Assembly: GCF_026240635.1 (NCBI RefSeq)
Contig: NZ_CP110848.1
Coordinates: 1,118,501-1,182,500 of the forward strand
Length of the DNA stretch: 64,000 nucleotides
DNA from: Trichothermofontia sichuanensis B231
GTDB lineage: Bacteria > Cyanobacteriota > Cyanobacteriia > B231
Direction of reading: 5' to 3'
In this document: piece by piece, positions 1 through 64,000 of the stretch
Layout of the letters: each line of letters begins with the position of its first letter
Position numbering within the stretch: position 1 is the first letter of the stretch
The notes under the pieces: generated by a model
Seen by the model: only the letters and a program-made list of their open reading frames with translations
What the model was told of the DNA's origin: nothing
The model's database searches: none
Translations under genes and position numbers: made by a program

Positions 1-6
1 CGAGAA

Positions 7-1152
7 TTGAGTGCCCAAATGATTCGGGAAAATCCTTTCCAGTTGGTTAATAAGACAGGTACGCTGGAACAAATCAAGAATCGGATGCGCGAGCGAGTCG
101 GCAATGATTCAGCGAACCAGTCTTTTTATACCTTTTGGAGTGAAGAGTATTTATTAAAACGTGGAGCTTTAGGAGAAATTAATTTCTTTGAAAAAGAGAT
201 ATATCCCCTCATTGCCAGCAATTACTTTCGTCGATTTGGTGAGGATGGTAACTTTGTGGACAACTTCTGGTGGCTCGATCGCTGGTTTGTGCTAATTTTT
301 GCCATTGATATTGCTGGTCGGACACTGTTGATCTACCGTCGCTTCAATAGCCTCAGCCTGATCGACGCATTTCTCTGGCGTTGGTATGATATTTTCTTGA
401 TTTTGCCTATCTGGCGCTGGCTACGCCTGATTCCAGTTACCATTCGGCTAAATGCTTCAGAACTGATTGAATTAGAACCGATCCGTGCCCAGGTAAGCCG
501 TGGGTTTGTTGCCACGATCGGGAATGAATTAACCGAAGCGATCGTCGTTCAGGTCATTAGTCAACTTCAGAATTTGATCGAGGAAGGTACGGTCATTCGT
601 GATTTTTTTCGAAAGGCATCCCAAACCTATATTTCGGTAAACGATGTTAATGAGATTGAGGAAATCAGTAAACGCCTGATACAGATTACAGCTTGTCAGG
701 TATTGCCACAAGTGCGACCCGATTTGGAAGCCTGGATGAAGCATAATGTCACAATGGCTTTACGGCGCTCTCCACTTTATCAGAACCTAGGAAATCTGCC
801 AGTAATCAATAATCTATCGCAGCAACTAGCAGAACAACTGGCAACCCAATTGACTCTTTGGGTTACTGAAGGTCCTCAGTCTGCTTATAAGGCTGTGGCT
901 TCCCTGCCGGATGATCCCGAAGGGAGTGAGTTATTTGATCAATTGATGCGCAGTATTGGCCAACAGTTTGGTATCGGTATCCAGGAAAAACAAATGTTTG
1001 CTGATTTACGAATGCTTGCACGAGATTTTCTAGAGGAATTCAAGTTAAATTATGTTCAAAAATTGGCTGAGACAGATTTTGATAATCTCTTAGAAGAGAG
1101 TAAGCAAATCGAACAACGCCAATATAAAGGCCAATATAAAAGGTTAACCTAA
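7..1152 (+). CDS. Conserved membrane-associated protein of unknown function
   Basis: I do not recognise a named family. The frame is open to base 1, so the gene may begin before the window; inside it the first starts are TTG at 7 and ATG at 19. Residues about 88-110 and 122-148 are two tryptophan- and arginine-rich hydrophobic stretches (such as WWLDRWFVLIFAID and WYDIFLILPIWRWL) that look like membrane or membrane-surface segments. The remaining 230 residues are soluble and helical, with many Gln and Glu. The pattern recalls a pair of channel-like helices followed by a cytoplasmic helical domain, but no ion-selectivity motif is visible. It reads in the same direction as the M42 peptidase gene 55 bases downstream, across an A/T-rich gap. 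Function unknown. Confidence 0.7.
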   Translation: MSAQMIRENPFQLVNKTGTLEQIKNRMRERVGNDSANQSFYTFWSEEYLLKRGALGEINFFEKEIYPLIASNYFRRFGEDGNFVDNFWWLDRWFVLIFAIDIAGRTLLIYRRFNSLSLIDAFLWRWYDIFLILPIWRWLRLIPVTIRLNASELIELEPIRAQVSRGFVATIGNELTEAIVVQVISQLQNLIEEGTVIRDFFRKASQTYISVNDVNEIEEISKRLIQITACQVLPQVRPDLEAWMKHNVTMALRRSPLYQNLGNLPVINNLSQQLAEQLATQLTLWVTEGPQSAYKAVASLPDDPEGSELFDQLMRSIGQQFGIGIQEKQMFADLRMLARDFLEEFKLNYVQKLAETDFDNLLEESKQIEQRQYKGQYKRLT

Positions 1153-1207
1153 GAAGAAAATTACTTTCACAAAATAATAAAATAATTATAAAATAATAAG
1201 TGCTTCT

Positions 1208-2281
1208 ATGACTTACACTTCTGTCACTCATCCGACTATCTACGATCGCTTATTTGCAACCATTGCAAATCTGGTTTTGCACCACTCTCCCAGCGGTCAA
1301 GAAGGGGAAGTTGATCAGGTAATTACTGCCCAATTGACGGCTCTAAATGTCGACTTCTGGCAAGACGAGGCGGGTAATATCATCGCCAAATTGCCTGGTC
1401 AAAATCCTGATCGCGCCATCGCGATTACGGCTCACAAGGATGAAATTGGCATGATCGTGAAAACGGTTAAATCCGATGGACGGGTGGAAGTGCGTAAGTT
1501 AGGGGGATCGTTTCCCTGGATCTATGGCGAAGGTGTTGTTGATCTGCTGGGCGATCGCGAAACCATTAGCGGAATTCTCAGTTTTGGTTCGCGCCATGTC
1601 TCCCACGATTCCCCTCAAAATGTCTACCAAGATAAGAAACCCCTGCGTTGGGAAAATGCCTGGATAGAAACCAAACGATCGGCGACTGAATTAGCGGAAT
1701 TGGGCATTCGTCCTGGCACGCGTGTTGTTGTTGGTAAACACCGAAAACACCCCCTCCGGCTCCAGGATTACATTGCTAGTTATACACTGGATAATAAGGC
1801 ATCAGTGGCGATTTTACTGGCTTTGGCAGAGCAGATCACAACCCCTACGGTTGATGTTTACTTAGTGGCTTCGGCTAAAGAGGAAGTTGGCGCGATCGGT
1901 GCCCTCTATTTCAGCCAGCGCCAGCGACTTAATGCCCTGATTGCTCTGGAGATCTGCCCCCTTGCTCCCGAATATCCCGTTGAAGATAGTACGGCCCCTG
2001 TTTTACTTTCCCAGGATGGCTATGGTCTCTATGACGAATTTCTGAACAATCAGATCCGTCAGGCGGCGGCAGCATTAAATATTCCGCTACAATTAGCCGC
2101 TATCACTGGCTTTGGAAGTGATGGTTCGATCGCGATGAAATTTGGTCATGTCCCCCGCGCGGCCTGCCTCAGCTTCCCAACCCAAAATACTCACGGCTAT
2201 GAAATTGCCCACCTAGGTGCGATCGCCAACTGTATTGATATTCTTAAACAATTCTGTACCGACAACTCAATGGCTATGTAG
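1208..2281 (+). CDS. M42 family metallopeptidase (FrvX/glutamyl aminopeptidase type)
   Basis: A 357-residue protein of the M42 family, cytosolic di-metal aminopeptidases that form dodecameric shells and trim peptides. Visible signatures are the first metal-ligand motif TAHKDEIG (His76, Asp78), the bridging aspartate in TLDNKAS (Asp195), the catalytic glutamate pair in SAKEEVGAIG (Glu225/226), and a C-terminal histidine in NTHGYE. The acidic ligand after the third strand is in ALEICP, where many members have Asp. Length matches the family. The ATG at 1208 gives a full N-terminus. It converges on murG, and a family A hairpin element fills the gap. Substrate specificity (Glu/Asp, Leu or other) cannot be read from sequence. 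Confidence 0.93.
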   Translation: MTYTSVTHPTIYDRLFATIANLVLHHSPSGQEGEVDQVITAQLTALNVDFWQDEAGNIIAKLPGQNPDRAIAITAHKDEIGMIVKTVKSDGRVEVRKLGGSFPWIYGEGVVDLLGDRETISGILSFGSRHVSHDSPQNVYQDKKPLRWENAWIETKRSATELAELGIRPGTRVVVGKHRKHPLRLQDYIASYTLDNKASVAILLALAEQITTPTVDVYLVASAKEEVGAIGALYFSQRQRLNALIALEICPLAPEYPVEDSTAPVLLSQDGYGLYDEFLNNQIRQAAAALNIPLQLAAITGFGSDGSIAMKFGHVPRAACLSFPTQNTHGYEIAHLGAIANCIDILKQFCTDNSMAM

Positions 2282-2305
2282 GTAGTCAGTTGAAATTAAA
2301 AGAAT

Positions 2306-2417
2306 GGCTCTCCTGAGTTTATGGTGGGGGCGCATAGCGCCCCCACCATAAACTCAGCGTTTCCGATCGTTTATTGGTAGTTGCTGATACTGTTTACCCC
2401 AAAATCCCAGAAGGGTC
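2306..2417 (+). repeat. Family A element, copy A1 (112 bp, hairpin-bearing, MITE-like)
   Basis: The ends are inverted: GGCTCTCCTGAG (2306-2317) and CCCAGAAGGGTC (2406-2417). Inside, positions 2313-2333 and 2337-2357 form a perfect 21-bp inverted repeat with a three-base loop. The rest (2358-2417) is matched by copy A3 in opposite orientation. The element lies between the convergent M42 and murG genes and runs into the murG coding end, so it may form a bidirectional transcript end. It has no ORF. No clear target duplication is visible. Confidence 0.85.
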
Positions 2418-3482
2418 AGATAGTTGTCGAATTAAATTGGCGACCTGTTGGGCACTGTCGGGAACCGCGATCGCCTGTGCTCGCTTGGCCATCTGCGCCA
2501 AGGCTCCCTCAGCCTGAAGCAAACTCAGCACCTTTTCCCGCAATAACTCTGGGGTTAACTGACTTTGCGGCAGCCACAAGGCTGCCCCTGCATCAGCGAA
2601 AATTTGGGCATTATAGGTCTGGTGATCCTCGGCAGCATAGGGGTAGGGAATCAGGATTGAGGGTGTACCTGTTATCGCTAACTCCGTTAAACTACCCGCC
2701 CCCGCTCGACTAATGACCAGATTTGCCCGCGTTAACAAACTGGCCATCTGCTCCCAAAACGGCAAGGCTAGGTAATGGGGATGCTGCAACGCCCAGCGAT
2801 CGGGATCATGTTCCCCCGTCAGATGCACGATCCAAATCCCCGCCTCTAACCAGGTCGGGGCACACTGGCGCACCAATTGATTGACCGCAACAGCCCCCTG
2901 GCTTCCCCCCACAACGACGAGCAAGGGGGCCGTGTCAGGCACCGCTAATGGTAACGGCGCCTGGGTTGATTGGAAAAACTGCGATCGCACGGGGGTACCC
3001 ACGGTCATCGTTCTGGCTTGGGGTAACCGGGCCGCCGCCTGCGCAAACCCGATCGCCGTCACCGTACACCACCGGCTCAACCAAGTCGTCACCTTCCCCG
3101 GAATGGCATTCGACTCATGCAAAATCACTGGCAACCCCAGCGATCGCGCTGCCAAAATCGCCGGCGCCGCAATATACCCCCCCGTGGTAAACACCCCACA
3201 AAAATGTCCCTGTTTTAACCAGCGTCGAACCTGTAACATGGCCAGCGTCATGCGCCCCAGCAGCCCCAGGGTTGATAATCCCAGCCCTTGCTGCATACCT
3301 CCGATCGCAACCGTCTTCAGGGGATAGTGGGGGGGGATGAGCGTGACCTCTAGGCGATCGGGCACCCCTAACCAGGTAATCTCATAATCAGATAGGGCTT
3401 CGGCTACTGCTAAAGCCGGGAAAAGATGCCCCCCGGTACCACTAGCAGCAATTAACAGGCGTTTAGGCGTCGTTGGCGTCAC
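2394..3482 (-). CDS. murG: UDP-N-acetylglucosamine--N-acetylmuramyl-(pentapeptide) pyrophosphoryl-undecaprenol transferase MurG
   Basis: MurG adds GlcNAc to lipid I to make lipid II, the last cytoplasmic-face step of peptidoglycan precursor synthesis. The GT28 signature is clear: an N-terminal glycine-rich loop GTGGHLFPALAVAEAL near residue 15, then HESNAIPGKV, and the donor-binding region GAGSLTELAITGTPSILIPYPYA towards the C-terminus, with GGSQGAV between the two Rossmann domains. 362 residues is the expected length. The last seven codons (DPSGILG) and the stop lie inside family A element A1, so the C-terminal tail has been rewritten by the repeat. The gene stands alone; a truncated DUF4351-type fragment follows upstream. 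Confidence 0.96.
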   Translation of the reverse strand: MTPTTPKRLLIAASGTGGHLFPALAVAEALSDYEITWLGVPDRLEVTLIPPHYPLKTVAIGGMQQGLGLSTLGLLGRMTLAMLQVRRWLKQGHFCGVFTTGGYIAAPAILAARSLGLPVILHESNAIPGKVTTWLSRWCTVTAIGFAQAAARLPQARTMTVGTPVRSQFFQSTQAPLPLAVPDTAPLLVVVGGSQGAVAVNQLVRQCAPTWLEAGIWIVHLTGEHDPDRWALQHPHYLALPFWEQMASLLTRANLVISRAGAGSLTELAITGTPSILIPYPYAAEDHQTYNAQIFADAGAALWLPQSQLTPELLREKVLSLLQAEGALAQMAKRAQAIAVPDSAQQVANLIRQLSDPSGILG

Positions 3483-3513
3483 AAGGATTGGGGTCAGATG
3501 CGTGAATTGAGGT

Positions 3514-3618
3514 TCAGCTTATCGGACAGCAGCAGGCCTTGGCAACAGGGTTAGGCAAGGCCGCAAAGCGATCGGGATATTTCTCAGCCAACAGTTTGCC
3601 CAGATTATCAAACGCCAT
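3514..3618 (-). pseudogene. Truncated copy of the N-terminus of the adjacent DUF4351-type gene
   Basis: Bases 3563-3619 match 4436-4492 exactly over 57 bases. The latter is the start of the intact gene at 3634-4491. Read on the minus strand from ATG at 3618 the fragment gives MAFDNLGKLLAEKYPDRFAA, then 14 unrelated residues and a TGA at 3514. It is a partial duplication of the first 20 codons now lying just beyond the 3' end of the parent gene. Nothing suggests that the 34-residue product is functional. Confidence 0.8.
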
Positions 3619-3633
3619 GAGTTCATGCTTGGC

Positions 3634-4491
3634 TCAACGGTCTAATTGCTCTAACCAATGCTCTAAATCGACGCATGTGTCAAAATCCAACAATGCCTCT
3701 GCCAACGCTTCCAACTGTTCGATGGTCAGCCCTCGAATTGCCGGCTCTACATCGGGTGCTAATCGCCCAAACCGTCGGTTCAGTTGCCGTAAAATCAGGG
3801 TTGCTTCACCCTCTTGGCGACCTTCTTGGCGACCCTCTTGACGACCTTCTTGGCGACCTTCTTGCCAAATTTCCTGATAAATCACCGATTCCCGCATGAT
3901 GCCCTCCCGGAAAATCTGACGAATCAGCGGTTGCTGAAACTTCAACCCGGCAAAAATCTGGGTATAGATTGATAACTCCTGTCGTTGCTGCTCTGATTCT
4001 AACTGACTAATTTGGGCCGCCACCCGTCGTAATAAGACCTCTGGCTGTGTTGTGGCTGCCAAGGGCGCTAACGGTAGCAAGGCTGGGTTGTTGAGTAATA
4101 CGGTTGGGTCCTGCTCCCACAAACAGACCACCTGAAAGCGATGCTGGGTTTGCCCTACCTGGAAGTAATCGCGAATTGGGGTGCCCGCTGTTGGGGGCAG
4201 CAACACGATGACGGCCTGGACAATGGGGACCTGGTACTGTCGATACAGCCGTACCCAGTAGTCCAACATGCGAAATTCGATGGGAGGTTGGGAGGGGAGT
4301 CGGGTTTGGAATTCCAGGTGGAGGATGCGGTCTTGGGTTTCGAGGAACACGAGGGAATCGGCCCGGATCGGCTCGATACTGAGTTCTGTCTTGAGGACCC
4401 GCACGCTGCCCGCTGGCTGACCCAATATCCAGGCTGCAAAGCGATCGGGATATTTCTCAGCCAACAGTTTGCCCAGATTATCAAACGCCAT
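3634..4491 (-). CDS. DUF4351-type cyanobacterial protein (Rpn/PD-(D/E)XK-nuclease-like N-terminus)
   Basis: A 285-residue member of an abundant cyanobacterial paralogous family. The N-terminal 170 residues resemble the Rpn-type nuclease fold: the segment RILHLEFQTR carries the E-x-Q of a PD-(D/E)XK-like active site and is followed by the family hallmark FRMLDYWVRLYRQY. Residues about 212-230 are a tandem run of the four-residue unit QEGR, encoded by a 12-base repeat at about 3820-3870. The C-terminus is the DUF4351 helical domain (LRQLNRRFGRL... and LTIEQLEALAEALLDF). These proteins are thought to be linked to mobile or recombination-related functions, but the biochemical role is not established. 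The gene is duplicated in part at 3514-3618 and a relic of the same family lies at 18202-18273. Confidence 0.85.
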   Translation of the reverse strand: MAFDNLGKLLAEKYPDRFAAWILGQPAGSVRVLKTELSIEPIRADSLVFLETQDRILHLEFQTRLPSQPPIEFRMLDYWVRLYRQYQVPIVQAVIVLLPPTAGTPIRDYFQVGQTQHRFQVVCLWEQDPTVLLNNPALLPLAPLAATTQPEVLLRRVAAQISQLESEQQRQELSIYTQIFAGLKFQQPLIRQIFREGIMRESVIYQEIWQEGRQEGRQEGRQEGRQEGEATLILRQLNRRFGRLAPDVEPAIRGLTIEQLEALAEALLDFDTCVDLEHWLEQLDR

Positions 4492-4503
4492 GGTAGGTAA
4501 CCG

Positions 4504-5514
4504 CTATAGCGGCTTGGAGTACCCTAACGCGGCCTTAACCTGGGCCAGGGTTTCGTTAGCGACGGCTTCGGCTTTTTCCCGACCCGTGCGGAGAACTGAT
4601 TCCAGATAGCCCCGATCGCTCATAATTTCCTGGTATTTTGCCTGAATTGGAGCCAGGGCCGCGATCGTCGCTTCCGTCAGCAACGGCTTAAACTGGCCCC
4701 AACCCATATCCTGACATTCGCGGGCCACTTCTTCCCGGCTTTTGCCCGACAGCACCATGTAAAGGGTGAGGAGATTATGGCATTCGGGGCGATCGGGGTT
4801 GTCAAATTCCAGACCCCGAATTGGATCCGTTTTGCAGCGTTTGATTTTGTATTGGATTTGTTCCGGTGTATCCAGCAGATTAATCCGGCTTTGGTCTGAG
4901 GGATCGGACTTGGACATCTTGCGGGTGCCATCGGTCAAGCTCATCACCCGTGCTCCTTCCGGACGAATCAGGGGATGGGGTTGCTTCAGGACGGGGGCTT
5001 CCGGCGTGGCAAACAGGTGATTAAAGCGGGCAGCAATGTCGCGGGTGAGTTCCAGGTGTTGCTTCTGATCTTCACCTACAGGAACCTGATCGGCCTGATA
5101 GAGCAAGATATCCGCCGCCATCAGGACGGGATAGTCGAGTAGCCCGGTGTTCACGTTTTCCCCCTGACGTACGGACTTTTCCTTGAACTGGATCATATCC
5201 GTCAGCCAGTTGAGGGGAGTGATGCAGTTCAGCAGCCAGGTCAGTTCGCTGTGGGCCGGAACATGGGACTGGACAAAAATGGTGGAGTATTGCAAATCAA
5301 TCCCAGCCGCAAGGTAGAGGGCTGCGATCGTATAGGTATCCTGGGCCAGGGTTTTCGGATCATGGGGGGCCGTGATAGCGTGGAGATCCACCACACAGAA
5401 GAAATTTTCAAACTGGCTTTGGCCTTCCACCCAATTACGGATCGCCCCCAGATAGTTACCCAGGTGAAGATTACCCGTCGGTTGCACTCCCGAAAGAACC
5501 CGCTGCTTCGCCAT
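4504..5514 (-). CDS. trpS: Tryptophanyl-tRNA synthetase
   Basis: A class I aminoacyl-tRNA synthetase that charges tRNA-Trp. The HIGH-type motif appears as PTGNLHLGNYLGA close to the start and the KMSKS motif as RKMSKSD. The tryptophan-pocket region LNWLTDMIQFKEK and the conserved GEDQKQHLELTRDIA are present. I chose ATG at 5514 (MAKQRVLSGVQPTG), which gives 336 residues as usual for bacterial TrpS. The longer open frame to 5580 adds 22 residues with no family similarity. It lies 12 bases downstream of the DUF4351-type gene start on the same strand, but the two are unrelated in function. Confidence 0.97.
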   Translation of the reverse strand: MAKQRVLSGVQPTGNLHLGNYLGAIRNWVEGQSQFENFFCVVDLHAITAPHDPKTLAQDTYTIAALYLAAGIDLQYSTIFVQSHVPAHSELTWLLNCITPLNWLTDMIQFKEKSVRQGENVNTGLLDYPVLMAADILLYQADQVPVGEDQKQHLELTRDIAARFNHLFATPEAPVLKQPHPLIRPEGARVMSLTDGTRKMSKSDPSDQSRINLLDTPEQIQYKIKRCKTDPIRGLEFDNPDRPECHNLLTLYMVLSGKSREEVARECQDMGWGQFKPLLTEATIAALAPIQAKYQEIMSDRGYLESVLRTGREKAEAVANETLAQVKAALGYSKPL

Positions 5515-5618
5515 GACACGCCCCGCTAACATTTGTTTTGGAGTTTGAATTTTGAATTGTAAATTCTGAGCACTCAACACTCAGCATCCAAAGGTAAGCA
5601 CTTTACACGAAGATGGCC

Positions 5619-6230
5619 CTAATTCGATACCTCAGCCATCTCAATGACCCGGTTGTCCAGGTCTTTCACCAGAAAGTTGAGGGGTTTCTCCCGACGGAGC
5701 TTATATTTGACCCCCCGCGTTTGGACCCGCATCAGGATTTGTTCCAGACAGTCGCGATCGAAACACACATGCCGGTGATGCCCCTTTTGACCCAGGCTAG
5801 CCCCGCTGATAATGTGCAACTGGGTGTTCTTCTTCATCTGATACCATAGCCCCTCGGTCCCGTTACTCCGAGCCGTGGTCGTTGCCCCAATCCCGGAAGA
5901 CAGGTAGAGCGGGTCCATACCAGCCGCACCAAGGGATTGCTCGTAGTTGTAGTAATAGTGCAGGGGCACTTCGGCAACGGGCATCCCTAACATGCCTTCA
6001 TAAAACTGACGGGCTATCTCTAGGTCTGAGACCATGATTGTGTAAACCTTGGGGGCACTGGTGAGGAACATCCACATGGCCCCGGCATAGGCCACCAGCA
6101 GCATGACCATAATCCCCTGGGTGGAGAACAGACTGTCCAAGCCAGGCAGTAGGGCGATGACCGGCGGGGTTGGGATAGGGGTTGATAGCCAAGAAAACAC
6201 CAGAGTCATGGTTTGAGTATAGTTACGCAA
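5619..6230 (-). CDS. Glyoxalase/VOC-fold protein with N-terminal membrane segment
   Basis: A 203-residue protein. From about residue 62 it shows a vicinal-oxygen-chelate pattern: KVYTIMVSDLEIARQFYEG, then a middle stretch and VCFDRDCLEQILMRVQTRG, ending in FLVKDLDNRVIEMAEV, where the Glu near the end matches a typical metal-ligand position. Residues about 37-58 (MVMLLVAYAGAMWMFLTSA) form one probable transmembrane helix preceded by a variable leader, so the VOC domain is probably membrane-tethered. Such proteins are common in cyanobacteria without known substrate. The start is uncertain; ATG at 6230 or at 6209 would both keep the helix. It is transcribed towards trpS. Confidence 0.75.
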   Translation of the reverse strand: MRNYTQTMTLVFSWLSTPIPTPPVIALLPGLDSLFSTQGIMVMLLVAYAGAMWMFLTSAPKVYTIMVSDLEIARQFYEGMLGMPVAEVPLHYYYNYEQSLGAAGMDPLYLSSGIGATTTARSNGTEGLWYQMKKNTQLHIISGASLGQKGHHRHVCFDRDCLEQILMRVQTRGVKYKLRREKPLNFLVKDLDNRVIEMAEVSN

Positions 6231-6340
6231 ATCGGCAATCGTTTTTTTCCATTGTAAGAATACGCCAAGGGGGCAAAAGGGAGGGGGAAGAAGAGGAGAG
6301 AGAATAGGGGACAGGGGACAGGGGAGCTTGCGGAATGTTG

Positions 6341-6368
6341 CAATTGGGGGCGCTCCCCCCTGGCAATT
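6341..6368. repeat. GC-rich palindromic repeat (family G, copy 1)
   Basis: An inverted repeat built on GGGGGCGC and CCCCCC, flanked by CAATT and its near complement. Similar structures occur at 10750-10768 and about 24443-24470, each followed by a variant of GGCAATT or GCATT. The short length and three copies suggest a small interspersed palindrome. Confidence 0.5.
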
Positions 6369-6449
6369 TTGGCATCCCTGGATATAGTAGGGAGGAATTA
6401 TTCTTGCTCAAGGTGTCGGTCTGTGACCGGGCAGTTGTCGTGGATCGGT

Positions 6450-6479
6450 GTTGATCTGCAAGTTGACCTAAGTTGATCT
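6450..6479 (+). promoter_or_regulatory. Three direct repeats GTTGAYCT upstream of the sigma-like gene
   Basis: GTTGATCT at 6450-6457, GTTGACCT at 6462-6469 and GTTGATCT at 6472-6479 lie 12 and 10 bases apart, close to one helical turn, and end 61 bases before the first start codon of the next gene. This spacing fits a multi-site operator for a transcription factor. The binding protein is unknown. Confidence 0.45.
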
Positions 6480-6540
6480 CAGGGTAGGTCTTAAGTATGG
6501 CCTGATCAGGTGCTTGGGTTACGTCAGTCTCTAGAGGAGT

Positions 6541-7251
6541 GTGTCGGAGCCTGTGCTAATTCCCCAGTTTCCAGAGAGTCGTCATCCCCTGATCCAATCG
6601 CTGCTGCGCCATAGCGATCAGGATTTGGTGGCCCTATACCAGCGACACCCAGAAATGGGCCGTTACTTTACGGCGATCTTTTGCCGCTACAGTCCGGTGG
6701 TTTATACGCTGATTCGCCACTCGGCCCGATCGCCTGTTCAGGCAGACTACCTCTTTGCTTTGACTTGGCGGCACATTTTCTATGAACTACGGGGGCTAAA
6801 CCTCCATGCTACAACGCCCAATGGGCAGGCAATTACCCTCCAAAATTGGATTATTAACGTAACAGCGTTGTGCATTAATCAGGCAGATTTACCGCCTGTG
6901 GAAGCGATCCAGTACTCGTTGCAAGCTGCCTCTCCCCCGCTCTGGTGTTATGTCGAGCAGGCCCTCGATCGCCTACCCCCCACCTTACGACTAATGGTGG
7001 TTATGGTACAGGCTTTCCACTGGAGTGAAACGCGGGTGTCGGCTTACCTGCAAGCAGAAGGAGAACGGCTCTCACCAGCAGAAGTTCGGATAAAGTTACA
7101 AGAGGGCTATCACTTACTGGAAACGGAATTACCGGATGATATTCGCACCATCTATCTGGGCACTGATCCGATCGCAACCCCGGAAGCCGTGTTACCTGAC
7201 CCGATCGGAGAACCGGAAATGGCGTTTATGGAATTTGGACTCAGTGTTTAG
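6541..7251 (+). CDS. Sigma-70-like (ECF-type) protein, divergent
   Basis: A 236-residue protein laid out like a group 4 sigma factor. The N-terminal half has a region-2-like segment (DQDLVALYQRHPEMGRYF, then YSPVVYTLIRHSARSPVQADYLFALTWRHIFYEL). The C-terminal half has a region-4-like segment starting ALDRLPPTLRLMVVMVQAFHW and running to KLQEGYHLLETEL. Between them, LQNWIINVTALCINQADLPPVEAI replaces the usual linker. Several positions that contact promoter DNA are not conserved, so it may be a degenerate or specialised regulator rather than a working sigma factor. The start is uncertain: GTG at 6541 sits only one base after GAGGAG, and GTG at 6553 is the alternative. The exported TPR gene follows after 115 bases. 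Confidence 0.6.
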   Translation: MSEPVLIPQFPESRHPLIQSLLRHSDQDLVALYQRHPEMGRYFTAIFCRYSPVVYTLIRHSARSPVQADYLFALTWRHIFYELRGLNLHATTPNGQAITLQNWIINVTALCINQADLPPVEAIQYSLQAASPPLWCYVEQALDRLPPTLRLMVVMVQAFHWSETRVSAYLQAEGERLSPAEVRIKLQEGYHLLETELPDDIRTIYLGTDPIATPEAVLPDPIGEPEMAFMEFGLSV

Positions 7252-7366
7252 AAAAGAACGATTAGGGGATAGGGCGCAGGGGACAGGGAATAGAATCGCT
7301 TGGGAATGTTGAGTGCAAAAATGCTAACGAAGTGATCAAAACTAGTGTGTGTGAGGAGTGAGTGGA

Positions 7367-8425
7367 ATGAATCGGTGCAAGCTGTGGATGTTGGTGATGA
7401 TTGCCCCGCTAGTGGGTCTAGGCAGTGGGTTGATCGCTAGCGATCGCGCCCAGGCAGCGGAGGAGTTGTTACGCCAATTGCAAACGCCGATTAATAATGG
7501 CACCCAGAGCCGCTTGCGCAATGAGGCCGATCGCCTGATGCGTCAGGGGAGTCAACAGCAGGCGGCGGGCGAGTTGGAAAAGGCGATCACCTCCTGGAAG
7601 CAAGCCATGCAGATTTATCATGAACTCGGCGAACCGGTGGCGGTGGGACTAGCCTATGATTTTATTGGGGTGTCCTACGGTGAATTGGGGGATTTCATTG
7701 CCGCAGAAAATGCACTGCGACGACGGTTAGGGGTTGCCCGTGATCATAAAGACTTTCGAGGCCAGATTTTTGGGCTGAATAATGTGGGTACAGTACTGCT
7801 GCATAAACACGAGTTGGATGCCGCCGAAACGACGTTTGAAGAAGCACTGGAAATAGCCCGGAGTATTAACAGTCTTGAAGGCGAAGGTTTAAGCTTAAGT
7901 AACCTGGGGCTGGTTGCCTTTGGCCGGGGCGATTTTCGGGAGGCGATTAAACGCTATGAGGCAGCTTTAACTCTGCGGCGACAGGTGCAAGATCCCACTG
8001 GCGAAGCCAATACCCTTAATAATTTGGGGGATGCCTATTGGCGCTTAGGGCAATATCCTGCTGCCATTGCTAACTATGGACAGGCATTACGTTTGGCGAC
8101 ACAGGTCCAGGATCGACGGAATGAAATGCGCGCGATCGATGGCCTCGTGATTGCCCATAACTCGGTGGAACGCTACGAACGATCGCTGGATTTACTCGAT
8201 CGGCGCTTGGAGATTGCCCAGGAACAAAATAACCTGCGGGAGCAGTTTACCTCCCTCCGAACGGCTGGACAAGTCTACCAGCGGGCGGGTAAATTGGCTG
8301 ATGCTAAGAAAACTTTCGAGCAGGCTCTCCCGCTCGCTCGTGCTCTGGGGGAATGGTCCGAAGTGAACCGGATTCAGAATGATTTATATCGGTTACAGTT
8401 AGCGATCGAATCGGGAGAAACCTAA
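7367..8425 (+). CDS. Exported tetratricopeptide repeat protein
   Basis: An N-terminal signal peptide (MNRCKLWMLVMIAPLVGLGS, followed by a hydrophobic stretch ending near DRAQA) precedes about seven TPR units from residue 50 to 340. Typical units include GLAYDFIGVSYGELGDFIAA, GLSLSNLGLVAFGRGDFREA and ANTLNNLGDAYWRLGQYPAA. The protein is therefore a periplasmic or thylakoid-lumen scaffold for protein-protein contacts; the partner is unknown. ATG at 7367 was preferred over GTG at 7358 because GAGGAG at 7353-7358 is 8 bases before the ATG and overlaps the GTG. The stop codon lies in the first unit of a 24-base tandem duplication. Confidence 0.85.
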   Translation: MNRCKLWMLVMIAPLVGLGSGLIASDRAQAAEELLRQLQTPINNGTQSRLRNEADRLMRQGSQQQAAGELEKAITSWKQAMQIYHELGEPVAVGLAYDFIGVSYGELGDFIAAENALRRRLGVARDHKDFRGQIFGLNNVGTVLLHKHELDAAETTFEEALEIARSINSLEGEGLSLSNLGLVAFGRGDFREAIKRYEAALTLRRQVQDPTGEANTLNNLGDAYWRLGQYPAAIANYGQALRLATQVQDRRNEMRAIDGLVIAHNSVERYERSLDLLDRRLEIAQEQNNLREQFTSLRTAGQVYQRAGKLADAKKTFEQALPLARALGEWSEVNRIQNDLYRLQLAIESGET

Positions 8426-8465
8426 AGTCAACCCTCTAGAAAAACCTAAATTCAACCCTCTAGAA
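8418..8465. repeat. 24-base tandem duplication across the TPR gene stop codon
   Basis: Two consecutive 24-base units (8418-8441 and 8442-8465) differ by one base. Both contain CAACCCTCTAGAA. The first unit contains the TAA stop of the TPR gene. Confidence 0.85.
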
Positions 8466-8530
8466 GGGCGGGTTTTGGTTCATCTCTCAATTGACACGAT
8501 GAGGCTGAGGTAACCCGCTCCTACGGATTA

Positions 8531-8633
8531 TGGTTAATCCCAATAAGAACGATGCAGCCTTTCACTCCCCTCTCCCGCTCTGGGAGAGGGGCTGGGGGTG
8601 AGGGTGCTGTTTCAGTCTAAATTGCAATGACCA
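8531..8633 (+). repeat. Family B element, copy B1
   Basis: A 103-base element starting TGGTTAATCCCAATAAG and ending ATTGCAATGACCA, bordered on both sides by TA. The core is a hairpin of CTCTCCC and GGGAGAG followed by GCTGGGGGTGAGGG. It fills most of the gap between the TPR gene and proS (8426-8784), which otherwise holds nothing I can call. Confidence 0.85.
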
Positions 8634-8784
8634 TAAAACGCCAATCCTCAAACCCTAGTCGTCTGCCTTGCTTAAAGTGACGGGCTGTCGGTTGGCGTCG
8701 ATCCTACAAGGCCCAACCCGTTCACCAGCCTTGTTGGGTTGCACTGCGTTTGATCCAACTTACCCAATTAATCTTGACAGATTA

Positions 8785-10587
8785 CTAGCCTATTGCCTCA
8801 GTAACCCACTGTTTAAGGGTACTAGCCACCTCGCTAACGGGTACCTCTTGGGAGGCTTTGGTGGCACGGGTAACCACTTCTACTTTGCCCTGTTTGAGCG
8901 ATCGCCCGGTGACAATCCGGTAGGGGATGCCAATCAGATCAGCATCTTTGAACTTCACCCCGGCCCGTTCATCCCGATCGTCGAGGAGGGTTTCTATTCC
9001 TGCTTGATTCAGTTCGGCATAGAGGGTTTCGGCGACGGCCACCTGCTGGGCATCCCCTGTGTTAGGGATCACGATAATGGCGTGGTAGGGCGCGATCGCC
9101 ACCGGCCAGATGATGCCATCCTCATCAAAGGACTGTTCCACAGCGGCTTGGGCGAGGCGGGAGACCCCCACACCATAGCAGCCCATGACTAGGGGCCGTT
9201 CGGTGCCGTCTTCGTCGGTGAAGGTAGCCCCCATCGCCTGGGAGTATTTGGTGCCGAGTTGAAAGATGTGACCAACTTCGATACCACGGGCACTTTGCAA
9301 GATCTGGCTGGGATCATGGACAGCCCGATCGCCCACACAGGCTTTGCGCACATCGACCACGTCCGGCAGGGGGAATTGCTCACCCCAGTTGGCCCCGACT
9401 ACGTGAAAATCGACTTCATTGGCCCCAGTAGCAAAGTTTTTCAGATCGACCGCAGTTTGATCCACGAGGCGCAGGAAGGTGGGATGAACCCCCTGGCGCT
9501 TGGCGATATAACTGTCGGGTAGGTCCGGGGCAATGTAACCCAGGGGTAAAGGTTGGGCGGCCCATTTCGCCTGGGTGTTGGCGTCGGGGACGCTCAGGGC
9601 GAGGACAGTCTTCGCAGCGTAGGTTTCAGCCCGTTTGGCCAGTTCATTTTGCAGTTTGACTTCATTAATATCCTGATCACCGCGAATACTGACAATTACC
9701 AATACCGTCAACCCATTGTCGTAAACGACCTGGTACAGAACGTCTTTGACGACCTGGGTCGGATCGCACTTCAGGGCCGCGCACATTTTGGCGATCGTTT
9801 CCGTATTCGGGGTGGGAACTTTTTCGTAGGTCGTAAACGGCGAGGGGATAGGATCCGGCGGGAGGGAAACGGCTTTTTCCACGTTCGCGGAGTATTTGCC
9901 ATCTTCGGTGTAGAGGACCTCATCTTCCCCGGCATCGGCAAGGACCATGAATTCCTGGGAGCCAGAGCCACCGATCGCCCCCGAATCAGCTTCGACGGCC
10001 CGAAATTGCAAACCACAGCGGCGGAACATATTACGGTAGGCCCGATCCATGTCAGCATAGGTTTGTTTCAGGCTCGCTTCGTCCGCGTGGAAAGAGTAGC
10101 CGTCCTTCATGATGAATTCACGGCCCCGCATCAGGCCAAACCGGGGGCGAATTTCGTCGCGGAACTTTGTTTGCAGTTGGTACAGGTGCAGAGGCAGTTG
10201 GCGATAGGAGCGGATCAGCTCACGGGCGATCGCCGTAATCACCTCTTCGTGGGTGGGTCCCAGGCTCATTTCCCGATCCCAACGATCGCGGAGAGAGAAC
10301 ATGATCCCTTCGGCTTGGGTGTAGGTATCCCAGCGGCCCGACTCACGCCAAAGTTCGGCGGGTTGCAATTGGGGCAAAAGACATTCCTGGGCACCCGTAG
10401 CATCCATCTCTTCGCGCACGATCCGCGACACTTTTTGCAAAACGCGCCACATCAACGGTAGATAAGCGTAGACCCCCCTGGCGATGCGACGAATGTACCC
10501 AGCCCGCAGGAGCAGTTGGTGACTGGGGATTTCTGCATCCGCTGGGGCTTCCCGCAGGGTGACGAAGAGCATTTGAGAGAGGCGCAT
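8785..10587 (-). CDS. proS: Prolyl-tRNA synthetase (bacterial type with editing insertion)
   Basis: A 600-residue class II synthetase that charges tRNA-Pro. Motif 1 and 2 regions are visible ([44 protein letters not shown]), with motif 3 near the C-terminal third ([19 protein letters not shown]). The region between motifs 2 and 3 (residues about 220-400) is the INS/YbaK-like domain that hydrolyses mischarged Ala-tRNA-Pro. The anticodon-binding domain is at the C-terminus ([25 protein letters not shown]). The start [13 protein letters not shown] matches the family. It is a single gene with long flanking intergenic regions filled by repeats. Confidence 0.97.
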
Positions 10588-10808
10588 AGGATGTTGGATT
10601 CCGTGACGATCGCGGCATCAGGCCATCTTGAGGCCATCTTCTATCCTTACGGGCAAGTTCCCGACCGTCAAGCATTTTAATCGCTGCCACCAATATGTAC
10701 TGGGACGATATGTACTGGGAACCGATCTGGCTCTCGCCGTTTGTGCGGCACTAGGGGGCGCCCCCCTAGGCATTTCAGTTAGGGATGGATTCTGATAACA
10801 CCCGTTCA
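10588..10808. other. Intergenic region upstream of proS
   Basis: This region carries the presumed proS promoter and a perfect GC-rich palindrome at 10750-10768 (CTAGGGGG and its complement around CGC). No gene is supported; the overlapping minus-strand open frames have no coding character. Confidence 0.5.
10750..10768. repeat. GC-rich palindromic repeat (family G, copy 2)
   Basis: A perfect inverted repeat of CTAGGGGG around a three-base centre, followed by GCATTTCAG. It resembles 6341-6368 and 24443-24470. Confidence 0.5.
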
Positions 10809-10810
10809 TA

Positions 10811-10974
10811 CAGCCTTTACCTAATTTACTCAGTACACCGTTAAGGTTTAGATCTGGATCCTACTGGCGGCCCTCATCCCCCGACCCCTTCTCCCAAGTG
10901 GGGAGAAGGAAACCCAGCGGGCTGCACCCATTCTACCCCCGTAAAACTGTACTTTATGATTGAGGTAAAGGCTG
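10811..10974. repeat. Family D element, copy D1 (intact, 164 bp)
   Basis: Terminal inverted repeats CAGCCTTTACCT (10811-10822) and AGGTAAAGGCTG (10963-10974) are perfect over 12 bases, and TA borders both sides. The centre contains the hairpin-forming CCTTCTCCC and GGGAGAAGG. It has no ORF. Copy D2 at 58694 shares long stretches, and D1 shows the site in D2 before B6 inserted. Confidence 0.85.
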
Positions 10975-11055
10975 TAGTTCATATAGAGGATTGTTTAAGG
11001 GGTGCTCTGGGTCTGCAACTTGGCACAATGGTGACCTGAATCAACGGGGGCATTA

Positions 11056-11155
11056 TGGTCAATCCAAATAAGAACGATACAGTTTTACTCCCCTCTCCCA
11101 GAGCGAGAGAGGGCTGGGGGTGAGGGGGCTGTTTCAGTCTAAATTGCAATGGCTA
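11056..11155 (+). repeat. Family B element, copy B2
   Basis: A 100-base element starting TGGTCAATCCAAATAAG and ending AAATTGCAATGGCTA, flanked by TA at 11054-11055 and 11156-11157. The central arm reads CTCTCCCAGAGCGAGAGAGG, so the hairpin is partly degraded relative to other copies. Confidence 0.85.
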
Positions 11156-11329
11156 TACCTGCAATTGTTGGGCAAGCATTCGTTATGGGCACCTGAAAAT
11201 TGTCTCGGTAGCCCTTGAACTGCCCAAGCAAGGAGATTAGGCCGATAGGTTATCTTGGTTATCAGTGCAAGTTTGGGACTTTCACCGTACCCGTTAAAGC
11301 GACCTTTAATCTAATTAGCAGGTCCCCTC

Positions 11330-12493
11330 ATGTCACAGAAAAACGCCGCGCTCCAGTTTGTCATCCTATTAGGGGTCGTGAGTTTATGTGCTGACGCAAC
11401 CTATGAGGGTGCACGCAGCATTACCGGGGCCTATCTCAGTGTGTTGGGAGCAACAGGAACAGTGGTGGGACTGGTGGCGGGTTTGGGCGAACTGATTGGC
11501 TATGGCCTGCGCCTGCTAACTGGCTACTGGAGCGATCGCACCCGTCAATACTGGGGGATTACCACCCTCGGCTATGCCATTAACACCGCCGTCGTTCCCC
11601 TGATGGCCCTAGCCGGTCGTTGGGAAGTGCTGGCAGGGTTGATGATTGCCGAGCGCACCGGTAAAGCGATTCGGACTCCCCCACGGGATGTTTTATTGTC
11701 CCATGCCGCGATCCGGGTGGGCAAAGGATTTGGCTTTGGTCTCCACGAAGCGATGGATCAGATCGGGGCCGTATTGGGACCCTTGCTGGTGACGAGCGTA
11801 TTGCTCTGGCGGGGGCACTATCCGGCTGGCTTTGCCGTGCTGGTCATCCCGGCAGTCTTAGGACTGATCGTGCTGCTATGGCTGCGACAGGGGTATCCCA
11901 ATCCCCGTGAGTTTGAGAGCACCCGTCAGGATCTCCATAGCGAGGGCCTCCCTCAGCAATTTTGGGTATACCTGGGAGCCGTTGCCCTCCTGGCCGCGGG
12001 CTATGTTGACTTTCCTCTAATCGCCTTCCATTTGCAACAGGCCGGCGTGGAAACCCTAATCCAAATTCCGCTACTGTATGCCCTGGCAATGGGCGTTGAC
12101 GCGATCGCAGCCCTGCTTTTTGGCTATGGCTTCGATCGCTGGGGAATGGCAACGTTAATCCTTGCCATTGGCTGTTCCCTCGGATTTGCCCCTTTAATTT
12201 TCCTGGGTGGGACCCACTTTGCCCTGGTAGGGATGGTGTTATGGGGGATTGGCATGGGGGCACAGGAGTCGATTTTGAAGGCAGTCGTGGCAGGCATGGT
12301 GACACCAGAGCGGCGCGGCTCAGCCTATGGGATTTTTAATACAGGCTATGGGTTAGCCTGGTTTCTGGGAAGTGCGGTGATGGGAATTTTATATGACTTC
12401 TCTCTACCTGTACTGGTGATTTTTTCGCTGTCAATTCAACTGCTTGCAGCGATCGTTTTAATTTGGCTCACGCAACGATTCAGGGTTAATTAG
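11330..12493 (+). CDS. Major facilitator superfamily transporter
   Basis: A 387-residue inner-membrane protein with about 12 hydrophobic helices. The first cytoplasmic loop has the MFS motif-A-like GYWSDRTRQ, and the segment ERTGKAIRTPPRDVLLSHAA after helix 4 is typical of a bacterial MFS subgroup often annotated as drug or metabolite exporters. A second-half repeat of motif A is seen as GYGFDRWGMATL. The substrate cannot be inferred. The upstream 170 bases are free of repeats. The stop codon sits inside a 23-base tandem duplication, followed at once by family A element A2. Confidence 0.88.
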   Translation: MSQKNAALQFVILLGVVSLCADATYEGARSITGAYLSVLGATGTVVGLVAGLGELIGYGLRLLTGYWSDRTRQYWGITTLGYAINTAVVPLMALAGRWEVLAGLMIAERTGKAIRTPPRDVLLSHAAIRVGKGFGFGLHEAMDQIGAVLGPLLVTSVLLWRGHYPAGFAVLVIPAVLGLIVLLWLRQGYPNPREFESTRQDLHSEGLPQQFWVYLGAVALLAAGYVDFPLIAFHLQQAGVETLIQIPLLYALAMGVDAIAALLFGYGFDRWGMATLILAIGCSLGFAPLIFLGGTHFALVGMVLWGIGMGAQESILKAVVAGMVTPERRGSAYGIFNTGYGLAWFLGSAVMGILYDFSLPVLVIFSLSIQLLAAIVLIWLTQRFRVN

Positions 12494-12526
12494 GATGAAA
12501 AATCAGGGTTAATTAGGATCAAAAAT
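12481..12526. repeat. 23-base tandem duplication across the MFS gene stop codon
   Basis: Units 12481-12503 and 12504-12526 are identical except for one G/C change. The first contains the TAG stop of the MFS gene. The second ends exactly where element A2 begins. Confidence 0.85.
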
Positions 12527-12606
12527 AGCTCTCGTGAGTTTATAGTGGACGCGCCTAGCGCCCCGACAATAAACTCAACACTTTAGATCGTTTATTTTTA
12601 GAACAG
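12527..12606 (+). repeat. Family A element, copy A2 (degenerate)
   Basis: The left end AGCTCTCGTGAG and the hairpin (12534-12577, arms with several mismatches) correspond to A1. The segment GATCGTTTATTTTTAG matches the A1 right arm, but the terminal CCCAGAAG is missing, so this copy is decayed. It sits 33 bases after the MFS stop and just upstream of the next gene. Confidence 0.7.
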
Positions 12607-12620
12607 TCGTAAAAATAAAG

Positions 12621-13448
12621 ATGCATACGTTACCTGCTCATAGTCCACTGGCAAAGGCCATCCACTACCTGCGCAGCAAGCAATCGAAGGATGGGGGATT
12701 TTGTGCCTATAATATGGAGTTTCTGGAAGAATCTAACCCCCATGATACGTTTTTCTCTGTCCTGGCTTTCCAGGCTTTGGGCGAACCAATTCCTAACCGC
12801 GATCGTGTCGTCCAATACCTGAAAACAGCCCTCAACAGAGCACAGGTCTTTAACTATGCCTTTTTCCCCCTGTGGACACTGCACCAGATGGGCGAACTCA
12901 CGATCGATGATGCCCTTAGAGCTAGCCTCACAGAATTAACGATCCTGTTACCCGATCGTCCCAATCCGGAAGATGCCGGAGAAAATCTACGGTGGCTCCT
13001 GCGGCGGGTACAGGCAAAAACCCTGGTCGGCAGTATCCCAGAACGTGAACAGATCCAATCCTACTTTTTGAGCCTATACCAAGAAGGCAGTTTTGGCTGG
13101 TATCCCAACCTGGTCGAGACCTATTTAAGTTTACGGATCTTGCATCTGCTGAATTATAACCTTCAGTCGTTGCACGAGACCCGCCAGTTTCTGATGCGCC
13201 TCCAGGAAAAAGAAACCGGGTTTACAAATACGACCAATGGCTTGTTTACCACGCTAGAAGTGGTCTATGCCGGCGTTTTTGCCTGCCAATTACTCGACGT
13301 CCCAATTCAGTATGCAGACGCAGTGATCCACTTTGTCAAACTCTGCCAAATGGGTAAGGGAGGCTTTGCCCGAATGCCCACAGGCTTGCCAGACATCGAG
13401 AAAACCTATCGGGCTGTCAAACTCCTCACCGTCCTTGAGGCTAAATAA
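12621..13448 (+). CDS. Prenyltransferase/terpenoid-cyclase-fold (alpha-alpha toroid) protein
   Basis: A 275-residue protein made of repeated helical pairs with the QW-like glycine motifs of the squalene cyclase and protein-prenyltransferase beta-subunit superfamily: SKDGGFCAYN near residue 22, EGSFGWYPNLVETYLSLRIL near 155, and GKGGFARMPTGLPDIEKTY near 252. It lacks the DxDD motif of class II cyclases and is only about half a cyclase in length. It is nearer to the prenyltransferase beta-like group, but the zinc ligands of true farnesyltransferases are not evident. Cytosolic; substrate unknown. The ATG at 12621 lies in the tail of element A2. An ICMT-like methyltransferase gene follows in the same direction after 349 bases. 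Confidence 0.72.
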   Translation: MHTLPAHSPLAKAIHYLRSKQSKDGGFCAYNMEFLEESNPHDTFFSVLAFQALGEPIPNRDRVVQYLKTALNRAQVFNYAFFPLWTLHQMGELTIDDALRASLTELTILLPDRPNPEDAGENLRWLLRRVQAKTLVGSIPEREQIQSYFLSLYQEGSFGWYPNLVETYLSLRILHLLNYNLQSLHETRQFLMRLQEKETGFTNTTNGLFTTLEVVYAGVFACQLLDVPIQYADAVIHFVKLCQMGKGGFARMPTGLPDIEKTYRAVKLLTVLEAK

Positions 13449-13504
13449 GGATATTAGGCCAGTCTAGCGATGGGACCTTTGATGTCTAAAACTGTCAATA
13501 ATCC

Positions 13505-13616
13505 GGTTCTTCTGGGATTTTGGGGTAAGCAGTATCAGCAGCTACAAATAAACGATCGTAAATGCTGAGTTTATGGTGGGGGCGCGTAGCGCCCCCACCA
13601 TAAACTCAGAAGAGCC
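13505..13616 (-). repeat. Family A element, copy A3 (112 bp, inverted relative to A1)
   Basis: This copy has the same 112-base length as A1, in opposite orientation. Ends are GGTTCTTCTGGG (13505-13516) and CTCAGAAGAGCC (13605-13616), and the perfect 21-bp hairpin spans 13565-13609. It lies 57 bases after the stop of the prenyltransferase-fold gene and dominates the 349-base gap to the next gene. Confidence 0.85.
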
Positions 13617-13748
13617 GCCAATTTAATCAAGTTTGGGGTTAATAAAATGACTAAAATCATGACTGCAATCATCAACCCTTACTACAATCGTCAAGCGATC
13701 ATGTAATATAGTCAAATAATCAAATAGTAATTTAATTGTGTTACCGTA

Positions 13749-13801
13749 GTTAACAGCAAGTTAACAGTAAGCGGTTATGATTTAGCAGCAAACGGTTATG
13801 A
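13749..13801. repeat. Short direct repeats before the ICMT-like gene
   Basis: GTTAACAGCAA (13749-13759) is followed directly by GTTAACAGTAA (13760-13770). CGGTTATGA occurs at 13772-13780 and again at 13793-13801, the second containing the ATG start of the next gene. These may be a duplicated leader rather than a binding site. Confidence 0.6.
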
Positions 13802-14310
13802 AACGACTTTCGGATATGGGGTTCTCCTGGGATAACTGGCATCGGAACGAACGGGGCGAGTATTGGGTCATTGCCCAGATGCTGCTGCTGTTGGGATTTA
13901 TTGTCTTACCCCCGTGGCGCTTGGCTACGGTCACACTTAGTCCCCCTTGGCTTTACCTCAGTTGGGGAGCGGCAGCCCTATGTGCAGGCATCGCGGCGGG
14001 GTTGATGGTAGGCGGTACGTTAGCCCTAGGCAAAAATCTCACCCCACTGCCCTATCCTAAGGAAGGTGGGATGCTAGTGCGATCGGGGGTTTATGGCATT
14101 GTCCGGCATCCGCTTTACAGTAGTTTGATTTTTGGGGCATTGGCGTGGTCACTGTTCCAGATGAGTGGTGTGCATGGCCTGGCGACGATCGGGCTGTTCC
14201 TATTTTTCAATGCAAAGGCGACGCGGGAAGAAGCGTGGTTGACTCATAAGTATGCCGATTATTCGGCCTATCAACAGCAGGTCAAGAAACTAATTCCCTG
14301 GGTTTATTGA
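13798..14310 (+). CDS. Isoprenylcysteine carboxyl methyltransferase (ICMT)-like membrane methyltransferase
   Basis: A 170-residue integral membrane protein. The C-terminal signature of the ICMT/PEMT superfamily is complete: GIVRHPLYSSLIFGALAWSL followed by a helix and REEAWLTHKYADYSAYQQQV. In the family these residues bind S-adenosylmethionine. Four to five hydrophobic helices precede or surround it. Bacterial members methylate varied small molecules or lipids, so a protein substrate should not be assumed. ATG at 13798 and ATG at 13816 (MGFSWDNWHRN) are both possible starts. The prohibitin gene begins 34 bases downstream and may be co-transcribed. Confidence 0.82.
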   Translation: MKRLSDMGFSWDNWHRNERGEYWVIAQMLLLLGFIVLPPWRLATVTLSPPWLYLSWGAAALCAGIAAGLMVGGTLALGKNLTPLPYPKEGGMLVRSGVYGIVRHPLYSSLIFGALAWSLFQMSGVHGLATIGLFLFFNAKATREEAWLTHKYADYSAYQQQVKKLIPWVY

Positions 14311-14343
14311 GATTATTCAGACTGAATCTTCCCGCAAATCATC

Positions 14344-15192
14344 ATGAGCCGAAACAGTCAACCCCTGCAAAATTTGACGACGATCGTCGCTGTCCTCGTG
14401 GTTACCTTGCTGGTTATCCTGGGACTCAATTCCTTTGTGATTATTCATCCTGGCGAGGCAGGTGTTTTGAGTATTTTGGGCAAGGCCAGGGATGGTGCTC
14501 TGCTCGAAGGTATTCATTTCAAACCTCCCTTGGTGTCAACCGTGGATGTGTATGATGTCACAGTCCAAAAGTTTGAGGTCCCGGCCCAAAGTGCGACGCG
14601 AGATCTCCAGGATTTGACGGCCAGCTTTGCGATTAATTTCCGCCTGGATCCCCTGCAGGTTGTGCAAATTCGCCGTACCCAGGGCACGCTGCAAAACCTT
14701 GTTGCTAAGATTATTGCCCCCCAAACTCAGGAGTCTTTCAAGATCGCTGCTGCCAAGCGTACTGCTGAGGAGGCCATCACCCAGCGCACGGAACTCAAAC
14801 AGGACTTTGACAATGCCCTGAGTGAACGGCTGGAAAAATATGCGGTGATTGTGCTGGATACCAGTGTCATTGACCTGAATTTTTCTAAGGACTTCACGCG
14901 AGCGGTAGAGGAAAAACAAATTGCTGAGCAACAGGCTCAACGGGCTGTTTACGTCGCCCAACAAGCTGAGCAGGAAGCGCTGGCTGAGGTCAACCGGGCC
15001 AAAGGCAAAGCTGAAGCCCAACGCCTGCTCGCGGAAACCCTCAAGGCCCAGGGCGGTGAATTGGTTCTCCAAAAGGAGGCGATCGAAGCCTGGAAGCAGG
15101 GAGGTGCCCAAATGCCGAAGGTTCTTGTCCTCAATGGAGATACTAAGAGCAGTGTGCCGTTTTTGTTTAACCTCAATGCGGCTACTCAATAG
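14344..15192 (+). CDS. Prohibitin-family (SPFH/band 7) membrane protein
   Basis: A 282-residue protein with one N-terminal transmembrane helix (about residues 12-34), then the SPFH domain (SFVIIHPGEAGVLSILGKA ... VPAQSATRDLQDLTASFAIN) and a long Ala/Gln/Glu-rich coiled coil from about 180 to 250 (KQIAEQQAQRAVYVAQQAEQ). This architecture matches cyanobacterial prohibitins related to mitochondrial Phb1/Phb2, which form large rings in membranes and are linked to thylakoid or plasma-membrane protein quality control. ATG at 14344 is followed directly by the charged leader and the helix. It follows the ICMT-like gene by 34 bases. Confidence 0.92.
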   Translation: MSRNSQPLQNLTTIVAVLVVTLLVILGLNSFVIIHPGEAGVLSILGKARDGALLEGIHFKPPLVSTVDVYDVTVQKFEVPAQSATRDLQDLTASFAINFRLDPLQVVQIRRTQGTLQNLVAKIIAPQTQESFKIAAAKRTAEEAITQRTELKQDFDNALSERLEKYAVIVLDTSVIDLNFSKDFTRAVEEKQIAEQQAQRAVYVAQQAEQEALAEVNRAKGKAEAQRLLAETLKAQGGELVLQKEAIEAWKQGGAQMPKVLVLNGDTKSSVPFLFNLNAATQ

Positions 15193-15361
15193 CAAGTAGG
15201 ATCGGGTTTATTCCGTATGGTTGGTGGGGGCGGGTTTATATAGATGGTTGGTTACTGGGTAGGTGGTTAGACAACCCGCCTCTACCTTTTTGCGATCGCT
15301 GGCTTCCTTGCCCCATTCCTTGCTCCATTAATCGTTGAAAACCCTGAGTCAGGATTCCTTA

Positions 15362-16045
15362 ATGCATACAATTCCTAGTCTCGATCGCGCCCTAGCTGAT
15401 ATCCCCGATCTTCCGCCTGTGATTCTCCTCGATGCCGTCGGGACGCTGTTTGGGGTTCAGGGGAGTGTGGGTGAGGTTTATCGCCAGGTAGCCCAGGCTT
15501 TTGGGGTTGAAGCGGAGGCCGCTACGCTTGATCGTGCCTTTTTCCAAGCCTTTGCCGCTGCCCCGCCAATGGCCTTCCCAGGGGTTGAGCCGGGTAGCCT
15601 CTCCCAACAGGAGTTCCAATGGTGGCAAACCCTTGCCATTGAAACCTTTAGGCAAGCGGGTTACCTCAACCAGTTCCAGAACTTTAATGCCTTCTTTGCG
15701 GCACTCTATGACCACTTTGCGACTGCCCAGCCCTGGTTTGTCTATCCGGAAGTGCCAGCAACCTTAAGCCAGTGGCGAGCGGCAGGGATTCAACTGGGGG
15801 TGCTGTCTAATTTTGATTCACGGCTGTTTGGAGTGCTGGAGCTACTGGGGCTGGCGGAATTTTTCACGACGGTGACGATTTCGACGGCTGCTGGGGCGGC
15901 CAAGCCCGATCCCCAGATCTTCGCGATCGCCCTCCAGAAACATCACTGTCCTGCTGCCCAAGCCCTTCATATTGGCGACAGCTACCACGCCGACTACCAA
16001 GGTGCCCAGCAGGCCGGGCTACGGGCCGTTTGGCTCCAGCGATAG
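15362..16045 (+). CDS. HAD-superfamily hydrolase (subfamily IA)
   Basis: A 227-residue cytosolic HAD hydrolase. Motif I is ILLDAVGTLFG, so the nucleophile Asp is present but the usual second Asp (general acid/base) is replaced by Val. This is seen in an REG-2-like HAD group and may mean weak or altered phosphatase activity. Motif II is GVLSNFDSR, motif III is the lysine in AAGAAKPDPQIF, and motif IV is HIGDSYHADYQGA. ATG at 15362 was chosen because AGGA lies 7 bases upstream; a TTG at 15335 would add nine residues. A strong terminator follows. Substrate unknown. Confidence 0.87.
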   Translation: MHTIPSLDRALADIPDLPPVILLDAVGTLFGVQGSVGEVYRQVAQAFGVEAEAATLDRAFFQAFAAAPPMAFPGVEPGSLSQQEFQWWQTLAIETFRQAGYLNQFQNFNAFFAALYDHFATAQPWFVYPEVPATLSQWRAAGIQLGVLSNFDSRLFGVLELLGLAEFFTTVTISTAAGAAKPDPQIFAIALQKHHCPAAQALHIGDSYHADYQGAQQAGLRAVWLQR

Positions 16046-16091
16046 TCGGCGCCAATGACAAAATTCTTACGCTACAGACATAGCCGTTTAT

Positions 16092-16116
16092 AAAAAAACC
16101 CGCCAAAATGGGCGGG
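16092..16116 (-). terminator. Minus-strand-oriented hairpin with T-run
   Basis: CCCGCC (16099-16104) and GGCGGG (16111-16116) form a 6-bp stem preceded on the plus strand by seven A, which is a T-run on the minus strand. No minus-strand gene reads through here until the YCII gene, so its role is unclear; it may stop antisense transcription into the HAD gene. Confidence 0.5.
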
Positions 16117-16134
16117 TGTTGTTGTGAGAAGAGT

Positions 16135-16171
16135 GGCGGTTAAGCGCTCATAGCGTTGACCGCCTTTTTTT
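16135..16171 (+). terminator. Rho-independent terminator after the HAD gene
   Basis: GGCGGTTAA pairs with TTGACCGCC, extended by GCGCT/AGCG around a CAT loop, and is followed by seven T (16165-16171). Placed 90 bases after the HAD stop, it is the strongest intrinsic terminator in the window. Confidence 0.8.
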
Positions 16172-16612
16172 ATCCTCACCCAGACACACGAAAATTGGGT
16201 TATGTTCCGGAAATATAAAGTTTTGTAACCAGGCCGTATCTGGCCGATCTTGCGGTTCAACCAGTAGCGCAGATCACTAGCCTCAGGTTAACGTTAAAAG
16301 CGGGAACCTTAAGCATGGCTTAACAATCCTGGTGATGACTCTGACGACAGGGATTTCGCCCCCCTTGTCTTCAACCTTGCCAGTTTGGCTATTGGGTTTA
16401 CTGAACTGTCGTTCACTGGTTTTAGGAGAGACAATGGAAGCAGCGGCCCAGGTTGTGTCTCAGTCTAGCGCGGGGGGCAGCCTAAGCTATCCCCCCTCCA
16501 GGTTAGCCGTGAGTCATACCATCGGTACTCCCCTGTGTGGGAACTTGTCCTATCATCCACTGCATCCTTATCCTTGCCTAACTGTTCCTTTTAACGCCTT
16601 AACCCTAAAGCT
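16172..16612. other. Intergenic region upstream of purF
   Basis: 441 bases. An open frame at 16332-16616 (94 residues, starting MMTLTTGISPPLS) overlaps the purF start, but it has no recognisable domain and weak coding character, so I treat this as the purF leader and promoter region. No purine-riboswitch-like structure was recognised. Confidence 0.4.
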
Positions 16613-18184
16613 ATGATGCCTCATCAGCCTGTTCGCGTTGCCTCTTGGCCAGAGAATCACCCTGATCCCACTGTCCATTCATCAATGCCCACCGCTGCTG
16701 GTCTTGCCCCGCAACTGGGGGATCGTGCTGACAAGCCGGAAGAGGCCTGTGGGGTGTTTGGGGTCTATGCCCCTGGGGAGGATGTGGCAACCCTGACCTA
16801 CTTTGGTCTCTATGCTTTGCAGCATCGGGGGCAGGAATCGGCAGGGATTGCCACCTTTGATACACTCGGCGCTGGTTCGACTCGGATCTGCGTCCACAAG
16901 GAGATGGGTCTGGTTTCCCAGGTGTTTACGGACGCGATCCTCAAAACCTTACCGGGACATTTGGCGGTGGGTCATACCCGCTACTCAACGACGGGATCGA
17001 GTCGGATTGCTAATGCTCAACCGGCGATCGTGGAAACTCGCCTCGGTGCCCTGGCCCTGGCCCACAACGGCAACCTGGTCAATACCACTGACCTGCGCAC
17101 CCAACTGGAGCAACAGCAGTGCGACCTGAAAACTACCACTGATTCGGAATTGATTGCCCTCGCGATCGCTCAGGAGGTGAATAGCGGCAAGGATTGGTTG
17201 GAGGGGGCGATCAGTGCCTTTAACCAGTGTCGAGGGGCGTTTAGCTTGGTGATCGGAACCCCAGCAGGCTTAATGGGTAGCCGTGATCCCAATGGGATTC
17301 GGCCCTTGGTGATTGGCACGTTGAGCCAAGGGGAGCTGAACCAGGCTCCGGCCTATGTGTTGGCGTCGGAAACCTGCGCCCTGGATATCATTGGGGCGGA
17401 CTACCTGCGGGATGTGGAACCGGGTGAAATGGTGTGGATTACGGAGGCTGGCTTGGCCTCATTCCATTGGGTGGCCCAGCCCCAGCCCAAGCTCTGCATT
17501 TTTGAGATGATCTACTTCGCCCGGCCCGATAGCTGGATGCAGGGGGAAAGCCTCTACAGCTATCGGCTGCATTTAGGTCGCCAGTTGGCACGGGAATCAA
17601 GCGTGGATGCCGATATCGTCATCGCGGTGCCTGATTCGGGTGTGCCGGCGGCGATCGGCTTTTCCCAGGAGTCCGGAATTCCCTACGCTGAAGGCTTAAT
17701 CAAAAACCGCTACGTGGGTCGCACGTTTATCCAACCGACCCAATCAATGCGCGAAAAGGGGATTCGCATGAAGCTCAACCCGTTGCGAGATGTTCTCCAG
17801 GGGAAACGGGTGGTGTTAGTTGATGATTCGATCGTGCGGGGCACCACCAGTCGCAAAATTGTGAAGGCCCTACGGGAAGCGGGGGCGACGGAGGTTCACA
17901 TGCGTATCTCATCGCCGCCCGTCACCCATCCCTGTTTCTATGGCATTGATACGGACAACCAGGATCAATTAATTGCGGCGACGCGATCGGTGGCAGAGAT
18001 TGCGCAACAAATTGAGGTAGATAGTCTGGCCTACTTGTCTGAGGCGGGGATGCTGAAGGCGACCCAGGACAATCCCGAACATTTCTGCACGGCCTGTTTT
18101 AATGGCCGTTACCCAGTCCCCGTCCCCGAACCCTTGCAGCGATCGAAGCTCATTCTGGAGAAGATCCCGGCAATGACCGTGTAG
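16613..18184 (+). CDS. purF: Amidophosphoribosyltransferase
   Basis: PurF makes 5-phosphoribosylamine from PRPP and glutamine, the first committed step of purine synthesis. The N-terminal nucleophile cysteine is in EEACGVFGVY (Cys46 from this start), so about 45 residues form a propeptide that is cleaved. The glutaminase domain (HRGQESAGIA, GHTRYSTTG, LAHNGNLVN) is followed by the PRTase domain with the PRPP loop VVLVDDSIVRGTTS. Cysteines in THPCFYG and FCTACFNGRYP fit the [4Fe-4S] cluster of the Bacillus-type enzyme. ATG at 16613 and ATG at 16685 are alternative starts; both retain a propeptide. Confidence 0.97.
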   Translation: MMPHQPVRVASWPENHPDPTVHSSMPTAAGLAPQLGDRADKPEEACGVFGVYAPGEDVATLTYFGLYALQHRGQESAGIATFDTLGAGSTRICVHKEMGLVSQVFTDAILKTLPGHLAVGHTRYSTTGSSRIANAQPAIVETRLGALALAHNGNLVNTTDLRTQLEQQQCDLKTTTDSELIALAIAQEVNSGKDWLEGAISAFNQCRGAFSLVIGTPAGLMGSRDPNGIRPLVIGTLSQGELNQAPAYVLASETCALDIIGADYLRDVEPGEMVWITEAGLASFHWVAQPQPKLCIFEMIYFARPDSWMQGESLYSYRLHLGRQLARESSVDADIVIAVPDSGVPAAIGFSQESGIPYAEGLIKNRYVGRTFIQPTQSMREKGIRMKLNPLRDVLQGKRVVLVDDSIVRGTTSRKIVKALREAGATEVHMRISSPPVTHPCFYGIDTDNQDQLIAATRSVAEIAQQIEVDSLAYLSEAGMLKATQDNPEHFCTACFNGRYPVPVPEPLQRSKLILEKIPAMTV

Positions 18185-18201
18185 TTGCCATTGCCATCCT
18201 A

Positions 18202-18273
18202 ACCCGGCTCCAGTCTGATCCGCCCCTACCGCTGCGGATGTCGGACTATTGGGTGCGCCTGTACCGCTGCTAG
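18202..18273 (+). pseudogene. Relic of a DUF4351/Rpn-type gene
   Basis: Read in frame from 18202 the segment gives TRLQSDPPLPLRMSDYWVRL, then YRC and a stop at 18271. This lines up with TRLPSQPPIEFRMLDYWVRL of the intact DUF4351-type gene at 3634-4491. Only about 23 codons remain, just after purF, with no start. It is a decayed remnant of a second family member. Confidence 0.6.
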
Positions 18274-18369
18274 TGGTCCTCAAGGTTGGCCACAATCGCC
18301 ACCTTACCCAGCACCCAGTATTCTATCGAGCACTCCGGGCATCCGCAAAAGTTATCGATGGCACTCGAC

Positions 18370-18699
18370 TCAAATTTGCTCCCCTAGGTTGATCCGTAAC
18401 TGACGTGGATTACTCCCAGTTTCGCCGCCGAAATCCCCCACCACTACCCGCCACTCGTAGAGTTCATAGCTCACACATTGGTTCTGGACAAGGGGATCTT
18501 GGGCCACGATCGCGGCGGCTTCGTCCATCGATGCCGCTTCAAATAAGAGCATTCCCCCACGGGCATTGCCCCAATACCCCGTTTTCGCCCGGTGACCGCG
18601 ATCGATGAGGGTTTGCACATACTGTTTATGGGCAGGGACAAATTGATCAAAGGTTGCTTTGTCCACAATCCCAGCTTCAATCTTGACAAACCACGGCAT
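18370..18699 (-). CDS. YCII-family protein
   Basis: A 109-residue protein with the ferredoxin-like YCII fold (MPWFVKIEAGIVDKATFDQF ... HRAKTGYWGNARGGMLLFEA ... AAIVAQDPLVQNQCVSYELY). The histidine in VPAHKQYVQ and the aspartate in AQDPL occupy the positions of the conserved His/Asp pair proposed to be catalytic in YCII proteins. The biochemical role is not established. ATG at 18699 is preferred over 18741 because GGGAGG lies about 6 bases upstream and family similarity starts there. It lies 34 bases downstream of the methyltransferase gene on the same strand and is probably co-transcribed with it. Confidence 0.85.
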   Translation of the reverse strand: MPWFVKIEAGIVDKATFDQFVPAHKQYVQTLIDRGHRAKTGYWGNARGGMLLFEAASMDEAAAIVAQDPLVQNQCVSYELYEWRVVVGDFGGETGSNPRQLRINLGEQI

Positions 18700-18733
18700 A
18701 GTGCCTCCCAAGGCTAAAATAGCAGTCGCCCCG

Positions 18734-19930
18734 TCACGCACCAGAAGGTGTTAAGAGAATCAATTGCTGGGTTTGTAGGTGGCGAACCTGACTGAGAGCC
18801 AGCGGGGTTGTTGTGAGTAACTGCGCAACGGTGGCACCCGCCGTATTGGCATCGCAGGCTTGTAGGAATGCAAACTCCGCATCAGTCAGTTCAACAACCT
18901 GATAGTCATAGTTAAATAGGCACTGGCTGGGCCAACCTTGCATACAGGGGTGACGCTCTGGCACCGCCGCCAGTAGTTCCGCATCACTGGTCCAGGGATG
19001 GTGGGGCAAGGGTTCGCGACCGAGGAAAAACTCGTAGTGGGCCACGTCAGGATCCAGCAATTCAATTAACCGATACTGTTGACGCGGCGGGAGACGCTCG
19101 GCCCGCTCTTGTGCCGCTGGCGCTTGTCCCAGCAGGCGATCAAGTTGCCAAAAACTGGGGTTTGAAAAGCCCAAAAATTTCAGGCCAGAGGCGTCGATCA
19201 GGTCAAATAGGGTCTCGATCGTGTAGTCCACCTCCTGGGGATGGAGGTACATATCGGCAAAGCACGCATCTCGTTGGTTTTCTAGGGACCAACGTTCCTG
19301 TTCCCGCTTACGGATGCGATTCGTTTCCGGTAGCGAGGCAAAAATTTGACGACCCAGCTCCACGCCCGCCACGTAGTCATCCCGATCAGGGCCTTGTAGC
19401 AGGGCGATCGCCTGCTGCATGAGGCGAATTTCCCAACGCCCTAATTCCCCATAAACAAAGATATGCATTAAGCCACCCGGTGCTAACTTGGAGGCTAGGG
19501 TCTGGATGCCGCGAATGGGGTCCGGTAGGTGGTGCAACACCCCAACACAGTTAATGAGATCAAATTGACCTGGAATTTGTGCCAGGTCGTATACACTCAA
19601 ATGGTGGAATTGAACATTGGCTGCCCCTGATTTTTGACAGCGTTCCTGAGCCACTGCCAACGCACCGGCACTCAGATCGATCGCCACCACTTCCGCCTGG
19701 GGATTTAGGTGGGCCAGGTATTCCGTACCCACGCCGGTACCGCAGCCCGCATCCAGAATCCGAATGTTGGCCGTTGCGGGTTTGCGTCCTGTGCAAAAGC
19801 TATAGGCAGCCAGCCACTGCCACCGCCAGTTGTAACCAGGGGGCGGTTCATCCAACAGCGGCTCCGGCGGAAAGGGATAGGTGTTGTAGAGGTGGGCAAC
19901 AGCAGCGCTCACCGCTTGAGCATCGGACAT
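18734..19930 (-). CDS. Class I SAM-dependent methyltransferase
   Basis: A 398-residue protein. The SAM-binding motif I is ILDAGCGTGVG at about residue 58, followed by the acidic loop VVAIDLSAGALAVA and motif IV FDLINCVGVLHHLPDP. After the Rossmann domain (to about 190) there is a roughly 200-residue C-terminal extension of unknown type, conserved in appearance (NPSFWQLDRLLGQ, YRLIELLDPDVAHYEFFLG) and ending in a winged-helix-like tail. The N-terminal YNTYPFPPEPLL is typical of a cyanobacterial methyltransferase group of unknown substrate. It is the first gene of a likely two-gene unit with the YCII gene. Confidence 0.85.
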   Translation of the reverse strand: MSDAQAVSAAVAHLYNTYPFPPEPLLDEPPPGYNWRWQWLAAYSFCTGRKPATANIRILDAGCGTGVGTEYLAHLNPQAEVVAIDLSAGALAVAQERCQKSGAANVQFHHLSVYDLAQIPGQFDLINCVGVLHHLPDPIRGIQTLASKLAPGGLMHIFVYGELGRWEIRLMQQAIALLQGPDRDDYVAGVELGRQIFASLPETNRIRKREQERWSLENQRDACFADMYLHPQEVDYTIETLFDLIDASGLKFLGFSNPSFWQLDRLLGQAPAAQERAERLPPRQQYRLIELLDPDVAHYEFFLGREPLPHHPWTSDAELLAAVPERHPCMQGWPSQCLFNYDYQVVELTDAEFAFLQACDANTAGATVAQLLTTTPLALSQVRHLQTQQLILLTPSGA

Positions 19931-20045
19931 GGAAAGACAGCGATCAGGATCTGTTCCAGTCTATCAGGAAGCGAGCAGCCCCAGCCGGGACGGCACCGTC
20001 CTGCCTGAAAATATCCCATTGCGCAGCAAAATCAAATTCAAATTA

Positions 20046-20148
20046 TAGTCATTACAATTTAGGCTGAAACAGCACCCTCACCCCCAACCCCTGTCCCAGA
20101 ACGGGAGGGGGGAGTGAAAAACTGTATCGTTCTTATTTGGGTTGACCA
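20046..20148 (-). repeat. Family B element, copy B3 (inverted)
   Basis: A 103-base copy in reverse orientation, starting TAGTCATTACAATTTAGG and ending TCTTATTTGGGTTGACCA, bordered by TA at 20044-20045 and 20149-20150. It lies between the divergent methyltransferase and diguanylate cyclase genes and so may affect either promoter. Confidence 0.85.
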
Positions 20149-20315
20149 TAAACACCTTCCCATGAGGTTGCTATTGGCCAATTCTTAACAACTTTGTTAC
20201 CTCGGTAGTCTCTCAGTAATCAACGATCGTATCCTTAGATACACCCGACCATACCTATTTTTACGACCCTTCCGTACAATCCTGGAGTAGCTATCCAGCC
20301 GTTTGCGGCTAAAGT

Positions 20316-21221
20316 ATGATTAGAGGGCTAACTGTGATTACTGCCTTCACCAGGGGAGGCATTCTTTTGGATAGTCAAGGATTGCTCAAGCAAGACCAAC
20401 ACTTATTAGAGGAACTTCTGCACCTGCGTCAGGAGATTCGTCACCTCCAGGCCGAAATCCAGGATTTGCAGATAGCCCTCTCAACAACTGCTGAGCACGG
20501 TGATTTAGTTGAAGCTCAACTCTACCAAACTAATCAACAATTACAGGCCGAAATTTCAGTACGTCAGAAAACTGAGGCCATGCTACATGCCCTGTTAGAC
20601 CTTCTGTCACAGGAGAAAACGGATCTGGAGATCATCGTTAAAACCATCATGGAGCATGGGGATGTGGTAGATGCCCAATGGTCACAAAAGTTACAAGAAA
20701 TTACCCTCTTGGCTGCTTCTGATGGACTGACCCAAATCCCGAATCGTCGTCATTTTGATCAGCATCTTGCTCAACAGTGGACACAAATGGCGCGGGAGCA
20801 AAAACCCCTGGCAGTTTTGCTATGTGATATTGACTATTTCAAACAATACAATGATGCCTATGGACACTTAGCGGGGGATAATTGCCTGCAACGGGTAGCT
20901 CAAACTCTGTACCACAGTGTACGCCGTCCCTTTGATTTAGTCGCTCGGTATGGGGGGGAAGAATTTGCTGCCGTTTTGCCGGGAACCAGGTGGGGAGGGG
21001 CGATCAAAGTGGCCCAACGGATGCGCACGGCAGTCGCACAACTAGAGATTCCCCACTGTGCGTCCCCAATTTCAGCCTATATTACCGTCAGCATTGGTGT
21101 GGCTAGCCTGATCCCCAGCACCGATCTAGCTGCAATCCACCTGGTGACGATCGCCGATCGTCACCTGTACCAGGCCAAACAACAGGGACGCGATCAGATC
21201 TGTCCAGCTCAGAGAGATTGA
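20316..21221 (+). CDS. Diguanylate cyclase (GGEEF) with HGD coiled-coil module
   Basis: A 301-residue protein that should make cyclic di-GMP from GTP. The catalytic motif GGEEF (213-217) is intact, as is DIDYFKQYND (metal-binding Asp). RPFD (204-207), five residues before GGEEF, matches the product-inhibition I-site RxxD. The N-terminal 130 residues are a coiled coil carrying HGD at 61-63 and 114-116, each in the context DL-x5-TT/TI-x-EHGD. The same module, with the same 53-residue spacing, heads the adenylyl cyclase at 27808-29295. There is no membrane segment. Its end overlaps the convergent beta-CASP gene by 13 bases. Confidence 0.93.
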   Translation: MIRGLTVITAFTRGGILLDSQGLLKQDQHLLEELLHLRQEIRHLQAEIQDLQIALSTTAEHGDLVEAQLYQTNQQLQAEISVRQKTEAMLHALLDLLSQEKTDLEIIVKTIMEHGDVVDAQWSQKLQEITLLAASDGLTQIPNRRHFDQHLAQQWTQMAREQKPLAVLLCDIDYFKQYNDAYGHLAGDNCLQRVAQTLYHSVRRPFDLVARYGGEEFAAVLPGTRWGGAIKVAQRMRTAVAQLEIPHCASPISAYITVSIGVASLIPSTDLAAIHLVTIADRHLYQAKQQGRDQICPAQRD

Positions 21222-22867
21222 GGGCGGGGGGGGGTGTAGGCTGGGCAATAGCCTTCTGGGCTAACCTTAAAATGATAGAGCGGCGATACCGGATTGCCAC
21301 ACCGTTGGTTATGGTAGTGCTGGCAAAGGGCACAGCACTCGGTCATCGGTAGGGAATCCCAGCGATTCAGGATGTCCCGTTGTGAAAGGCCCCGGAGGAC
21401 CAGTTCATCGCCCTGCCAACGCACGGCGACTAGACCTGTGTCGGCAAACTTTTGCCAGCGCGGATCAGTCACAATTCGGTTGGGCAGGAGTACACTCACG
21501 GTAGCATCGGACTCAACCACTTCCCCTTCATAAGCACTGTCGGTGGTCACAGGGCGTATAAAGGTTGCGCCGATCGGCAACTCTACCCGTTTACCTGGAG
21601 CAGGGGAGTGCAGTTGGTAGCGGCTCTGGAGTTCTTCCAGGTTGGTGAGGTCGGCTAGGTAGGCGGGGGAGCCGTGGATAAAGACGACATGCTGAGGACG
21701 CAGGTTGTGAATCAATTGGGTAGTTCCGGCCCCATCGCAGTGATCGGCCAGTAAATAGGAGGCGATCGCCCAAGTTGGCGGCATACTTATCGGGAGGGGA
21801 TGGATAGCTAAGTCAGGTCGATGATCGGGTTGCTCTGAGATCAGCACTAACCAGGACACCGCCGGATTCGTCTGGTAGCTTTGCCAGTCGATCGTCAGAT
21901 CAGTCAAGACAATGCAGGGGGTTTGGCCCACGGACTGCCGGTTGCCGCCGTGTAGCCGACGGACACGGGGGCGGATGCGATCGTCCCAGAACAGGGGTTG
22001 ATGGCGGGCAAAGTTCTGCACATTACTAGGAAGGTAGGGCAGCAGTTCCAGATAGGCATCACAGCCGAGTGCCACCTGCCCGTCCACCCAAATATCCAGA
22101 TCCCGCCCTGTAAAGAGGTGATGGCTCCGCAGGAGCATGAGCAGGTCTTGTCCTAGACCCAACATGGGGACAGGCATGAGAATGCAATAGCCCGCCGTGA
22201 GTGCCTGATGGATACGTTCGGCCAATTGGTTTTCCTGTTGGCGGCGACGGGGATGGCGGGCCGTCCCATAAGTGCCTTCGAGGATCAGAACGTCGGGTTT
22301 GAGGCCACGCAGTTCTTCCAGGGGCAATCCCTCCACTAGGCGGGTGCTGGAGAGGAAAAAATCACCGGTATAGAACAATCGATAGGTACGCCCCGGCTGC
22401 TCGGCAAAGGCTGGGTGTTCCGGCAGGGGGGTATAGGAGAGGAGTATGGCAGCGGCACCGGGAAGGTGACCCGCTGGCCATAGTTCGACCGTGAGGCCCG
22501 GTTGAAATTCGAGCGGCGATCGCCAGGGCAGGGCACGCCAAAAGTGTGGAACTGTCTCTAGCGTTGGAGTTAACCAATTGAGGGCCAGCAGTTGGGCTGT
22601 GGCTTCGCTGGCGTAGAGGGGAACCTGGGGCAAGGCTTCATGCAGGGCCAGCAGCGATCGGGCATGATCAGGGTGGGCGTGACTGCACAGGACTAGGTCA
22701 ATCGGGGGGGGGGCATCCGGAGCTAGGCCCAGGGGAATTTGGTCCCTGAGGACCTGTAGATCAGTTAGTCCGCAATCCAAAAGAATTCGGTAGGGACCCA
22801 TCTTAACTAAAAGACAGATCCCCTCTTCTGCTTGACCCGTACCGTAGGGTGTACATTCAATTTCCAT
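21209..22867 (-). CDS. MBL-fold beta-CASP nuclease-like protein with C-terminal cysteine cluster
   Basis: A 552-residue metallo-beta-lactamase-fold protein. The zinc motif HxHxDH is in CSHAHPDHARS (about residue 62), with further ligands in WPAGHLPGA and FYTGDFF. The segment LILEGTYGTARHPRR followed by a Gln/Glu-rich helix (QQENQLAERIHQAL) is the beta-CASP signature of RNA- and DNA-processing enzymes such as CPSF73 and RNase J, and the third histidine appears in VFIHGSPAYL. The C-terminal 60 residues carry CCALCQHYHNQRC and a further Cys in GYCPAY, a possible metal-binding knuckle not present in RNase J. It is likely cytosolic and likely acts on RNA, but the true substrate is unknown. Confidence 0.82.
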   Translation of the reverse strand: MEIECTPYGTGQAEEGICLLVKMGPYRILLDCGLTDLQVLRDQIPLGLAPDAPPPIDLVLCSHAHPDHARSLLALHEALPQVPLYASEATAQLLALNWLTPTLETVPHFWRALPWRSPLEFQPGLTVELWPAGHLPGAAAILLSYTPLPEHPAFAEQPGRTYRLFYTGDFFLSSTRLVEGLPLEELRGLKPDVLILEGTYGTARHPRRRQQENQLAERIHQALTAGYCILMPVPMLGLGQDLLMLLRSHHLFTGRDLDIWVDGQVALGCDAYLELLPYLPSNVQNFARHQPLFWDDRIRPRVRRLHGGNRQSVGQTPCIVLTDLTIDWQSYQTNPAVSWLVLISEQPDHRPDLAIHPLPISMPPTWAIASYLLADHCDGAGTTQLIHNLRPQHVVFIHGSPAYLADLTNLEELQSRYQLHSPAPGKRVELPIGATFIRPVTTDSAYEGEVVESDATVSVLLPNRIVTDPRWQKFADTGLVAVRWQGDELVLRGLSQRDILNRWDSLPMTECCALCQHYHNQRCGNPVSPLYHFKVSPEGYCPAYTPPRPQSL

Positions 22868-23006
22868 GCCAGCGCTTGCTTGTCAACTGTCAGTGCCTAT
22901 CCGTGTAATCTTCTCTCAGGCAATCGGACCCCTCGGACGCAGCTTAGGGAAAGGCACTGGCCATGCCCAAAAGCCAGCGTGAACTGACAGCACGGACTAG
23001 AGAGCG

Positions 23007-23129
23007 CTAGTGGGCTGAACCATTGCCGTGGTAGTTATCGGTGTCGTAAAAGCCGTTACGGGTGCCAAAGAAGAGGCAGGCGACGGTAAACAGCACAGTT
23101 AACACCACCAGGATTAATTTAACGTCCAT
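23007..23129 (-). CDS. psb35: Psb35-like small photosystem II membrane protein
   Basis: A 40-residue open frame, too short for most gene finders. It has one transmembrane helix (LILVVLTVLFTVACLFFG) and a hydrophilic C-terminus ending YDTDNYHGNGSAH. The composition and the GNGSAH ending agree with my memory of the cyanobacterial Psb35 family, a single-helix protein associated with the CP47 module during photosystem II assembly; I assign the name from recollection, not from alignment. It is the only supported gene in the 527-base gap between the beta-CASP gene and argB. The rest of that gap (22868-23006, 23130-23393) shows no other feature. Confidence 0.7.
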   Translation of the reverse strand: MDVKLILVVLTVLFTVACLFFGTRNGFYDTDNYHGNGSAH

Positions 23130-23393
23130 TGGCTTAAATTTCCCCACACAAATAAAAATGATGGTCGGTGATCTTTCCAGATTCTAGCAAGTCTCTTAGC
23201 GGAGACGATTGGACTTGGCTCTCAGGCGATCGCACGGTTTGAATGAGTCGGTTTGAACGAGTGGGGACGCGGGTGAAGGTTGCCAGAGAAGCAAGAAGTG
23301 AGAAGTGAGTTGTGCAGGAAGCGGGAAAATGGGGCTATCTCTCATTCGAGGTACGCTGATGAATAGGCAGGGCTGGTTCGGTTGATCGGGTCT

Positions 23394-24320
23394 TTAGGCC
23401 ATAAATTCCGAGGCAACGATCATTGAACCGATCCCGGCGTCGGTGAAAATTTCCAACAGCAGGGCGTGGGGCAAGCGACCATCAATAATATGGGCTGCCT
23501 TGACACCTTGGGCGAGCGATCGGACGCAGCAGGTTACCTTGGGGATCATGCCTCCTGAGACAATGCCTGCTTCAATCAGACGACGGGCTTCTTGAATATC
23601 CATCCGATTGATCAGGGTTGAGGGATCATGGTAATCGCGCAAAATACCGGCTGTATCGGTCAGCAGGATCAGCTTTTCGGCCCCTAGAGCAGCCGCAATT
23701 TCCCCGGCCACGGTGTCTGCATTGATGTTATACGCCTGCCCGGTATCATCGGCAGCGACACTCGACACCACTGGGATATACCCCTTGTCCACTAGGGCCT
23801 CTAGCACACTAATATCAACGCTGCTGACTTCACCGACAAAGCCAATATCTGCCTGCCCCTGATGACGAGCGGTGATCAGGTTGCCATCTTTGCCACATAG
23901 GCCAACCGCTTTCCCTCCCGCTTGGTTGATCATGGCGACAATTTCTTTATTGACCCGCCCAACCAGGACCATTTCAACGACTTCCATTGTGGCTGCATCG
24001 GTCACTCGCAGGCCATTCTTAAATTGGGGGGCAATACCCAGTTTGCCTAGCCAACTGTTAATTTCGGGTCCCCCTCCATGAACCACGATCGGGCGTAACC
24101 CCACGCAGGACATGAAGACAATATCACGGATCACCTTTTCTTTGAGGGTATCGTCCTTCATGGCCGCACCGCCATATTTAACAACAACGGTGCGTCCGGC
24201 AAACTGCTGAATGTAAGGAAGAGCTTCGCTCAGGACGCGCACACGGGTAGCTTCATCCCGCTCGATATATTCACTCTCGATCACCATAGGAGTGCCGCAC
24301 TCATCAACAGCACTGATCAT
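23394..24320 (-). CDS. argB: Acetylglutamate kinase
   Basis: ArgB phosphorylates N-acetylglutamate, the second step of arginine synthesis, and in cyanobacteria it is the target of PII signalling. Motifs are [11 protein letters not shown] (phosphate-binding Lys near residue 47), [15 protein letters not shown] (substrate loop), and [13 protein letters not shown]. The C-terminal half carries [19 protein letters not shown]. An N-terminal helix that mediates arginine-sensitive hexamer formation ([19 protein letters not shown]) is present. Length is 308 residues from ATG at 24320; ATG at 24287 gives 297. It stands alone. Confidence 0.97.
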
Positions 24321-24442
24321 AGAATGTTTCTTTGTCTACCGTCTCCAGACTGACGCTGATGTCAGGGATTGGTGGCTGGTCTGGTCTGGGATAAAGTCCT
24401 GCCGCTGGGCCGCCCATTGCAATGCCTGGTAACTGTAGGAAT

Positions 24443-24470
24443 GGGGGCGCAGACTCCCCCTAATGCCAAG
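24443..24470. repeat. GC-rich palindromic repeat (family G, copy 3)
   Basis: GGGGGCGC and CCCCC arms around a five-base centre, followed by TAATGCC, resemble the palindromes at 6341 and 10750. The surrounding 254-base gap between the PHP gene and argB holds nothing else I can support. Confidence 0.4.
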
Positions 24471-24574
24471 CACCTTAATCACGGCTTGAGACTCCCTGCG
24501 CATCCATCCTGCGCATCAGCCAATTACGAAACTCAGGGATGAGTTAAACGCCGGGTCGAGAAAATACCTCGCCC

Positions 24575-25294
24575 CTACAACCGTTGCAGGATGCTATTGC
24601 CGTGGGTATCCGTCCCACAGGTGTGCAATAGGCCGTAGCGTTCCCCCAACCGCCACACGCGATCGATCTGGGCCAAACTCGGTCGCCAGGGATTGGGATT
24701 ATCGTAGGCATAGTACGTTTCCACCCCATCAATCCCCAACGCCGCCGCCGCTGGAATTAAATCCTCTGGACGGCGACGGTAGCGCATCGGGTGCGCCAGG
24801 ACTGCAATGCCCCCTGCCCGGTGAATCGCCTGAATTACCGCCACTGCCTGGTAGGCCGGTCCCGTGGCCGTTCGCCCCTGAAGATAGGGACACAGGGCTG
24901 GGTGATTTGGCTGAAAGCCATAGCCCAGAATATGCACCTCTGTATCCAGGAGGCCAGCATTAATTTCTACCCCACTCCAAATTTCGAGGGCGATCGGTGT
25001 CTCAGGGTGAGACCAAGACCAAGCCATCAACCGCTGTTGCGCTCGTTGAAATCCCTCAATACTATGGTGATCCGTAATCGCCAGCCCATGCAGACCGCCC
25101 ATAATCGCCTGCTCCACGATCGCCTCCGGGTCGAGTTGGCCATCAGAGCAGGTGCTGTGCAGATGAAAATTGTAGGTGTGGGGACAACTTTCCGCGTGCA
25201 ATTGCCGAAAAACCTGGCGCAGGGTTTGCCGCAGCGGTTGCGCCGGCAACGATCGCTGACCAACGGGGGCGGAGGCAAAATAAGTCGTTGTCAT
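24575..25294 (-). CDS. PHP-domain metal-dependent phosphoesterase
   Basis: A 239-residue protein with the PHP signature: NFHLHSTCSDGQLDPEAI (two His ligands), then ITDHHSIEGF, EINAGLLDTEVHILGYG, and AHPMRYRRRPEDL, ending in CGTDTHGNS. This matches the YciV/TrpH-type group of stand-alone PHP proteins, which hydrolyse phosphoesters such as 5' ends of short oligonucleotides or nucleoside 3',5'-bisphosphate. Which of these applies here cannot be judged. The N-terminal 30 residues (ALPAQPLRQTLRQVFR-like helix) precede the catalytic barrel. Single gene, reading towards argB's far side. Confidence 0.87.
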   Translation of the reverse strand: MTTTYFASAPVGQRSLPAQPLRQTLRQVFRQLHAESCPHTYNFHLHSTCSDGQLDPEAIVEQAIMGGLHGLAITDHHSIEGFQRAQQRLMAWSWSHPETPIALEIWSGVEINAGLLDTEVHILGYGFQPNHPALCPYLQGRTATGPAYQAVAVIQAIHRAGGIAVLAHPMRYRRRPEDLIPAAAALGIDGVETYYAYDNPNPWRPSLAQIDRVWRLGERYGLLHTCGTDTHGNSILQRL

Positions 25295-25465
25295 CTGACC
25301 TCAACTCCTCGCATGAAGGAGTGTAAAGCTATCTCCTCCTACTATAAGCGTTTGTTAAGACAACGGAGGGTAAGTTTTGACCAATCTAATATCATCTTTT
25401 CTTAATCCTTGGTTTAACCCCCCTGAGGAATCCATGCTCCGAGGGCCGTGTTGGTAGGGCTGGGG

Positions 25466-25529
25466 TTAGCCACCAGAATGACTTTAGCCACCAGAATGAC
25501 TAAAGCCGTGACTACCAACGTTGCCAAAC
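25466..25529. repeat. 18-base tandem duplication plus short interspersed repeat
   Basis: TTAGCCACCAGAATGACT is present twice in tandem (25466-25483, 25484-25501) without mismatch. It continues into a 28-base sequence built on ACTACCAACGTTGC that recurs at 40354-40381. The latter is a small interspersed repeat. Confidence 0.75.
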
Positions 25530-25551
25530 GTTAGGGTTACGGGTGTAGGGG

Positions 25552-27669
25552 TTAGATTTGCTTTAATACCAGTAGGCTGAGATCATCGCGCAAGGGTTCA
25601 TCCCCCACATAGCGCCACACATCCTCCAGCACCGCCTGCCGGATCTCTAGGGCCGATCGCTGGGCATGGGCGCACACCACCTGGCACAGACGCTCCAGTC
25701 CATACTGCTCCCGGGCTGCATTGGTCGCCTCTGTAATGCCATCGGTGTAGAGCACAACGACATCTCCCGTCTGTAATTGCACAGTTTTCTCCCTGACAAA
25801 TGCGGTGATGTCCGGTTCCAGGCCCAAGGGAAACCCCAAGTCGATTGTATCAATCCGCTCCACTTGGCCCGTCGCCCGCACCAGAATCAACTCCTCATGC
25901 TGACCGCTTAGGCGCAGGTGACCTGCCTCATACTCCAGTAAAGCCAGAGTCAGGCTTTTGCTCGATTGCATCCGTTGCAAGTTATCGTAGAGTGCTCGAT
26001 TCAGCGTCCCCAGGAACTTCACCGGATTGGCCTCCTGGTTCACCAACAGCGTCCGCACCGCCGTTTGCACCATCAGCATCAGCACCCCACTGTCCAAGCC
26101 ATGACCGGTGACATCGCCGATGCCAATTTTTACCTTGCCGTTGTATTGCAAGACGTCGTAGTAATCCCCCCCGACTTCGGCGGCAGGTTCCATAAATCCG
26201 GCAATCTGCAACCCCGCGATTGCCGCCAGTTCCTCCTCCTTGGGCAAGAGTAACCGTTGCAAGCGACGGGCTACATCCAACTCGGTGCCCAGCCGTTGGT
26301 TCTCCGCCGCCAATTGCTCATTGAGGTGGGAAATCTCCTGGTTCGCTGCTTGGAGTTCAAACGTGCGTTGGGCCACCCGTTGCTCCAGATCCGCATTGGC
26401 TGCTGCCAAGGCTGCAAATGAGGTCCGCAGTTGCTCAGCCATACGGTTAAAGGAGTGGGAGAGAGTTTCCAATTCCCGGACCCCCGTCACCTGCACCTGC
26501 TGGTCAAGCTCGCCATCCGCGATCGCCTGCGCCGCCGTATTCAAGCGCAGGATCGGGGTGGCAATCCAGTGGGCCGTCACCAACCCCACCCCCGTCGCCA
26601 GCAGCAAGGCCAGCAGCGACAGGCTGATCGTCCGCTGGGTGTTTGCCTGGATCTGGGTCATGAAGTCGGCTGCGGGGATAACGACCACAATCAGCCAATC
26701 GAGGCCGCGTTTATCCACAAAAGGGGTTACCTGTACCCATTGCAGTGACCCATCATCGCGGTGAAAATTCAACTGCTGGGTGGTTTGAATGTGGTTTAAG
26801 TCACTAAATTGGGTCGTCAAATATCGGGCAGTGGCTTGGATCAGAGGACTTTGACTGGCGATCGCGGACACCCGCTTGAGATCTTCCCCACTCCCCGTCA
26901 GCAGGGGTTCCCCCAGGGAGGAAGAGACCAGTAAACCCGATCGTTCGATGACAAAGGCTTGACCCGACTGGCTAATACGGAGACTGGTTAGGAAATTACT
27001 GACTTCCTTATGCAGGAAAAGGTCGATCGCGCATACACCCAATAATTGACGGTCAGTGAGACTATAAACGGGTAGCGCCGCCGTAATCGTAGGTAAATTG
27101 GTATTGAAATCAATATAGGTATCACTCCATATCGCCCGGCCCGCCGCCTTCGCTGCTTTATACCAGGGGCGGACACGGGGATCAAACTGGCGGGTCCGCA
27201 ATAACTGGGTGGCTTCCCCCTGCGCGTTCAATGCGTAGTAGTGACGCCGGTAATTGATGGCGGGATTGATTAGAGATAGGACCAGCGGCTCATTATCCTG
27301 GAAGCGAGCCACACCCATAAATTCTCCCCCCGCTTCGCCCCCACAGTACACATTACTCAGGTTCTTGAATTGCACCACCTGTTGCCAGAGTTGGGCACTG
27401 CCCTGGCCTGTCTTTAGGTTAATCACCCCGCGTTGGAGGGCACTGCCGTTAAGATGAATCAAACTGTGGGGCAGATCAACATAGGTTTGCATTTGCTGTT
27501 GAATGCGGTTTGTCAACTCCTGCCGCAATTGGGAGGCCAAGTCGGCGATCGCCCGCTGACCGTTCCGAAAGGAGAGATAGCCCACAATGCCCACCAAGCC
27601 CGCAAGCTGCAGAACAAAGGGGACCACCAGCAGCGATCGCAAACTTATCTGAGATCGTTTCACCGTCAT
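25552..27669 (-). CDS. Membrane PP2C/SpoIIE-type serine phosphatase with Cache and HAMP domains
   Basis: About 705 residues from ATG at 27669 (MTVKRSQISLRSLL); the frame is open to 27723. Layout: one transmembrane helix at the N-terminus, a periplasmic double-Cache sensor (about 40-350), a second helix (LALLLATGVGLVTAHWIA), HAMP, a coiled coil, and a SpoIIE/RsbU-type PP2C domain from about 490. Metal-binding aspartates are visible in GGDYYDVLQ, IGDVTGHGLDS, YTDGITEA and DDLSLLVL. The family dephosphorylates a serine on a STAS-domain protein; the STAS gene at 29306 is in the same cluster. It is therefore the likely signal-sensing input of a partner switch, responding to an extracellular small molecule. 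Confidence 0.93.
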   Translation of the reverse strand: MTVKRSQISLRSLLVVPFVLQLAGLVGIVGYLSFRNGQRAIADLASQLRQELTNRIQQQMQTYVDLPHSLIHLNGSALQRGVINLKTGQGSAQLWQQVVQFKNLSNVYCGGEAGGEFMGVARFQDNEPLVLSLINPAINYRRHYYALNAQGEATQLLRTRQFDPRVRPWYKAAKAAGRAIWSDTYIDFNTNLPTITAALPVYSLTDRQLLGVCAIDLFLHKEVSNFLTSLRISQSGQAFVIERSGLLVSSSLGEPLLTGSGEDLKRVSAIASQSPLIQATARYLTTQFSDLNHIQTTQQLNFHRDDGSLQWVQVTPFVDKRGLDWLIVVVIPAADFMTQIQANTQRTISLSLLALLLATGVGLVTAHWIATPILRLNTAAQAIADGELDQQVQVTGVRELETLSHSFNRMAEQLRTSFAALAAANADLEQRVAQRTFELQAANQEISHLNEQLAAENQRLGTELDVARRLQRLLLPKEEELAAIAGLQIAGFMEPAAEVGGDYYDVLQYNGKVKIGIGDVTGHGLDSGVLMLMVQTAVRTLLVNQEANPVKFLGTLNRALYDNLQRMQSSKSLTLALLEYEAGHLRLSGQHEELILVRATGQVERIDTIDLGFPLGLEPDITAFVREKTVQLQTGDVVVLYTDGITEATNAAREQYGLERLCQVVCAHAQRSALEIRQAVLEDVWRYVGDEPLRDDLSLLVLKQI

Positions 27670-27807
27670 ATCCCCCTCCCTCACCCATTGTTCCATCAGC
27701 AAGCGTCGCCGAGTACACCTCAACCAGGACTATTCTAGGGGTTTCCCGACCCGCCACTGTTCGGTTGGGCACCGCTGTTGCCCGCTTCCTCACACCCTGC
27801 CGCCAAA

Positions 27808-29295
27808 TTACAAGCGGTGTTTGCGACCCAACAGCCAGTAGGTACGCATCATCCCTTTACCCTTAATATGCAGATTGCCACGGGGTTGCAATTCGTAGTG
27901 GGCCGCTAGGGCCTGGTAGACCACCTCTGTCACCTGGATACATCCCGCTTTTCCTTGCGACTCCATGCGACTGGCGATATTGACCGTATCTCCCCACAGG
28001 TCATAACTGAACCTACGCGTGCCAATAACCCCCGCTACCACAGGACCGGTATGAATACCAATCCTCAACGTCAAGGGCAACCCCGCCGGCGTCCGAAATT
28101 GTCGAATCGCTGTCAACATATCCAGCGCTAAATTTGCCGCCGCATCGATCTGATCAACCTGGGGGTTGGGAACCCCACCCACCACCATATAGGCATCCCC
28201 GATCGTTTTAATTTTCTCTAACCGATAGTGATCGACTAACTGATCAAACGTTGAGAAAATCCCATTCAGCAAATTGACCACCGCTTCGGGGGGTGTCGTC
28301 GAGGCCAGAGCCGTAAAATCAACAATATCCGCAAACAAAACCGTCGCCGTAGTAAATGACTCCGCGATCGTCGTCTGCCCCTGCTTCAAACGTCGGGCGA
28401 TCGCGGGGGGCAGGACATTCAGCAACAAACGTTCAGCCAGTTGCCGTTGTTCCCGCAGATCCGCCTCCATCTGGCGGCGATCGGTAATTTCCTGGACACT
28501 ACCTTCGTAGTAACAAATTTTGCCAGCGTCATCGTGCACCGTACGCACATTCTCAGAAATCCAGATGATCGTGCCATCGCGGCGATAGACCTGGGACTCA
28601 AATCCAGAGACACTACCAAACTGGCGCAAATAGACTAGCAACTCCTCCCGCCGTTTAGGCTGGACATACAGCGTGCCCACATTGGTCACCGCCGTCATCA
28701 AGGCTGCCGGTGAGTCATAGCCCAAGATCCTGGCTAGAGTGGGATTGGCACTGAGGTAATGCCCAGTTTCAGTTACCTGAAAGATCCCTTCAGCCGCATT
28801 CTCAAAAATACTGCGATACTTGGCCTCTGCCTGCCGCAATTGGGCCGTTTGTGCTGCCACCTGTTGTTCAAGAGCCTCAGCCTGTTTGCGCAAGGCTTCC
28901 TCAGATTGGCGCATGGCTTCCACCGCCTGAGTATAGAACTGATACTCCAGCATGTCGCCGTGGGCTGCTGTGGTTTCGAGGATTAATTCCAGGTCGGCCT
29001 TATCTCGCAATACCGTAGCCAAAATTTCCTGCAGAGCTGCTTGCGCCAGTTGACGTTCGGTCACCTCGGCTTGCAGACGCTGATTGGCCGCGTGCAGTTG
29101 GGCCTCAATCAAATCGCCGTGTTCCGTCGTGGTTAGCAGGGCAATGTGCAGGTCCTGATTCTCTCGGCGCAGCCGCTCAACCTCAGCCTCAAGGTGCGCA
29201 ACTTGAGACCGCAGCGTTTCCATTGCCTCGCTACCAGGAAATTGCTCGGTGGGTTCACGGGCAGACCCGCCACTATCCTGAAACATTGGCCCCAT
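27808..29295 (-). CDS. Class III adenylyl cyclase with HGD coiled coil and PAS domain
   Basis: A 495-residue soluble protein. Residues about 25-150 are a coiled coil with HGD at 59-61 and 112-114, the module shared with the diguanylate cyclase at 20316. A PAS/PAC domain follows (YRSIFENAAEGIFQVTETG ... GSVQEITDRR), then a short helix and the cyclase domain from about 320 (TVLFADIVDFTALAS). Metal-binding Asp residues are in FADIVDF. The base-selecting pair reads Lys (IKTIGDAYM) and Asp (YDLWGDTVN), which predicts ATP rather than GTP as substrate, and the NIASRMES Asn/Arg pair is intact. It lies 10 bases after the STAS gene and just before the phosphatase gene, so it is probably in the same transcript. 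Confidence 0.93.
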   Translation of the reverse strand: MGPMFQDSGGSAREPTEQFPGSEAMETLRSQVAHLEAEVERLRRENQDLHIALLTTTEHGDLIEAQLHAANQRLQAEVTERQLAQAALQEILATVLRDKADLELILETTAAHGDMLEYQFYTQAVEAMRQSEEALRKQAEALEQQVAAQTAQLRQAEAKYRSIFENAAEGIFQVTETGHYLSANPTLARILGYDSPAALMTAVTNVGTLYVQPKRREELLVYLRQFGSVSGFESQVYRRDGTIIWISENVRTVHDDAGKICYYEGSVQEITDRRQMEADLREQRQLAERLLLNVLPPAIARRLKQGQTTIAESFTTATVLFADIVDFTALASTTPPEAVVNLLNGIFSTFDQLVDHYRLEKIKTIGDAYMVVGGVPNPQVDQIDAAANLALDMLTAIRQFRTPAGLPLTLRIGIHTGPVVAGVIGTRRFSYDLWGDTVNIASRMESQGKAGCIQVTEVVYQALAAHYELQPRGNLHIKGKGMMRTYWLLGRKHRL

Positions 29296-29305
29296 TAACC
29301 ATGCA

Positions 29306-29647
29306 CTAACTAAACTCTAGCTGAAGGGAAGGCATCAATCGCTGGAGATTCTTGAGCGATTTGGCCTGCCAGAGGACCTGATCGGATCCCTGAAACACCA
29401 AGACTGCATCGCCCTTCTGGCGAACCTTTACCACAAACATTGACAACATACTGATGCCGGAGCTATTGAGGAACTCCAACTCGCGCAGGTTAATGATCAA
29501 TGTGGGGGATTGGGCCAGCACGCCCAGGAGGAGATCCATGATCGGTCGATATTCCTCCATCCCCTCCAAACGAAGAAATCCTCGGAAAAAGACCGTGGAA
29601 GTTTCCGGCTCATACCAAACGGCATAATCGTTTGTTTTAATTTCCAC
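29306..29647 (-). CDS. STAS-like anti-sigma-factor-antagonist-type protein
   Basis: A 113-residue single-domain protein. The core LIINLRELEFLNSSGISMLS carries the serine pair typical of the phosphorylation site of SpoIIAA/RsbV-like STAS proteins. The N-terminal NDYAVWYEPETSTVFFRGFL is a variant seen in cyanobacterial partner-switch proteins. GTG at 29647 is the start; AGGAG lies 9 bases upstream. Its neighbours are a GHKL kinase-like protein upstream and a SpoIIE phosphatase downstream, so it should be the protein whose phosphorylation state is switched between the two. Confidence 0.85.
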   Translation of the reverse strand: MEIKTNDYAVWYEPETSTVFFRGFLRLEGMEEYRPIMDLLLGVLAQSPTLIINLRELEFLNSSGISMLSMFVVKVRQKGDAVLVFQGSDQVLWQAKSLKNLQRLMPSLQLEFS

Positions 29648-29720
29648 AGGTATTCACTCCTGACTGTGTGGTTAAAGGTCCAAGGCTTAAAGGTCAGTAA
29701 GGCTAACACATGGACTACCC

Positions 29721-30317
29721 CTAACCGGGAATGGGCAAGCAGACTATCACCGTAATTTTGACGGTTTCTAGGTGATCAGCCAGCGGCTGCAAGGACCAGC
29801 CCATCTTCGCACCATAGTCATGCATAATCGTCAGCAACCCCATTTGCGACGGCCCTGTCCCCGTTGCCGTTTTCTCCAGTTGGTGGGTATAAAATTCATC
29901 CAAATCAGCCGCTAGTAATGTTTCAATAAATGTCTGGTAGGTGGCAGCCCAAGTCGTACTTGTATAGTTAGTCACTTCAAAGATAATCTCATGGGCATAT
30001 AGATGCAGGGTAATGCTAATGGGGTGATTGTTGCCTTCGACACTGTACTTGACTGCATTTTCCATCAACTCATTGGCGATATAACTGACGACAGCCTTAA
30101 CTGTATCCTGGCGATTAATTTTGCTATCCGGGATTTGATCACCCGGGAAAAATGCGGCGAAATAGTCGCCCAGAAAATCAGCAGACAAGCCATAGTTCCG
30201 CCATCGGCGACGGCGAGGCGGCGAGGCGGGGGAAAAGTGAAGCGTTAAATATTCATCACTGGCGGGGATGCTGTCTAAGGAAAGACCGAAGGTTTGGGCT
30301 GGGGGAGGGGGCATCAT
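29721..30317 (-). CDS. GHKL ATPase-like anti-sigma/kinase protein (DUF6272-like)
   Basis: A 198-residue soluble protein with an N-box SYIANELMENAVKYS (about residue 80) and a glycine-containing region TGPSQMGLLTIMHDYGA, fitting a compact GHKL fold of the RsbW/SpoIIAB type as found in cyanobacterial partner-switch loci. The N-terminal PPRRRRWRNYG is encoded by a GC-rich, repetitive stretch. The glycine-rich G2 box is weak, so kinase activity is inferred from family and context, not from all motifs. It is the first gene of the signalling cluster and lies 76 bases downstream of cobH. Confidence 0.75.
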   Translation of the reverse strand: MMPPPPAQTFGLSLDSIPASDEYLTLHFSPASPPRRRRWRNYGLSADFLGDYFAAFFPGDQIPDSKINRQDTVKAVVSYIANELMENAVKYSVEGNNHPISITLHLYAHEIIFEVTNYTSTTWAATYQTFIETLLAADLDEFYTHQLEKTATGTGPSQMGLLTIMHDYGAKMGWSLQPLADHLETVKITVIVCLPIPG

Positions 30318-30393
30318 AGGACACTCAGAGGGGATGGGAGGAGGGCGGCGCTAATCAGGGTATGACATTGGTAATGATCAGCCCTTGATCTTA

Positions 30394-31131
30394 TCAGATG
30401 CCTTTCCGCTCCACTGCCTCTATGGTGGGTTGCTGCTCAGCGATCGCGATGTCACATTCTGGTCGGATGGCTAATAGTAATAGGGCATTCACGATCGCGG
30501 CTGCCACTGCCGATCCACCCTTGCGACCTTCGGTCCAAATTTTGGGCACAGGGGTTTGGCGCAGGACGGCTTTGGATTCCAACACTGCCACAAAGCCAAC
30601 GGGCACACCAATAATCAACGCGGGAGGCTGGGGCGCTTGGGCCACTTGGTTGCACAGGGCAAGGAGAGCGGTGGGGGCATTCCCGATGACGTAAATAGCG
30701 TGGGGATACTGCTGCCAGCACTGCAACATGCCCGTTTCCGTGCGCGTGCGGTTAGGTTGGGGCTGGGTTACCGGCTCGATGGCACAGAGGAGGGGGTTAC
30801 CCAGGGTGCGAGCGATCGTGCCCTGGACGCCCTGTTTCACCATGCCGACATCGACCACGATCGGCACGCCAGCCCGGAGTGCTGTGATCCCTTGGGCGAT
30901 CGCATCGGGGCTGAAGCGCAGCAGATCCTTAAACTCAAAGTCAGCGGTACTGTGGATCACCCGTTGCACGATCGCATACTCCTCAGCCGTGAAGGCATGT
31001 GGCCCGATTTCGCGATCGATTTGGGCAAAACTTTGCTGGAGAATAGGATGGATGAGTGCCGACGGCGGGCAAGATCCTGGCTCGGACATGGGCAAGGGCA
31101 TGGGAAACAAACCAAGAGGGATCAGTCCCAT
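30394..31131 (-). CDS. cobH: Precorrin-8X/cobalt-precorrin-8 methylmutase
   Basis: CobH/CbiC moves a methyl group from C-11 to C-12 of the corrin precursor to give hydrogenobyrinate or cobyrinate. The family pattern is complete: HPILQQSFAQIDREIG, then the catalytic histidine in VIHSTADFEFKDLLRF, DVGMVKQGVQG, IGNAPTALLALC, and IGVPVGFVAVLESKAVL, ending in RKGGSAVAAAIVNALL. Length is 245 residues, with a variable leader of about 20. The gene is followed by the partner-switch cluster; co-transcription is possible but the roles are unrelated as far as known. No cobalamin-riboswitch boxes were recognised upstream. Confidence 0.95.
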   Translation of the reverse strand: MGLIPLGLFPMPLPMSEPGSCPPSALIHPILQQSFAQIDREIGPHAFTAEEYAIVQRVIHSTADFEFKDLLRFSPDAIAQGITALRAGVPIVVDVGMVKQGVQGTIARTLGNPLLCAIEPVTQPQPNRTRTETGMLQCWQQYPHAIYVIGNAPTALLALCNQVAQAPQPPALIIGVPVGFVAVLESKAVLRQTPVPKIWTEGRKGGSAVAAAIVNALLLLAIRPECDIAIAEQQPTIEAVERKGI

Positions 31132-31371
31132 TTTCTAATAGTTTCTGAATCATCGGGTGCCCCTAGGGGTGATTAACCTAACACTCCTGCTGACCGATAT
31201 TGCGGGTCACATCTCCTAAGCTATATTCCTAAGTCAAGTGATTCAGTGGTCCCTGGGTATGTGGGGTTAGCAAGGGGTAGGCCCCTCGTCTATAGCCCGG
31301 AATGCGGATAGTCTTGCGTCCCGACGGCCCAACCGGATCACCCAAGGTGTCCTTGTAAGTGGAGGTTTGTG

Positions 31372-32424
31372 GTGTCAGAACTCGAATATTCCCCGTCCTC
31401 ACCCACTCCCCCCACGGCTGCGTTCACGCCTGCCCAATTACCCGCCAGTTGGCCAGGGGATACTCTGTCAGCGGCGGTAGCCGGTCAGCCTGTGAGTCAG
31501 GCCACTGCTTCCGTAGCGTCTTCGGCGGAAAGTCGTCGGATTGCGGCTCTGGAGTTAGCGCTGGACGAGGCAATGATCGTTTTGCGACAGTTGCGCAGTC
31601 AACTCAAGGATCAACAGATCCTAGAGGGTCAACTGGCACGACTTGAAGATTTTTCCAATATGCAACACCAAGCGATCGGGGAATTGAAACACCAACTCAC
31701 GCAAATTCTGTCCCTCGGTCTTGGCAGTGATCGCCTGTTGCAGCAAGCCCGAGTAGCGATTACCGAATTAGATGCCCAGGGATTAACGGCCCAACCCCTT
31801 AACAGCACAAGACCTCGGCTCACGGCTACGCCAGGGGTGGTTGCGGCCTGGGGGGCAGCGGAGTCAGCGACCACGATCGCCACGCTCCAACGGGCACTAG
31901 CGACGGCCCACCAGCAGATCCATACCCTAGAAACCCAAATTGCCCGCCAAACCGTGACCCAGGCCACCTTGCAGCAAGCCCATCAAGAGTTAGAACAGGA
32001 ACGCGATCAGCAGGGGAAACGGCTCCAGTCCTTAGAACAGCAGCAGGCGGAAATGCAGGAGCAAATCCTGAAGCAAATGCGACAGGCCCAAGAGTACGAA
32101 GCCGCCATCCAGCACTGGCAAACCCGCTGTCTGGAAGGCCAGCAACAGGCCAAAGAGCTTGAACCGCTGCTGCAACAGTTGGCAGCCCAACTCAGCGCTT
32201 CTCAGGCAAGTCTCGATATGGCGAATCTCAAGGCGATCGTGACCGATGCCCAAACGACGATCGCCCACCTCCAAACCCGCTTGGCCCAAGTGTTAGCCAG
32301 CCTGACTCCCGCAGCGCTGCCTCCCTTGGCGGCGGGCGATGGGAAACGCGGATTGGCGGCGGCGGCGATCGCCCCCAAATCCGTGAAAGTCGATTTGCCT
32401 AATTTTCTTAGCCGTCGCCCCTAG
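31372..32424 (+). CDS. Coiled-coil protein of unknown function
   Basis: About 350 residues. After a Pro/Thr/Ala-rich leader of 50 residues it is dominated by heptad-repeat helices rich in Gln, Leu and Glu (residues about 60-135 and 180-315), for example ELKHQLTQILSLGL and TLQQAHQELEQERDQQGKRL. The end FLSRRP is basic. There is no signal peptide or catalytic motif. Such proteins are common in cyanobacteria as scaffolds or cell-shape factors, but I cannot assign a role. GTG at 31372 was chosen over GTG at 31369 because GGAGG at 31361-31365 is 6 bases from it. Confidence 0.75.
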   Translation: MSELEYSPSSPTPPTAAFTPAQLPASWPGDTLSAAVAGQPVSQATASVASSAESRRIAALELALDEAMIVLRQLRSQLKDQQILEGQLARLEDFSNMQHQAIGELKHQLTQILSLGLGSDRLLQQARVAITELDAQGLTAQPLNSTRPRLTATPGVVAAWGAAESATTIATLQRALATAHQQIHTLETQIARQTVTQATLQQAHQELEQERDQQGKRLQSLEQQQAEMQEQILKQMRQAQEYEAAIQHWQTRCLEGQQQAKELEPLLQQLAAQLSASQASLDMANLKAIVTDAQTTIAHLQTRLAQVLASLTPAALPPLAAGDGKRGLAAAAIAPKSVKVDLPNFLSRRP

Positions 32425-32551
32425 GGTACCGTCGATCCAGCCAGACCCTGGACCGGTGATTTGCCTGAAGAAAGGCGACGCGAATACCAAAGCGGTGCTA
32501 GGATAACCATCTTGCCTATCTAGCTTACCTATCTGGCTTACCGACTGGGGG

Positions 32552-32640
32552 TGGGTCTGCCCAGTGTGCCGAGTTTAGAGGGCTGAGGCTGCGGTGAGGC
32601 CGGCAAATCTCCACCGGCACCCTGCCAAACGGGAGACCCA
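32552..32640 (+). ncRNA. Possible structured RNA element, unclassified
   Basis: TGGGTCT (32552-32558) pairs perfectly with AGACCCA (32634-32640), extended inwards by CCC/GGG past a one-base bulge. A second stem GTGCCG (32566-32571) / CGGCAC (32615-32620) is nested inside, with a further possible GGTG/CACC helix. This nested layout, 227 bases before an aminotransferase gene, looks like a folded RNA. I do not recognise it as a known riboswitch, and there is no T-run for a terminator. Confidence 0.3.
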
Positions 32641-32670
32641 GTATGTCATTCTGAAAGTCAGACTAACCAT

Positions 32671-32718
32671 CCATTTAACCCATCTACCATTTAACCCATC
32701 TATTCAACCCATCAACTA
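32671..32718. repeat. 16-base tandem repeat, about 2.8 copies
   Basis: CCATTTAACCCATCTA occurs at 32671-32686 and 32687-32702, followed by a degenerate third unit. Just downstream is element B4. Confidence 0.7.
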
Positions 32719-32727
32719 GCTCATCTA

Positions 32728-32830
32728 TGGTCAATCTAAATAAGAACGATATAGTTTTTCACTCCCCTCTCCCGCTCTGGGAGAGGGGTGGGGGGTGAGG
32801 GGGCTGTTTCAGCCTAAATGGCAATGACTA
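32728..32830 (+). repeat. Family B element, copy B4
   Basis: 103 bases, starting TGGTCAATCTAAATAAG and ending ATGGCAATGACTA, flanked by TA on both sides. It ends 36 bases before the aminotransferase start, so its right part lies within that gene's likely promoter or leader. Confidence 0.85.
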
Positions 32831-32866
32831 TAACTAACTCATCAACGCATAGAGGTCAGTACATTC

Positions 32867-34021
32867 ATGGACAACAAGCTGATGCTAATGATTCCGGGGC
32901 CAACCCCCGTGCCCGAAAAGGTGTTGCTGGCTTTGGCCAAACATCCGATTGGTCACCGCAGCCGTGAGTTTTCCGACTTACAGGGGGAAATTACGGCCCG
33001 GTTGAAATGGTTGCATCAGACACAAAATGATGTGCTGATTCTGGCGGCCAGTGGAACCGGCGCAATGGAGGCCGGGATTATTAACTTTCTGAGTCCCGGC
33101 GATCGCGTCCTGGTGGGCTGTAACGGCAAATTTGGTGAACGCTGGGCGGCGGTCTGTCAGGCTTACAGTCTTCAGGTGGAAACTATCACCGCTGAGTGGG
33201 GTAAACCTCTGGACCCGCAACAGTTTCAGGCAACTCTGGAGGCCGATCGCGATCGCGCCATTAAAGCGGTCATCGTTACCCACAGCGAAACCTCCACGGG
33301 CGTTCTCAATGATTTAGCCGCGATTAGCCAATTCGTGAAAGCACACGAAAAAGCTTTGCTGATCGTCGATGCCGTTACCAGCTTGGGGGCAACCAACGTA
33401 CCGATGGATGCGTGGGGGATTGATGTCATCGCCTCCGGCTCGCAAAAAGGTTTCATGATTCCGCCGGGTCTGGGCTTTGTGGCCGTAAGTCCTAAGGCGT
33501 GGGAAGCGTATAAAACGGCGACCCTGCCCCGCTTCTATCTGGATTTGGGAAAATACCGCAAGGATGCGGCTAAGAACACCACCCCCTTTACTCCCCCCGT
33601 CAACCTGTTTTTTGCCCTGCAAGTGGCGCTGCAAATGATGCAGGCAGAAGGGCTAGATGCCATCTTCCAACGCCACGATCGCCTGATGCGGGCAACCCAG
33701 GCAGCCGTTCAAGCCTTGGGGTTACCCCTATTTGCCGCTCCGGGGGCAGGCAGTCCCGCCATTACGGCAGTAGCTCCCACCCAGGTGGAAGCCGAGCAGG
33801 TGCGAGCGACGATGAAAAAGCACTACGACATCGTGCTGGCTGGGGGCCAGGATCACCTCAAGGGCAAGATTTTCCGCATTGGGCATCTGGGCTTTGTCGC
33901 TGAGCGGGATATCCTCGCGGCGATCGCTGCCCTAGAGGCCAGCTTGGTCGAGTTGGGCTACAGCGGCTTCACGGCAGGCGCCGGGGTTGCCGCTGCCGCC
34001 AGCATTTTTGCGAAGGGGTAG
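32867..34021 (+). CDS. Class V aminotransferase (serine/alanine--glyoxylate type)
   Basis: A 384-residue PLP enzyme. Family marks are MIPGPTPVPEKVLLAL at the start, GHRSREF, ASGTGAMEAGI (cofactor phosphate), LLIVDAVTSLGATNVP (Asp that binds the pyridine nitrogen), and the Schiff-base lysine in ASGSQKGFM. The C-terminal GKIFRIGHLGFV holds the carboxylate-binding Arg. Cyanobacterial members have also been annotated as the small subunit of a soluble hydrogenase, which is probably a misnomer; a photorespiratory glyoxylate transamination role is more likely. ATG at 32867 has a GAGG about 14 bases upstream. Single gene. Confidence 0.93.
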   Translation: MDNKLMLMIPGPTPVPEKVLLALAKHPIGHRSREFSDLQGEITARLKWLHQTQNDVLILAASGTGAMEAGIINFLSPGDRVLVGCNGKFGERWAAVCQAYSLQVETITAEWGKPLDPQQFQATLEADRDRAIKAVIVTHSETSTGVLNDLAAISQFVKAHEKALLIVDAVTSLGATNVPMDAWGIDVIASGSQKGFMIPPGLGFVAVSPKAWEAYKTATLPRFYLDLGKYRKDAAKNTTPFTPPVNLFFALQVALQMMQAEGLDAIFQRHDRLMRATQAAVQALGLPLFAAPGAGSPAITAVAPTQVEAEQVRATMKKHYDIVLAGGQDHLKGKIFRIGHLGFVAERDILAAIAALEASLVELGYSGFTAGAGVAAAASIFAKG

Positions 34022-34326
34022 CCCCTGCTCACCCTGAATGGGGGTAGGTTGGGCTGGTTACGTGAGGAGAGAGCAGAAAGCAGAGAGGAAAGCGGTAAGA
34101 AGGAAGCAACCCGCTTTGGTCCGGGTTGACTGATGAATCTTTGCCCCTCACGTGCGGGGAAAGAAGAGACGAAAGAGAACGGCGATCGTCGCTCAGTTTT
34201 CCTCACTTCTCACGCCTCTATCCTCACTCCTAAATTCCTGGCTTGATGAGCACCTCGCCCGCTCGGGGAGAGGGGTCGGGCAGTTCGAGTTTGGTCAGTC
34301 AATCAGGTAGGTTGTCAAACGCCGTG
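34022..34326. other. Intergenic stretch between the aminotransferase gene and repeat C1
   Basis: 305 bases with no supported gene. It contains a purine-rich stretch (about 34060-34115) and, at about 34275-34305, CAGTTCGAGTTTGGTCAGTC, a fragment of the repeat also seen at about 45630-45655 and 59465-59488. Confidence 0.5.
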
Positions 34327-34469
34327 GGGAGCATCTCAGTTGGGCAAGATGCGGCCCTCATCCCCCAACCCCTTCTCCCCACTTGGGAGAAGGGGAGCCG
34401 GATTTTCCAGTCCCTCTCCCGCTCTGGGAGAGGGATTTAGGGTGAGGGCCGCATAAGTGAGATGCACCC
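34327..34469. repeat. Family C element, copy C1 (143 bp) with 9-bp target duplication
   Basis: Ends GGGAGCATCTCA and TGAGATGCACCC are inverted repeats (11 of 12). AACGCCGTG lies directly outside both ends (34318-34326 and 34470-34478), an exact 9-base direct repeat. The interior has two hairpins (CCTTCTCC/GGAGAAGG and CTCTCCC/GGGAGAG). No ORF. It sits upstream of the KefB-type gene. Confidence 0.9.
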
Positions 34470-34692
34470 AACGCCGTGCGACTCAACTTGAGTTAAAACG
34501 GATTGCACGGATTGCACCGATTACGTGGATACAACCTTGGTGGGTAGGGGAGAGTCAGTATGCCTTGAGCCATCGCCAGCCAGCTATCTGGGATTGGGCG
34601 ACGACTTTGCTAATACCCGCTTGAAACCCAATTGAAAGTTGTACAGTAAAGTAACAAGACGTAACAACTTTCTCAGAATTGGTCACGCGACT

Positions 34693-37017
34693 GTGCAAGA
34701 AGACCTGCGGCTGATTGTTGATCTGGTATCGGTGTTGGCAGCAGCAGCAGCGGGAGGCATTTTGGCATCCTTGCTGCGGCAACCGGTGCTACTGGGCTAC
34801 CTCCTGGCGGGCATGATTGTCGGACCAGCCGGATTCGGGTTAATCAAGGAACTCGTACAAGTTGAGACCCTAGCTCAATTGGGGGTAGCGTTCCTGCTCT
34901 TTGCCCTGGGGGTGGAGTTTTCTCTAGGGCAGTTGCGCAAGGTACAAGGCATTAGCCTGGGCGGTGGGAGTTTGCAAATTGTGCTGACGATCGCCGTCAC
35001 GACCCTGGTGGCGCTGTTGGTGGGCTGGGTCGATTCCCCGACGCAGGGGGTCTTTCTGGGGGCGATTTTGTCCCTCTCCTCCACCGCCGTTGTGCTCAAG
35101 TGTTTGACGGAACGCAACGAAACTGAGACCCTCCACGGCCAGGTGATGCTGGGCATCCTGGTGGTTCAGGATATGGCGCTGGGTCTGATGTTGGCTGTAT
35201 TACCGGCACTGGACCAACCGCCAGAAGTGCTGGGATGGGCCATTGCTAGTGCGCTCTTGAAGATTGGCCTCTTTGCCGCCGGGGCGATCGTGGCCGGCAT
35301 TTGGCTGATCCCCCATTTTTTACGGCTCTTGGCACGGACAGAAAGTCGGGAACTTTTCCTACTGGGGGTGGTGGCCCTGTGTTTGGGGATTGCCCTGCTG
35401 ACGGAACAATTGGGGCTGTCGATCGAAATGGGGGCATTCGTGGCCGGGTTGATGATCTCCCTGGATACGGACTACGCGGATCAAACCCTGTCCTATGTCG
35501 AACCCCTGCGGGATATTTTTGCTAGCCTCTTTTTCGCTGCGATCGGCATGTTAATTGATCCCGTTTTCCTCTGGCAGCACTGGGAAGTGATTCTGGGGTT
35601 GGTGGCCTTGGTCCTGCTGGGCAAACTCCTGATTGTCATGCCCCTCGTAGCCCTATTTGGCTACACCACGCGCACAGCGTTGATTACCGGCTTAGGGCTG
35701 GCCCAGATTGGGGAATTTTCCTTTGTGCTGGCCAGCGAGGGGCAAACCCTGGGGTTGGTGTCCCGTCCAGTTTACCTCTTGCTTCTGGGCACCACGGCGG
35801 TCACCTTGGTCGTTACGCCTTTCATGTTGCGTTTAGCCCCGCAGCTATTCCAGTGGTTAGAGGCCGTACCCTGTATCGGTCAATTCTTTAACCCGTCGGA
35901 AGCTCCCCTGGTGGTAGCAGAGGCGTTGCCGCTCGGACAGCATGTGGTGGTCTGTGGCTACGGGCGCATGGGCCGGAATGTGGTGCGGCTGTTGCAGGAA
36001 CACCAATATCCGGTGGTGGTGATTGACCAGTCGGAGGCAGCAATGCAGCAACTCCGGGAGGCGGGCATTCCCTATATCTATGGTAATGCTGCCAGTCTGC
36101 ATGTGTTGGAAGCCGCCGGGGTGAGCCGTGCCCGGGGGATGGCGATCGCGATTGCGGACCCGGTTGCCACGCGGCTCTGTCTGCGGCGAGCGTTGGAACT
36201 GGCACCAGAATTAGATGTGGTCGTGCGGGCGCACCAGGATCAGGAAATCGAATTACTTTACCAACTGGGGGCTTGTGAGGTCGTCCAGCCGGAATTTGAG
36301 GCTAGCTTGGAACTGTCTACCCACCTGCTCCTGGGTATGGGGCTACCGCTGGGGACAGTTCACCAAGAGGTGCAGCAGATTCGCAGCAGCCACTATCAAT
36401 CCTTTTACCCGGAACAGTCCGATCGCCAGGTTCGGCAAAATCTCCAGGCCATCACCCAAGAAATGCCCAGCCATTGGTATACCTTACCCAGTGATTCCCT
36501 GCTGGTGAGTATGACCCTGGAGGAAACGGACCTGCGGCGACTCACCGGGGCCAGCCTGCTGCGGATTCAGCGGGCCAGTGGCGACACCATTAACTATCCC
36601 GATGCCCATACTGTTCTGGAGGCTGGCGATCGACTGCTGGTGGTCGCCACCCCAGAGGAGTTTGCCGCGTTACAGGATTTGGCCGAAGGGCGGGCGATCG
36701 TTCCTGGCAATGATCAATGCTGCCAATGGGTACGGGTGATGGCCAACAGTTTAGTGGTGGGCCAAAGCTTGGCAGAACTGGATCTCCGGCGACGCTTGGG
36801 GGTTATGGTGCGGGCGATTCGACGCGAAGGTAAATTTATGCGCCAACCGGATGGCAGTGCAGACCTGCAAGCGAACGATCGACTGTTGCTATGCGGTAGC
36901 CGCGATCAGCTTCAGCAGGCGGAGGCTTGGTTTACCCCGCTCGTCTTGTCTAACCTGCCGGAACTGGGGAAAATTCCCCTGCTAACGCTGGAATCAGTTC
37001 TCCCAGAGCCAAAGTAG
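34693..37017 (+). CDS. KefB-type cation:proton antiporter with RCK domains
   Basis: A 774-residue inner-membrane protein. The first 400 residues form the CPA2 antiporter with about 12 helices (LLGYLLAGMIVGPAGFG, then LSSTAVVLKCL). A Rossmann RCK_N/TrkA-N domain starts near 415 (HVVVCGYGRMGRNVVRLLQ), and two RCK_C/TrkA-C domains follow near 600 and 700 (SLLVSMTLEETDLRRLTGAS; SLVVGQSLAELDLRRRLGVM). It probably exports K+ or Na+ in exchange for protons under nucleotide control. GTG at 34693 (VQEDLRLIVDLV) was chosen because family similarity begins there; a TTG at 34639 would add 18 residues. Ion specificity is not readable. Confidence 0.9.
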   Translation: MQEDLRLIVDLVSVLAAAAAGGILASLLRQPVLLGYLLAGMIVGPAGFGLIKELVQVETLAQLGVAFLLFALGVEFSLGQLRKVQGISLGGGSLQIVLTIAVTTLVALLVGWVDSPTQGVFLGAILSLSSTAVVLKCLTERNETETLHGQVMLGILVVQDMALGLMLAVLPALDQPPEVLGWAIASALLKIGLFAAGAIVAGIWLIPHFLRLLARTESRELFLLGVVALCLGIALLTEQLGLSIEMGAFVAGLMISLDTDYADQTLSYVEPLRDIFASLFFAAIGMLIDPVFLWQHWEVILGLVALVLLGKLLIVMPLVALFGYTTRTALITGLGLAQIGEFSFVLASEGQTLGLVSRPVYLLLLGTTAVTLVVTPFMLRLAPQLFQWLEAVPCIGQFFNPSEAPLVVAEALPLGQHVVVCGYGRMGRNVVRLLQEHQYPVVVIDQSEAAMQQLREAGIPYIYGNAASLHVLEAAGVSRARGMAIAIADPVATRLCLRRALELAPELDVVVRAHQDQEIELLYQLGACEVVQPEFEASLELSTHLLLGMGLPLGTVHQEVQQIRSSHYQSFYPEQSDRQVRQNLQAITQEMPSHWYTLPSDSLLVSMTLEETDLRRLTGASLLRIQRASGDTINYPDAHTVLEAGDRLLVVATPEEFAALQDLAEGRAIVPGNDQCCQWVRVMANSLVVGQSLAELDLRRRLGVMVRAIRREGKFMRQPDGSADLQANDRLLLCGSRDQLQQAEAWFTPLVLSNLPELGKIPLLTLESVLPEPK

Positions 37018-37283
37018 GGGCAGATTGTGGGCTACAGCCTTTGTCGCCTTAGTGAGGGGCAGGCAATTGGCTCAAGCCCCTTATTCATCAGGTGCTTCTG
37101 TCCTTCAGAGACTTGGGAAACGCGGTATCGTCGTTAGGAAACCCCTGTTTTCCCCGAACTTACCCCCTGAAGATGAGACGGGTGGATCATGGCGATCGGT
37201 GTGCGGGTAAAGGGTTGGTGCCACCCACCCCTACGAATACTGGGTATAAATTGTTTCAGCGAGTTTCGTGATCTCTGTCGGAT

Positions 37284-37496
37284 TCAGGGTTTGGGTTTGA
37301 GGTAAACCAGGGCCTGCCGCCAGATGATCACCTCCTGGCCGTATTGATCCTTCAGGCAAACACATTGGGAATCCTGCCAAAAAACATGACCCACTAGGAG
37401 GTCATCAGTGACCAGTTTAATCTCCACCTCTTTTTTTTCTTTGACAAAGGTCTGGAGTTGGCGGATGCTCGGCAAGTTTGTGTCGAATTCAGTCAT
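37284..37496 (-). CDS. hfq: RNA chaperone Hfq (cyanobacterial type)
   Basis: A 70-residue Sm-like protein: helix LPSIRQLQTFVKEKKEVEIK, the Sm1 strand region LVTDDLLVGHVFWQDSQCVC and the Sm2 region GQEVIIWRQALVYLKP. It is short, lacks the long C-terminal tail of enterobacterial Hfq, and the RNA-contacting residues differ, as known for cyanobacterial Hfq, which in Synechocystis interacts with the type IV pilus base rather than with sRNAs. It is divergent from dapF, with 54 bases between the two starts, an arrangement I recall from other cyanobacteria. Confidence 0.9.
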   Translation of the reverse strand: MTEFDTNLPSIRQLQTFVKEKKEVEIKLVTDDLLVGHVFWQDSQCVCLKDQYGQEVIIWRQALVYLKPKP

Positions 37497-37550
37497 AATG
37501 CCTTGTAGAAATGTGATTGCAATCCTATCAATTCAGCTTACAGGGAACCC

Positions 37551-38384
37551 GTGCTGGAATTTAGTAAATACCACGGACTCGGCAACGATTTTATCCTGAT
37601 TGATAATCGGGCCACACCTGACCCCTGCCTCACCCCAGAGCAGGCCAGGTTTTTGTGCGATCGCCATTTCGGCGTGGGAGCCGATGGCGTCATCTTTGCC
37701 CTGCCCGGTCAGGGGGGAACGGATTACAGTATGCGCATCTTTAACGCCGATGGCTCGGAGCCGGAGATGTGCGGCAATGGCATCCGCTGTTTGGCCAAGT
37801 TTATCGCAACGCTGGAGGGCAATGCTGCCCCCCGTGCCTATCGGATTCACACCCTGGCGGGAGTGATCACGCCCAAACTGGAGGCGGATGGCCAGGTGAC
37901 GGTGGATATGGGCGAACCGCGCCTACTGGCTGGGGAAATTCCCACGACGCTGGTACCAGCGGATCAACGGGTGATCAATCAATCCCTAACGGTGGCCGAT
38001 CGCGCTTGGGAAGTGACCTGTGTCAGTATGGGCAATCCCCACTGCATTACCTTTGTCCCGGATGTGGCGGCGATCGCCCTGGAAACCCTCGGTCCCCAGT
38101 TTGAACACCACCCGGCTTTCCCCCAACGGACTAATACGGAGTTTATTGAAGTGGTGCGGCCCGATTACCTCAAAATGCGGGTTTGGGAACGGGGAGCCGG
38201 GATCACGCTGGCCTGTGGGACGGGGGCCTGTGCGGCGTTGGTTGCCGGGGTGATCACCGATCGCTGCGAGCGACGGGCGACGGTGGAATTGCCGGGGGGA
38301 CCGTTGCTGATCGAATGGTCCAGTGCGGATCAGCGGGTGTATATGACTGGACCGGCGGAAGCGGTCTTTACGGGACAGCTATGA
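37551..38384 (+). CDS. dapF: Diaminopimelate epimerase
   Basis: DapF interconverts LL- and meso-diaminopimelate for lysine and peptidoglycan. Both catalytic cysteines are present: [15 protein letters not shown] (first) and [15 protein letters not shown] (second). The N-terminus [16 protein letters not shown] is the family signature. 277 residues from GTG at 37551, 54 bases from the divergent hfq start. Its stop overlaps the start of the TPR gene (ATGA), so the two are probably translationally coupled. Confidence 0.97.
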
Positions 38385-40249
38385 CGACGCCAACGGACGC
38401 CACGCCCCTACCCGATCGCTACCGTGCCCTGATTGCGGCGATCGTAACGTTAACCCTCAAGGGCCAGATCCGCTCGAAGGAGCAGGTCTACCAGAAGTTG
38501 CATGAAGCTGTGGCGATCGGGACGGGGGAGATCTTTGAGCGCTGTCTGGAGGCGGAGGTCAGTCAAACCCAACACCTTGCTGATACGGAAACGGACGAAT
38601 TAAAGCAGGCCAAAGCTACCCGGCAGTTACGGGCGTTGAAAACCATTCAGGGAGAATGGGAGCGCTGGCAGGCCCAGAATCGGGTACAGACAGTCTTAGC
38701 CAGTGCAACGGCAAAAATCCTGGCGGCGGCTGAGCGCGATCGCCTCCAGACTATCCTCCAGGTGATTGATCCCAACCAGACCCAACCCCTGACCACGGAC
38801 CAGATGCGTCAGTTGGCCCAGCAATTGCAGGCGGCTCCCGATGCAGACATCCAGATCCTCGCCACGGCGATCGCACGGGGATTGGCGGACTGGGAAACCC
38901 TAGAACCCCATCTGGTGAGTTGGCTCTATGAACAAAGTCACAATATCTTAGGATTTGGGGGAACGACCGAACAGCGGGGTCCCTGGGCACTGTGGGCTAA
39001 GCACACCCAACAGCCCTGGTTACGATCGCTCCTGACCACCCTGGCCCAGGATCGGCCTCTAGCGGATTTTCTGGCAACTTCAGGCGATCTCACGGCGGCG
39101 GATTGGCTGGCGCTGACGATCACGCTGCAATGGTTGCAACGGGGCCTAGTGCGCTGGTTCGATCGTCAACCCTATGATCCCAAGCTGGGGAAGCAGTTGT
39201 CGATCGCCACCTTTTTAACCTTTGCCGTCCTCTGGGGCCAGTTGGCGAATACGGTAGATCGGGCGGCGATCGCGTCAACGGTGCGGCCATCCATCCTGGC
39301 AAATGCCTGCTTTCAGGTTATGCTTCAGGTCCTGCGGGCCTTTGCCCAACAACCCTACTTTCCACTCTATGGCGGTATTTTTGCCCTGTTTTCCACCGCC
39401 CGGTTACAGGATACGCTGGATTACCTGGATGTGCCCCTGCGACAAGCCGCCGGGACCCAGGAAAAGGCCCGGATCTTGACGCTGCTGGGGGATTCGCAAC
39501 GGGTGTTAGGCAATTGGGAAGTGGCGGTGGCGTTCCATGAGGAGGCATTGACGATCGCGCGATCGGCGAACGATCGGGCCTGTGAGATTGCCAATCTTAA
39601 CCACCTCAGTCGCACCTATGCCGCCCAGTCGAATTATGCCGCCGCGATCGACCAGAGTCAGCGGGCGTTGCTCCTGGCGCGTCAGGTGGGCGATCGGGTG
39701 GGGGAGGCCAATGCCCTTGCGAATCTCGGCTACAGCCAGGTGTTGGCAGCGCAGCAGGAGAATGCCGACCGCGAAACCTACGAAACGGCCATCGGGTATC
39801 TGGAGCAGGGGGTGCAGTTGGCGGCGCGGCAGGGGGACGTCCCCAGTTTGACCCTGTGTCACCATAGTCTGGGAATTGCCTATCTGGTATTGCAAAATCC
39901 CCAGGCAGCGATCGACCAGTTGGAGCGGGGGTTACAAACGGCCCGCTCTGTCGGCGATCTGCACCTGCAAGCCTTGAATTTTGCCTATCTGGCCGAAGCC
40001 CACTACAGTCTGCAAAATCTGGAGGCCGCGATCGCCTTCGGTGGTTTGGGGCTTTACCTGCTAGAACAAATGGGTGCCGTGGCATGGCGGCGTGTGGCAG
40101 GATTGCTCACGATTATTCAGGGCCAACTCGGCGGCAATACCTTCTGGCAACAGGTTGCCCAAGTGCGATCGCAAATCATCCCAGTGATCGGTGTGGATGG
40201 GTATGACCACTTGCCTCAGTTATTGAGCGAGTACCAGCGATCGTTGTAA
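38381..40249 (+). CDS. Large TPR protein overlapping dapF
   Basis: A 622-residue soluble protein. The ATG at 38381 overlaps the dapF stop by four bases; the longer upstream open frame runs inside dapF in another frame and is not coding. The first 330 residues are Gln- and Leu-rich, with an alpha-helical segment ([20 protein letters not shown] at about 15) resembling a cyanobacterial helical domain without a function I know. From about 335 to 600 there are TPR-type repeats ([57 protein letters not shown]). There is no signal peptide, so it is cytosolic. Coupling to dapF may be incidental; no role is assigned. Confidence 0.85.
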
Positions 40250-40353
40250 TGCCTTAGAATCTAAGGAATTTAAAAGGATGGGTCATACTGTGGCCCTAGT
40301 ACAAGCACACAAGTAATGGTGCAAGGTTTGTAGTGTGGGCTTTAGCCCGTTGC

Positions 40354-40381
40354 TAAAGTCGTTACTACCAACGTTGCGAAA
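40354..40381. repeat. Short interspersed repeat (second copy of the 25501-25529 sequence)
   Basis: A 28-base sequence built on ACTACCAACGTTGC matches 25501-25529 with a few differences. It lies in the 167-base gap before the AI-2E exporter gene, preceded by a GGGCTTTAGCCCG hairpin. Confidence 0.6.
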
Positions 40382-40416
40382 CCTTGGTGTCTCCCTGAGT
40401 TCCCTGGTATTGACGT

Positions 40417-41520
40417 ATGGATGATGCCCCCAAGCCGCTAGCAGATGAATTGTTGACGGATGCCCCCAACGATGCGCGTAATCTGCAGACGGGGGAACCA
40501 GTCTGGGCTAAGATTAAAACCAACAGTTTGGTGCGGTTTTTATTATTTTTTGCCGCTGGTTGGGCGGGGGTAACCCTCCTGCAATACTTCCAAACTGTGA
40601 TTTTTACCTTTACGATCGCAGCGATCTTGGCTTTTTTATTGAACTATCCTGTGCATTACCTCAAGCAATTTACAGGACGAGGGTTTGCGTTGGGAGTGGT
40701 CATTATTACCAGTTTGTTGGTTGTTCTGAGTCTCGCCTCGGTGTTGCTGCTAACCGTGGTCAACCAGATCCAACGGCTGATGGAAAGTATTCAATTTGCA
40801 GTCAGGGCGGATCAGAATCTCTTGGGTGTGGTGGAAGGGTGGCTGGGGCGGCTCAATATCCAGATTGATCTGCAAACCATTGGTCGTATTGTCGAAAACG
40901 CCCTGAACTTTTCGATCGCGTTCATTTCAGGATCATTGGCAGCTTTGCCCAATACTTTCTTCACCGTCATCATCATCTTGGTAGTGACGTTCTTTATGCT
41001 CATTGATGGAGAAAATCTTTGGCATTTTGGCTTAGGTCTGATACCTGAGCGCAACCGCGATCGCTTTGCCCTTGCGATGAAAACCAGCTTCCTGGGTTTT
41101 TTTCAAGGACAGTTACTATTAGGTCTATTTCTGAGCTTATCGACCCTGATCGTATTCTCACTATTACGTATTCCCTTCGCCCTTCCCCTAGCGATTATTG
41201 TCGGGATTCTGGATACCATCCCAGGGATCGGAGCCACTCTGGGAGTCATTGTGATTAGCCTGATTTCCCTAGTTCAAGGGGGCTGGTTAAATGCCCTCAC
41301 CGTTGTTGCGGTGAGTATCTTACTCCAGCAAATCCAGGATAATCTCATTGCGCCACGGGTCATGCAGCATACGGTCAACCTCAATCCCGTCATCGTTTTC
41401 TTTTCCCTGATGGTAGGTGCCCGCATTGCCGGTCTTCTAGGGATTTTCCTATCCGTCCCCATTGCTGGCACGATCGTGAGCTTGCTGGAAATCGAAGCCA
41501 TGCAATCGCGTAAGGAATAA
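40417..41520 (+). CDS. AI-2E family (PerM-type) membrane exporter
   Basis: A 367-residue inner-membrane protein with about eight helices in the AI-2E/PerM arrangement: two N-terminal helices (LLFFAAGWAGVTLLQYFQT; IAAILAFLLNYPVHYL), a central soluble part (about 125-185), and a C-terminal bundle with the signature ILDTIPGIGATLGV and the loop QQIQDNLIAPRVMQ. Members transport varied solutes, and some act as Na+/H+ antiporters; the signal AI-2 should not be assumed. ATG at 40417. A terminator-like hairpin follows at 41714. Confidence 0.9.
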   Translation: MDDAPKPLADELLTDAPNDARNLQTGEPVWAKIKTNSLVRFLLFFAAGWAGVTLLQYFQTVIFTFTIAAILAFLLNYPVHYLKQFTGRGFALGVVIITSLLVVLSLASVLLLTVVNQIQRLMESIQFAVRADQNLLGVVEGWLGRLNIQIDLQTIGRIVENALNFSIAFISGSLAALPNTFFTVIIILVVTFFMLIDGENLWHFGLGLIPERNRDRFALAMKTSFLGFFQGQLLLGLFLSLSTLIVFSLLRIPFALPLAIIVGILDTIPGIGATLGVIVISLISLVQGGWLNALTVVAVSILLQQIQDNLIAPRVMQHTVNLNPVIVFFSLMVGARIAGLLGIFLSVPIAGTIVSLLEIEAMQSRKE

Positions 41521-41564
41521 AAGAACACCGAGACGGCTGTCCCACCCTTCCCTAAAACAAAACC

Positions 41565-41707
41565 GGGCGCATCTCAGTTGGGCAACATGCGGCCCTCATC
41601 CTCTAACCCCTTCTCCCCAAAAGGGAGAAGGGGAGCCGGATTAGCAAATTCCTCTCCCAGAACGGGAGAGGAATTTAGGGTGAGGGTCGCACAAGTGAGA
41701 TGCACCC
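41565..41707. repeat. Family C element, copy C2 (143 bp) with 8-bp target duplication
   Basis: Same length as C1 with ends GGGCGCATCTCA and TGAGATGCACCC. ACAAAACC occurs directly outside both ends (41557-41564 and 41708-41715). The two interior hairpins are conserved. No ORF. Confidence 0.9.
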
Positions 41708-41713
41708 ACAAAA

Positions 41714-41762
41714 CCTCTATACCTTGTCCTAATCTAACGATCAGCAGTATAGAGGCTTTTTT
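41714..41762 (+). terminator. Probable intrinsic terminator after the AI-2E gene
   Basis: CCTCTATAC (41714-41722) pairs perfectly with GTATAGAGG (41747-41755), and is followed by C and six T. The loop is 24 bases, longer than usual, and element C2 lies between it and the gene, so it may have been pushed downstream by the insertion. Confidence 0.55.
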
Positions 41763-41941
41763 ATAATTCGACAGTGATTAATTTAGGGATAGCCTTATTG
41801 CGTTTTGAGGCATCCGTTTGAGGCATCCGCAAAAGCTAGGAATCTAGATCCTCGCTATTCTTCAGAGAACAACTGTCCACAGATGATTGCTTTTCTGCAA
41901 TGGGGTTATTGCCCTCTAGACCCAACGGATTGGCCTAGGGT
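41763..41941. other. Intergenic sequence before the DUF4327-like gene
   Basis: No gene is visible. GGCATCCGCAAAAG at about 41823 also occurs at about 18340 after purF; it may be a scrap of an older repeat. Confidence 0.3.
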
Positions 41942-42178
41942 TTAGTCGTCTTCTTCCCAACTTTCAACCGACAGCAGGTCACTGACGGGATCTTGCATCG
42001 TGAAATCGAATTCCTCCAATTCTTTTTTCCAAAACGACCAATCGTCCCCATAAAGGAAAGCAATCTTCCAAATGCTATCACTCGGCTTAAGAACCTGTGA
42101 ATCAACTAGAGATTTAACTTTGCGTTGCAGCTTGACCATCGGGTGAGCAACCAGGTGGGTCATACCTTTCTTATCCAT
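41942..42178 (-). CDS. DUF4327-like small cyanobacterial protein
   Basis: A 78-residue acidic protein. From residue 10, VAHPMVKLQRKVKSLVDSQV, then SDSIWKIAFLYGDDWSFW and FTMQDPVSDLLSVESW, ending in acidic EEDD. I recall this pattern as DUF4327, a small family confined to cyanobacteria, of unknown role; the name is from memory. No membrane helix or metal motif. ATG at 42178 or 42163 are both possible. It is a stand-alone gene. Confidence 0.72.
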   Translation of the reverse strand: MDKKGMTHLVAHPMVKLQRKVKSLVDSQVLKPSDSIWKIAFLYGDDWSFWKKELEEFDFTMQDPVSDLLSVESWEEDD

Positions 42179-42486
42179 TCAATGAATTGTACAAATTTCA
42201 GCAGATTGGCTTCGCGTCGGACGCGATATCGCGACTTGGAAGTGCCGATACCACCGAGAAGCTAATTTCCGCCGGTAAGTATAGCACTTTTTTTCTAAAT
42301 CACCGCTACTGATGAAATTTTAGAATGTTTTCCCAGAACGGGAGGTTCGGATAACCGAAGTTGTGAGGTCTGGCTTCACACTGACCAGCCAACACACTCG
42401 TCTAAGCATATCACCAATTTCCAGGAACAGGCAGCGGGAAACTACGGGTTTTGCCCCATTGGGTGGGTCGATCGCGCCAGCCCTCT
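42179..42486. other. Intergenic region upstream of the DUF4327-like gene
   Basis: 308 bases. Promoter region of the DUF4327-like gene. CGCGTCGGACGCG at about 42213 and TCGCGATATCGCG-like symmetry nearby are the only structure seen. No gene is supported. Confidence 0.4.
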
Positions 42487-43365
42487 CTACCCCCCGCGCA
42501 GCGGATTGAGTTCTCTGCCAACGGTGACATTGAGATAGGCCCCAATCAGGAGGGTGAGGGAACTGAGATTCAACCACAGCAGCAAGACAATCCCTGCCCC
42601 CAGTGCGCCGTAGGTGACGCTGAAATTACCAAAGGTGGAGACGTAAATCCGAAACCCTTGGGAGATGATCGCCCACAGGATGGCGGCAATCAATGCCCCA
42701 GGTAGGATCGGGTTGCCCCGCAACCAGCGGCTAGGGCCAAAGCGATAGATCAGGCTGAAGGCTAGGGCCAGGATCGCCAGGGAGGAAACCCAACGCACCC
42801 AATGCCATAGCCGCAGGATCTCTGTACCCGGAATTTCCAGGTAACTGAGAACCAAACGCAAAATCACATCGCTGATAAACATGAGGAAGGAGGCCAGGAG
42901 AACCAGCCCCAAGGTGGCGATCGTCAGCCCGATCGCGATCAGCTTGGCTTTCCAGAAGGGGCGTCTTCGCTCCGGCGGGGTTTCGCAGATTTGATCCATC
43001 GCATTCATGGCCACATTCAAGGCTCCCGACGCAATCCATACCCCCGCAAAAACACTGAGGGCCACCACGGTTCGTCCCTGGGGCACCTGGATTTGATCAG
43101 TAAAGGTGGCAAAGAAGCTGGCGACCTCCTCTGGGGCGAGGTGAAGGAACTGCCGTGCCAGGGAATCGACCTGGGCCTGGGGAATCTCCAGCATCCCGAT
43201 CGTCGCCAAAATCGCCACCAACATGGGGAATAGGGCCAGCAGGTTGTTATAGGCCATTTCCGCCGACAGACCCATCAGGCGTCGTTGTCCAATGCCCTCG
43301 ATCACACGCCGGAGGGTTTTGAGATTAAGGTGTTGAAAAAAACGAAAAAAGCGGGTGGAAAACAT
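42487..43365 (-). CDS. YihY/BrkB-family inner-membrane protein
   Basis: A 292-residue protein with about six helices and the family pattern GLSAEMAYNNLLALFPMLVA near the start, LSVFAGVWIASGALNVAMNAMD in the middle, and YGALGAGIVLLLWLNLSSLT followed by an end motif (LLIGAYLNVTVG). The family is widespread and was once mis-annotated as ribonuclease BN. Its molecular function is not known; it is suspected to be a transporter or envelope protein. The TSRF-type charged N-terminus is cytoplasmic. It faces away from the porin gene. Confidence 0.9.
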   Translation of the reverse strand: MFSTRFFRFFQHLNLKTLRRVIEGIGQRRLMGLSAEMAYNNLLALFPMLVAILATIGMLEIPQAQVDSLARQFLHLAPEEVASFFATFTDQIQVPQGRTVVALSVFAGVWIASGALNVAMNAMDQICETPPERRRPFWKAKLIAIGLTIATLGLVLLASFLMFISDVILRLVLSYLEIPGTEILRLWHWVRWVSSLAILALAFSLIYRFGPSRWLRGNPILPGALIAAILWAIISQGFRIYVSTFGNFSVTYGALGAGIVLLLWLNLSSLTLLIGAYLNVTVGRELNPLRGG

Positions 43366-43560
43366 AACGGTCTAGCGAGTTCACGCTATAGATAAAGCCG
43401 GGATACCCAAGGGCCATTCCCGGTCATCATACCCTGGGACAATGGCGGCATCAGGGACTGGCCAACGGAGTAGCGTAAGGTGCTTGTGGCTACAAACTGC
43501 CACGATTGACCTTGATACTGTATAGCTAACAACAATTTTGCTGCGGTGTGTGAGGACCCA

Positions 43561-45444
43561 ATGGTTATGTTCGGTATCCCGTTGCTTGGGCGCATCTGGT
43601 TGACTTTGCCCGTGACTTTGTTGGGTGTCTTGCTGGCCAGTAGCCGCACGATCGCGGTTCCAGTGGAAACGGTGGACAGCATAGCCCCGCTGACAGCCTT
43701 GGCAGAACCCATTCAGACGTTGCCAGCGATCGCGTCCGTGGCCAGTCTAGAGCCAGCGGCGACCAGCCTGGACGAACAACTGATGCCTGCGGGTATGAGC
43801 CAGGTAACGTCGGTTACCCAACTATCGGACGTGCAGCCGACGGATTGGGCCTTCCAAGCGCTCCAATCCCTGGTGGAAAAGTATGGCTGTATTGTGGGCT
43901 ATCCCGACAGCACCTTCCGGGGCCAACGGGCGATGACCCGTTATGAATTTGCCGCTGGGTTAAATGCTTGTCTCGATCGGGTCAATGAATTGATCGCCGC
44001 CGCTACCGCCGATATGGCCACTAAGGAAGATGTGGCAACCCTGCAACGCCTGATGGAGGAATTTGCCGCCGAACTGGCCATGGTCCGAGGCCGAGTGGAA
44101 AATCTGGAGGGCCGGGTTGCCCTGTTGGAGGGCAGTCAATTCTCCACAACGACCAAGCTCCAGGGGTTAACCTTCTTCAACGTCACGGGCGCGACGGCGG
44201 GGGATGATGTGCGGGTGGAAGCGGGCAGTCTGGCGGGTCCCCGCGAAATTCGACCTGCCGCCCGTTACAGCGACACGAATCGTCCAGTTGTCCTACGGGT
44301 AAAGGATGATCCGGAAATTACGTTTAGCAACTTAACCTGGTTATCGTTGGTGACTTCGTTTACGGGTAAGGATCTGCTGGTCACCCAGTTGGCAGCAGGG
44401 AATGGCGATTCTCCGGCCAACTATTTCACCTCGGCAGGGCTTTATAACACCTACGGGGTACCGTTTACCGACCAGACAGCAGGGCCAGAGCTTTTCGGCA
44501 GCCGCAATGATGTGATCCTGCGGGAATTTTTCTATGAATTCCCAGTAAGCGACAATTTCCGCCTAGTGGTGGGGCCACGGGTGAACTGGTATCGCTATTT
44601 TGATGGTAATGCCTTTACTTTCTTCCTGACGGGGGCCGGTAGCTTTAATTCGATCGGTAGTACTCTGACCAATACCCTCGATCGCGGCTCCGGGGTGGTT
44701 GGCCTGTGGAAGCTGAGCAATCAATTTGCCTTCCACTTTGGGTATTTGGGTGAGAATACCGAATTTCTACCTTCGGCCTTTGGCTTCAACACGTCCTCGA
44801 ATCCCCGCACAGGGCTATTCAGTGGCACCAACACGCTCACCGCTGAACTGACCTATTCCCCCAGTAAAAACGCCAACATCCGGCTGTTATACAACCGTTC
44901 CACTAGTGATCCCAATGTGCCAATCCAGGATGAAAATGGCAACATCACGGGCTTTGGCATTGGCGGTGCGACGGGGGAACCCATCTATGGGGTGGCGGAT
45001 GATGGCTTTGGCGGCTCGATCCGGCCTGCCTATGGGAATACGTTTGGCATTAGTGCCGACTGGTTGATTACGCCACGCTTTGGGGTATTTGGCCGCTATG
45101 GCTATGGCAATGTGGAAATCCGCCCAAAGAATAGGGATCGCGATGGCGGTGACATCAACTCCCAGGCCTTCCAGGTGGGGCTGGCCTTCCCCGACCTTGG
45201 TAAGCAAGGTGCCCTGGCTACCCTGTCCTTTGCCATGCCCTTTGATGTTCTGGAGGGGCGCAGGTTCTTGGCTTCAGGTGGCGGGAATGGTGGCACCCAG
45301 TACGATCTCGAAGCCGCTTACTACCTGCCCCTATCGGCCAATATTGCGATCGTGCCCTCCCTCTACTGGATCTTTAATCCCAATAACTTTGACAATAACC
45401 CCACCATTTTTGTGGGGAACTTGCGCACCCAATTTAGTTTCTAA
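43561..45444 (+). CDS. SLH-domain OprB-type outer-membrane porin (iron-uptake porin group)
   Basis: A 627-residue precursor. A signal peptide occupies residues 1-30 (LTLPVTLLGVLLASSRTIA). One SLH domain follows at about 85-150 (PTDWAFQALQSLVEKYGCIV, then FRGQRAMTRYEFAAGLNACL), anchoring to the cell wall, then a coiled coil (residues 155-195) and a C-terminal OprB-like beta-barrel ending with the phenylalanine of NLRTQFSF, the usual Omp assembly signal. This architecture defines the major outer-membrane porins of cyanobacteria, some induced by iron limitation and allowing inorganic ions through. ATG at 43561 is preferred to GTG at 43546; GAGG lies 8 bases before it. A family A hairpin lies 13 bases after the stop. 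Confidence 0.93.
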   Translation: MVMFGIPLLGRIWLTLPVTLLGVLLASSRTIAVPVETVDSIAPLTALAEPIQTLPAIASVASLEPAATSLDEQLMPAGMSQVTSVTQLSDVQPTDWAFQALQSLVEKYGCIVGYPDSTFRGQRAMTRYEFAAGLNACLDRVNELIAAATADMATKEDVATLQRLMEEFAAELAMVRGRVENLEGRVALLEGSQFSTTTKLQGLTFFNVTGATAGDDVRVEAGSLAGPREIRPAARYSDTNRPVVLRVKDDPEITFSNLTWLSLVTSFTGKDLLVTQLAAGNGDSPANYFTSAGLYNTYGVPFTDQTAGPELFGSRNDVILREFFYEFPVSDNFRLVVGPRVNWYRYFDGNAFTFFLTGAGSFNSIGSTLTNTLDRGSGVVGLWKLSNQFAFHFGYLGENTEFLPSAFGFNTSSNPRTGLFSGTNTLTAELTYSPSKNANIRLLYNRSTSDPNVPIQDENGNITGFGIGGATGEPIYGVADDGFGGSIRPAYGNTFGISADWLITPRFGVFGRYGYGNVEIRPKNRDRDGGDINSQAFQVGLAFPDLGKQGALATLSFAMPFDVLEGRRFLASGGGNGGTQYDLEAAYYLPLSANIAIVPSLYWIFNPNNFDNNPTIFVGNLRTQFSF

Positions 45445-45457
45445 CCAGCGGATGTGT

Positions 45458-45529
45458 GGCTCTCCTGAGTTTATAGTGGGAGCGCTACGCGTCCCACTAT
45501 AAACTCAGTGTTTCCGTCCCAGAAGAGCC
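45458..45529 (+). repeat. Family A element, copy A4 (internally deleted, 72 bp)
   Basis: Both ends are intact (GGCTCTCCTGAG at 45458-45469; CCCAGAAGAGCC at 45518-45529) and the hairpin (45465-45508) is near perfect, but about 40 bases of the right arm are missing compared with A1. GATGTGT and GATATGT flank it, a possible imperfect target duplication. It sits 13 bases after the porin stop, where it could act as a transcript end. Confidence 0.85.
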
Positions 45530-45591
45530 GATATGTACGATTGAATTACAGCCTTTTTCTTATAGTTATTTCAGATTAGAAAGAGATGTCT

Positions 45592-45655
45592 AAGCCCCTC
45601 TCCCCCTGTGGGAGAGGGGTTGGGGTGAGGGCAGTCCGAGTTTTGTCAGTCAACC
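45592..45655. repeat. Repeat fragment with shared CTCTCCC core (family E)
   Basis: CCCCTCTCCCCCTGTGGGAG begins a hairpin followed by GGTTGGGGTGAGGGCAGTCC and GAGTTTTGTCAGTCAACCA. The last part recurs at about 34280-34305 and as the right half of chimeric element B7 (about 59465-59488). I could not define its ends. Confidence 0.5.
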
Positions 45656-45679
45656 AACTGTGTAGGGTCGCACCCCTCT

Positions 45680-48310
45680 CTACTTTTCCGTTAAAACCCA
45701 GGCACCATCCCAATCCTCCGGCGGTGGATTTTGGAGATAATGTTGACAACGTTCCAGGTGCAGCGCTGCCGATTTATCATGCTTATCTAACCCCAACACC
45801 ATGCCAAACTGGGCCATTGCCATTGGGAAATTACGCTCCAGATAGTACTTCCGTCCCTGGTGGTATAGATCAATAATTTGTTTTTTCACATCCGAGATTG
45901 GCTCGCTAGCCAGTCCAATCAGTTCATACACAGCCACTGGCTTAGTCTTGCCTTTCACCGTGATGTAGTCCAACTCCCTAGCCCAAACCCGTTCCGCACA
46001 AGGCCGATAGGTCATTTCACTGATCACAATGTCTGTACCATAGATCTTACTGGCCGACTCCAAACGCGCTCCCAGATTGACCCCATCCCCGATCGCGGTA
46101 AATTCCATGCGCTTACTGGAGCCGATATTACCGCTAATGACCACGTCCGAGTTAATGCCAATGCCAATCCGGATGGGCAGATAATTATGGGCAATACGTT
46201 CCTCGTTAAACACCGCCAATCGATGGCGCATTTCGATCGCCGTTTGCACAGCCATCCATTCATGATCTTCTAGGGGCAAGGGTGACCCAAACACAGCCAT
46301 AATAGCATCACCAATATACTTATCCAGGGTCCCCTTGTAGGCAAAAACGGCATCCACCATTGCCTCAAAATACTTATTCAGCATGTCCACAACCTCTTCA
46401 GCGCTGAGGCTTTCGGTTAGGGTGGTATAGCTGCGAATATCCGAAAACAGAACCGTCACTTCCTTACGATCGCCGCCCATTTTGGCTGCATCGGGGTTTT
46501 CCAATAGCTGTTCGGCCAACTCCTGGGTCATATAGCGGTACATGGTGCTTTTCAGGCGCTTTTCATCGCTAATATCATCCATGACTACCAGCGCCCCAGA
46601 AACCTGCTGTCCCTCACGCGCATCTTCGATCGTGATCGTATTAATTGACAAATTGATACTGTGGTAATCGCCTCCCTCAACTGGCTGAAGCGTCTGATCA
46701 GGGTAATATTGTTGCTGGCTTTTACCATCCTTAGCTTCAATGGCCGCCATGAACCAGCGGCGGAAATCACCCTTTTCCAGATGCACCAGATCCAGGATTG
46801 ATCGTCCTTCTAAGTTGGCGGTCGGTGGCAGTCCTAATAGCTGTTTCGCACTTTCATTGGCTGCAATAATTTGTCCTTCTTTATTGGTAGAAATCACGCC
46901 GTTGGAAAGCGATCGCAAAATATCACGCTGGAGTTGCTCCTGTTGCTTCACCGTAGCAAACAATTTCGCATTCTTCAGAGCTACCCCAGCCTGAATGTTG
47001 AACGCCTCCATAAATTCCTGATCACTACGGTTAAAACTGGCCTTCCAACATTCTGGTGCCTTCGGCCAGTCAGCCGGGTCATAGGCAGGAAACTCCCCTT
47101 GCTTTTTCTTATTTACCAACTGGGTAACCCCAATCAATTCCCCATCGGCAAACACTGGCATACAAAGCAGACTACAGGTCCGATAGCCACTGGATTGATC
47201 CGTCTTTTTGGCTGTCTCTGCCCCCTCCATATCGTAGAGGTCGAAGGGTATATTCAGCACTTCCCCTGTAGCCGCTACCTGACCTGCAAATCCCACCCCG
47301 ATCGGATAGCGAAACTCCCGCAGACTGCCATCCGCAACCAGGATTTTGGTCCAAATTTCACCCCGATCGCGATCCAATAGCCAGAGGGTACTACGATCAG
47401 CATTCATCAGAGACTTCGCCTCATCCATCACCCGCCGCAGCGTATCGTCGAGATCGAGGCTGCTCTGGCTCAGGGACTGGGTTGCCTTAATCAGGGCGTT
47501 AGCCGCCCGTTGGCGTTGGGTCGCGATATAGAACGATCGCGATGACTGCAAAATTAAACGAATCGATGGCGCAAATTCGCGGAAAACTTCCTCATCATTA
47601 GCCGTAAACCCCCCTAGGTCAATCTTTTGTTCCAGAGGAATACTGGGGTCAGGATTGGGCTTCAGTTTATTAAGCAGTTGTACCACGGCTACCAGATTGC
47701 CACCCTCGTCCAGAAGTGGCAGCGCCAGCATGGTGTAGGTACGGTAGCCATTCTTCTGATCCTGGATTTTGGCAAAGGCCGATCGGGGATCGTCATAAAA
47801 ATCATAGGGGATATTCACAACCCGCTTAAAGGTCGCCACTTCTCCGGCAATCCCCTTATCAGCCGGAATACGAATTTCAACCGTGCCCTGTTGCCCTTCC
47901 CCCTTGGCAATAATGGAGTAAAGTTCATTCTTTTCTTCGTCCAGTAAAAAGATACTGGTGCGATCAGCATTGAGCAGTTCGCCAATCTTAAAGGTAATTG
48001 AACTCAGCATTTCCTCCAGGATCGACTCAAACCCCTGGAGTTCGAGCATGGACAGGGTTTGGTTAACAACCTTTAGCTTCGCCTCCACATCGCTGACCAC
48101 CTGCCGGAAGGTCTCCTGTGTCAGGGGAGCTAAAAAGGCAGAAAAGCTGCCCCGTGTCGTCGTGAGGGCACTAGAAGTGGCCTCAGCTCTTGTCAGATGG
48201 TCTTGGGGCCTAGTATCCATGATGGGTGAGCTATCCGTCCGCTCGGTAGCGGCATCAAGGACAACCACGGTTGCATCGACGGTGGGAACATGCGGCGATG
48301 GGGCTGACAT
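45680..48310 (-). CDS. Class III adenylyl cyclase with two GAF domains and a PAS domain
   Basis: An 876-residue soluble protein. Two GAF domains (about 85-255 and 275-455) have matching motifs (LLNADRTSIFLLDEEKNELY; LMNADRSTLWLLDRDRGEIW), followed by a PAS domain (about 465-590; SNGVISTNKEGQIIAANESA) and the cyclase domain (about 630-790; VTVLFSDIRSYTTLTESL). Base-selecting residues are Lys (LDKYIGDAI) and Thr (EFTAIGDGVN), typical of bacterial adenylyl cyclases. A TPR-like tail (GRKYYLERNFPMAMAQFGMV) ends the protein. The tandem GAF layout resembles the cAMP-sensing cyanobacterial CyaB cyclases, in which GAF domains bind cAMP in positive feedback; the ligand here is inferred only. Single gene. 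Confidence 0.93.
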   Translation of the reverse strand: MSAPSPHVPTVDATVVVLDAATERTDSSPIMDTRPQDHLTRAEATSSALTTTRGSFSAFLAPLTQETFRQVVSDVEAKLKVVNQTLSMLELQGFESILEEMLSSITFKIGELLNADRTSIFLLDEEKNELYSIIAKGEGQQGTVEIRIPADKGIAGEVATFKRVVNIPYDFYDDPRSAFAKIQDQKNGYRTYTMLALPLLDEGGNLVAVVQLLNKLKPNPDPSIPLEQKIDLGGFTANDEEVFREFAPSIRLILQSSRSFYIATQRQRAANALIKATQSLSQSSLDLDDTLRRVMDEAKSLMNADRSTLWLLDRDRGEIWTKILVADGSLREFRYPIGVGFAGQVAATGEVLNIPFDLYDMEGAETAKKTDQSSGYRTCSLLCMPVFADGELIGVTQLVNKKKQGEFPAYDPADWPKAPECWKASFNRSDQEFMEAFNIQAGVALKNAKLFATVKQQEQLQRDILRSLSNGVISTNKEGQIIAANESAKQLLGLPPTANLEGRSILDLVHLEKGDFRRWFMAAIEAKDGKSQQQYYPDQTLQPVEGGDYHSINLSINTITIEDAREGQQVSGALVVMDDISDEKRLKSTMYRYMTQELAEQLLENPDAAKMGGDRKEVTVLFSDIRSYTTLTESLSAEEVVDMLNKYFEAMVDAVFAYKGTLDKYIGDAIMAVFGSPLPLEDHEWMAVQTAIEMRHRLAVFNEERIAHNYLPIRIGIGINSDVVISGNIGSSKRMEFTAIGDGVNLGARLESASKIYGTDIVISEMTYRPCAERVWARELDYITVKGKTKPVAVYELIGLASEPISDVKKQIIDLYHQGRKYYLERNFPMAMAQFGMVLGLDKHDKSAALHLERCQHYLQNPPPEDWDGAWVLTEK

Positions 48311-48691
48311 GGTGTGTGAAGACCTGGCTAACGACGAGGGGATAAGTCAACAAGGCAGCGATGGAGCTTGTCGGGAGAGATCCTAGGCAGACACTGCGCC
48401 AATCAGGCACTGTCACCTGTTTGTCAGGACCGAGTAGCTCCCTAAGACGGTTGCCAAGTTACAAGGATGGCCTCAAGCATATCTTAAAGTCTACCCCCCG
48501 TTATCCTGAGCGTTGGCTACTCTTTCAGTGTAAATTACCCAGCTAATTACCCTATTTTGTAGCCCTGTGGGTTCCAGTCTAGGCGAAAAGTTGGCCTGGA
48601 GAATGAATCTGGCATTACACTTTGCTGATCGCCGCCGGGACGGGGGTAGGTAGCCGCCAGAACCGTGCTACCCGTGAGGGAACTCAACCGG
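48311..48691. other. Intergenic region between cobQ and the GAF cyclase gene
   Basis: 381 bases, the presumed promoter region of the cyclase gene. No repeat family member, hairpin terminator or coding frame could be supported. Confidence 0.4.
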
Positions 48692-50194
48692 TCATCCTGA
48701 CTCGGCAGCGGTCAAAATTGGGGTTAAGTCTAGGTGTGCAGCCACCGTATCCGCCAAGGCATCAAACATGGCCGTGCGTTGCTCCTGATAGTTAGCAATG
48801 CCGGTGGGTAAGGTGCCCAGCCCTCGTTGCCGCCGCAGGTGATTGAGCCAAGTCCGTCGCCAGGGACCATTGTCAAACAGGCCATGCAAATAGGTTCCCC
48901 AAACCCCTTGATTCGCATCCACAATTCCCAAGCTGCTGTCTTCAAACAGGGGATAATAGGTGGGCGTGGGGGGGGGGATCTCCGGTTCAATAATCTGGCT
49001 ACGGCCCTGGTGGATTTCATACCCCATAATCGGCAGGCCTGCCTGGGGAAAGGCTGAACTCGTCATGCGACGGCGAGCGATTTTCTGTTCAGTGATTAAG
49101 GTACGAATCGGCAATAAACCTAAACCGGGAAAGGTGCCGGACCAACCTTCATTCGCCGCTGTATCAATAATGTGTTCCCCCAGCATTTGAAACCCGCCGC
49201 AAATTCCTAGGACTGTTCCTCCCGCCGCCGCATAGTTGCGAATGGCCTCATCCATGCCGGCTTTACGCAGAGCCTCTAAATCAGCAACTGTTGTCTTAGA
49301 GCCGGGTAAGATCACCGCATCGGGATGGCCCAGCGGATCCTTGAGATCCACATATTTCACCGCCACCGTTGGCTCGGCCACCAGCGGATCAAAATCGGTG
49401 AAGTTGGAAATGCGAGGCAGACGCACTACACTAATCGTCACCTCTGGTTTACGCCGGGATTGGGGTTGATGTTCCAGTAGGTCTAAGGAGTCTTCGGCGG
49501 GGAAGATCTGGTCAATCCAGGGAATCACTCCGATGACTGGAATGCCGGTGCGATGTTCTAGCCAGTCGATCCCAGATTGGAGTAATGCCCGTTGGCCTCG
49601 AAATTTGTTAATCACAATTCCTTTGACGAGGGCACGTTCCTCTGGCTCCAGTAACTCCAGGGTGCCAATCACATGGGCAAAGGCTCCCCCACGATCGATA
49701 TCCACCACCAGAATTGTGGGTGCGTTGAGATACTTGGCCACCCGCATATTGGTCAGATCGCGATGTTTAAGATTAATCTCGGCTGGACTGCCTGCCCCTT
49801 CACAAATAATCAGTTCGTATTCCTGTTTCAGTTTTTCCAGCGATTCGACAATCGCTTGCCAGCCAGCGTCAAAAAATCGCTCGTAATACTCTGCTGCACT
49901 GACCCGACCTGCTACCTTACCCCGCAGAATGACTTGTGAGGTCATATCCCCCTGGGGTTTGAGCAACACTGGATTCATCTCTACCCGGGGTTCTACCTCA
50001 GCGGCCCAAGCTTGTACGGCTTGGGCATAGCTCATTTCACCCCCCCGTAGCACAGCATAGGCATTCAGGGACATGTTCTGTCCCTTAAAGGGGGCCACCC
50101 GCCAGCCCTGGCGGAACAGAATTCGGCAAAGGGCTGCCGTGAGGAGCGATTTGCCAGCGTGGGAGGTCGTCCCAACAATCATGATGGCTTTCAT
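48692..50194 (-). CDS. cobQ: Cobyric acid synthase (adenosylcobyric acid synthase)
   Basis: CobQ/CbiP amidates four carboxyl side chains of adenosylcobyrinate diamide using glutamine and ATP. The N-terminal P-loop-like domain is complete (MIVGTTSHAGKSLLTAALC; APFKGQNMSLNA; ICEGAGSPAEINL). The C-terminal glutaminase domain has the nucleophile in GGTVLGICGGFQMLG and the His of TYLHGLFDN. 500 residues from ATG at 50194; 31 residues of upstream open frame are not conserved. It follows the Npun_F0494-like gene by 13 bases and may be co-transcribed with it. Confidence 0.96.
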   Translation of the reverse strand: MKAIMIVGTTSHAGKSLLTAALCRILFRQGWRVAPFKGQNMSLNAYAVLRGGEMSYAQAVQAWAAEVEPRVEMNPVLLKPQGDMTSQVILRGKVAGRVSAAEYYERFFDAGWQAIVESLEKLKQEYELIICEGAGSPAEINLKHRDLTNMRVAKYLNAPTILVVDIDRGGAFAHVIGTLELLEPEERALVKGIVINKFRGQRALLQSGIDWLEHRTGIPVIGVIPWIDQIFPAEDSLDLLEHQPQSRRKPEVTISVVRLPRISNFTDFDPLVAEPTVAVKYVDLKDPLGHPDAVILPGSKTTVADLEALRKAGMDEAIRNYAAAGGTVLGICGGFQMLGEHIIDTAANEGWSGTFPGLGLLPIRTLITEQKIARRRMTSSAFPQAGLPIMGYEIHQGRSQIIEPEIPPPTPTYYPLFEDSSLGIVDANQGVWGTYLHGLFDNGPWRRTWLNHLRRQRGLGTLPTGIANYQEQRTAMFDALADTVAAHLDLTPILTAAESG

Positions 50195-50207
50195 AAGGTG
50201 CGGCTCG

Positions 50208-50651
50208 CTAGAAGGGAAGCCGGAACCAACGGACGATCGCATTTTCCAGGCGATCGCGCCAAGTCGGTCGTGGTAGGTCAGCCCCACTCGCCTGCCACTG
50301 GGTCACAAGCTGATACCCCAATGGGGTGAGGCGAAAACGGTCGGTTAACCCTTGACCATCCACCTCTCGGCGTAGGAGTCCCACCTGAATCAGCCAGAGG
50401 AGTTCGTGATCCGCTGCAAACTCAGAGAGGGCCTGACGAGTGTATCCGGCGTGTACCCCCCGATCACCCGCGATCGCCTGTAGGGGAACACTCTGCTCAA
50501 GGAGTGTAGTAAATAACGTCAGGGAGAAGGGTGAACAGGACACTGCCCGTACTGCCCGCGCCAGCGTTGCCGGGGGATACTGCATGGATGCGGGTTTATG
50601 GACAGGAGGCGGATCACTCACAGTAGGTGGGGGCAAAGGCGTTGCAGACAT
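50208..50651 (-). CDS. Npun_F0494-like cyanobacterial protein
   Basis: About 147 residues from ATG at 50651. The pattern RAVRAVSCSPFSLTLFTTLL, then AIAGDRGVHAGYTRQALSEF, LLWLIQVGLLRREVDGQGLT and FRLTPLGYQLV is, from memory, the Npun_F0494 family of cyanobacteria, with a winged-helix-like central part (residues 45-120). Function unknown; a nucleic-acid-binding role is possible. The 31 residues upstream of this start (to 50744) are not family-like. The stop is 13 bases before the cobQ start. Confidence 0.7.
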   Translation of the reverse strand: MSATPLPPPTVSDPPPVHKPASMQYPPATLARAVRAVSCSPFSLTLFTTLLEQSVPLQAIAGDRGVHAGYTRQALSEFAADHELLWLIQVGLLRREVDGQGLTDRFRLTPLGYQLVTQWQASGADLPRPTWRDRLENAIVRWFRLPF

Positions 50652-50744
50652 CGTGATGGGAACACCGGGAAACATTTCTCTATGTTTTATCCTAAATGGT
50701 TGATCCGAATGCCAACACTGAACGTTGGCTGGTTGGCTAGGCAC

Positions 50745-51041
50745 AGATGGCTAGTCAGTTCGCCCCGGGTGGGGGAAGGGGAACCGCTCGGCTGGCTTCC
50801 CCCATCCCCCTGTTTGTGGGGGGGTAAAGGTCCACTGGGAAGCCGCACTCTACTTGAATTTACGGTTTTGGGATAGAATTTGATTTAAGGTTATATCCCA
50901 TACCGGATTTTTCTGATCTCATCTTCCCGTTATATTCGAGGTCCCGTTTTTCTGATCGCAGAGGCAGTTGCTGCTCACCTCATCCTATGATTTGAGTGAG
51001 TACTTATACCAGTCCTTTCGGGACTAGCCAAGGGTCCTGAT
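50745..51041. other. Intergenic region before the multi-PAS kinase gene
   Basis: Contains GTTTTTCTGATC and GGATTTTTCTGATC (at about 50944 and 50914), a short near-direct repeat, and a TCCTTTCGGGA hairpin at about 51013. Nothing else is supported. Confidence 0.4.
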
Positions 51042-54000
51042 CTGTTCCTGGCAACGGTAGTTACTGGCCCAGAGGCAACTTCTACGGAGGTCATCCCTAC
51101 GAATCGTTATCGTTGGTTACTGGATCAGGTTGCGGCCTTCCTCTGTTGTTGTACACTCGATGGCCGGATTACCTATGTCAATCGTGCTTACTGTCAGTTG
51201 TTTGAGCGATCGGCCTCAGAACTGTTGGGACAAGTTGTATGGACCCTCTTCCCAGCCTCGGTTCAGTCCCATTGTCAACAAGCGATTACGCGGGTTCAAC
51301 AGTTCCAGCCGCCGGCACCGGCTTCCTGCACCCAGCGGGTCGCGATGCGGGACGCAAACCAGGTAGAACGTTGGATTACCTGGACTTACCAGCTGCTACT
51401 GCCACCCGTGGAACCCGGACTGGGTGAGTACTCAGGTCCTGTTGAAATTCTGATCCAGGGGCAGGAACTATCCGCAGCCCCGGCGATACTCCCGTCTCAG
51501 TCCCTACCTCCGGAGCAATCGGCCCAATCTGAGATCGCGGCCATTCTCAACCATGCCGGGGTGTCTATTGCCAGCTTTCGGCTTTATCCCAATCGTTGCT
51601 GGCACTACGACTATTTCTCCCAAGGCTGTGCCGCTGTGTTTGGCTATACGGCAGCCGAGTTTGCCGCTGCTACCAATCTGTGGTGGTCCCGGATCGATCC
51701 TGATGATTGGGAGCAAGTGATTCTACCGGCCCAGGAGCGCCTCTTGCAGGGGCAAGAGGCCCGTACCTGGTATCGTTTTCGGCACAAGGATGGTCAGATG
51801 CGCTGGATTGAGGGCGTCCTGGCGGCCCAGTATGATGCAGCGGCTAACTGCTGGCGCACGATTGCGATCGATAGTGATATTACGCCCCTCAAGCAAACCG
51901 AGATCCAGTTACGGCAGCAAGAAGCCAACCTCTTGGCCTTGGTAGAAAATATCGACGGGAGTATTTGGGCGATCGATCGTCAGTATGCTTTGATTATTGG
52001 CAATACGCGCTTTCAGCAAAATATTGAATGGGCCTTAGGGCATGCCTTCCAACCGGGGGACTGTGTGTTGCCACCGGAACTTCCGCCGGATATTCGGCTC
52101 GAATGGCAAGGCTATTACGATCGCGCCCTGGCAGGTGAGCAGTTTGGCCTGGAAATTCAGACGCGGCTAACGCCGACGCCTTGCTGGGTTGACTATCGTT
52201 TTAACCCGATCCGGGCGGCCAATGGGGAGATTTTGGGGGTCACGATCTTCGGCCAGGATGTCAGCGAGCAGCGGCGGGCGAAAGAGCAATTGCAAGCACA
52301 GGCCGATCGCCTGCGGGAAGTCCAGCGCATTGGTTGCATTGGCAGTTGGGAATACGATTTTGTCCAGCAGCGTGCCACGTGGTCAGAGGAATTACTGGAG
52401 ATTGTGGGGTGGGATGGACAGCAACTGGTACCAGGGTATCGCGATCTCCTTGCCCTTATTCATCCCGACGATCGCCTCATGTTCCAAACCCTGATCGAGC
52501 AGACCCTGGAAACGGGTGGTAGCTACAACACCGATCTGCGCATCCTCTGTCCCGATGGCAACCTGAAGTACATTGCGGTGCACGGGGAAGCGATTGTCAA
52601 TGCCCAGGGGCAGGTCATACGACTGCTAGGAACCCTGGTGGATGTTACTGAGCGCAAACAGGCGGAACTCGTGCTCTGGCAGCGGGCGGAGCGCGATCGC
52701 CTCGTGAAAACCATTACCCAGAACATTCACCAATCCCTTGATCTGCCCCATATTCTGGCAACGACCGTCAATGATGTGTTGCGGGTCCTTCAGGCCGATC
52801 GCGCCCTCATTTTTCGCCTGCATCCCAGCGGCGCAGGTTCGGTGATCCAAATAGCCACAACCCCGGATCATCCCCTCAATGAGATTTTGCACTGGCAGGA
52901 TGCCTGTTTCAGCGATCGTCACCAGGTCTTCTATCGCCAGGGGCAACCCCGTCCCGTAGATGACGTGTGCCAGGATGAGTGGCGTGACTGTCAGGCTAAC
53001 CTAATGACCCAGTTAGGGGTTAAGTCCAAGCTGGTAGCCCCCATCCTGGCCCGGAATGAGGTTGAGCCAATCACCTTGTGGGGCCTGCTCATCATCCATG
53101 CCTGCGCCCAGCCACGGGTGTGGCAGCCGGTGGAGGTAGACCTGCTCCAGCAAATTGCCGATCAGCTGGCGATCGCTATCCAGCAATCGGAACTTTATAA
53201 CCAGGTGCGTCAGTTCAATGCCGATCTGGAACGCCAGGTGCAGGTACGGACAGCAGAACTTCGCGATGCCTTTGAATTTGAAGCCACACTCAAGCGGATT
53301 AGTGATCACGTCCGGGATAGTTTAGACGAAGGCCAAATTTTGCAAACGGTGGTCCAGGAACTCGTCCATGCCCTGGGGGTCAGTGGGTGTAATGCGTCCC
53401 AGTATGATCTGGAGCAGGGGATCGCTGTCGTCAATTACGAATACACCCACCTGTCGAGGTCCTATAAAAACCGCACGATCCAGTTAGCAGAGCGGCCTGA
53501 AATTTATGAATCCCTGTTGCAATTGCGATCGCTCCAATTCTGTCCAGTCCCTCCTGATCCAGAATTAGGTCAACTCCTAATGCTGGTCGTTCCTATCCAG
53601 GATAACCAGACCAGCCTAGGGGATCTCTGGTTGCTCGATACACACGCCGGTCGCCAATTTAGCGAACAACAAATCCGGTTGGTGGAGCAGGTGGCCAACC
53701 AGTGTGCGATCGCTGTGCGGCAGTCGCGCCTCTATCATGCAGCCCAGATGCAGGTTACGGAATTGGAGCGGCTGAATCGCCTTAAGGACGATTTCCTGAG
53801 TACGGTGTCCCATGAATTGCGCACCCCCATGACTAATATCATCATGGCAACCCAGGTGCTAGAGATGCTGCTGGGGCGGGCTAACTTTGCGGCACCGGAT
53901 GCGGAACGGGTCGATCGCTACTTCCAGATTTTGGCCAGTGAATGTCGGCGGGAGATGAACCTAGTCAACGATCTCCTGGAATTTTCGCGGTTGGAGATGG

Positions 54001-54566
54001 CCCATGAGCCATTGGCGCTTACCCCGCTCGATCTGGGGGAATGGTTGCCCCAGTTGATCCAACCCTTTGAGGAACGGCTGCGCCAACAACACCAATCCCT
54101 ACGACTAGAGTTGGCAGCCGATCTCCCCCCCGTCAATACCCATATTCCTTCCTTGGAGCGAATTCTGACAGAACTGCTCAATAATGCCTGTAAGTACACC
54201 CCTGCCGGCGGAACCATCACCATTAGTAGCCAACGGCTGGCCGGGGAGGCCAGCCCCGATGCTCCCAGAGCGATGCGCCGCGATCAGGATACTGCCGCGC
54301 CGGTGATGCAGGCAGCCTCGCTACCCGTACCTCGGATGCAGGTTACCATCTGTAACAGTGGGGTTGAGATCCCGTTGGCAGAACAGGAGCGGATTTTTGA
54401 GCGGTTCTATCGCATCCCCAACCATGATCCCTGGAAATATGGCGGCACGGGTCTGGGGTTAGCCTTGGTGAAGAAGATGACCACCCGAATTCAAGGCGAG
54501 ATTCGTGTAGAGAGCCACAACTTGCACACCTGTTTCTGCCTGACGTTACCCCTCTATCTCCCCTAG
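51042..54566 (+). CDS. Multi-PAS/GAF sensor histidine kinase with unclear start
   Basis: A soluble hybrid-free histidine kinase of about 1120-1175 residues. Order: an N-terminal PAS domain (LLDQVAAFLCCCTLDGRITY), three more PAS domains (one with YFSQGCAAVFGYTAAEFAA, one with IGSWEYDFVQQRATWSEELL), two GAF domains (QSLDLPHILATTVNDVLRVL; DSLDEGQILQTVVQELVHAL), then HisKA with the phospho-His in STVSHELRTPMTN and the ATPase domain (NACKYTPAGG; WKYGGTGLGLALVKK). There is no response-regulator domain or neighbour. No ATG, GTG or TTG exists in frame before TTG at 51198, which would cut the first PAS domain, although the frame is open back to 51000. GGAGG at 51086-51090 precedes ATC at 51093 and ACG at 51099. 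The coordinate given (CTG at 51042) is arbitrary within the open frame. Confidence 0.85.
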   Translation: MFLATVVTGPEATSTEVIPTNRYRWLLDQVAAFLCCCTLDGRITYVNRAYCQLFERSASELLGQVVWTLFPASVQSHCQQAITRVQQFQPPAPASCTQRVAMRDANQVERWITWTYQLLLPPVEPGLGEYSGPVEILIQGQELSAAPAILPSQSLPPEQSAQSEIAAILNHAGVSIASFRLYPNRCWHYDYFSQGCAAVFGYTAAEFAAATNLWWSRIDPDDWEQVILPAQERLLQGQEARTWYRFRHKDGQMRWIEGVLAAQYDAAANCWRTIAIDSDITPLKQTEIQLRQQEANLLALVENIDGSIWAIDRQYALIIGNTRFQQNIEWALGHAFQPGDCVLPPELPPDIRLEWQGYYDRALAGEQFGLEIQTRLTPTPCWVDYRFNPIRAANGEILGVTIFGQDVSEQRRAKEQLQAQADRLREVQRIGCIGSWEYDFVQQRATWSEELLEIVGWDGQQLVPGYRDLLALIHPDDRLMFQTLIEQTLETGGSYNTDLRILCPDGNLKYIAVHGEAIVNAQGQVIRLLGTLVDVTERKQAELVLWQRAERDRLVKTITQNIHQSLDLPHILATTVNDVLRVLQADRALIFRLHPSGAGSVIQIATTPDHPLNEILHWQDACFSDRHQVFYRQGQPRPVDDVCQDEWRDCQANLMTQLGVKSKLVAPILARNEVEPITLWGLLIIHACAQPRVWQPVEVDLLQQIADQLAIAIQQSELYNQVRQFNADLERQVQVRTAELRDAFEFEATLKRISDHVRDSLDEGQILQTVVQELVHALGVSGCNASQYDLEQGIAVVNYEYTHLSRSYKNRTIQLAERPEIYESLLQLRSLQFCPVPPDPELGQLLMLVVPIQDNQTSLGDLWLLDTHAGRQFSEQQIRLVEQVANQCAIAVRQSRLYHAAQMQVTELERLNRLKDDFLSTVSHELRTPMTNIIMATQVLEMLLGRANFAAPDAERVDRYFQILASECRREMNLVNDLLEFSRLEMAHEPLALTPLDLGEWLPQLIQPFEERLRQQHQSLRLELAADLPPVNTHIPSLERILTELLNNACKYTPAGGTITISSQRLAGEASPDAPRAMRRDQDTAAPVMQAASLPVPRMQVTICNSGVEIPLAEQERIFERFYRIPNHDPWKYGGTGLGLALVKKMTTRIQGEIRVESHNLHTCFCLTLPLYLP

Positions 54567-54606
54567 CCTAAGCACAGTGATACTGCCCTGATAGCGGGTA
54601 AAGAAT

Positions 54607-55011
54607 GTGAAAAAGCGCGTTACCCTCACCTTCCCCAAGCGAGCAGTCCACATGCCAATCACCTATCGACTGGCTAAAGATTTTAATGTGGCTGCTAATA
54701 TCATTCGGGCGCAGGTGGCCCCCGACCAGGTGGGCAAACTGGTGGTGGAACTGTCAGGTGATATTGACGAGCTAGACGCGGCGATCGACTGGATGCGTTC
54801 CCAAGATATTGGGGTAGCGATCGCCAGTCGCGAGATTTTGATTGACGAAGCTGTCTGCGTCCATTGTGGTCTCTGTACAGGGGTGTGTCCCACGGAAGCC
54901 TTGAGCCTCGAACCCCAAACCTTCCGGCTAAACTTTACGCGATCGCGCTGTGTCTTATGCGAACAATGCATCCCCACGTGCCCTGTACAGGCTATCTCGA
55001 CCAACCTTTAG
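54607..55011 (+). CDS. NIL-domain ferredoxin-like protein (two [4Fe-4S])
   Basis: A 134-residue protein. The first 75 residues form a NIL domain (LTFPKRAVHMPITYRLAKDF ... NIIRAQVAPDQVGKLVVELS), a fold found in methionine-uptake ATPases and here fused to a bacterial-type ferredoxin. Two cluster motifs are CVHCGLCTGVCPTEAL and CVLCEQCIPTCPVQAI, so it should hold two [4Fe-4S] clusters. NIL-ferredoxin proteins in other bacteria take part in sulfur assimilation or homocysteine synthesis from aspartate semialdehyde; this fits, but no partner gene is adjacent. GTG at 54607 lies 41 bases after the kinase stop, so they may share a transcript. Confidence 0.9.
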   Translation: MKKRVTLTFPKRAVHMPITYRLAKDFNVAANIIRAQVAPDQVGKLVVELSGDIDELDAAIDWMRSQDIGVAIASREILIDEAVCVHCGLCTGVCPTEALSLEPQTFRLNFTRSRCVLCEQCIPTCPVQAISTNL

Positions 55012-55131
55012 GCGATGTTTGTAGCAGTCTATACTCCAGTCTATCCTCAGAGTTAAGAGCCGCCAAGCTGCGCCTGCGCGGACCAAACCCGATCCTCGTA
55101 CGCTAACGCTTTACACACAGCCGGCTAGATA

Positions 55132-55234
55132 TGGTCAATCCAAATAAGAACGATACAGTCCTTCGCTCCCCTCTCCCGCTCTGGGAGAGGGGCTGGGGGT
55201 GAGGGTGTTGTTTCAGCCTAAATTGCAATCACTA
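55132..55234 (+). repeat. Family B element, copy B5
   Basis: 103 bases with ends TGGTCAATCCAAATAAG and ATTGCAATCACTA, flanked by TA at 55130-55131 and 55235-55236. It lies in a 622-base gap. Confidence 0.85.
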
Positions 55235-55237
55235 TAT

Positions 55238-55560
55238 CTTAAATAACTGTTAATAATAACCGTTCTTAAATAACTGTTAACGTTGCCTGTTTAAAATGAT
55301 AGTTGCTTTAGCAGGGCCAAGTTTAATTCTACCCAAGGTATAAGCCAAGGTGTAAGGTGGGTGCGCTACCAGCAGTGTGCTTTTGGCGTTGCCAGATGAT
55401 CGCGCTAGACAGGCGCTTCCCTGGCAATAATCGTGGATTTAATTGTTCTCATGAGATCCGGTATCCTCTTTTGAGGTCCGGTATCCTCTTTCTGACAGTG
55501 GCTTAATATCGTCAGATTGAGGCAGTTGCTAGCTAAATAGATTTTTTGCTAAATAGATTT
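55238..55560. repeat. Direct and tandem duplications upstream of the second kinase gene
   Basis: Three separate duplications lie in 320 bases. CTTAAATAACTGTTAA occurs at 55238-55253 and 55265-55280. A 20-base unit TGAGRTCCGGTATCCTCTTT is repeated in tandem at 55452-55471 and 55472-55491. GCTAAATAGATTT occurs at 55532-55544 and 55548-55560. The stretch is A/T-rich and non-coding, and leads into the histidine kinase gene. Confidence 0.8.
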
Positions 55561-55633
55561 CCCTATTTAGATTTCCTATTTTCGCCTGATAGACTACTTA
55601 ATAGTTGTCTATAGATAAGGTGCATGATGTTAT

Positions 55634-57067
55634 TTGTCTGTGATTCAGTATGGTACTCCAATGCTAACTCAACTTGATCATGATCAGGCAATGGCTTGTC
55701 CTTCGCTAGATTGGATTCCACACCTGAAACTGGAGTCAACATTAGCAGATCTATGGCTGTATGATGTGGCAATGGATCTGAGTTGTCTCAGCCAGGAAGC
55801 CAAACGGTGGTTTGAACGATACCCGCTGTTACCAGGCTTGCTGCTCATGAGGCAAGGGGTATGGGTGGGGATGGTGTCGCGGCAACGATTTTTTGAGTGT
55901 TTGAGTCGTCCCTTTGGGTTAGAGGTTTTTCTCAAGCGCCCCCTAGAGGTTTTATCAGAGTTTGTTGGCAACGAGTGGTTAGTTCTCAGTTGTGAGACCC
56001 CCGTCGTGCAGGCTACTCGACAGGCCCTCGCCCGATCACCGGAATTCCTCTATGAGCCGATCGTGGTCAGTATGGGGGATGGTTCCTACCGCCTGTTGGA
56101 TACCCATCACCTGTTGATTGCTCAATCCCGTATTCATGAACTAGCAACCCAGTTATTACATGAACAAACCCAGGCACAAATGATTCAGACAGAAAAACTC
56201 TCCACCCTGGGTCGGATGTTGGCGGGGGTTGCCCATGAGGTGCTCAATCCAGTCAATTTTATTAGGGGTAATGTTGATTTCCTAACAGGCTATTTTGAGG
56301 ATTTATTAAAACTCGTAAAAGCCTATGAATCTACTCAAAAAAATCCATCAGATCAGGTCTTAGCAATTCGCAATGAAATTGATTTTGATTATCTGGTAGA
56401 AGACTCGCTCAGAATTTTGCGTAGTATGGCGATGGGCGTGGAGCGGTTAACTGCGCTTGTCGGAAGCCTGCGTAATTTTTCCCATATGCAGGATGATGTG
56501 GCCAGGCCGATTGATTTACATATTTGTCTGGATAACACTTTGGTGATTCTGAATAACCGCCTCAAGTACGGCATTACTGTGAATAAGCAGTATGCGGATT
56601 TGCCACCTGTTACGTGTTATGCGGGCCAGCTTAGCCAGGTCTTCATGAATTTAATAACGAACGCGATCGATGCGCTGAATGAACGGCAAGAAGTCCTAAA
56701 ACAAGCCACCCCCCAAGCAACACCTGCGCAATCAGCGTCCCCGTCCTCGCAAGCGGCTGCGCCCACTTGGCAGCCCACAATCACTTTGGTAACGGCGATC
56801 GTGTCAGCCGCTGCTGTTCCTGTCCCTGCCCAGATGGCTTCCCAGTGGGTTTCGATTCGCATCGTCGATAACGGGCCGGGGATTCCGACTGAAATCCAGG
56901 GGCGTATTTTTGAAACCTTTTTCACAACTAAACCGATCGGCAAAGGGACTGGCTTAGGACTGGCGATCAGCCATCAGATTGTGACTGAAAAACATGGGGG
57001 ACTATTACGGTTCCAGTCAGAGGAGGGGGTGGGGACTGAGTTTGAAATTCTGTTACCGCTGCACTAG
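55634..57067 (+). CDS. Soluble sensor histidine kinase with N-terminal CBS-like region
   Basis: A 477-residue protein. The first 165 residues resemble the CBS-like N-terminus of several cyanobacterial kinases and cyclases (RYPLLPGLLLMRQGVWVGMV; FLKRPLEVLSEF; PEFLYEPIVVSMGDGSYRLL). A coiled coil leads to the phosphoacceptor box STLGRMLAGVAHEVLNPVNF, and the ATPase domain has NLITNAIDAL, DNGPGIP and GKGTGLGLAI. A 40-residue Ala/Pro/Ser-rich insertion (about 358-400) separates the N-box from G1, which is unusual. No transmembrane helix or receiver domain. Starts possible are TTG at 55634, GTG at 55640 and ATG at 55661. Its promoter region is full of tandem duplications. Confidence 0.88.
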   Translation: MSVIQYGTPMLTQLDHDQAMACPSLDWIPHLKLESTLADLWLYDVAMDLSCLSQEAKRWFERYPLLPGLLLMRQGVWVGMVSRQRFFECLSRPFGLEVFLKRPLEVLSEFVGNEWLVLSCETPVVQATRQALARSPEFLYEPIVVSMGDGSYRLLDTHHLLIAQSRIHELATQLLHEQTQAQMIQTEKLSTLGRMLAGVAHEVLNPVNFIRGNVDFLTGYFEDLLKLVKAYESTQKNPSDQVLAIRNEIDFDYLVEDSLRILRSMAMGVERLTALVGSLRNFSHMQDDVARPIDLHICLDNTLVILNNRLKYGITVNKQYADLPPVTCYAGQLSQVFMNLITNAIDALNERQEVLKQATPQATPAQSASPSSQAAAPTWQPTITLVTAIVSAAAVPVPAQMASQWVSIRIVDNGPGIPTEIQGRIFETFFTTKPIGKGTGLGLAISHQIVTEKHGGLLRFQSEEGVGTEFEILLPLH

Positions 57068-57194
57068 GGTTGAGTCAAGACGCTTGGGCGCGGGGAATGT
57101 GCTTTCATGCTTAGCGCCGAGCATGTCTAGCATTGAGCGGGGGATGGCAGGTGAAAACCGTTAGCGGCTAGTTTTGACGACTTCAGTCGTCACT

Positions 57195-57222
57195 ACCATC
57201 GTCACCGCACCATCGTCACCGC
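57195..57222. repeat. 14-base tandem duplication
   Basis: ACCATCGTCACCGC occurs at 57195-57208 and 57209-57222 without mismatch, in the 257-base gap before the SLH lipoprotein gene. Confidence 0.8.
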
Positions 57223-57324
57223 AAACTGATGGCGCGATCGCTCCGGCTACTCTGCGCTAGCGTTAGAAGGGAAAGCGTGGAGAGAGGACGGTTTGTGGTT
57301 GTGCATCGATTGACCAAAGGTCGC

Positions 57325-58629
57325 ATGATGCGATCGCTGCTGGGGTTGGGTTGCTTCCTAGGCAGTGTGGGACTGCTGTCGGCCTGTGCTAATGGGCCAG
57401 GGAGTGAGGCCCTAGAGCGAGCGCTCATGGCGGATCCGCAATTGCAGTCAGGGACATCGGTAAGTTCACCCAGTCCTACAGCGGTTGCAGTGCCCACCTT
57501 GCCTGCTGATTTTCCTGCTGCGATTCCTCGGTATCCCCAGGCGGAACTGGAGTCGGTTGATCCAGCCACGGGAACAACCCGATGGCGCAGTGAAGCAACC
57601 CGCGATCGCATTATGCGCTTTTACCAAGAAGCTTTGCAGACGAACGGCTGGCAACTGACGGAGACAGCCCTAGCAGCAGGTACGCTCACAGCCCAACAAG
57701 CGGATGGGTTAACCGTCACACTCATCCTACAACCACCGACTGCCGGCGCGGCGGCGGGCACTCGCTTTGAGTTGCGCTATCGCCGCGGAACGGCTACGAC
57801 CTCACCGGCAACCCCAACTTCATCGTCACCCGGAACCTCGCCCCTGACCTCCCAGGACTTTAGCGACCTAGACCAAGTCCCCCCCTCCCTCCGCCCTGCC
57901 GTGACGGATTTAGCCGCCCTAGGCGTTTTGACCCCGATCGCCCCTGCTTCTGCCACCAGCCCGCCCACCTTTGCCCCAAATCAACCCCTAACCCGGCGCG
58001 ACTTTGCCCGTTGGCTGGTGATGGCCAATAACCGCCTGTTTCGCGATCGGCCTGGTAAACAAATTCGCCTTGCCCAGGCTACCGATACGCCTGTGTTTGA
58101 AGATGTCCCTGCCCGCGACCCGGATTTTGCGGCGATCCAGGGGCTGGCAGAAGCGGGCATTCTCCCCAGTCGGCTCAGTGGCGATAGTACTGCGACCCAA
58201 TTTCGACCGGATGCGCCTCTGAATCGGGAAACCCTCCTGCGATGGAAAGTTCCCCTCGACTTCCGCCGGACTCTAGCCCCCGCAACTGTAGAAGCCGTGC
58301 AAGAAACCTGGGGCTTTCAGGATGCCAGTCGCATCAGCCCCGATGCCCTGCGGGCAGTTCTCGCTGACTATCAAAATGGAGATTTGGCCAATATCCGGCG
58401 CGTTTTTGGCTTTACAACCCTACTCCAACCCCAACAGCAGGTAACCCGTGCCGAGGGAGCAGCCGCCCTCAGCTATTTTGGCTTCCAAACCGAGGGCGTC
58501 TCCGCAGCCGATGTGCTACAAGCTGAACAACTTGCGCGATCGGTTAACACTTCCCGGCAAGAGGCAGGCACTGTTCCCACGGGAGGAGCGTCAGCACCGG
58601 TCATGGGGCCAACCTTACCGCATCCCTAG
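57325..58629 (+). CDS. SLH-domain lipoprotein
   Basis: 434 residues from ATG at 57325. The start MMRSLLGLGCFLGSVGLLSA is followed by Cys21, giving a lipobox LLSAC, so the protein should be lipid-anchored. Residues about 50-170 contain a globular segment (FPAAIPRYPQAELESVDPAT ... MRFYQEALQTNGWQL) without a family I know. The C-terminal 280 residues hold three SLH-type repeats (FSDLDQVPPSLRPAVTDLAA; FEDVPARDPDFAAIQGLAEA; with RRDFARWLV, NRETLLRWK and RAEGAAALS), which bind cell-wall-linked polymers. The frame extends upstream to 57229, but family character begins here, with AAAGG 4 bases before the ATG. Likely role: envelope structure. Confidence 0.85.
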   Translation: MMRSLLGLGCFLGSVGLLSACANGPGSEALERALMADPQLQSGTSVSSPSPTAVAVPTLPADFPAAIPRYPQAELESVDPATGTTRWRSEATRDRIMRFYQEALQTNGWQLTETALAAGTLTAQQADGLTVTLILQPPTAGAAAGTRFELRYRRGTATTSPATPTSSSPGTSPLTSQDFSDLDQVPPSLRPAVTDLAALGVLTPIAPASATSPPTFAPNQPLTRRDFARWLVMANNRLFRDRPGKQIRLAQATDTPVFEDVPARDPDFAAIQGLAEAGILPSRLSGDSTATQFRPDAPLNRETLLRWKVPLDFRRTLAPATVEAVQETWGFQDASRISPDALRAVLADYQNGDLANIRRVFGFTTLLQPQQQVTRAEGAAALSYFGFQTEGVSAADVLQAEQLARSVNTSRQEAGTVPTGGASAPVMGPTLPHP

Positions 58630-58693
58630 AGAAGTGTTGGTTAGAGACCGAGACAGCTAGCCTAGAACCTGACGACAGGAGGGCACCTGGATA

Positions 58694-58949
58694 TAGCCTT
58701 TACCTAATTGACTCAGTACACCGTTAAGGTTTGGCTCTGCATCCGATCGGCAGCCCGCATCCCCCAACCTCGCCTGCCAAACGGGGCGAAGGGGACCCTC
58801 ACCCTACCCCGGTAGAACTGTATGGTCAATCCAAATAAGAACGCTACAGTTTTTACTCCTCTCTCCCGCTCTGGGAGAGAGACTGGGGGTGAGGGGACTG
58901 TTTCAACCTAAATTGCAATGACTATACTTTATGATTGAGGTAAAGGCTG
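58694..58949. repeat. Family D element, copy D2, interrupted by B6
   Basis: The ends TAGCCTTTACCTAATTGACT and AGGTAAAGGCTG match D1 (10811-10974), and TA lies outside. Positions 58823-58924 are a complete family B element. Removing it and one TA restores ACTGTACTTTATGATTGAGG exactly as in D1. The remaining D sequence is about 152 bases and differs from D1 in its central hairpin. Confidence 0.9.
58823..58924 (+). repeat. Family B element, copy B6 (nested in D2)
   Basis: A 102-base copy starting TGGTCAATCCAAATAAG and ending ATTGCAATGACTA. TA at 58821-58822 and 58925-58926 is the duplicated target, because D1 has a single TA there. This copy is younger than the D2 insertion. Confidence 0.95.
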
Positions 58950-58979
58950 TATCATGCAGATCATCAGCAGATCATCAGA

Positions 58980-59363
58980 TCAGCCATCTAGCGCATGGGA
59001 TTGTAGATCACTCAGCGAAACATACTCCAATGCCAAAGCATGTGTCGCGTTCAACAGGACTGGCGGCGCAACCCCTGCCTCCAGTGCCTCCCGCCAGCGG
59101 GAGGCACAGAGACACCAGCGATCGCCCGGTTGTAAGCCGGGAAATTGAAAGGCTGGTACAGGTGTACTCAAGTCATTGCCCTGACGCTTGGTAAAGGCCA
59201 AAAACTCAGCGGTCATTTCGGCGCAGACGACGTGGGCACCGTGATCACCGGCCCCCGTGCGACAGCAGCCATCGCGGTAGAAGCCCGTCATCGGTGAGGT
59301 ACTACAGGGAACAAGCGCTCCGCCCAATACATTCTTTGCCCCGTTTAGTTGTGTGCCAGTCAT
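58980..59363 (-). CDS. DUF2237-family protein
   Basis: A 127-residue cysteine-rich protein with the DUF2237 pattern: GAKNVLGGALVPCSTSPMTG, then FYRDGCCRTGAGDHGAHVVC, GNDLSTPVPAFQFPGLQPGD and RWCLCASRWREALEAGVAPP, ending in LQSHALDG. Five or six conserved Cys suggest a metal site or disulfides. Function unknown; the family is found across bacteria and in some plants. ATG at 59363 has GAGGAG 9 bases upstream. The chimeric element B7 begins 28 bases upstream of this start, so any promoter must lie in or beyond it. Confidence 0.9.
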   Translation of the reverse strand: MTGTQLNGAKNVLGGALVPCSTSPMTGFYRDGCCRTGAGDHGAHVVCAEMTAEFLAFTKRQGNDLSTPVPAFQFPGLQPGDRWCLCASRWREALEAGVAPPVLLNATHALALEYVSLSDLQSHALDG

Positions 59364-59391
59364 CAGTGGCTTCTCCTCAACGCTTAACCTA

Positions 59392-59490
59392 TGGTCAATC
59401 CAAATAAGAACGATACAGTTTTTCACTCCCCTCTCCCGCTTTGGGAGAGGGGTTGGGGTGAGGGTAGTTCGGGTTTTGTCAGTTAATCAG
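59392..59490 (+). repeat. Chimeric family B/E element, B7
   Basis: The left half (59392-59466) starts TGGTCAATCCAAATAAG after TA and follows family B through the CTCTCCC/GGGAGAG hairpin. The right half switches to GGTAGTTCGGGTTTTGTCAG, the sequence seen in family E at 45630 and 34280, and the B right end is absent. The switch falls just after the shared core. Confidence 0.75.
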
Positions 59491-59615
59491 CCCTCATCCT
59501 CTAGCTTCTTCTCCCAACTTAATCTACTCTACTGAACCTATCGACTTAACCTAACTGTACCGCTTGGCGACTCAATACCTTGCCGGCAGCCAGCGACAAT
59601 TTCATTAGCTAGGTT

Positions 59616-59726
59616 GGCTCCCCTGGGTTTATGGTGGGAGCGCTTAGCGCTCCCACCATAAACCTAACATTCAAATCTTGTGTTTGTAGTTGCTTATAGG
59701 GTTTACACCCAAATATTGGAAGGGCC
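59616..59726 (+). repeat. Family A element, copy A5 (111 bp)
   Basis: Ends GGCTCCCCTGGG (59616-59627) and TTGGAAGGGCC (59716-59726), with the hairpin at 59623-59667. GCTAGGTT lies before it and GCTCGGTT after it (7 of 8 identical), a possible 8-base target duplication. It ends 26 bases before the ExbD stop on the opposite strand. Confidence 0.85.
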
Positions 59727-59752
59727 GCTCGGTTCCCTAAGGAAGGGGATTG

Positions 59753-60178
59753 TCAGGAACGTTCAAAGGCGAGGGAAACCCGATCGCCCCCGATCGCCCG
59801 CATGGCCTTGAGCAGCGTCGCCACTTTGGCATAGGTCAAATCGCGATCGGCTCGCAAGACCACCAACCCTTGTGGGTTCTCAGCAAAATAGGTACTCATC
59901 CGTTCAGCTAATTCTCGTGTACTAATGATTTGATTATCCATAATAATCTGCCCGTTGGCATCTAAACCCACAACTAACGCTTCAACCTGGGTTGTAGTTG
60001 GTGATGCCTGGGGATTGGCCTGACGCTCAGTTATCGGCAGCTTGACATTGATCATTTGCTGCCCTGTGAGGGTCATGGCAATGATGATGAAAAATGTCAA
60101 CACGGTCATCAGGACATCCAGCATCGGTACCAGATTGACCTGGGGGAGACTATTGTTGGGGGAGGATTTAAATCGCAT
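59753..60178 (-). CDS. ExbD/TolR-family biopolymer transport protein
   Basis: 141 residues from ATG at 60178 (MRFKSSPNNSLPQVNLVPML). A single helix with the key aspartate follows (LVPMLDVLMTVLTFFIIIAM), as in ExbD and TolR, where it carries protons that power TonB or Tol. The periplasmic domain ends in VSLAFERS. It is 11 bases downstream of the DUF3352 gene. No ExbB/TolQ partner lies next to it in the window, which is unusual because the two are normally neighbours. GTG at 60193 is an alternative start. Confidence 0.9.
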   Translation of the reverse strand: MRFKSSPNNSLPQVNLVPMLDVLMTVLTFFIIIAMTLTGQQMINVKLPITERQANPQASPTTTQVEALVVGLDANGQIIMDNQIISTRELAERMSTYFAENPQGLVVLRADRDLTYAKVATLLKAMRAIGGDRVSLAFERS

Positions 60179-60189
60179 TGAGGTGCCCT

Positions 60190-61992
60190 TCACACAGCAA
60201 ATCTGATCTTAAAAAAGGCTGTCCCTTGTTTGATCCCCGCGTCACTGCCATAGCTCGTAAAGGTGATAGTTTCCAGACGATCGAAAAGGGGTTTGGCGGC
60301 AAATTCCAAGAGGCGGAAAAGGGGGAGTTTTTGCACGATCGCGGGTCGTCCCTCGTGCCAATTGAGATACACCAGTCCTTCGTTGGGGGTACTGAGTCGG
60401 GCCATTGCAGTCGCTAACGCTGATGGTTGATTAGCAGGCGCCGCAGCGGCGGCAAGGGCAGCATTCATAGCCTCCAGGGACGTTGCCAAGATCTCATACT
60501 CACCGACGGTAGTGTGGACACCCAACACGTCGGCTTTAATCTCTGGCTTATCCTCGCCCCGCCGGAAGGGGCGAGGATTGGTCGTCGTGGTTAGGCGGGT
60601 CCAGGCATAGACCTGGCGCTCGCCCAGAGGGAAGGGGCCGGTACTGAATCCCTGGTCTTGGGCAATTTCATCCAGGTGGGCGATCGCAGCATCGGTTTGG
60701 GCAGAGCGATGGGCGATAAACAGCCAATCGGCACAGGGGCGTATCCCGCTAGCCGTTGGCGTCATGGTAGGCAATAGCCCGATCGCGTAGTCGCCCCGTA
60801 CCCAGCTAAAGATATCCGTGGGTAAATCCACGCCGCGCCGCTGCTGAAGATTTTGGACGACTTGCGTCAGGACTTGCTCGGCCTGGGGATAGCCCTGGAG
60901 ATCGGTCTGCAGTTGCTGCCAGAACTGCTGAAGATCGACCCCGGCAATCACCAGCGCACTGGTGGCTGGAACATACTGAAGTGCTGCCACGGGTTCCGAG
61001 AGGGTTGCCGGGGTACTGGGCAGGGTTTGGCCGGCTGCCGGGAGCAGGGCCGTATCAAGCCGAAGCCCCTGACGGGTGAGGCCCAGGTTCAACGCCAAAC
61101 TGCCATACCGGGGGCTGGCGGTTGTGGCTACCTGTCCCTTGCCCTGGCCGGCAGGGCGGGCTGCCTGCTGCCACGCCTGGAGTTGACCAAAATTGAGATA
61201 GGCCAACCCGATGCGGGGCTGTTCTAAATGTTCAAGCGCCTGTTGATAGGCGGAAGTGCTAGCTAAATTCAGGTCGGGGGCCTGGAGATTATTGACGGCA
61301 TCGCGCAAGACCTTGGGACTGTTGGCCAGCAGCACGAAGCGATCGCCCACCATCGTCGTAGCCAGCGTCCGCATAAAGTCCCGTTGGAACGGCAGGGCTA
61401 TGCGGGCATCCATCTGGGCATCCGTCTGGGCATCCGCTGTCATCGCCTCGCCATAGACCAGTGCGACCCCCTTGTAGTCCTCAAATACCAGTTCCGTGCC
61501 TGCCCCCGCTCGCCGTTGCCAAAACCGTTGTAGCCATGCCCGACTGGCGTCCGGATTGCGGGTTGTGAGCACAGCCAGATACCCCGGTTGCCAGCCCGTG
61601 CTGGGGTCGTAGTCGAGGTCGGGGGTCATGACCGCCAGGGTAATTTCCTCGCCCAGCCAGGGTTGCAGATCCCGTGCATAGTCCCAATCCAGACCACTAC
61701 TGGCCAGCAAACGCTGTTGCAACTGCTCAAAGGCCGATCGCACTTGCCGCCGCCGGTCCACTGGCACCGCAATCTGGGCAGCGGTTTGCAGCCGATCGGG
61801 GTTAACCAGGAGCGATACCATGACCGGTGCCTGTTTCGCGACCAGAAACGCAGCGGCTGGCTGGGTATGTCCCCCTCCCCGGATCAAACTCAGCGGCCCA
61901 GCGGCCAGGATGGCATAGGCTCCCCCGCCGCCCAGAAGGAGCAACCCCACAACGATCGTGGCCAGCAACAGGAAAAACGAACGATGTTTCAT
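60190..61992 (-). CDS. DUF3352-family cyanobacterial envelope protein
   Basis: 600 residues from ATG at 61992 (MKHRSFFLLLATIVVGLLLL); ATG at 62004 is an alternative. One N-terminal transmembrane helix (or uncleaved signal) is followed by a large periplasmic or lumenal domain with the DUF3352 pattern: PDRLQTAAQIAVPVDRRRQV, then LQPWLGEEITLAVMTPD and DIFSWVRGDYAIGLLP. The family is typical of cyanobacteria and of unknown function. It is followed closely by ExbD, suggesting co-transcription and an envelope role. It is divergent from the type 2 idi gene. Confidence 0.85.
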   Translation of the reverse strand: MKHRSFFLLLATIVVGLLLLGGGGAYAILAAGPLSLIRGGGHTQPAAAFLVAKQAPVMVSLLVNPDRLQTAAQIAVPVDRRRQVRSAFEQLQQRLLASSGLDWDYARDLQPWLGEEITLAVMTPDLDYDPSTGWQPGYLAVLTTRNPDASRAWLQRFWQRRAGAGTELVFEDYKGVALVYGEAMTADAQTDAQMDARIALPFQRDFMRTLATTMVGDRFVLLANSPKVLRDAVNNLQAPDLNLASTSAYQQALEHLEQPRIGLAYLNFGQLQAWQQAARPAGQGKGQVATTASPRYGSLALNLGLTRQGLRLDTALLPAAGQTLPSTPATLSEPVAALQYVPATSALVIAGVDLQQFWQQLQTDLQGYPQAEQVLTQVVQNLQQRRGVDLPTDIFSWVRGDYAIGLLPTMTPTASGIRPCADWLFIAHRSAQTDAAIAHLDEIAQDQGFSTGPFPLGERQVYAWTRLTTTTNPRPFRRGEDKPEIKADVLGVHTTVGEYEILATSLEAMNAALAAAAAPANQPSALATAMARLSTPNEGLVYLNWHEGRPAIVQKLPLFRLLEFAAKPLFDRLETITFTSYGSDAGIKQGTAFFKIRFAV

Positions 61993-62174
61993 ATCAGTAG
62001 GCATTAATGAAAACGGTTCTGGCGGGTCCGGGCAGGTCCAGTGTCCAGACGGGACAGGTGCAGTGTCTAGACAGGTGCGCTGAACTAGTGCCATTATGCA
62101 ACCCAGGGTGGCAGACTCATCCTGGGGATTTGCCAAAGATTTTCAAAGATGATTTGCAAAAACACTGTGGCGCT

Positions 62175-63239
62175 ATGACCGTTGAATCATCCTTCGCCCC
62201 GCCGGCAATACCTGTGCCGACGACCCAAACCCGCAAGGCCGAGCACCTTCGCATTTGTTTGGAGGAAGATGTGCAATGTCAGGCGGTGACAACGGGTCTA
62301 GAGCGCTATCGTTTTCAACACTGTTGCCTGCCAGAGTTAAATCTCGCTGAAGTTGATCTGCGGACTGAGTTTCTGGGGAAACCCCTAGGGGCACCGTTTC
62401 TCATTTCTTCGATGACGGGGGGAACAGAACAGGCCAAACTGATCAATCAACGCCTTGCCGCGATCGCCCAGACCCATCGTCTAGCGATGGGTGTTGGTTC
62501 CCAGCGAGTTGCCGTCGAAACACCGCAGTTGGCCGATACGTTTCAAGTGCGGTCCCTGGCTCCTGATATCCTGTTATTCGCCAATCTGGGGGCAGTGCAG
62601 TTGAACTATGGCTATGGCCTTGCCGAAGCCCGACAGTTGGTTGACTGGCTGGAAGCCGATGCCCTCATCCTGCACCTGAATCCCCTGCAAGAGTGCATCC
62701 AACCCGATGGAGATACTAACTTCCGGGGCCTGCTCGATAAAATTGCCCAACTTTGCCAGCAACTGCCTGTCCCAGTCATTGCCAAAGAAGTGGGGAATGG
62801 CATTTCTGCGCAAATGGCGCAGCAATTGCTAGCAGCGGGGGTTCAGGCGATCGATGTAGCGGGAGCGGGCGGCACCTCCTGGGCCAAGGTAGAACGGGAG
62901 CGGGCCACAACCCCCTTACAACGTCGTCTCGGCCAAACCTTTGGCGATTGGGGCATTCCCACCGCTGACTGTATTACCCAGATTCGGGCTATCCTCCCCA
63001 CGGTTCCCCTGATTGCCTCCGGGGGGCTACGCAATGGGCTGGATGCGGCTAAGGCGATCGCCCTCGGTGCGGATCTGGTGGGGTTAGCCCGTCCCTTTCT
63101 CCAGGCGGCCTGTGAGTCTGAGGCAGCGCTAGTCTTCCTGGCGGAGGCCCTGATTGCAGAATTGCGGGTGACGTTATTTTGTACAGGGAATGGGACGCTA
63201 GTGGCTTTGCAACAATCGCGATCGTTGAGCCTTTGCTGA
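62175..63239 (+). CDS. fni: Isopentenyl-diphosphate delta-isomerase, type 2
   Basis: The FMN- and NADPH-dependent isomerase that interconverts IPP and DMAPP, supplying carotenoid, phytol and quinone synthesis. 354 residues from ATG at 62175, where family similarity begins; the longer frame to 62007 is not conserved. Signatures: RKAEHLRIC near the start, [44 protein letters not shown] (metal-binding), [20 protein letters not shown] and [20 protein letters not shown] (FMN phosphate). It is divergent from DUF3352, with no likely partner genes nearby. Confidence 0.96.
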
Positions 63240-63401
63240 ACTAAAGAACATTGGCAATCAGCATATTGTGAGCCAGGTTGCAAACACAACTTGATGACAA
63301 AACCCATCGACGGTAAAAGCCCTACTCAACAAGTGCTGACTCAAAGTGTGCCCAAGCAGCGGCGATCGTCTTTCTGATCAGCGTGGCAGCCCTAGAAGCT
63401 A
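63240..63401. other. Intergenic sequence after fni
   Basis: No gene or terminator is visible in these bases. Element B8 occupies the following 103 bases of the 367-base gap. Confidence 0.4.
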
Positions 63402-63504
63402 TAGTCATTACAATTTAAGCTGAAACAGCACCCTCACCCCCCACTCCTCTCCCAGTGCGGAAGAGGGGAGTTAAAAATTGTATCGTTCTTATTTGGATTG
63501 ACCA
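63402..63504 (-). repeat. Family B element, copy B8 (inverted)
   Basis: 103 bases in reverse orientation, TAGTCATTACAATTTAAG to ATTTGGATTGACCA, flanked by TA at 63400-63401 and 63505-63506. It is closest to B3 in sequence and orientation. Confidence 0.85.
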
Positions 63505-63606
63505 TATTTTGGATCAAGAAGACGATACCTTGCCCTAGCTTGCGTGCCATCTATAAGCTGAATTTAAGAGATTTGGTGTAGTCCGAGACGCCATTCAGGA
63601 GGCTTG

Positions 63607-64000
63607 ATGATCATTACTGCCATCAAACCTAATCAAACCCCTCAACCTGTACGATTTACGGTGCAGGATTATCACCGTTTAGTGGCCTTGGGGTTTCTCA
63701 ACGAAGATGACCATATCGAGCTAATTCGGGGGGAGTTGATTCAAATGGCCGCCAAGGGTACAGCCCACGCAACCTGTCTTCGACGGTTACTGCGGATTTT
63801 ACCTGGAATCATTGGCGATCGCGCCACTCTTCAGTGCCAGTCACCCATCACCATCGCCTTTGATGGAGAGCCAGAGCCAGATTTGGCAATTGTGAGGAAC
63901 CGAGAGGCTGATTATGAATCAGCCCATCCAACCCCTGCGGACACGCTGCTGGTTATGGAAGTGGCGGATTCATCACTGGAGTACGATCGCACAGTGAAGT
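63607..64000 (+). CDS. Uma2-family (DUF820) endonuclease-like protein, partial at the window end
   Basis: The frame is open to the window end, giving 131 residues. The start MIITAIKPNQTPQPVRFTVQ and DYHRLVALGFLNEDDHIELI, followed by RGELIQMAAKG, fit the Uma2 PD-(D/E)XK fold, and PEPDLAIV and VMEVADSS are the expected acidic catalytic segments. Uma2 proteins are highly amplified in cyanobacteria, and their role is not known. AGGAGG at 63597-63602 is 4 bases before ATG at 63607. About one third of the usual length is missing beyond the window. Confidence 0.85.
   Translation, partial: MIITAIKPNQTPQPVRFTVQDYHRLVALGFLNEDDHIELIRGELIQMAAKGTAHATCLRRLLRILPGIIGDRATLQCQSPITIAFDGEPEPDLAIVRNREADYESAHPTPADTLLVMEVADSSLEYDRTVK

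Follow-up and report, generated by a model that had tools for sequence, protein, structure and literature searches.

The Trichothermofontia sichuanensis B231 genome carries a four-gene cluster (25552-30317, minus strand) that encodes, in order, a GHKL kinase, a STAS protein, a predicted class III adenylyl cyclase and a Cache-HAMP-SpoIIE phosphatase. We propose that these proteins probably constitute a partner switch resembling SiaABCD of Pseudomonas aeruginosa, in which the STAS protein controls the adenylyl cyclase by acting on its N-terminal stalk. In our best reading, what is new is that the output of a Sia-like switch is an adenylyl cyclase, whose stalk is common to a diguanylate cyclase encoded nearby. 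Positions are those of the window, the whole 64,000-nucleotide stretch of DNA that was analysed; the features are as follows.

29721..30317, minus strand: GHKL serine-kinase-like protein of the slr1658 family, 198 aa (NCBIfam NF052618; AlphaFold2 fold)
29306..29647, minus strand: STAS protein of the slr1659 superfamily, 113 aa, GTG start (NCBIfam NF047705)
29462-29464, minus strand: putative phosphoserine S62 of the STAS protein (invariant site in the alignment)
27808..29295, minus strand: predicted class III adenylyl cyclase, 495 aa, with stalk, PAS (about 159-270) and catalytic domain (311-489) (Pfam Guanylate_cyc)
28897..29205, minus strand: coiled-coil stalk of the cyclase with two motifs (A1 profile; internal repeat)
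25552..27723, minus strand: Cache-HAMP-SpoIIE (PP2C-type) membrane phosphatase, 723 aa as listed (Pfam SpoIIE, HAMP, dCache_1)
20316..21221, plus strand: stalked diguanylate cyclase, proposed second output, stalk at 20412-20720 (GGDEF; stalk similarity)

The components of the cluster

The original prediction had placed the four genes on one strand in this order, with gaps of 10 to about 140 bases, and both statements were borne out: all four lie on the minus strand, and the gaps are 73, 10 and 84 bases, the third being 138 if the phosphatase starts at the likelier ATG at 27669, which is preceded by a purine-rich, ribosome-binding-like stretch. Promoter and terminator scans of the cluster gave nothing richer than shuffled sequences. 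A precorrin-8X methylmutase (CbiC) gene (30394-31131), likewise on the minus strand, precedes the cluster by 76 bases and could belong to the same transcript.

The kinase scores 230.2 bits against the NCBIfam model slr1658_cyano (NF052618, cut-off 200) and the STAS protein 155.4 bits against slr1659_superfam (NF047705, cut-off 100), and a score of 210.1 was obtained with NF047703 (cut-off 100) of the same group of families; the Pfam matches of the pair, STAS (22.0, cut-off 22.6) and DUF6272 (24.2, cut-off 26.6), are both slightly under the cut-off. By these models the two proteins are assigned to the poorly studied slr1658/slr1659 families, the NCBIfam families of slr1658/slr1659 of Synechocystis sp. 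PCC 6803. Pairs of this kind also occur in records of Candidatus Parabeggiatoa, Thioploca and Gracilibacteria (L159, L194 and L189), either by transfer or by contamination. The B231 genome has a single slr1659-type STAS gene. The conserved serine already noticed in it is S62, which lies in the site N61-S62-S63-G64; N61, S62 and G64 are invariant in all 130 aligned STAS proteins, 118 of which are distinct and long enough.

The AlphaFold2 models of the STAS protein and the kinase have pLDDT values of 95.3 and 90.3, respectively. In a Foldseek search of the PDB with the STAS model, eight of the nine chains with E <= 0.001 were SiaC, and VIA gave SiaC a Z of 12.6 (rmsd 2.5, 112 aligned), tied with RsfB (Z 12.1). 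The top PDB fold for the kinase model was SiaB (6kko_A, Foldseek E 8.8e-5), with a VIA Z of 13.3 (rmsd 3.3, 155 aligned), tied with UsfX (Z 12.9). SiaB and SiaC are thus the first matches of the predicted folds, with canonical sigma-factor regulators tied or close. At the level of sequence, the kinase model had no match to PDB sequences at E <= 10, the kinase scored 15.2 bits against the SiaB family (NF038262, cut-off 85, not reached), and hhalign gave a probability of 13% with one SiaB-like neighbour of an over-cut-off SiaD. For the STAS protein, only two STAS models were listed at E <= 1 in the Pfam scan, and hhalign against one SiaC-like protein gave a probability of 10%, yet aligned the LN[TS]S site (LNSSG with LNTSS). 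By sequence order, N61-S62-S63 corresponds to N67-T68-S69 of SiaC.

The cyclase matches Guanylate_cyc (216.5 bits) and PAS (35.7) of Pfam, both over their cut-offs. A Lys/Asp pair in class III cyclases selects ATP. Such ATP-type residues had been read from the sequence before, and alignment to mammalian adenylyl cyclase 5 confirms them as K363 in EKIKTIG and D432 in YDLWG (numbering from the string DLWGDTVN, located at 432); the metal-binding D323 and D367 as well as N439 and R443 are kept in the same alignment. By its residues the protein qualifies as a class III adenylyl cyclase. The genome has 16 class III cyclase matches. A second domain of this class lies in the window on the minus strand (45926-46465, in an 888-codon open frame) and is absent from the matches of the stalk search described below. 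The phosphatase matches SpoIIE (142.2), HAMP (56.1) and dCache_1 (55.0) of Pfam, all over the cut-offs, and scores 120.8 bits against the SiaA model NF038263, far under its cut-off of 700.

The stalk and its association with the STAS gene

Residues of about 31-133 of the cyclase form a coiled-coil-like stalk in which the motif DLE[IL]xLxTTxEH[GSA]Dx[IVL]E (core DLE-x8-H[GSA]D) occurs twice, with HGD at residues 59 and 112, 53 apart. The internal repeat scores 59, compared to 21.7 +/- 4.6 in shuffled sequences, and none of 200 shuffles scored as high. A stalk profile (A1) was made of 17 stalks from the window and from the STAS loci of a 146-genome sample; the cyclase stalk, itself among these 17 rows, scores 144 bits with it. 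D and H of the motif were preset by the search pattern, but the D after H[GSA] is conserved in 98% and a T in 81% of the motifs. The spacings 25, 32, 53, 60 and 67 follow the series 7n+4, which 76 of 80 spacings fit; 65 of these 76 are 53, a value probably common by descent.

When the first 167 residues of the cyclase were searched against its own genome, one good match was obtained, with an E of 8e-21 and 45% identity over 100 aa. This is the diguanylate cyclase encoded at 20316-21221; the next match had an E of 0.15, and no further class III cyclase appeared at E < 0.1. The two enzymes have only the stalk in common and are encoded 8.5 kb apart in a genome of 4.44 Mb. The stalk of the diguanylate cyclase has HGD at residues 61 and 114, the same 53-residue spacing as in the cyclase. 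Its GGDEF domain scores 182.4 bits in Pfam, and against the NCBIfam model of SiaD it reaches 144.5, under the cut-off of 290.

The distribution of the stalk was followed in 146 cyanobacterial genomes of the class, 45 of which have a slr1659-superfamily STAS protein over the curated cut-off. The stalk (A1, E <= 1e-6) is present in 42 genomes, that is, in 41 of the 45 with the STAS gene and in one of the 101 without it (Fisher 1.9e-30, kinship ignored). When the comparison was confined to the seven GTDB families that include genomes both with and without STAS, it was found in 19 of 22 STAS genomes and in none of the 52 others (the split by family code covers 144 of the 146 genomes, two not being listed); six families agree and one disagrees (f12, with two STAS genomes and no stalk). 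The stalks accompany the kinase too, and not the STAS protein alone. Because the stalk is almost confined to switch-bearing genomes, the distribution suggests that second-messenger enzymes, rather than a transcription factor, are what the switch turns on and off.

Nine genomes of genus g22 have their stalk genes apart from the STAS gene; the products are a GGDEF protein and one of about 680 aa. The unlinked stalk protein of about 674 aa in this genus was considered as a cyclase, which proved wrong: the one that was scanned with Pfam (L094) is a hybrid histidine kinase. Among the named loci described below, 27 have no linked stalk; 18 were tried, and in 13 of these 18 genomes a stalk is encoded elsewhere. 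The other five genomes gave no stalk, a point against the proposed switch; among them is Phormidium sp. LEGE 05292, which by path is the nearest row of the STAS tree.

Neighbourhoods were compared in two overlapping sets, the 49 other places in the sample over the cut-off and the named loci (the best 80 of 528). A stalk gene is present within 6 kb of the STAS gene in 26 of the 49 sample loci and in 53 of the 80 named loci, 79 of 129 together. Among these best 80 of 528, a stalked diguanylate cyclase occurs in 29 and a stalked class III cyclase in 21, five of the latter being histidine kinase-cyclase hybrids and some belonging to a remoter type (L152 and L164, say, score about 75 bits with Guanylate_cyc); both enzymes are found in one cluster in 10. 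This gene-order survey rules out that the cyclase is absent from the cluster in all relatives. The order itself is variable, diguanylate cyclase-kinase-STAS-cyclase in some loci (such as L127, L128, L134 and L137) and the mirror image in L141 and L143; a SpoIIE phosphatase is adjacent in many loci, not in all, and in many a single stalk protein stands beside the STAS protein. The placement of the cyclase between antagonist and phosphatase, from which STAS control of cAMP synthesis had originally been predicted, is consequently not a conserved feature, as cyclase, diguanylate cyclase and phosphatase swap places.

Pfam scans of chosen stalk proteins revealed further outputs, namely hybrid and simple histidine kinases, PAS-only proteins, AAA_35 and EAL-GGDEF proteins. 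The HisKA_3-type histidine kinase L119 (by Pfam) and its look-alike L120 have one N-terminal stalk motif each. In Cyanothece/Crocosphaera (L163, L179 and L199), stalk-plus-HAMP-like proteins of 162-189 aa, in which no catalytic domain was found, are encoded directly after the STAS gene and are possible decoys or adaptors. The diguanylate cyclases of L078, L083 and L085-L087 have an extended stalk with two profile matches, as if more STAS molecules could dock. In L071 (genome G006), the kinase and stalked diguanylate cyclase genes are each split in two frames beside an intact STAS gene, through decay or sequencing error.

Residue 70 of the STAS protein sorts with the stalk motif: M70 is accompanied by 36 all-HGD stalks, 3 mixed and 0 with none, and K/R70 by 1, 6 and 20, respectively. 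We do not claim coevolution, as this is a single split on the tree (one change, one independent pair). Effector swapping on the STAS tree amounts to 25 changes in 74 rows, against a shuffle mean of 42; the count is inflated because the tree is built on 105 columns and 63 of its 115 inner branches are open.

Relation to known partner switches and alternative readings

Partner switches are known mainly as controls of sigma factors, and IcfG is a cyanobacterial triad of phosphatase, kinase and STAS protein. Hmp of the Nostoc hormogonium system is another such triad (PMC8256260, in the portion available). The IcfG and hormogonium loci had been named as cyanobacterial examples of the three-part switch; SiaABCD of Pseudomonas is a better yardstick for the present cluster. 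According to the accessible text of PMC8457831 (see also PMC7647112), unphosphorylated SiaC binds two motifs of the SiaD stalk and activates SiaD in P. aeruginosa, and phosphorylation of T68 of SiaC by SiaB blocks this binding and activation. The likeness lies in the clustering of a HAMP/SpoIIE phosphatase, a GHKL kinase, a small STAS-like protein and a nucleotide cyclase with a two-motif helical stalk, and in the best PDB folds for kinase and STAS protein. The differences are that the output here is an adenylyl cyclase, with a diguanylate cyclase nearby, that a serine stands in place of the threonine of SiaC, that the NCBIfam cut-offs of the Sia proteins are missed, and that the stalk sequences are not relatable.

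We rejected stalk sequence homology to SiaD as evidence, since neither motif scoring nor profile comparison found a relation. When a matrix of 172 distinct motifs was applied to a SiaD over the NCBIfam cut-off (L237, 325.6 bits), 795 of 2000 shuffles scored as high and the ISD motifs were not picked; hhalign of the stalk profile with the SiaD stalk gave 0.2%, and a PDB search with the profile brought up no SiaD chain at E <= 10. The motif spacing in a SiaD is 32, within the 7n+4 series, which is suggestive only. The analogy with Sia rests on architecture and fold, and not on homology of the stalks.

Partner-switch control of diguanylate cyclases has been reported for SiaC-SiaD, HsbA-HsbD of P. 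aeruginosa and BgrV-BgrR of Sinorhizobium meliloti, in the last two of which a STAS protein of the switch exerts the control (PMC8457831, available part). As far as that description goes, HsbA-HsbD and BgrV-BgrR differ from the present system in having no adenylyl cyclase. In the open-licence PMC literature, within the text accessible there, we found no report in which an adenylyl cyclase is under the control of a STAS protein.

In a classical partner switch, the GHKL protein would be an anti-sigma factor and the STAS protein its antagonist, the cyclase being merely on the same transcript. The near equality in fold of the sigma regulators (UsfX with SiaB, RsfB with SiaC) speaks for this arrangement, and not every sigma-type switch need have its sigma factor gene nearby. 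Synechocystis slr1658 has been linked to recovery from iron starvation and to pgr5 expression, and as a transcriptional target would fit the over-expression of pgr5 in the slr1658 mutant too (PMC7555055, accessible portion, citing Zer et al. 2018), this is a further point in its favour. None of the 11 Sigma70_r2 genes of B231, however, lies within about 110 kb of the cluster (the nearest is about 114 kb away), and a sigma factor gene accompanies 8 of 129 related loci (the eight include two repeats of one contig present in both sets), as against the 79 with a stalk gene. The partner that co-occurs is the stalk, carried by many different outputs, and we regard a sigma switch as unlikely.

The stalk might instead be a dimerisation rod, with the cyclase stalk pairing with that of the diguanylate cyclase or serving as a scaffold for the kinase, and with no contact to the STAS protein. 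Both stalks have the 53-residue spacing expected of coiled-coil partners and both co-occur with the kinase; the many loci with a single stalk protein beside the STAS protein, the retention of the motif beyond what heptads need (D and T as above) and the precedent of STAS docking in SiaC/SiaD make this improbable. That the cyclase answers to its own PAS domain and to a separate input, its clustering with the switch being historical, would suit the position of PAS between stalk and catalytic domain and the unlinked stalk proteins of genus g22, but is very improbable given that unlinked stalk genes still track the presence of STAS, that a close homologue (L132, 289 aa) keeps the stalk and has no Pfam PAS match, and that the stalk search of the genome retrieved no other class III cyclase at the threshold given.

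Proposed mechanism and its meaning

The preferred reading, a Sia-like switch in which the STAS protein acts on the cyclase stalk, would operate as follows. The Cache domain of the phosphatase would sense an outside signal and its SpoIIE domain would strip the phosphate from S62 of the STAS protein, which the GHKL protein would rephosphorylate. The unphosphorylated STAS protein would dock on the pair of H[GSA]D motifs in the cyclase's dimeric N-terminal coiled-coil stalk, docking there being expected by analogy with the binding of SiaC to the SiaD stalk, and would shift the two halves of the catalytic unit into register, or less likely out of it, thereby changing cAMP. The same STAS protein would also take hold of the diguanylate cyclase by its stalk, and one switch would thereby act on two second messengers. 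The gene content, the catalytic residues, the folds, the common stalk and its genome-wide association with STAS were established by computation. We strongly infer the link between STAS protein and stalk; the phosphorylation of S62, the docking and its direction, the signal and the production of cAMP are inferred too.

The predicted control of cAMP synthesis by the STAS protein thus gains strong indirect support, as the stalk tracks STAS genes and no sigma factor is near; one difference is that the switch probably has two or more outputs, of which the cyclase would be one, and that it probably controls c-di-GMP too. Going further, we tentatively suggest, as a possibility just short of an even chance, that the stalk is a portable socket for a phospho-switched STAS protein. 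Every output that carries it, be it an adenylyl cyclase, diguanylate cyclase, histidine kinase, EAL-GGDEF protein or AAA ATPase, might then come under the slr1658/slr1659 switch, in cis or in trans, and one membrane phosphatase might jointly address cAMP, c-di-GMP and two-component signalling.

If the proposed switch is true, it would explain the role of the slr1658/slr1659 pair in cyanobacteria and link an outside signal to cAMP, and a single motif would predict further targets, unlinked genes included.

What the first reader, a model, noticed from the sequence alone, without database searches (positions are those of the whole stretch)
58694..58949. Nested mobile repeat with its empty site in the same window
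Element B6 sits inside element D2. The intact D1 (10811-10974) contains a single TA where D2 carries TA, then B6, then TA. Removing B6 plus one TA restores the D1 sequence exactly across the junction. This fixes the ends of family B, proves a TA target duplication, and orders the two insertions (D first, B later). TA duplication is characteristic of IS630/Tc1-mariner-type transposition, so B is probably a non-autonomous derivative of such an element.
Basis: seen in the sequence. Interest (0 to 1): 0.7.

Follow-up and report, generated by a model that had tools for sequence, protein, structure and literature searches.

The report
Nested TA-flanked MITE of ISY100 type
A short non-coding mobile DNA element, present in hundreds of copies in this cyanobacterial genome, has inserted at a TA inside another short element; its ends match the known ISY100 transposon group, so it is a new family of a well-known kind whose one unusual feature is a widespread predicted triplex-forming DNA motif as its core.

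Summary
At 58821-58926 a 102-bp element (B6) sits between two TAs inside D2. Removing it with one TA gives the junction ACTG-TA-CTTTATGATTGAGGTAAAGGCTGTA, identical to D1. The result repeats: B copies elsewhere in the genome have unoccupied paralogous sites, in D copies and in one copy of a third repeat family, and one other D is hit at the same TA in the opposite orientation. Of 57 full-length B copies, 53 have TA on both sides and 48 are exactly 103 bp.

B's 29-bp ends match those of the ISY100 clade of IS630/Tc1-mariner elements (up to 25/29; shuffle maximum 20). This genome holds no intact partner, only a decayed 908-bp ISY100-type relic and a fragment. D's different ends match the genome's other IS630 group. 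So B and D are MITEs of two different IS630 subgroups.

B has about 300 recognisable left ends in the 4.44-Mb genome and none in 385 other genomes of the phylum. Its core matches the described intrastrand-triplex motif, widespread in cyanobacteria. That motif as MITE cargo is the one new element; otherwise this is a new member of a known kind.

The parts
58694..58949 (+). Element D2: MITE with IS630-type ends (TAGCCTTTACCT...AGGTAAAGGCTG), split by B6; flanked by TA at 58692-58693 and 58950-58951
   Evidence: D termini match the left end of IS630 group a of the same genome 20-22/29
58821..58822 (.). TA flanking B6 on the left (target TA)
58823..58924 (+). Element B6: 102-bp copy (consensus 103 bp) of MITE family B, no coding capacity, ISY100-type ends TGGTCAATCC...GCAATGACTA
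58925..58926 (.). TA flanking B6 on the right (second copy of the target TA)
58857..58897 (+). Core of B6 (approximate limits): CTCTCTCCC-GCTCT-GGGAGAGAG followed by GGGGGTGAGGGG, match to the intrastrand-triplex motif
   Evidence: hairpin; consensus z -3.5, this copy z -2.2; motif described in PMC4666352; core widespread in cyanobacteria
10811..10974 (+). Element D1: unoccupied paralogue of D2; one TA at the site where D2 holds B6; flanked by TA at 10809-10810 and 10975-10976
8531..8634 (+). B copy, flanked by TA (right limit approximate)
11056..11155 (+). B copy, flanked by TA
20046..20148 (-). B copy, flanked by TA
32728..32830 (+). B copy, flanked by TA
55132..55234 (+). B copy, flanked by TA
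63402..63504 (-). B copy, flanked by TA

Best explanation
B is a MITE of the ISY100 clade of IS630/Tc1-mariner transposons. It has about 103 bp, made of two imperfect 29-bp ends (counted with the TA) around a 40-bp triplex-motif hairpin. An ISY100-type transposase acting in trans would cut it out at its ends and paste it into TA dinucleotides, duplicating the TA (inferred from ISY100 biochemistry). It spread to hundreds of places in this lineage. At 58821 one copy entered a TA inside an older MITE, D2, whose own ends belong to a different IS630 subgroup. Shown: the nested structure, unoccupied paralogous sites, TA flanks, end similarity, a relic partner, high copy number. Inferred: that an ISY100-type transposase moved it, and that movement has stopped or slowed because no intact partner was found.
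For: Junction identical to D1 after removal of B6 plus TA. Further unoccupied paralogous sites, among them L111 (same TA of D, opposite orientation), L115, L116 and L117 in D, and L128 in another repeat family whose unoccupied form is in the window at 59626-59716. TA on both sides in 53/57 copies, 48 of exact length. Ends match ISY100-clade termini: BL 25/29 with G018, 24/29 with L175, BR 22/29 with the Synechocystis pSYSG copy; none of 100,000 shuffles reached the G018 value, and TA sites scoring 20/29 or more are rare among all TA sites of the fetched loci (34 of about 19,000; ends computed). Decayed ISY100-clade relic with TA-flanked ends in the same genome. ISY100 transposase inserts into TA, duplicates it, and needs only about 30 bp of each end (PMC2170065).
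Against: No intact ISY100-type transposase gene was found in the genome. The relic's ends match B only 17-21/29, so it need not be the actual partner. No close relative is held, so no copy is seen present in one strain and absent in another. The interior of B shows no transposase remnant, so descent by internal deletion is not shown.
Confidence: 0.93

Rival explanations
1. B was moved by the genome's other IS630 group (group a or b), the one whose ends resemble D.
For: These IS630 loci are the only ones detected by the DDE_3 family model in the genome, and they too are flanked by TA.
Against: Their ends match B only 8-12/29, at the level of chance (shuffle mean about 10), but match D up to 22/29. 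All five group-a copies examined share an in-frame TGA.
Confidence: 0.04
2. B spread by homologous recombination or gene conversion between triplex cores, with the TA flanks fortuitous.
For: The core is shared between families, and one apparent chimera exists (59390-59490).
Against: Fixed ends and length, TA on both sides in 53/57 copies, clean unoccupied sites, both orientations at one TA. Recombination would carry flanks along.
Confidence: 0.02
3. The D2/B6 arrangement was copied as a composite: B had entered another D first, and the pair then moved as a unit.
For: At least one other D (L111) has a B at the same TA.
Against: L111 holds B in the opposite orientation, so it is an independent event; no second copy with the D2 arrangement was seen in the fetched loci.
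Confidence: 0.05

Closest known systems
ISY100 (ISTcSa) of Synechocystis sp. PCC 6803, IS630/Tc1-mariner family
   Same: Imperfect inverted ends of the same type (17-22/29 to the pSYSG copy), TA target, TA on both sides; mini-elements with 30 bp of each end are as efficient as the full element (PMC2170065)
   Different: ISY100 is 947 bp and encodes a transposase; B is 103 bp, codes for nothing and has a triplex-motif core
Nezha and other cyanobacterial MITEs
   Same: Short, non-coding, inverted ends, cyanobacterial (Nezha is cited as a cyanobacterial MITE in PMC3733652 and PMC10969869)
   Different: The Nezha paper and sequence were not held here, so no sequence comparison was made
Intrastrand triplex motif TM (Holder et al. 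2015, PMC4666352)
   Same: The core of B has the same C-run, G-run, G-run architecture; the motif is frequent in cyanobacteria
   Different: In E. coli the authors found the motif not associated with transposons, phages or plasmids; here it lies inside MITEs

Membership tests
MITE of IS630/Tc1-mariner (ISY100 clade) | Insertion at TA, TA on both sides, unoccupied site with one TA | tested here: met
MITE of IS630/Tc1-mariner (ISY100 clade) | Terminal inverted repeats related to an autonomous IS630 element | tested here: met
   B ends 20/29 to each other, up to 25/29 to ISY100-clade termini, shuffle maximum 20
MITE of IS630/Tc1-mariner (ISY100 clade) | Short, no coding capacity, high copy number | tested here: met
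   103 bp; 251 left ends at up to 1 mismatch, 298 at up to 2, reversed-pattern control 0 in this genome
MITE of IS630/Tc1-mariner (ISY100 clade) | Autonomous partner in the same genome | tested here: inconclusive
   Only a decayed ISY100-clade relic and one fragment
MITE of IS630/Tc1-mariner (ISY100 clade) | Mobilised by that transposase | not testable with these tools
   needs a transposition or binding assay
Intrastrand triplex motif (TM) | C-run, loop, G-run, spacer, mirror G-run in the core | tested here: met
   Consensus CCCCTCTCCC-GCTCT-GGGAGAGGGG-CTG-GGGGGTGAGGGG; hairpin z -3.5 for the consensus; compared by eye with the motif sequences in PMC4666352
Intrastrand triplex motif (TM) | Actually folds into a triplex | not testable with these tools
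   needs CD, NMR or DMS footprinting
Nezha | Sequence identity with Nezha | not tested

The most novel reading that the evidence does not exclude
In this lineage the widespread intrastrand-triplex motif is spread as cargo of Tc1/mariner-type MITEs of at least two IS630 subgroups (B and D), and the shared core lets recombination swap ends between MITE families. This would give the motif a concrete means of dispersal, where it had been reported as unlinked to mobile DNA in E. coli.
Probability: 0.35. Interest if true: 0.55.

Novelty: new member of a known kind. Interest (0 to 1): 0.38.

Why it matters
It gives fixed ends, target and relative age for a lineage-private MITE family with about 300 recognisable ends in one 4.44-Mb genome, ties it to a transposase clade with working in vitro biochemistry (ISY100), and shows in this genome how a widespread predicted triplex-forming motif can be dispersed by transposition. 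The last point is testable.

Tried and rejected
The DDE_3 family search found no IS630 with B ends in the genome; a profile of the ISY100 clade then found the relic. A first script for D copies timed out. Rfam and tRNA scans of the window: nothing. B left end in viral contigs: no exact match; full-length B in plasmids: none, core only. Relatives of the upstream gene were found only in distant cyanobacteria at 40-57% identity, so no orthologous empty site was looked for there. The Elhai 2008 paper on small mobile repeats was not held. Several hits that looked like unoccupied sites were alignments to the element's own filled copy (for example L205, L124, L015, L036) and were discounted.

Full report
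The window lies at 1,118,501-1,182,500 of a 4.44-Mb single-contig genome. It is a cyanobacterium: all named relatives of the gene upstream of D2 are cyanobacterial. No relative closer than the same class was in the sample of relatives, so comparison with a sister strain was not possible.

Observation. The sequence at 58694-58949 is as described. B6 is 102 bp (58823-58924) between TA at 58821-58822 and TA at 58925-58926. Without B6 and one TA, 31 bases across the junction are identical to D1. D1 and D2 are 75-81% identical overall, so D1 is a paralogous unoccupied site and not the parent.

Replication. I collected 57 distinct full-length B copies from the fetched loci: 53 have TA on both sides, 48 are exactly 103 bp. 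Fetched copies were mostly chosen by similarity to the query and are not a random sample. The six window copies scored are 89.7-94.4% identical to the consensus, while some copies elsewhere are 100% identical, so insertions differ in age. Joining the flanks of each TA-flanked copy with one TA and searching the held sequence gave unoccupied paralogous sites for several. L116, L117, L115 and L111 are D elements; L111 has B in the opposite orientation at the same TA as D2. L128 is a different repeat family (palindromic GTTTATGGTGGG...), whose unoccupied form is in the window at 59626-59716. L127 has B at a TA inside a triplex core. L112 holds two B copies in one D, one of them damaged. At two places (L119, L122) the outer end of D beyond B is missing.

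What B is. Its ends, TATGGTCAATCCAAATAAGAACGATACAG and (reverse complement of the other end) TATAGTCATTGCAATTTAGGCTGAAACAG, agree with each other at 20 of 29. In the own genome the DDE_3 family finds IS630 loci of two groups. The left end of group a is TACAGCCTTTCCCT...GTACA; it matches D (20-22/29) and not B. In relatives I fetched IS630 elements and computed their TA-flanked ends: G018 has TATAGTCATTTCAAATAAGAACGAGACAG, 25/29 to B; many others of the same transposase clade match 19-24/29, while more distant IS630 elements do not. That clade includes the element on Synechocystis PCC 6803 plasmid pSYSG, which I take to be ISY100 by host, length (950 bp with TAs) and transposase; the record does not name it. 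Most members carry an A-rich run at the junction of two reading frames, which suggests frameshifting (inference).

Partner. A profile of eight clade members found in the own genome a degraded copy at 1,823,273-1,823,783 (E 1.5e-39) and a fragment at 880,006-880,188 beside a B copy. The first is a 908-bp TA-flanked element with ends 22-26/29 to clade references and 17-21/29 to B; its reading frame is broken by stops and frame changes. So the clade was present, but no intact gene was found.

Mechanism. For ISY100, transposase alone excises and inserts the element, almost always at TA with TA duplication, and 30 bp of each end is sufficient (PMC2170065). B has this minimum and little else. Trans-mobilisation is therefore the best explanation; it is inferred.

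Distribution. B's left end occurs 251 times with up to 1 mismatch and 298 times with up to 2, and in none of 385 other genomes of the phylum, nor exactly in viral contigs. The joint pattern of ISY100-type end plus core occurs 138 times here and in none of 339 other class genomes; the pattern is strict, and one looser relative exists in G008 (L086, 76%).

Core. Positions 36-76 of B match many cyanobacteria at up to 98-100% without B's ends. The sequence fits the intrastrand-triplex motif of Holder et al. 2015 (PMC4666352), who report it as frequent in cyanobacteria and, in E. coli, not associated with transposons, phages or plasmids. By my reading, about 11 of 14 core-like sites in the window lie in B, a B-like subfamily, a B chimera or D; this count is by hand. 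The association with MITEs is shown for this genome only; triplex formation was not tested.

Verdict. A sound, well-read observation; B is a new member of a known kind, with a cargo that may be of interest.

Noticed in passing
window 45561-45656; L086; L112 233-328; L206: A B-like subfamily with a different ISY100-type left end, TATAGTTATTTCAGATTAGAAAGAGATGTCTAAG, and the same triplex core.
   Followed up: partly
window 59390-59490: Apparent chimera: B left end and core joined to the right end of another repeat (...GTTTTGTCAGTTAATCA, also at 45595-45656 and near 34280), suggesting exchange at the core.
   Followed up: no
L061-L065 (IS630 group a in the same genome): All five copies examined share an in-frame TGA at the same codon although they are 97-99% identical; no intact group-a gene was seen.
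   Followed up: partly
L118, L120, L023: Short tandem duplications of an element end (D end or B end) directly beside the element.
   Followed up: no
window 34327-34470 and 41565-41708: Another repeat family with GCATCTCA...TGAGATGC near its ends and two triplex-like cores.
   Followed up: no
window 2295-2426, 12508-12578, 13496-13627, 59597-59720: Palindromic repeat family GTTTATGGTGGGGGCGC...GCGCCCCCACCATAAAC; one copy elsewhere (L128) carries a B insertion.
   Followed up: partly
L097, L102 and Pseudanabaena galeata plasmids (H44-H46): The triplex core occurs without B ends, apparently inside protein-coding genes in other cyanobacteria.
   Followed up: no
L119, L122: D elements holding a B at a TA but lacking the outer end of D beyond B.
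   Followed up: no
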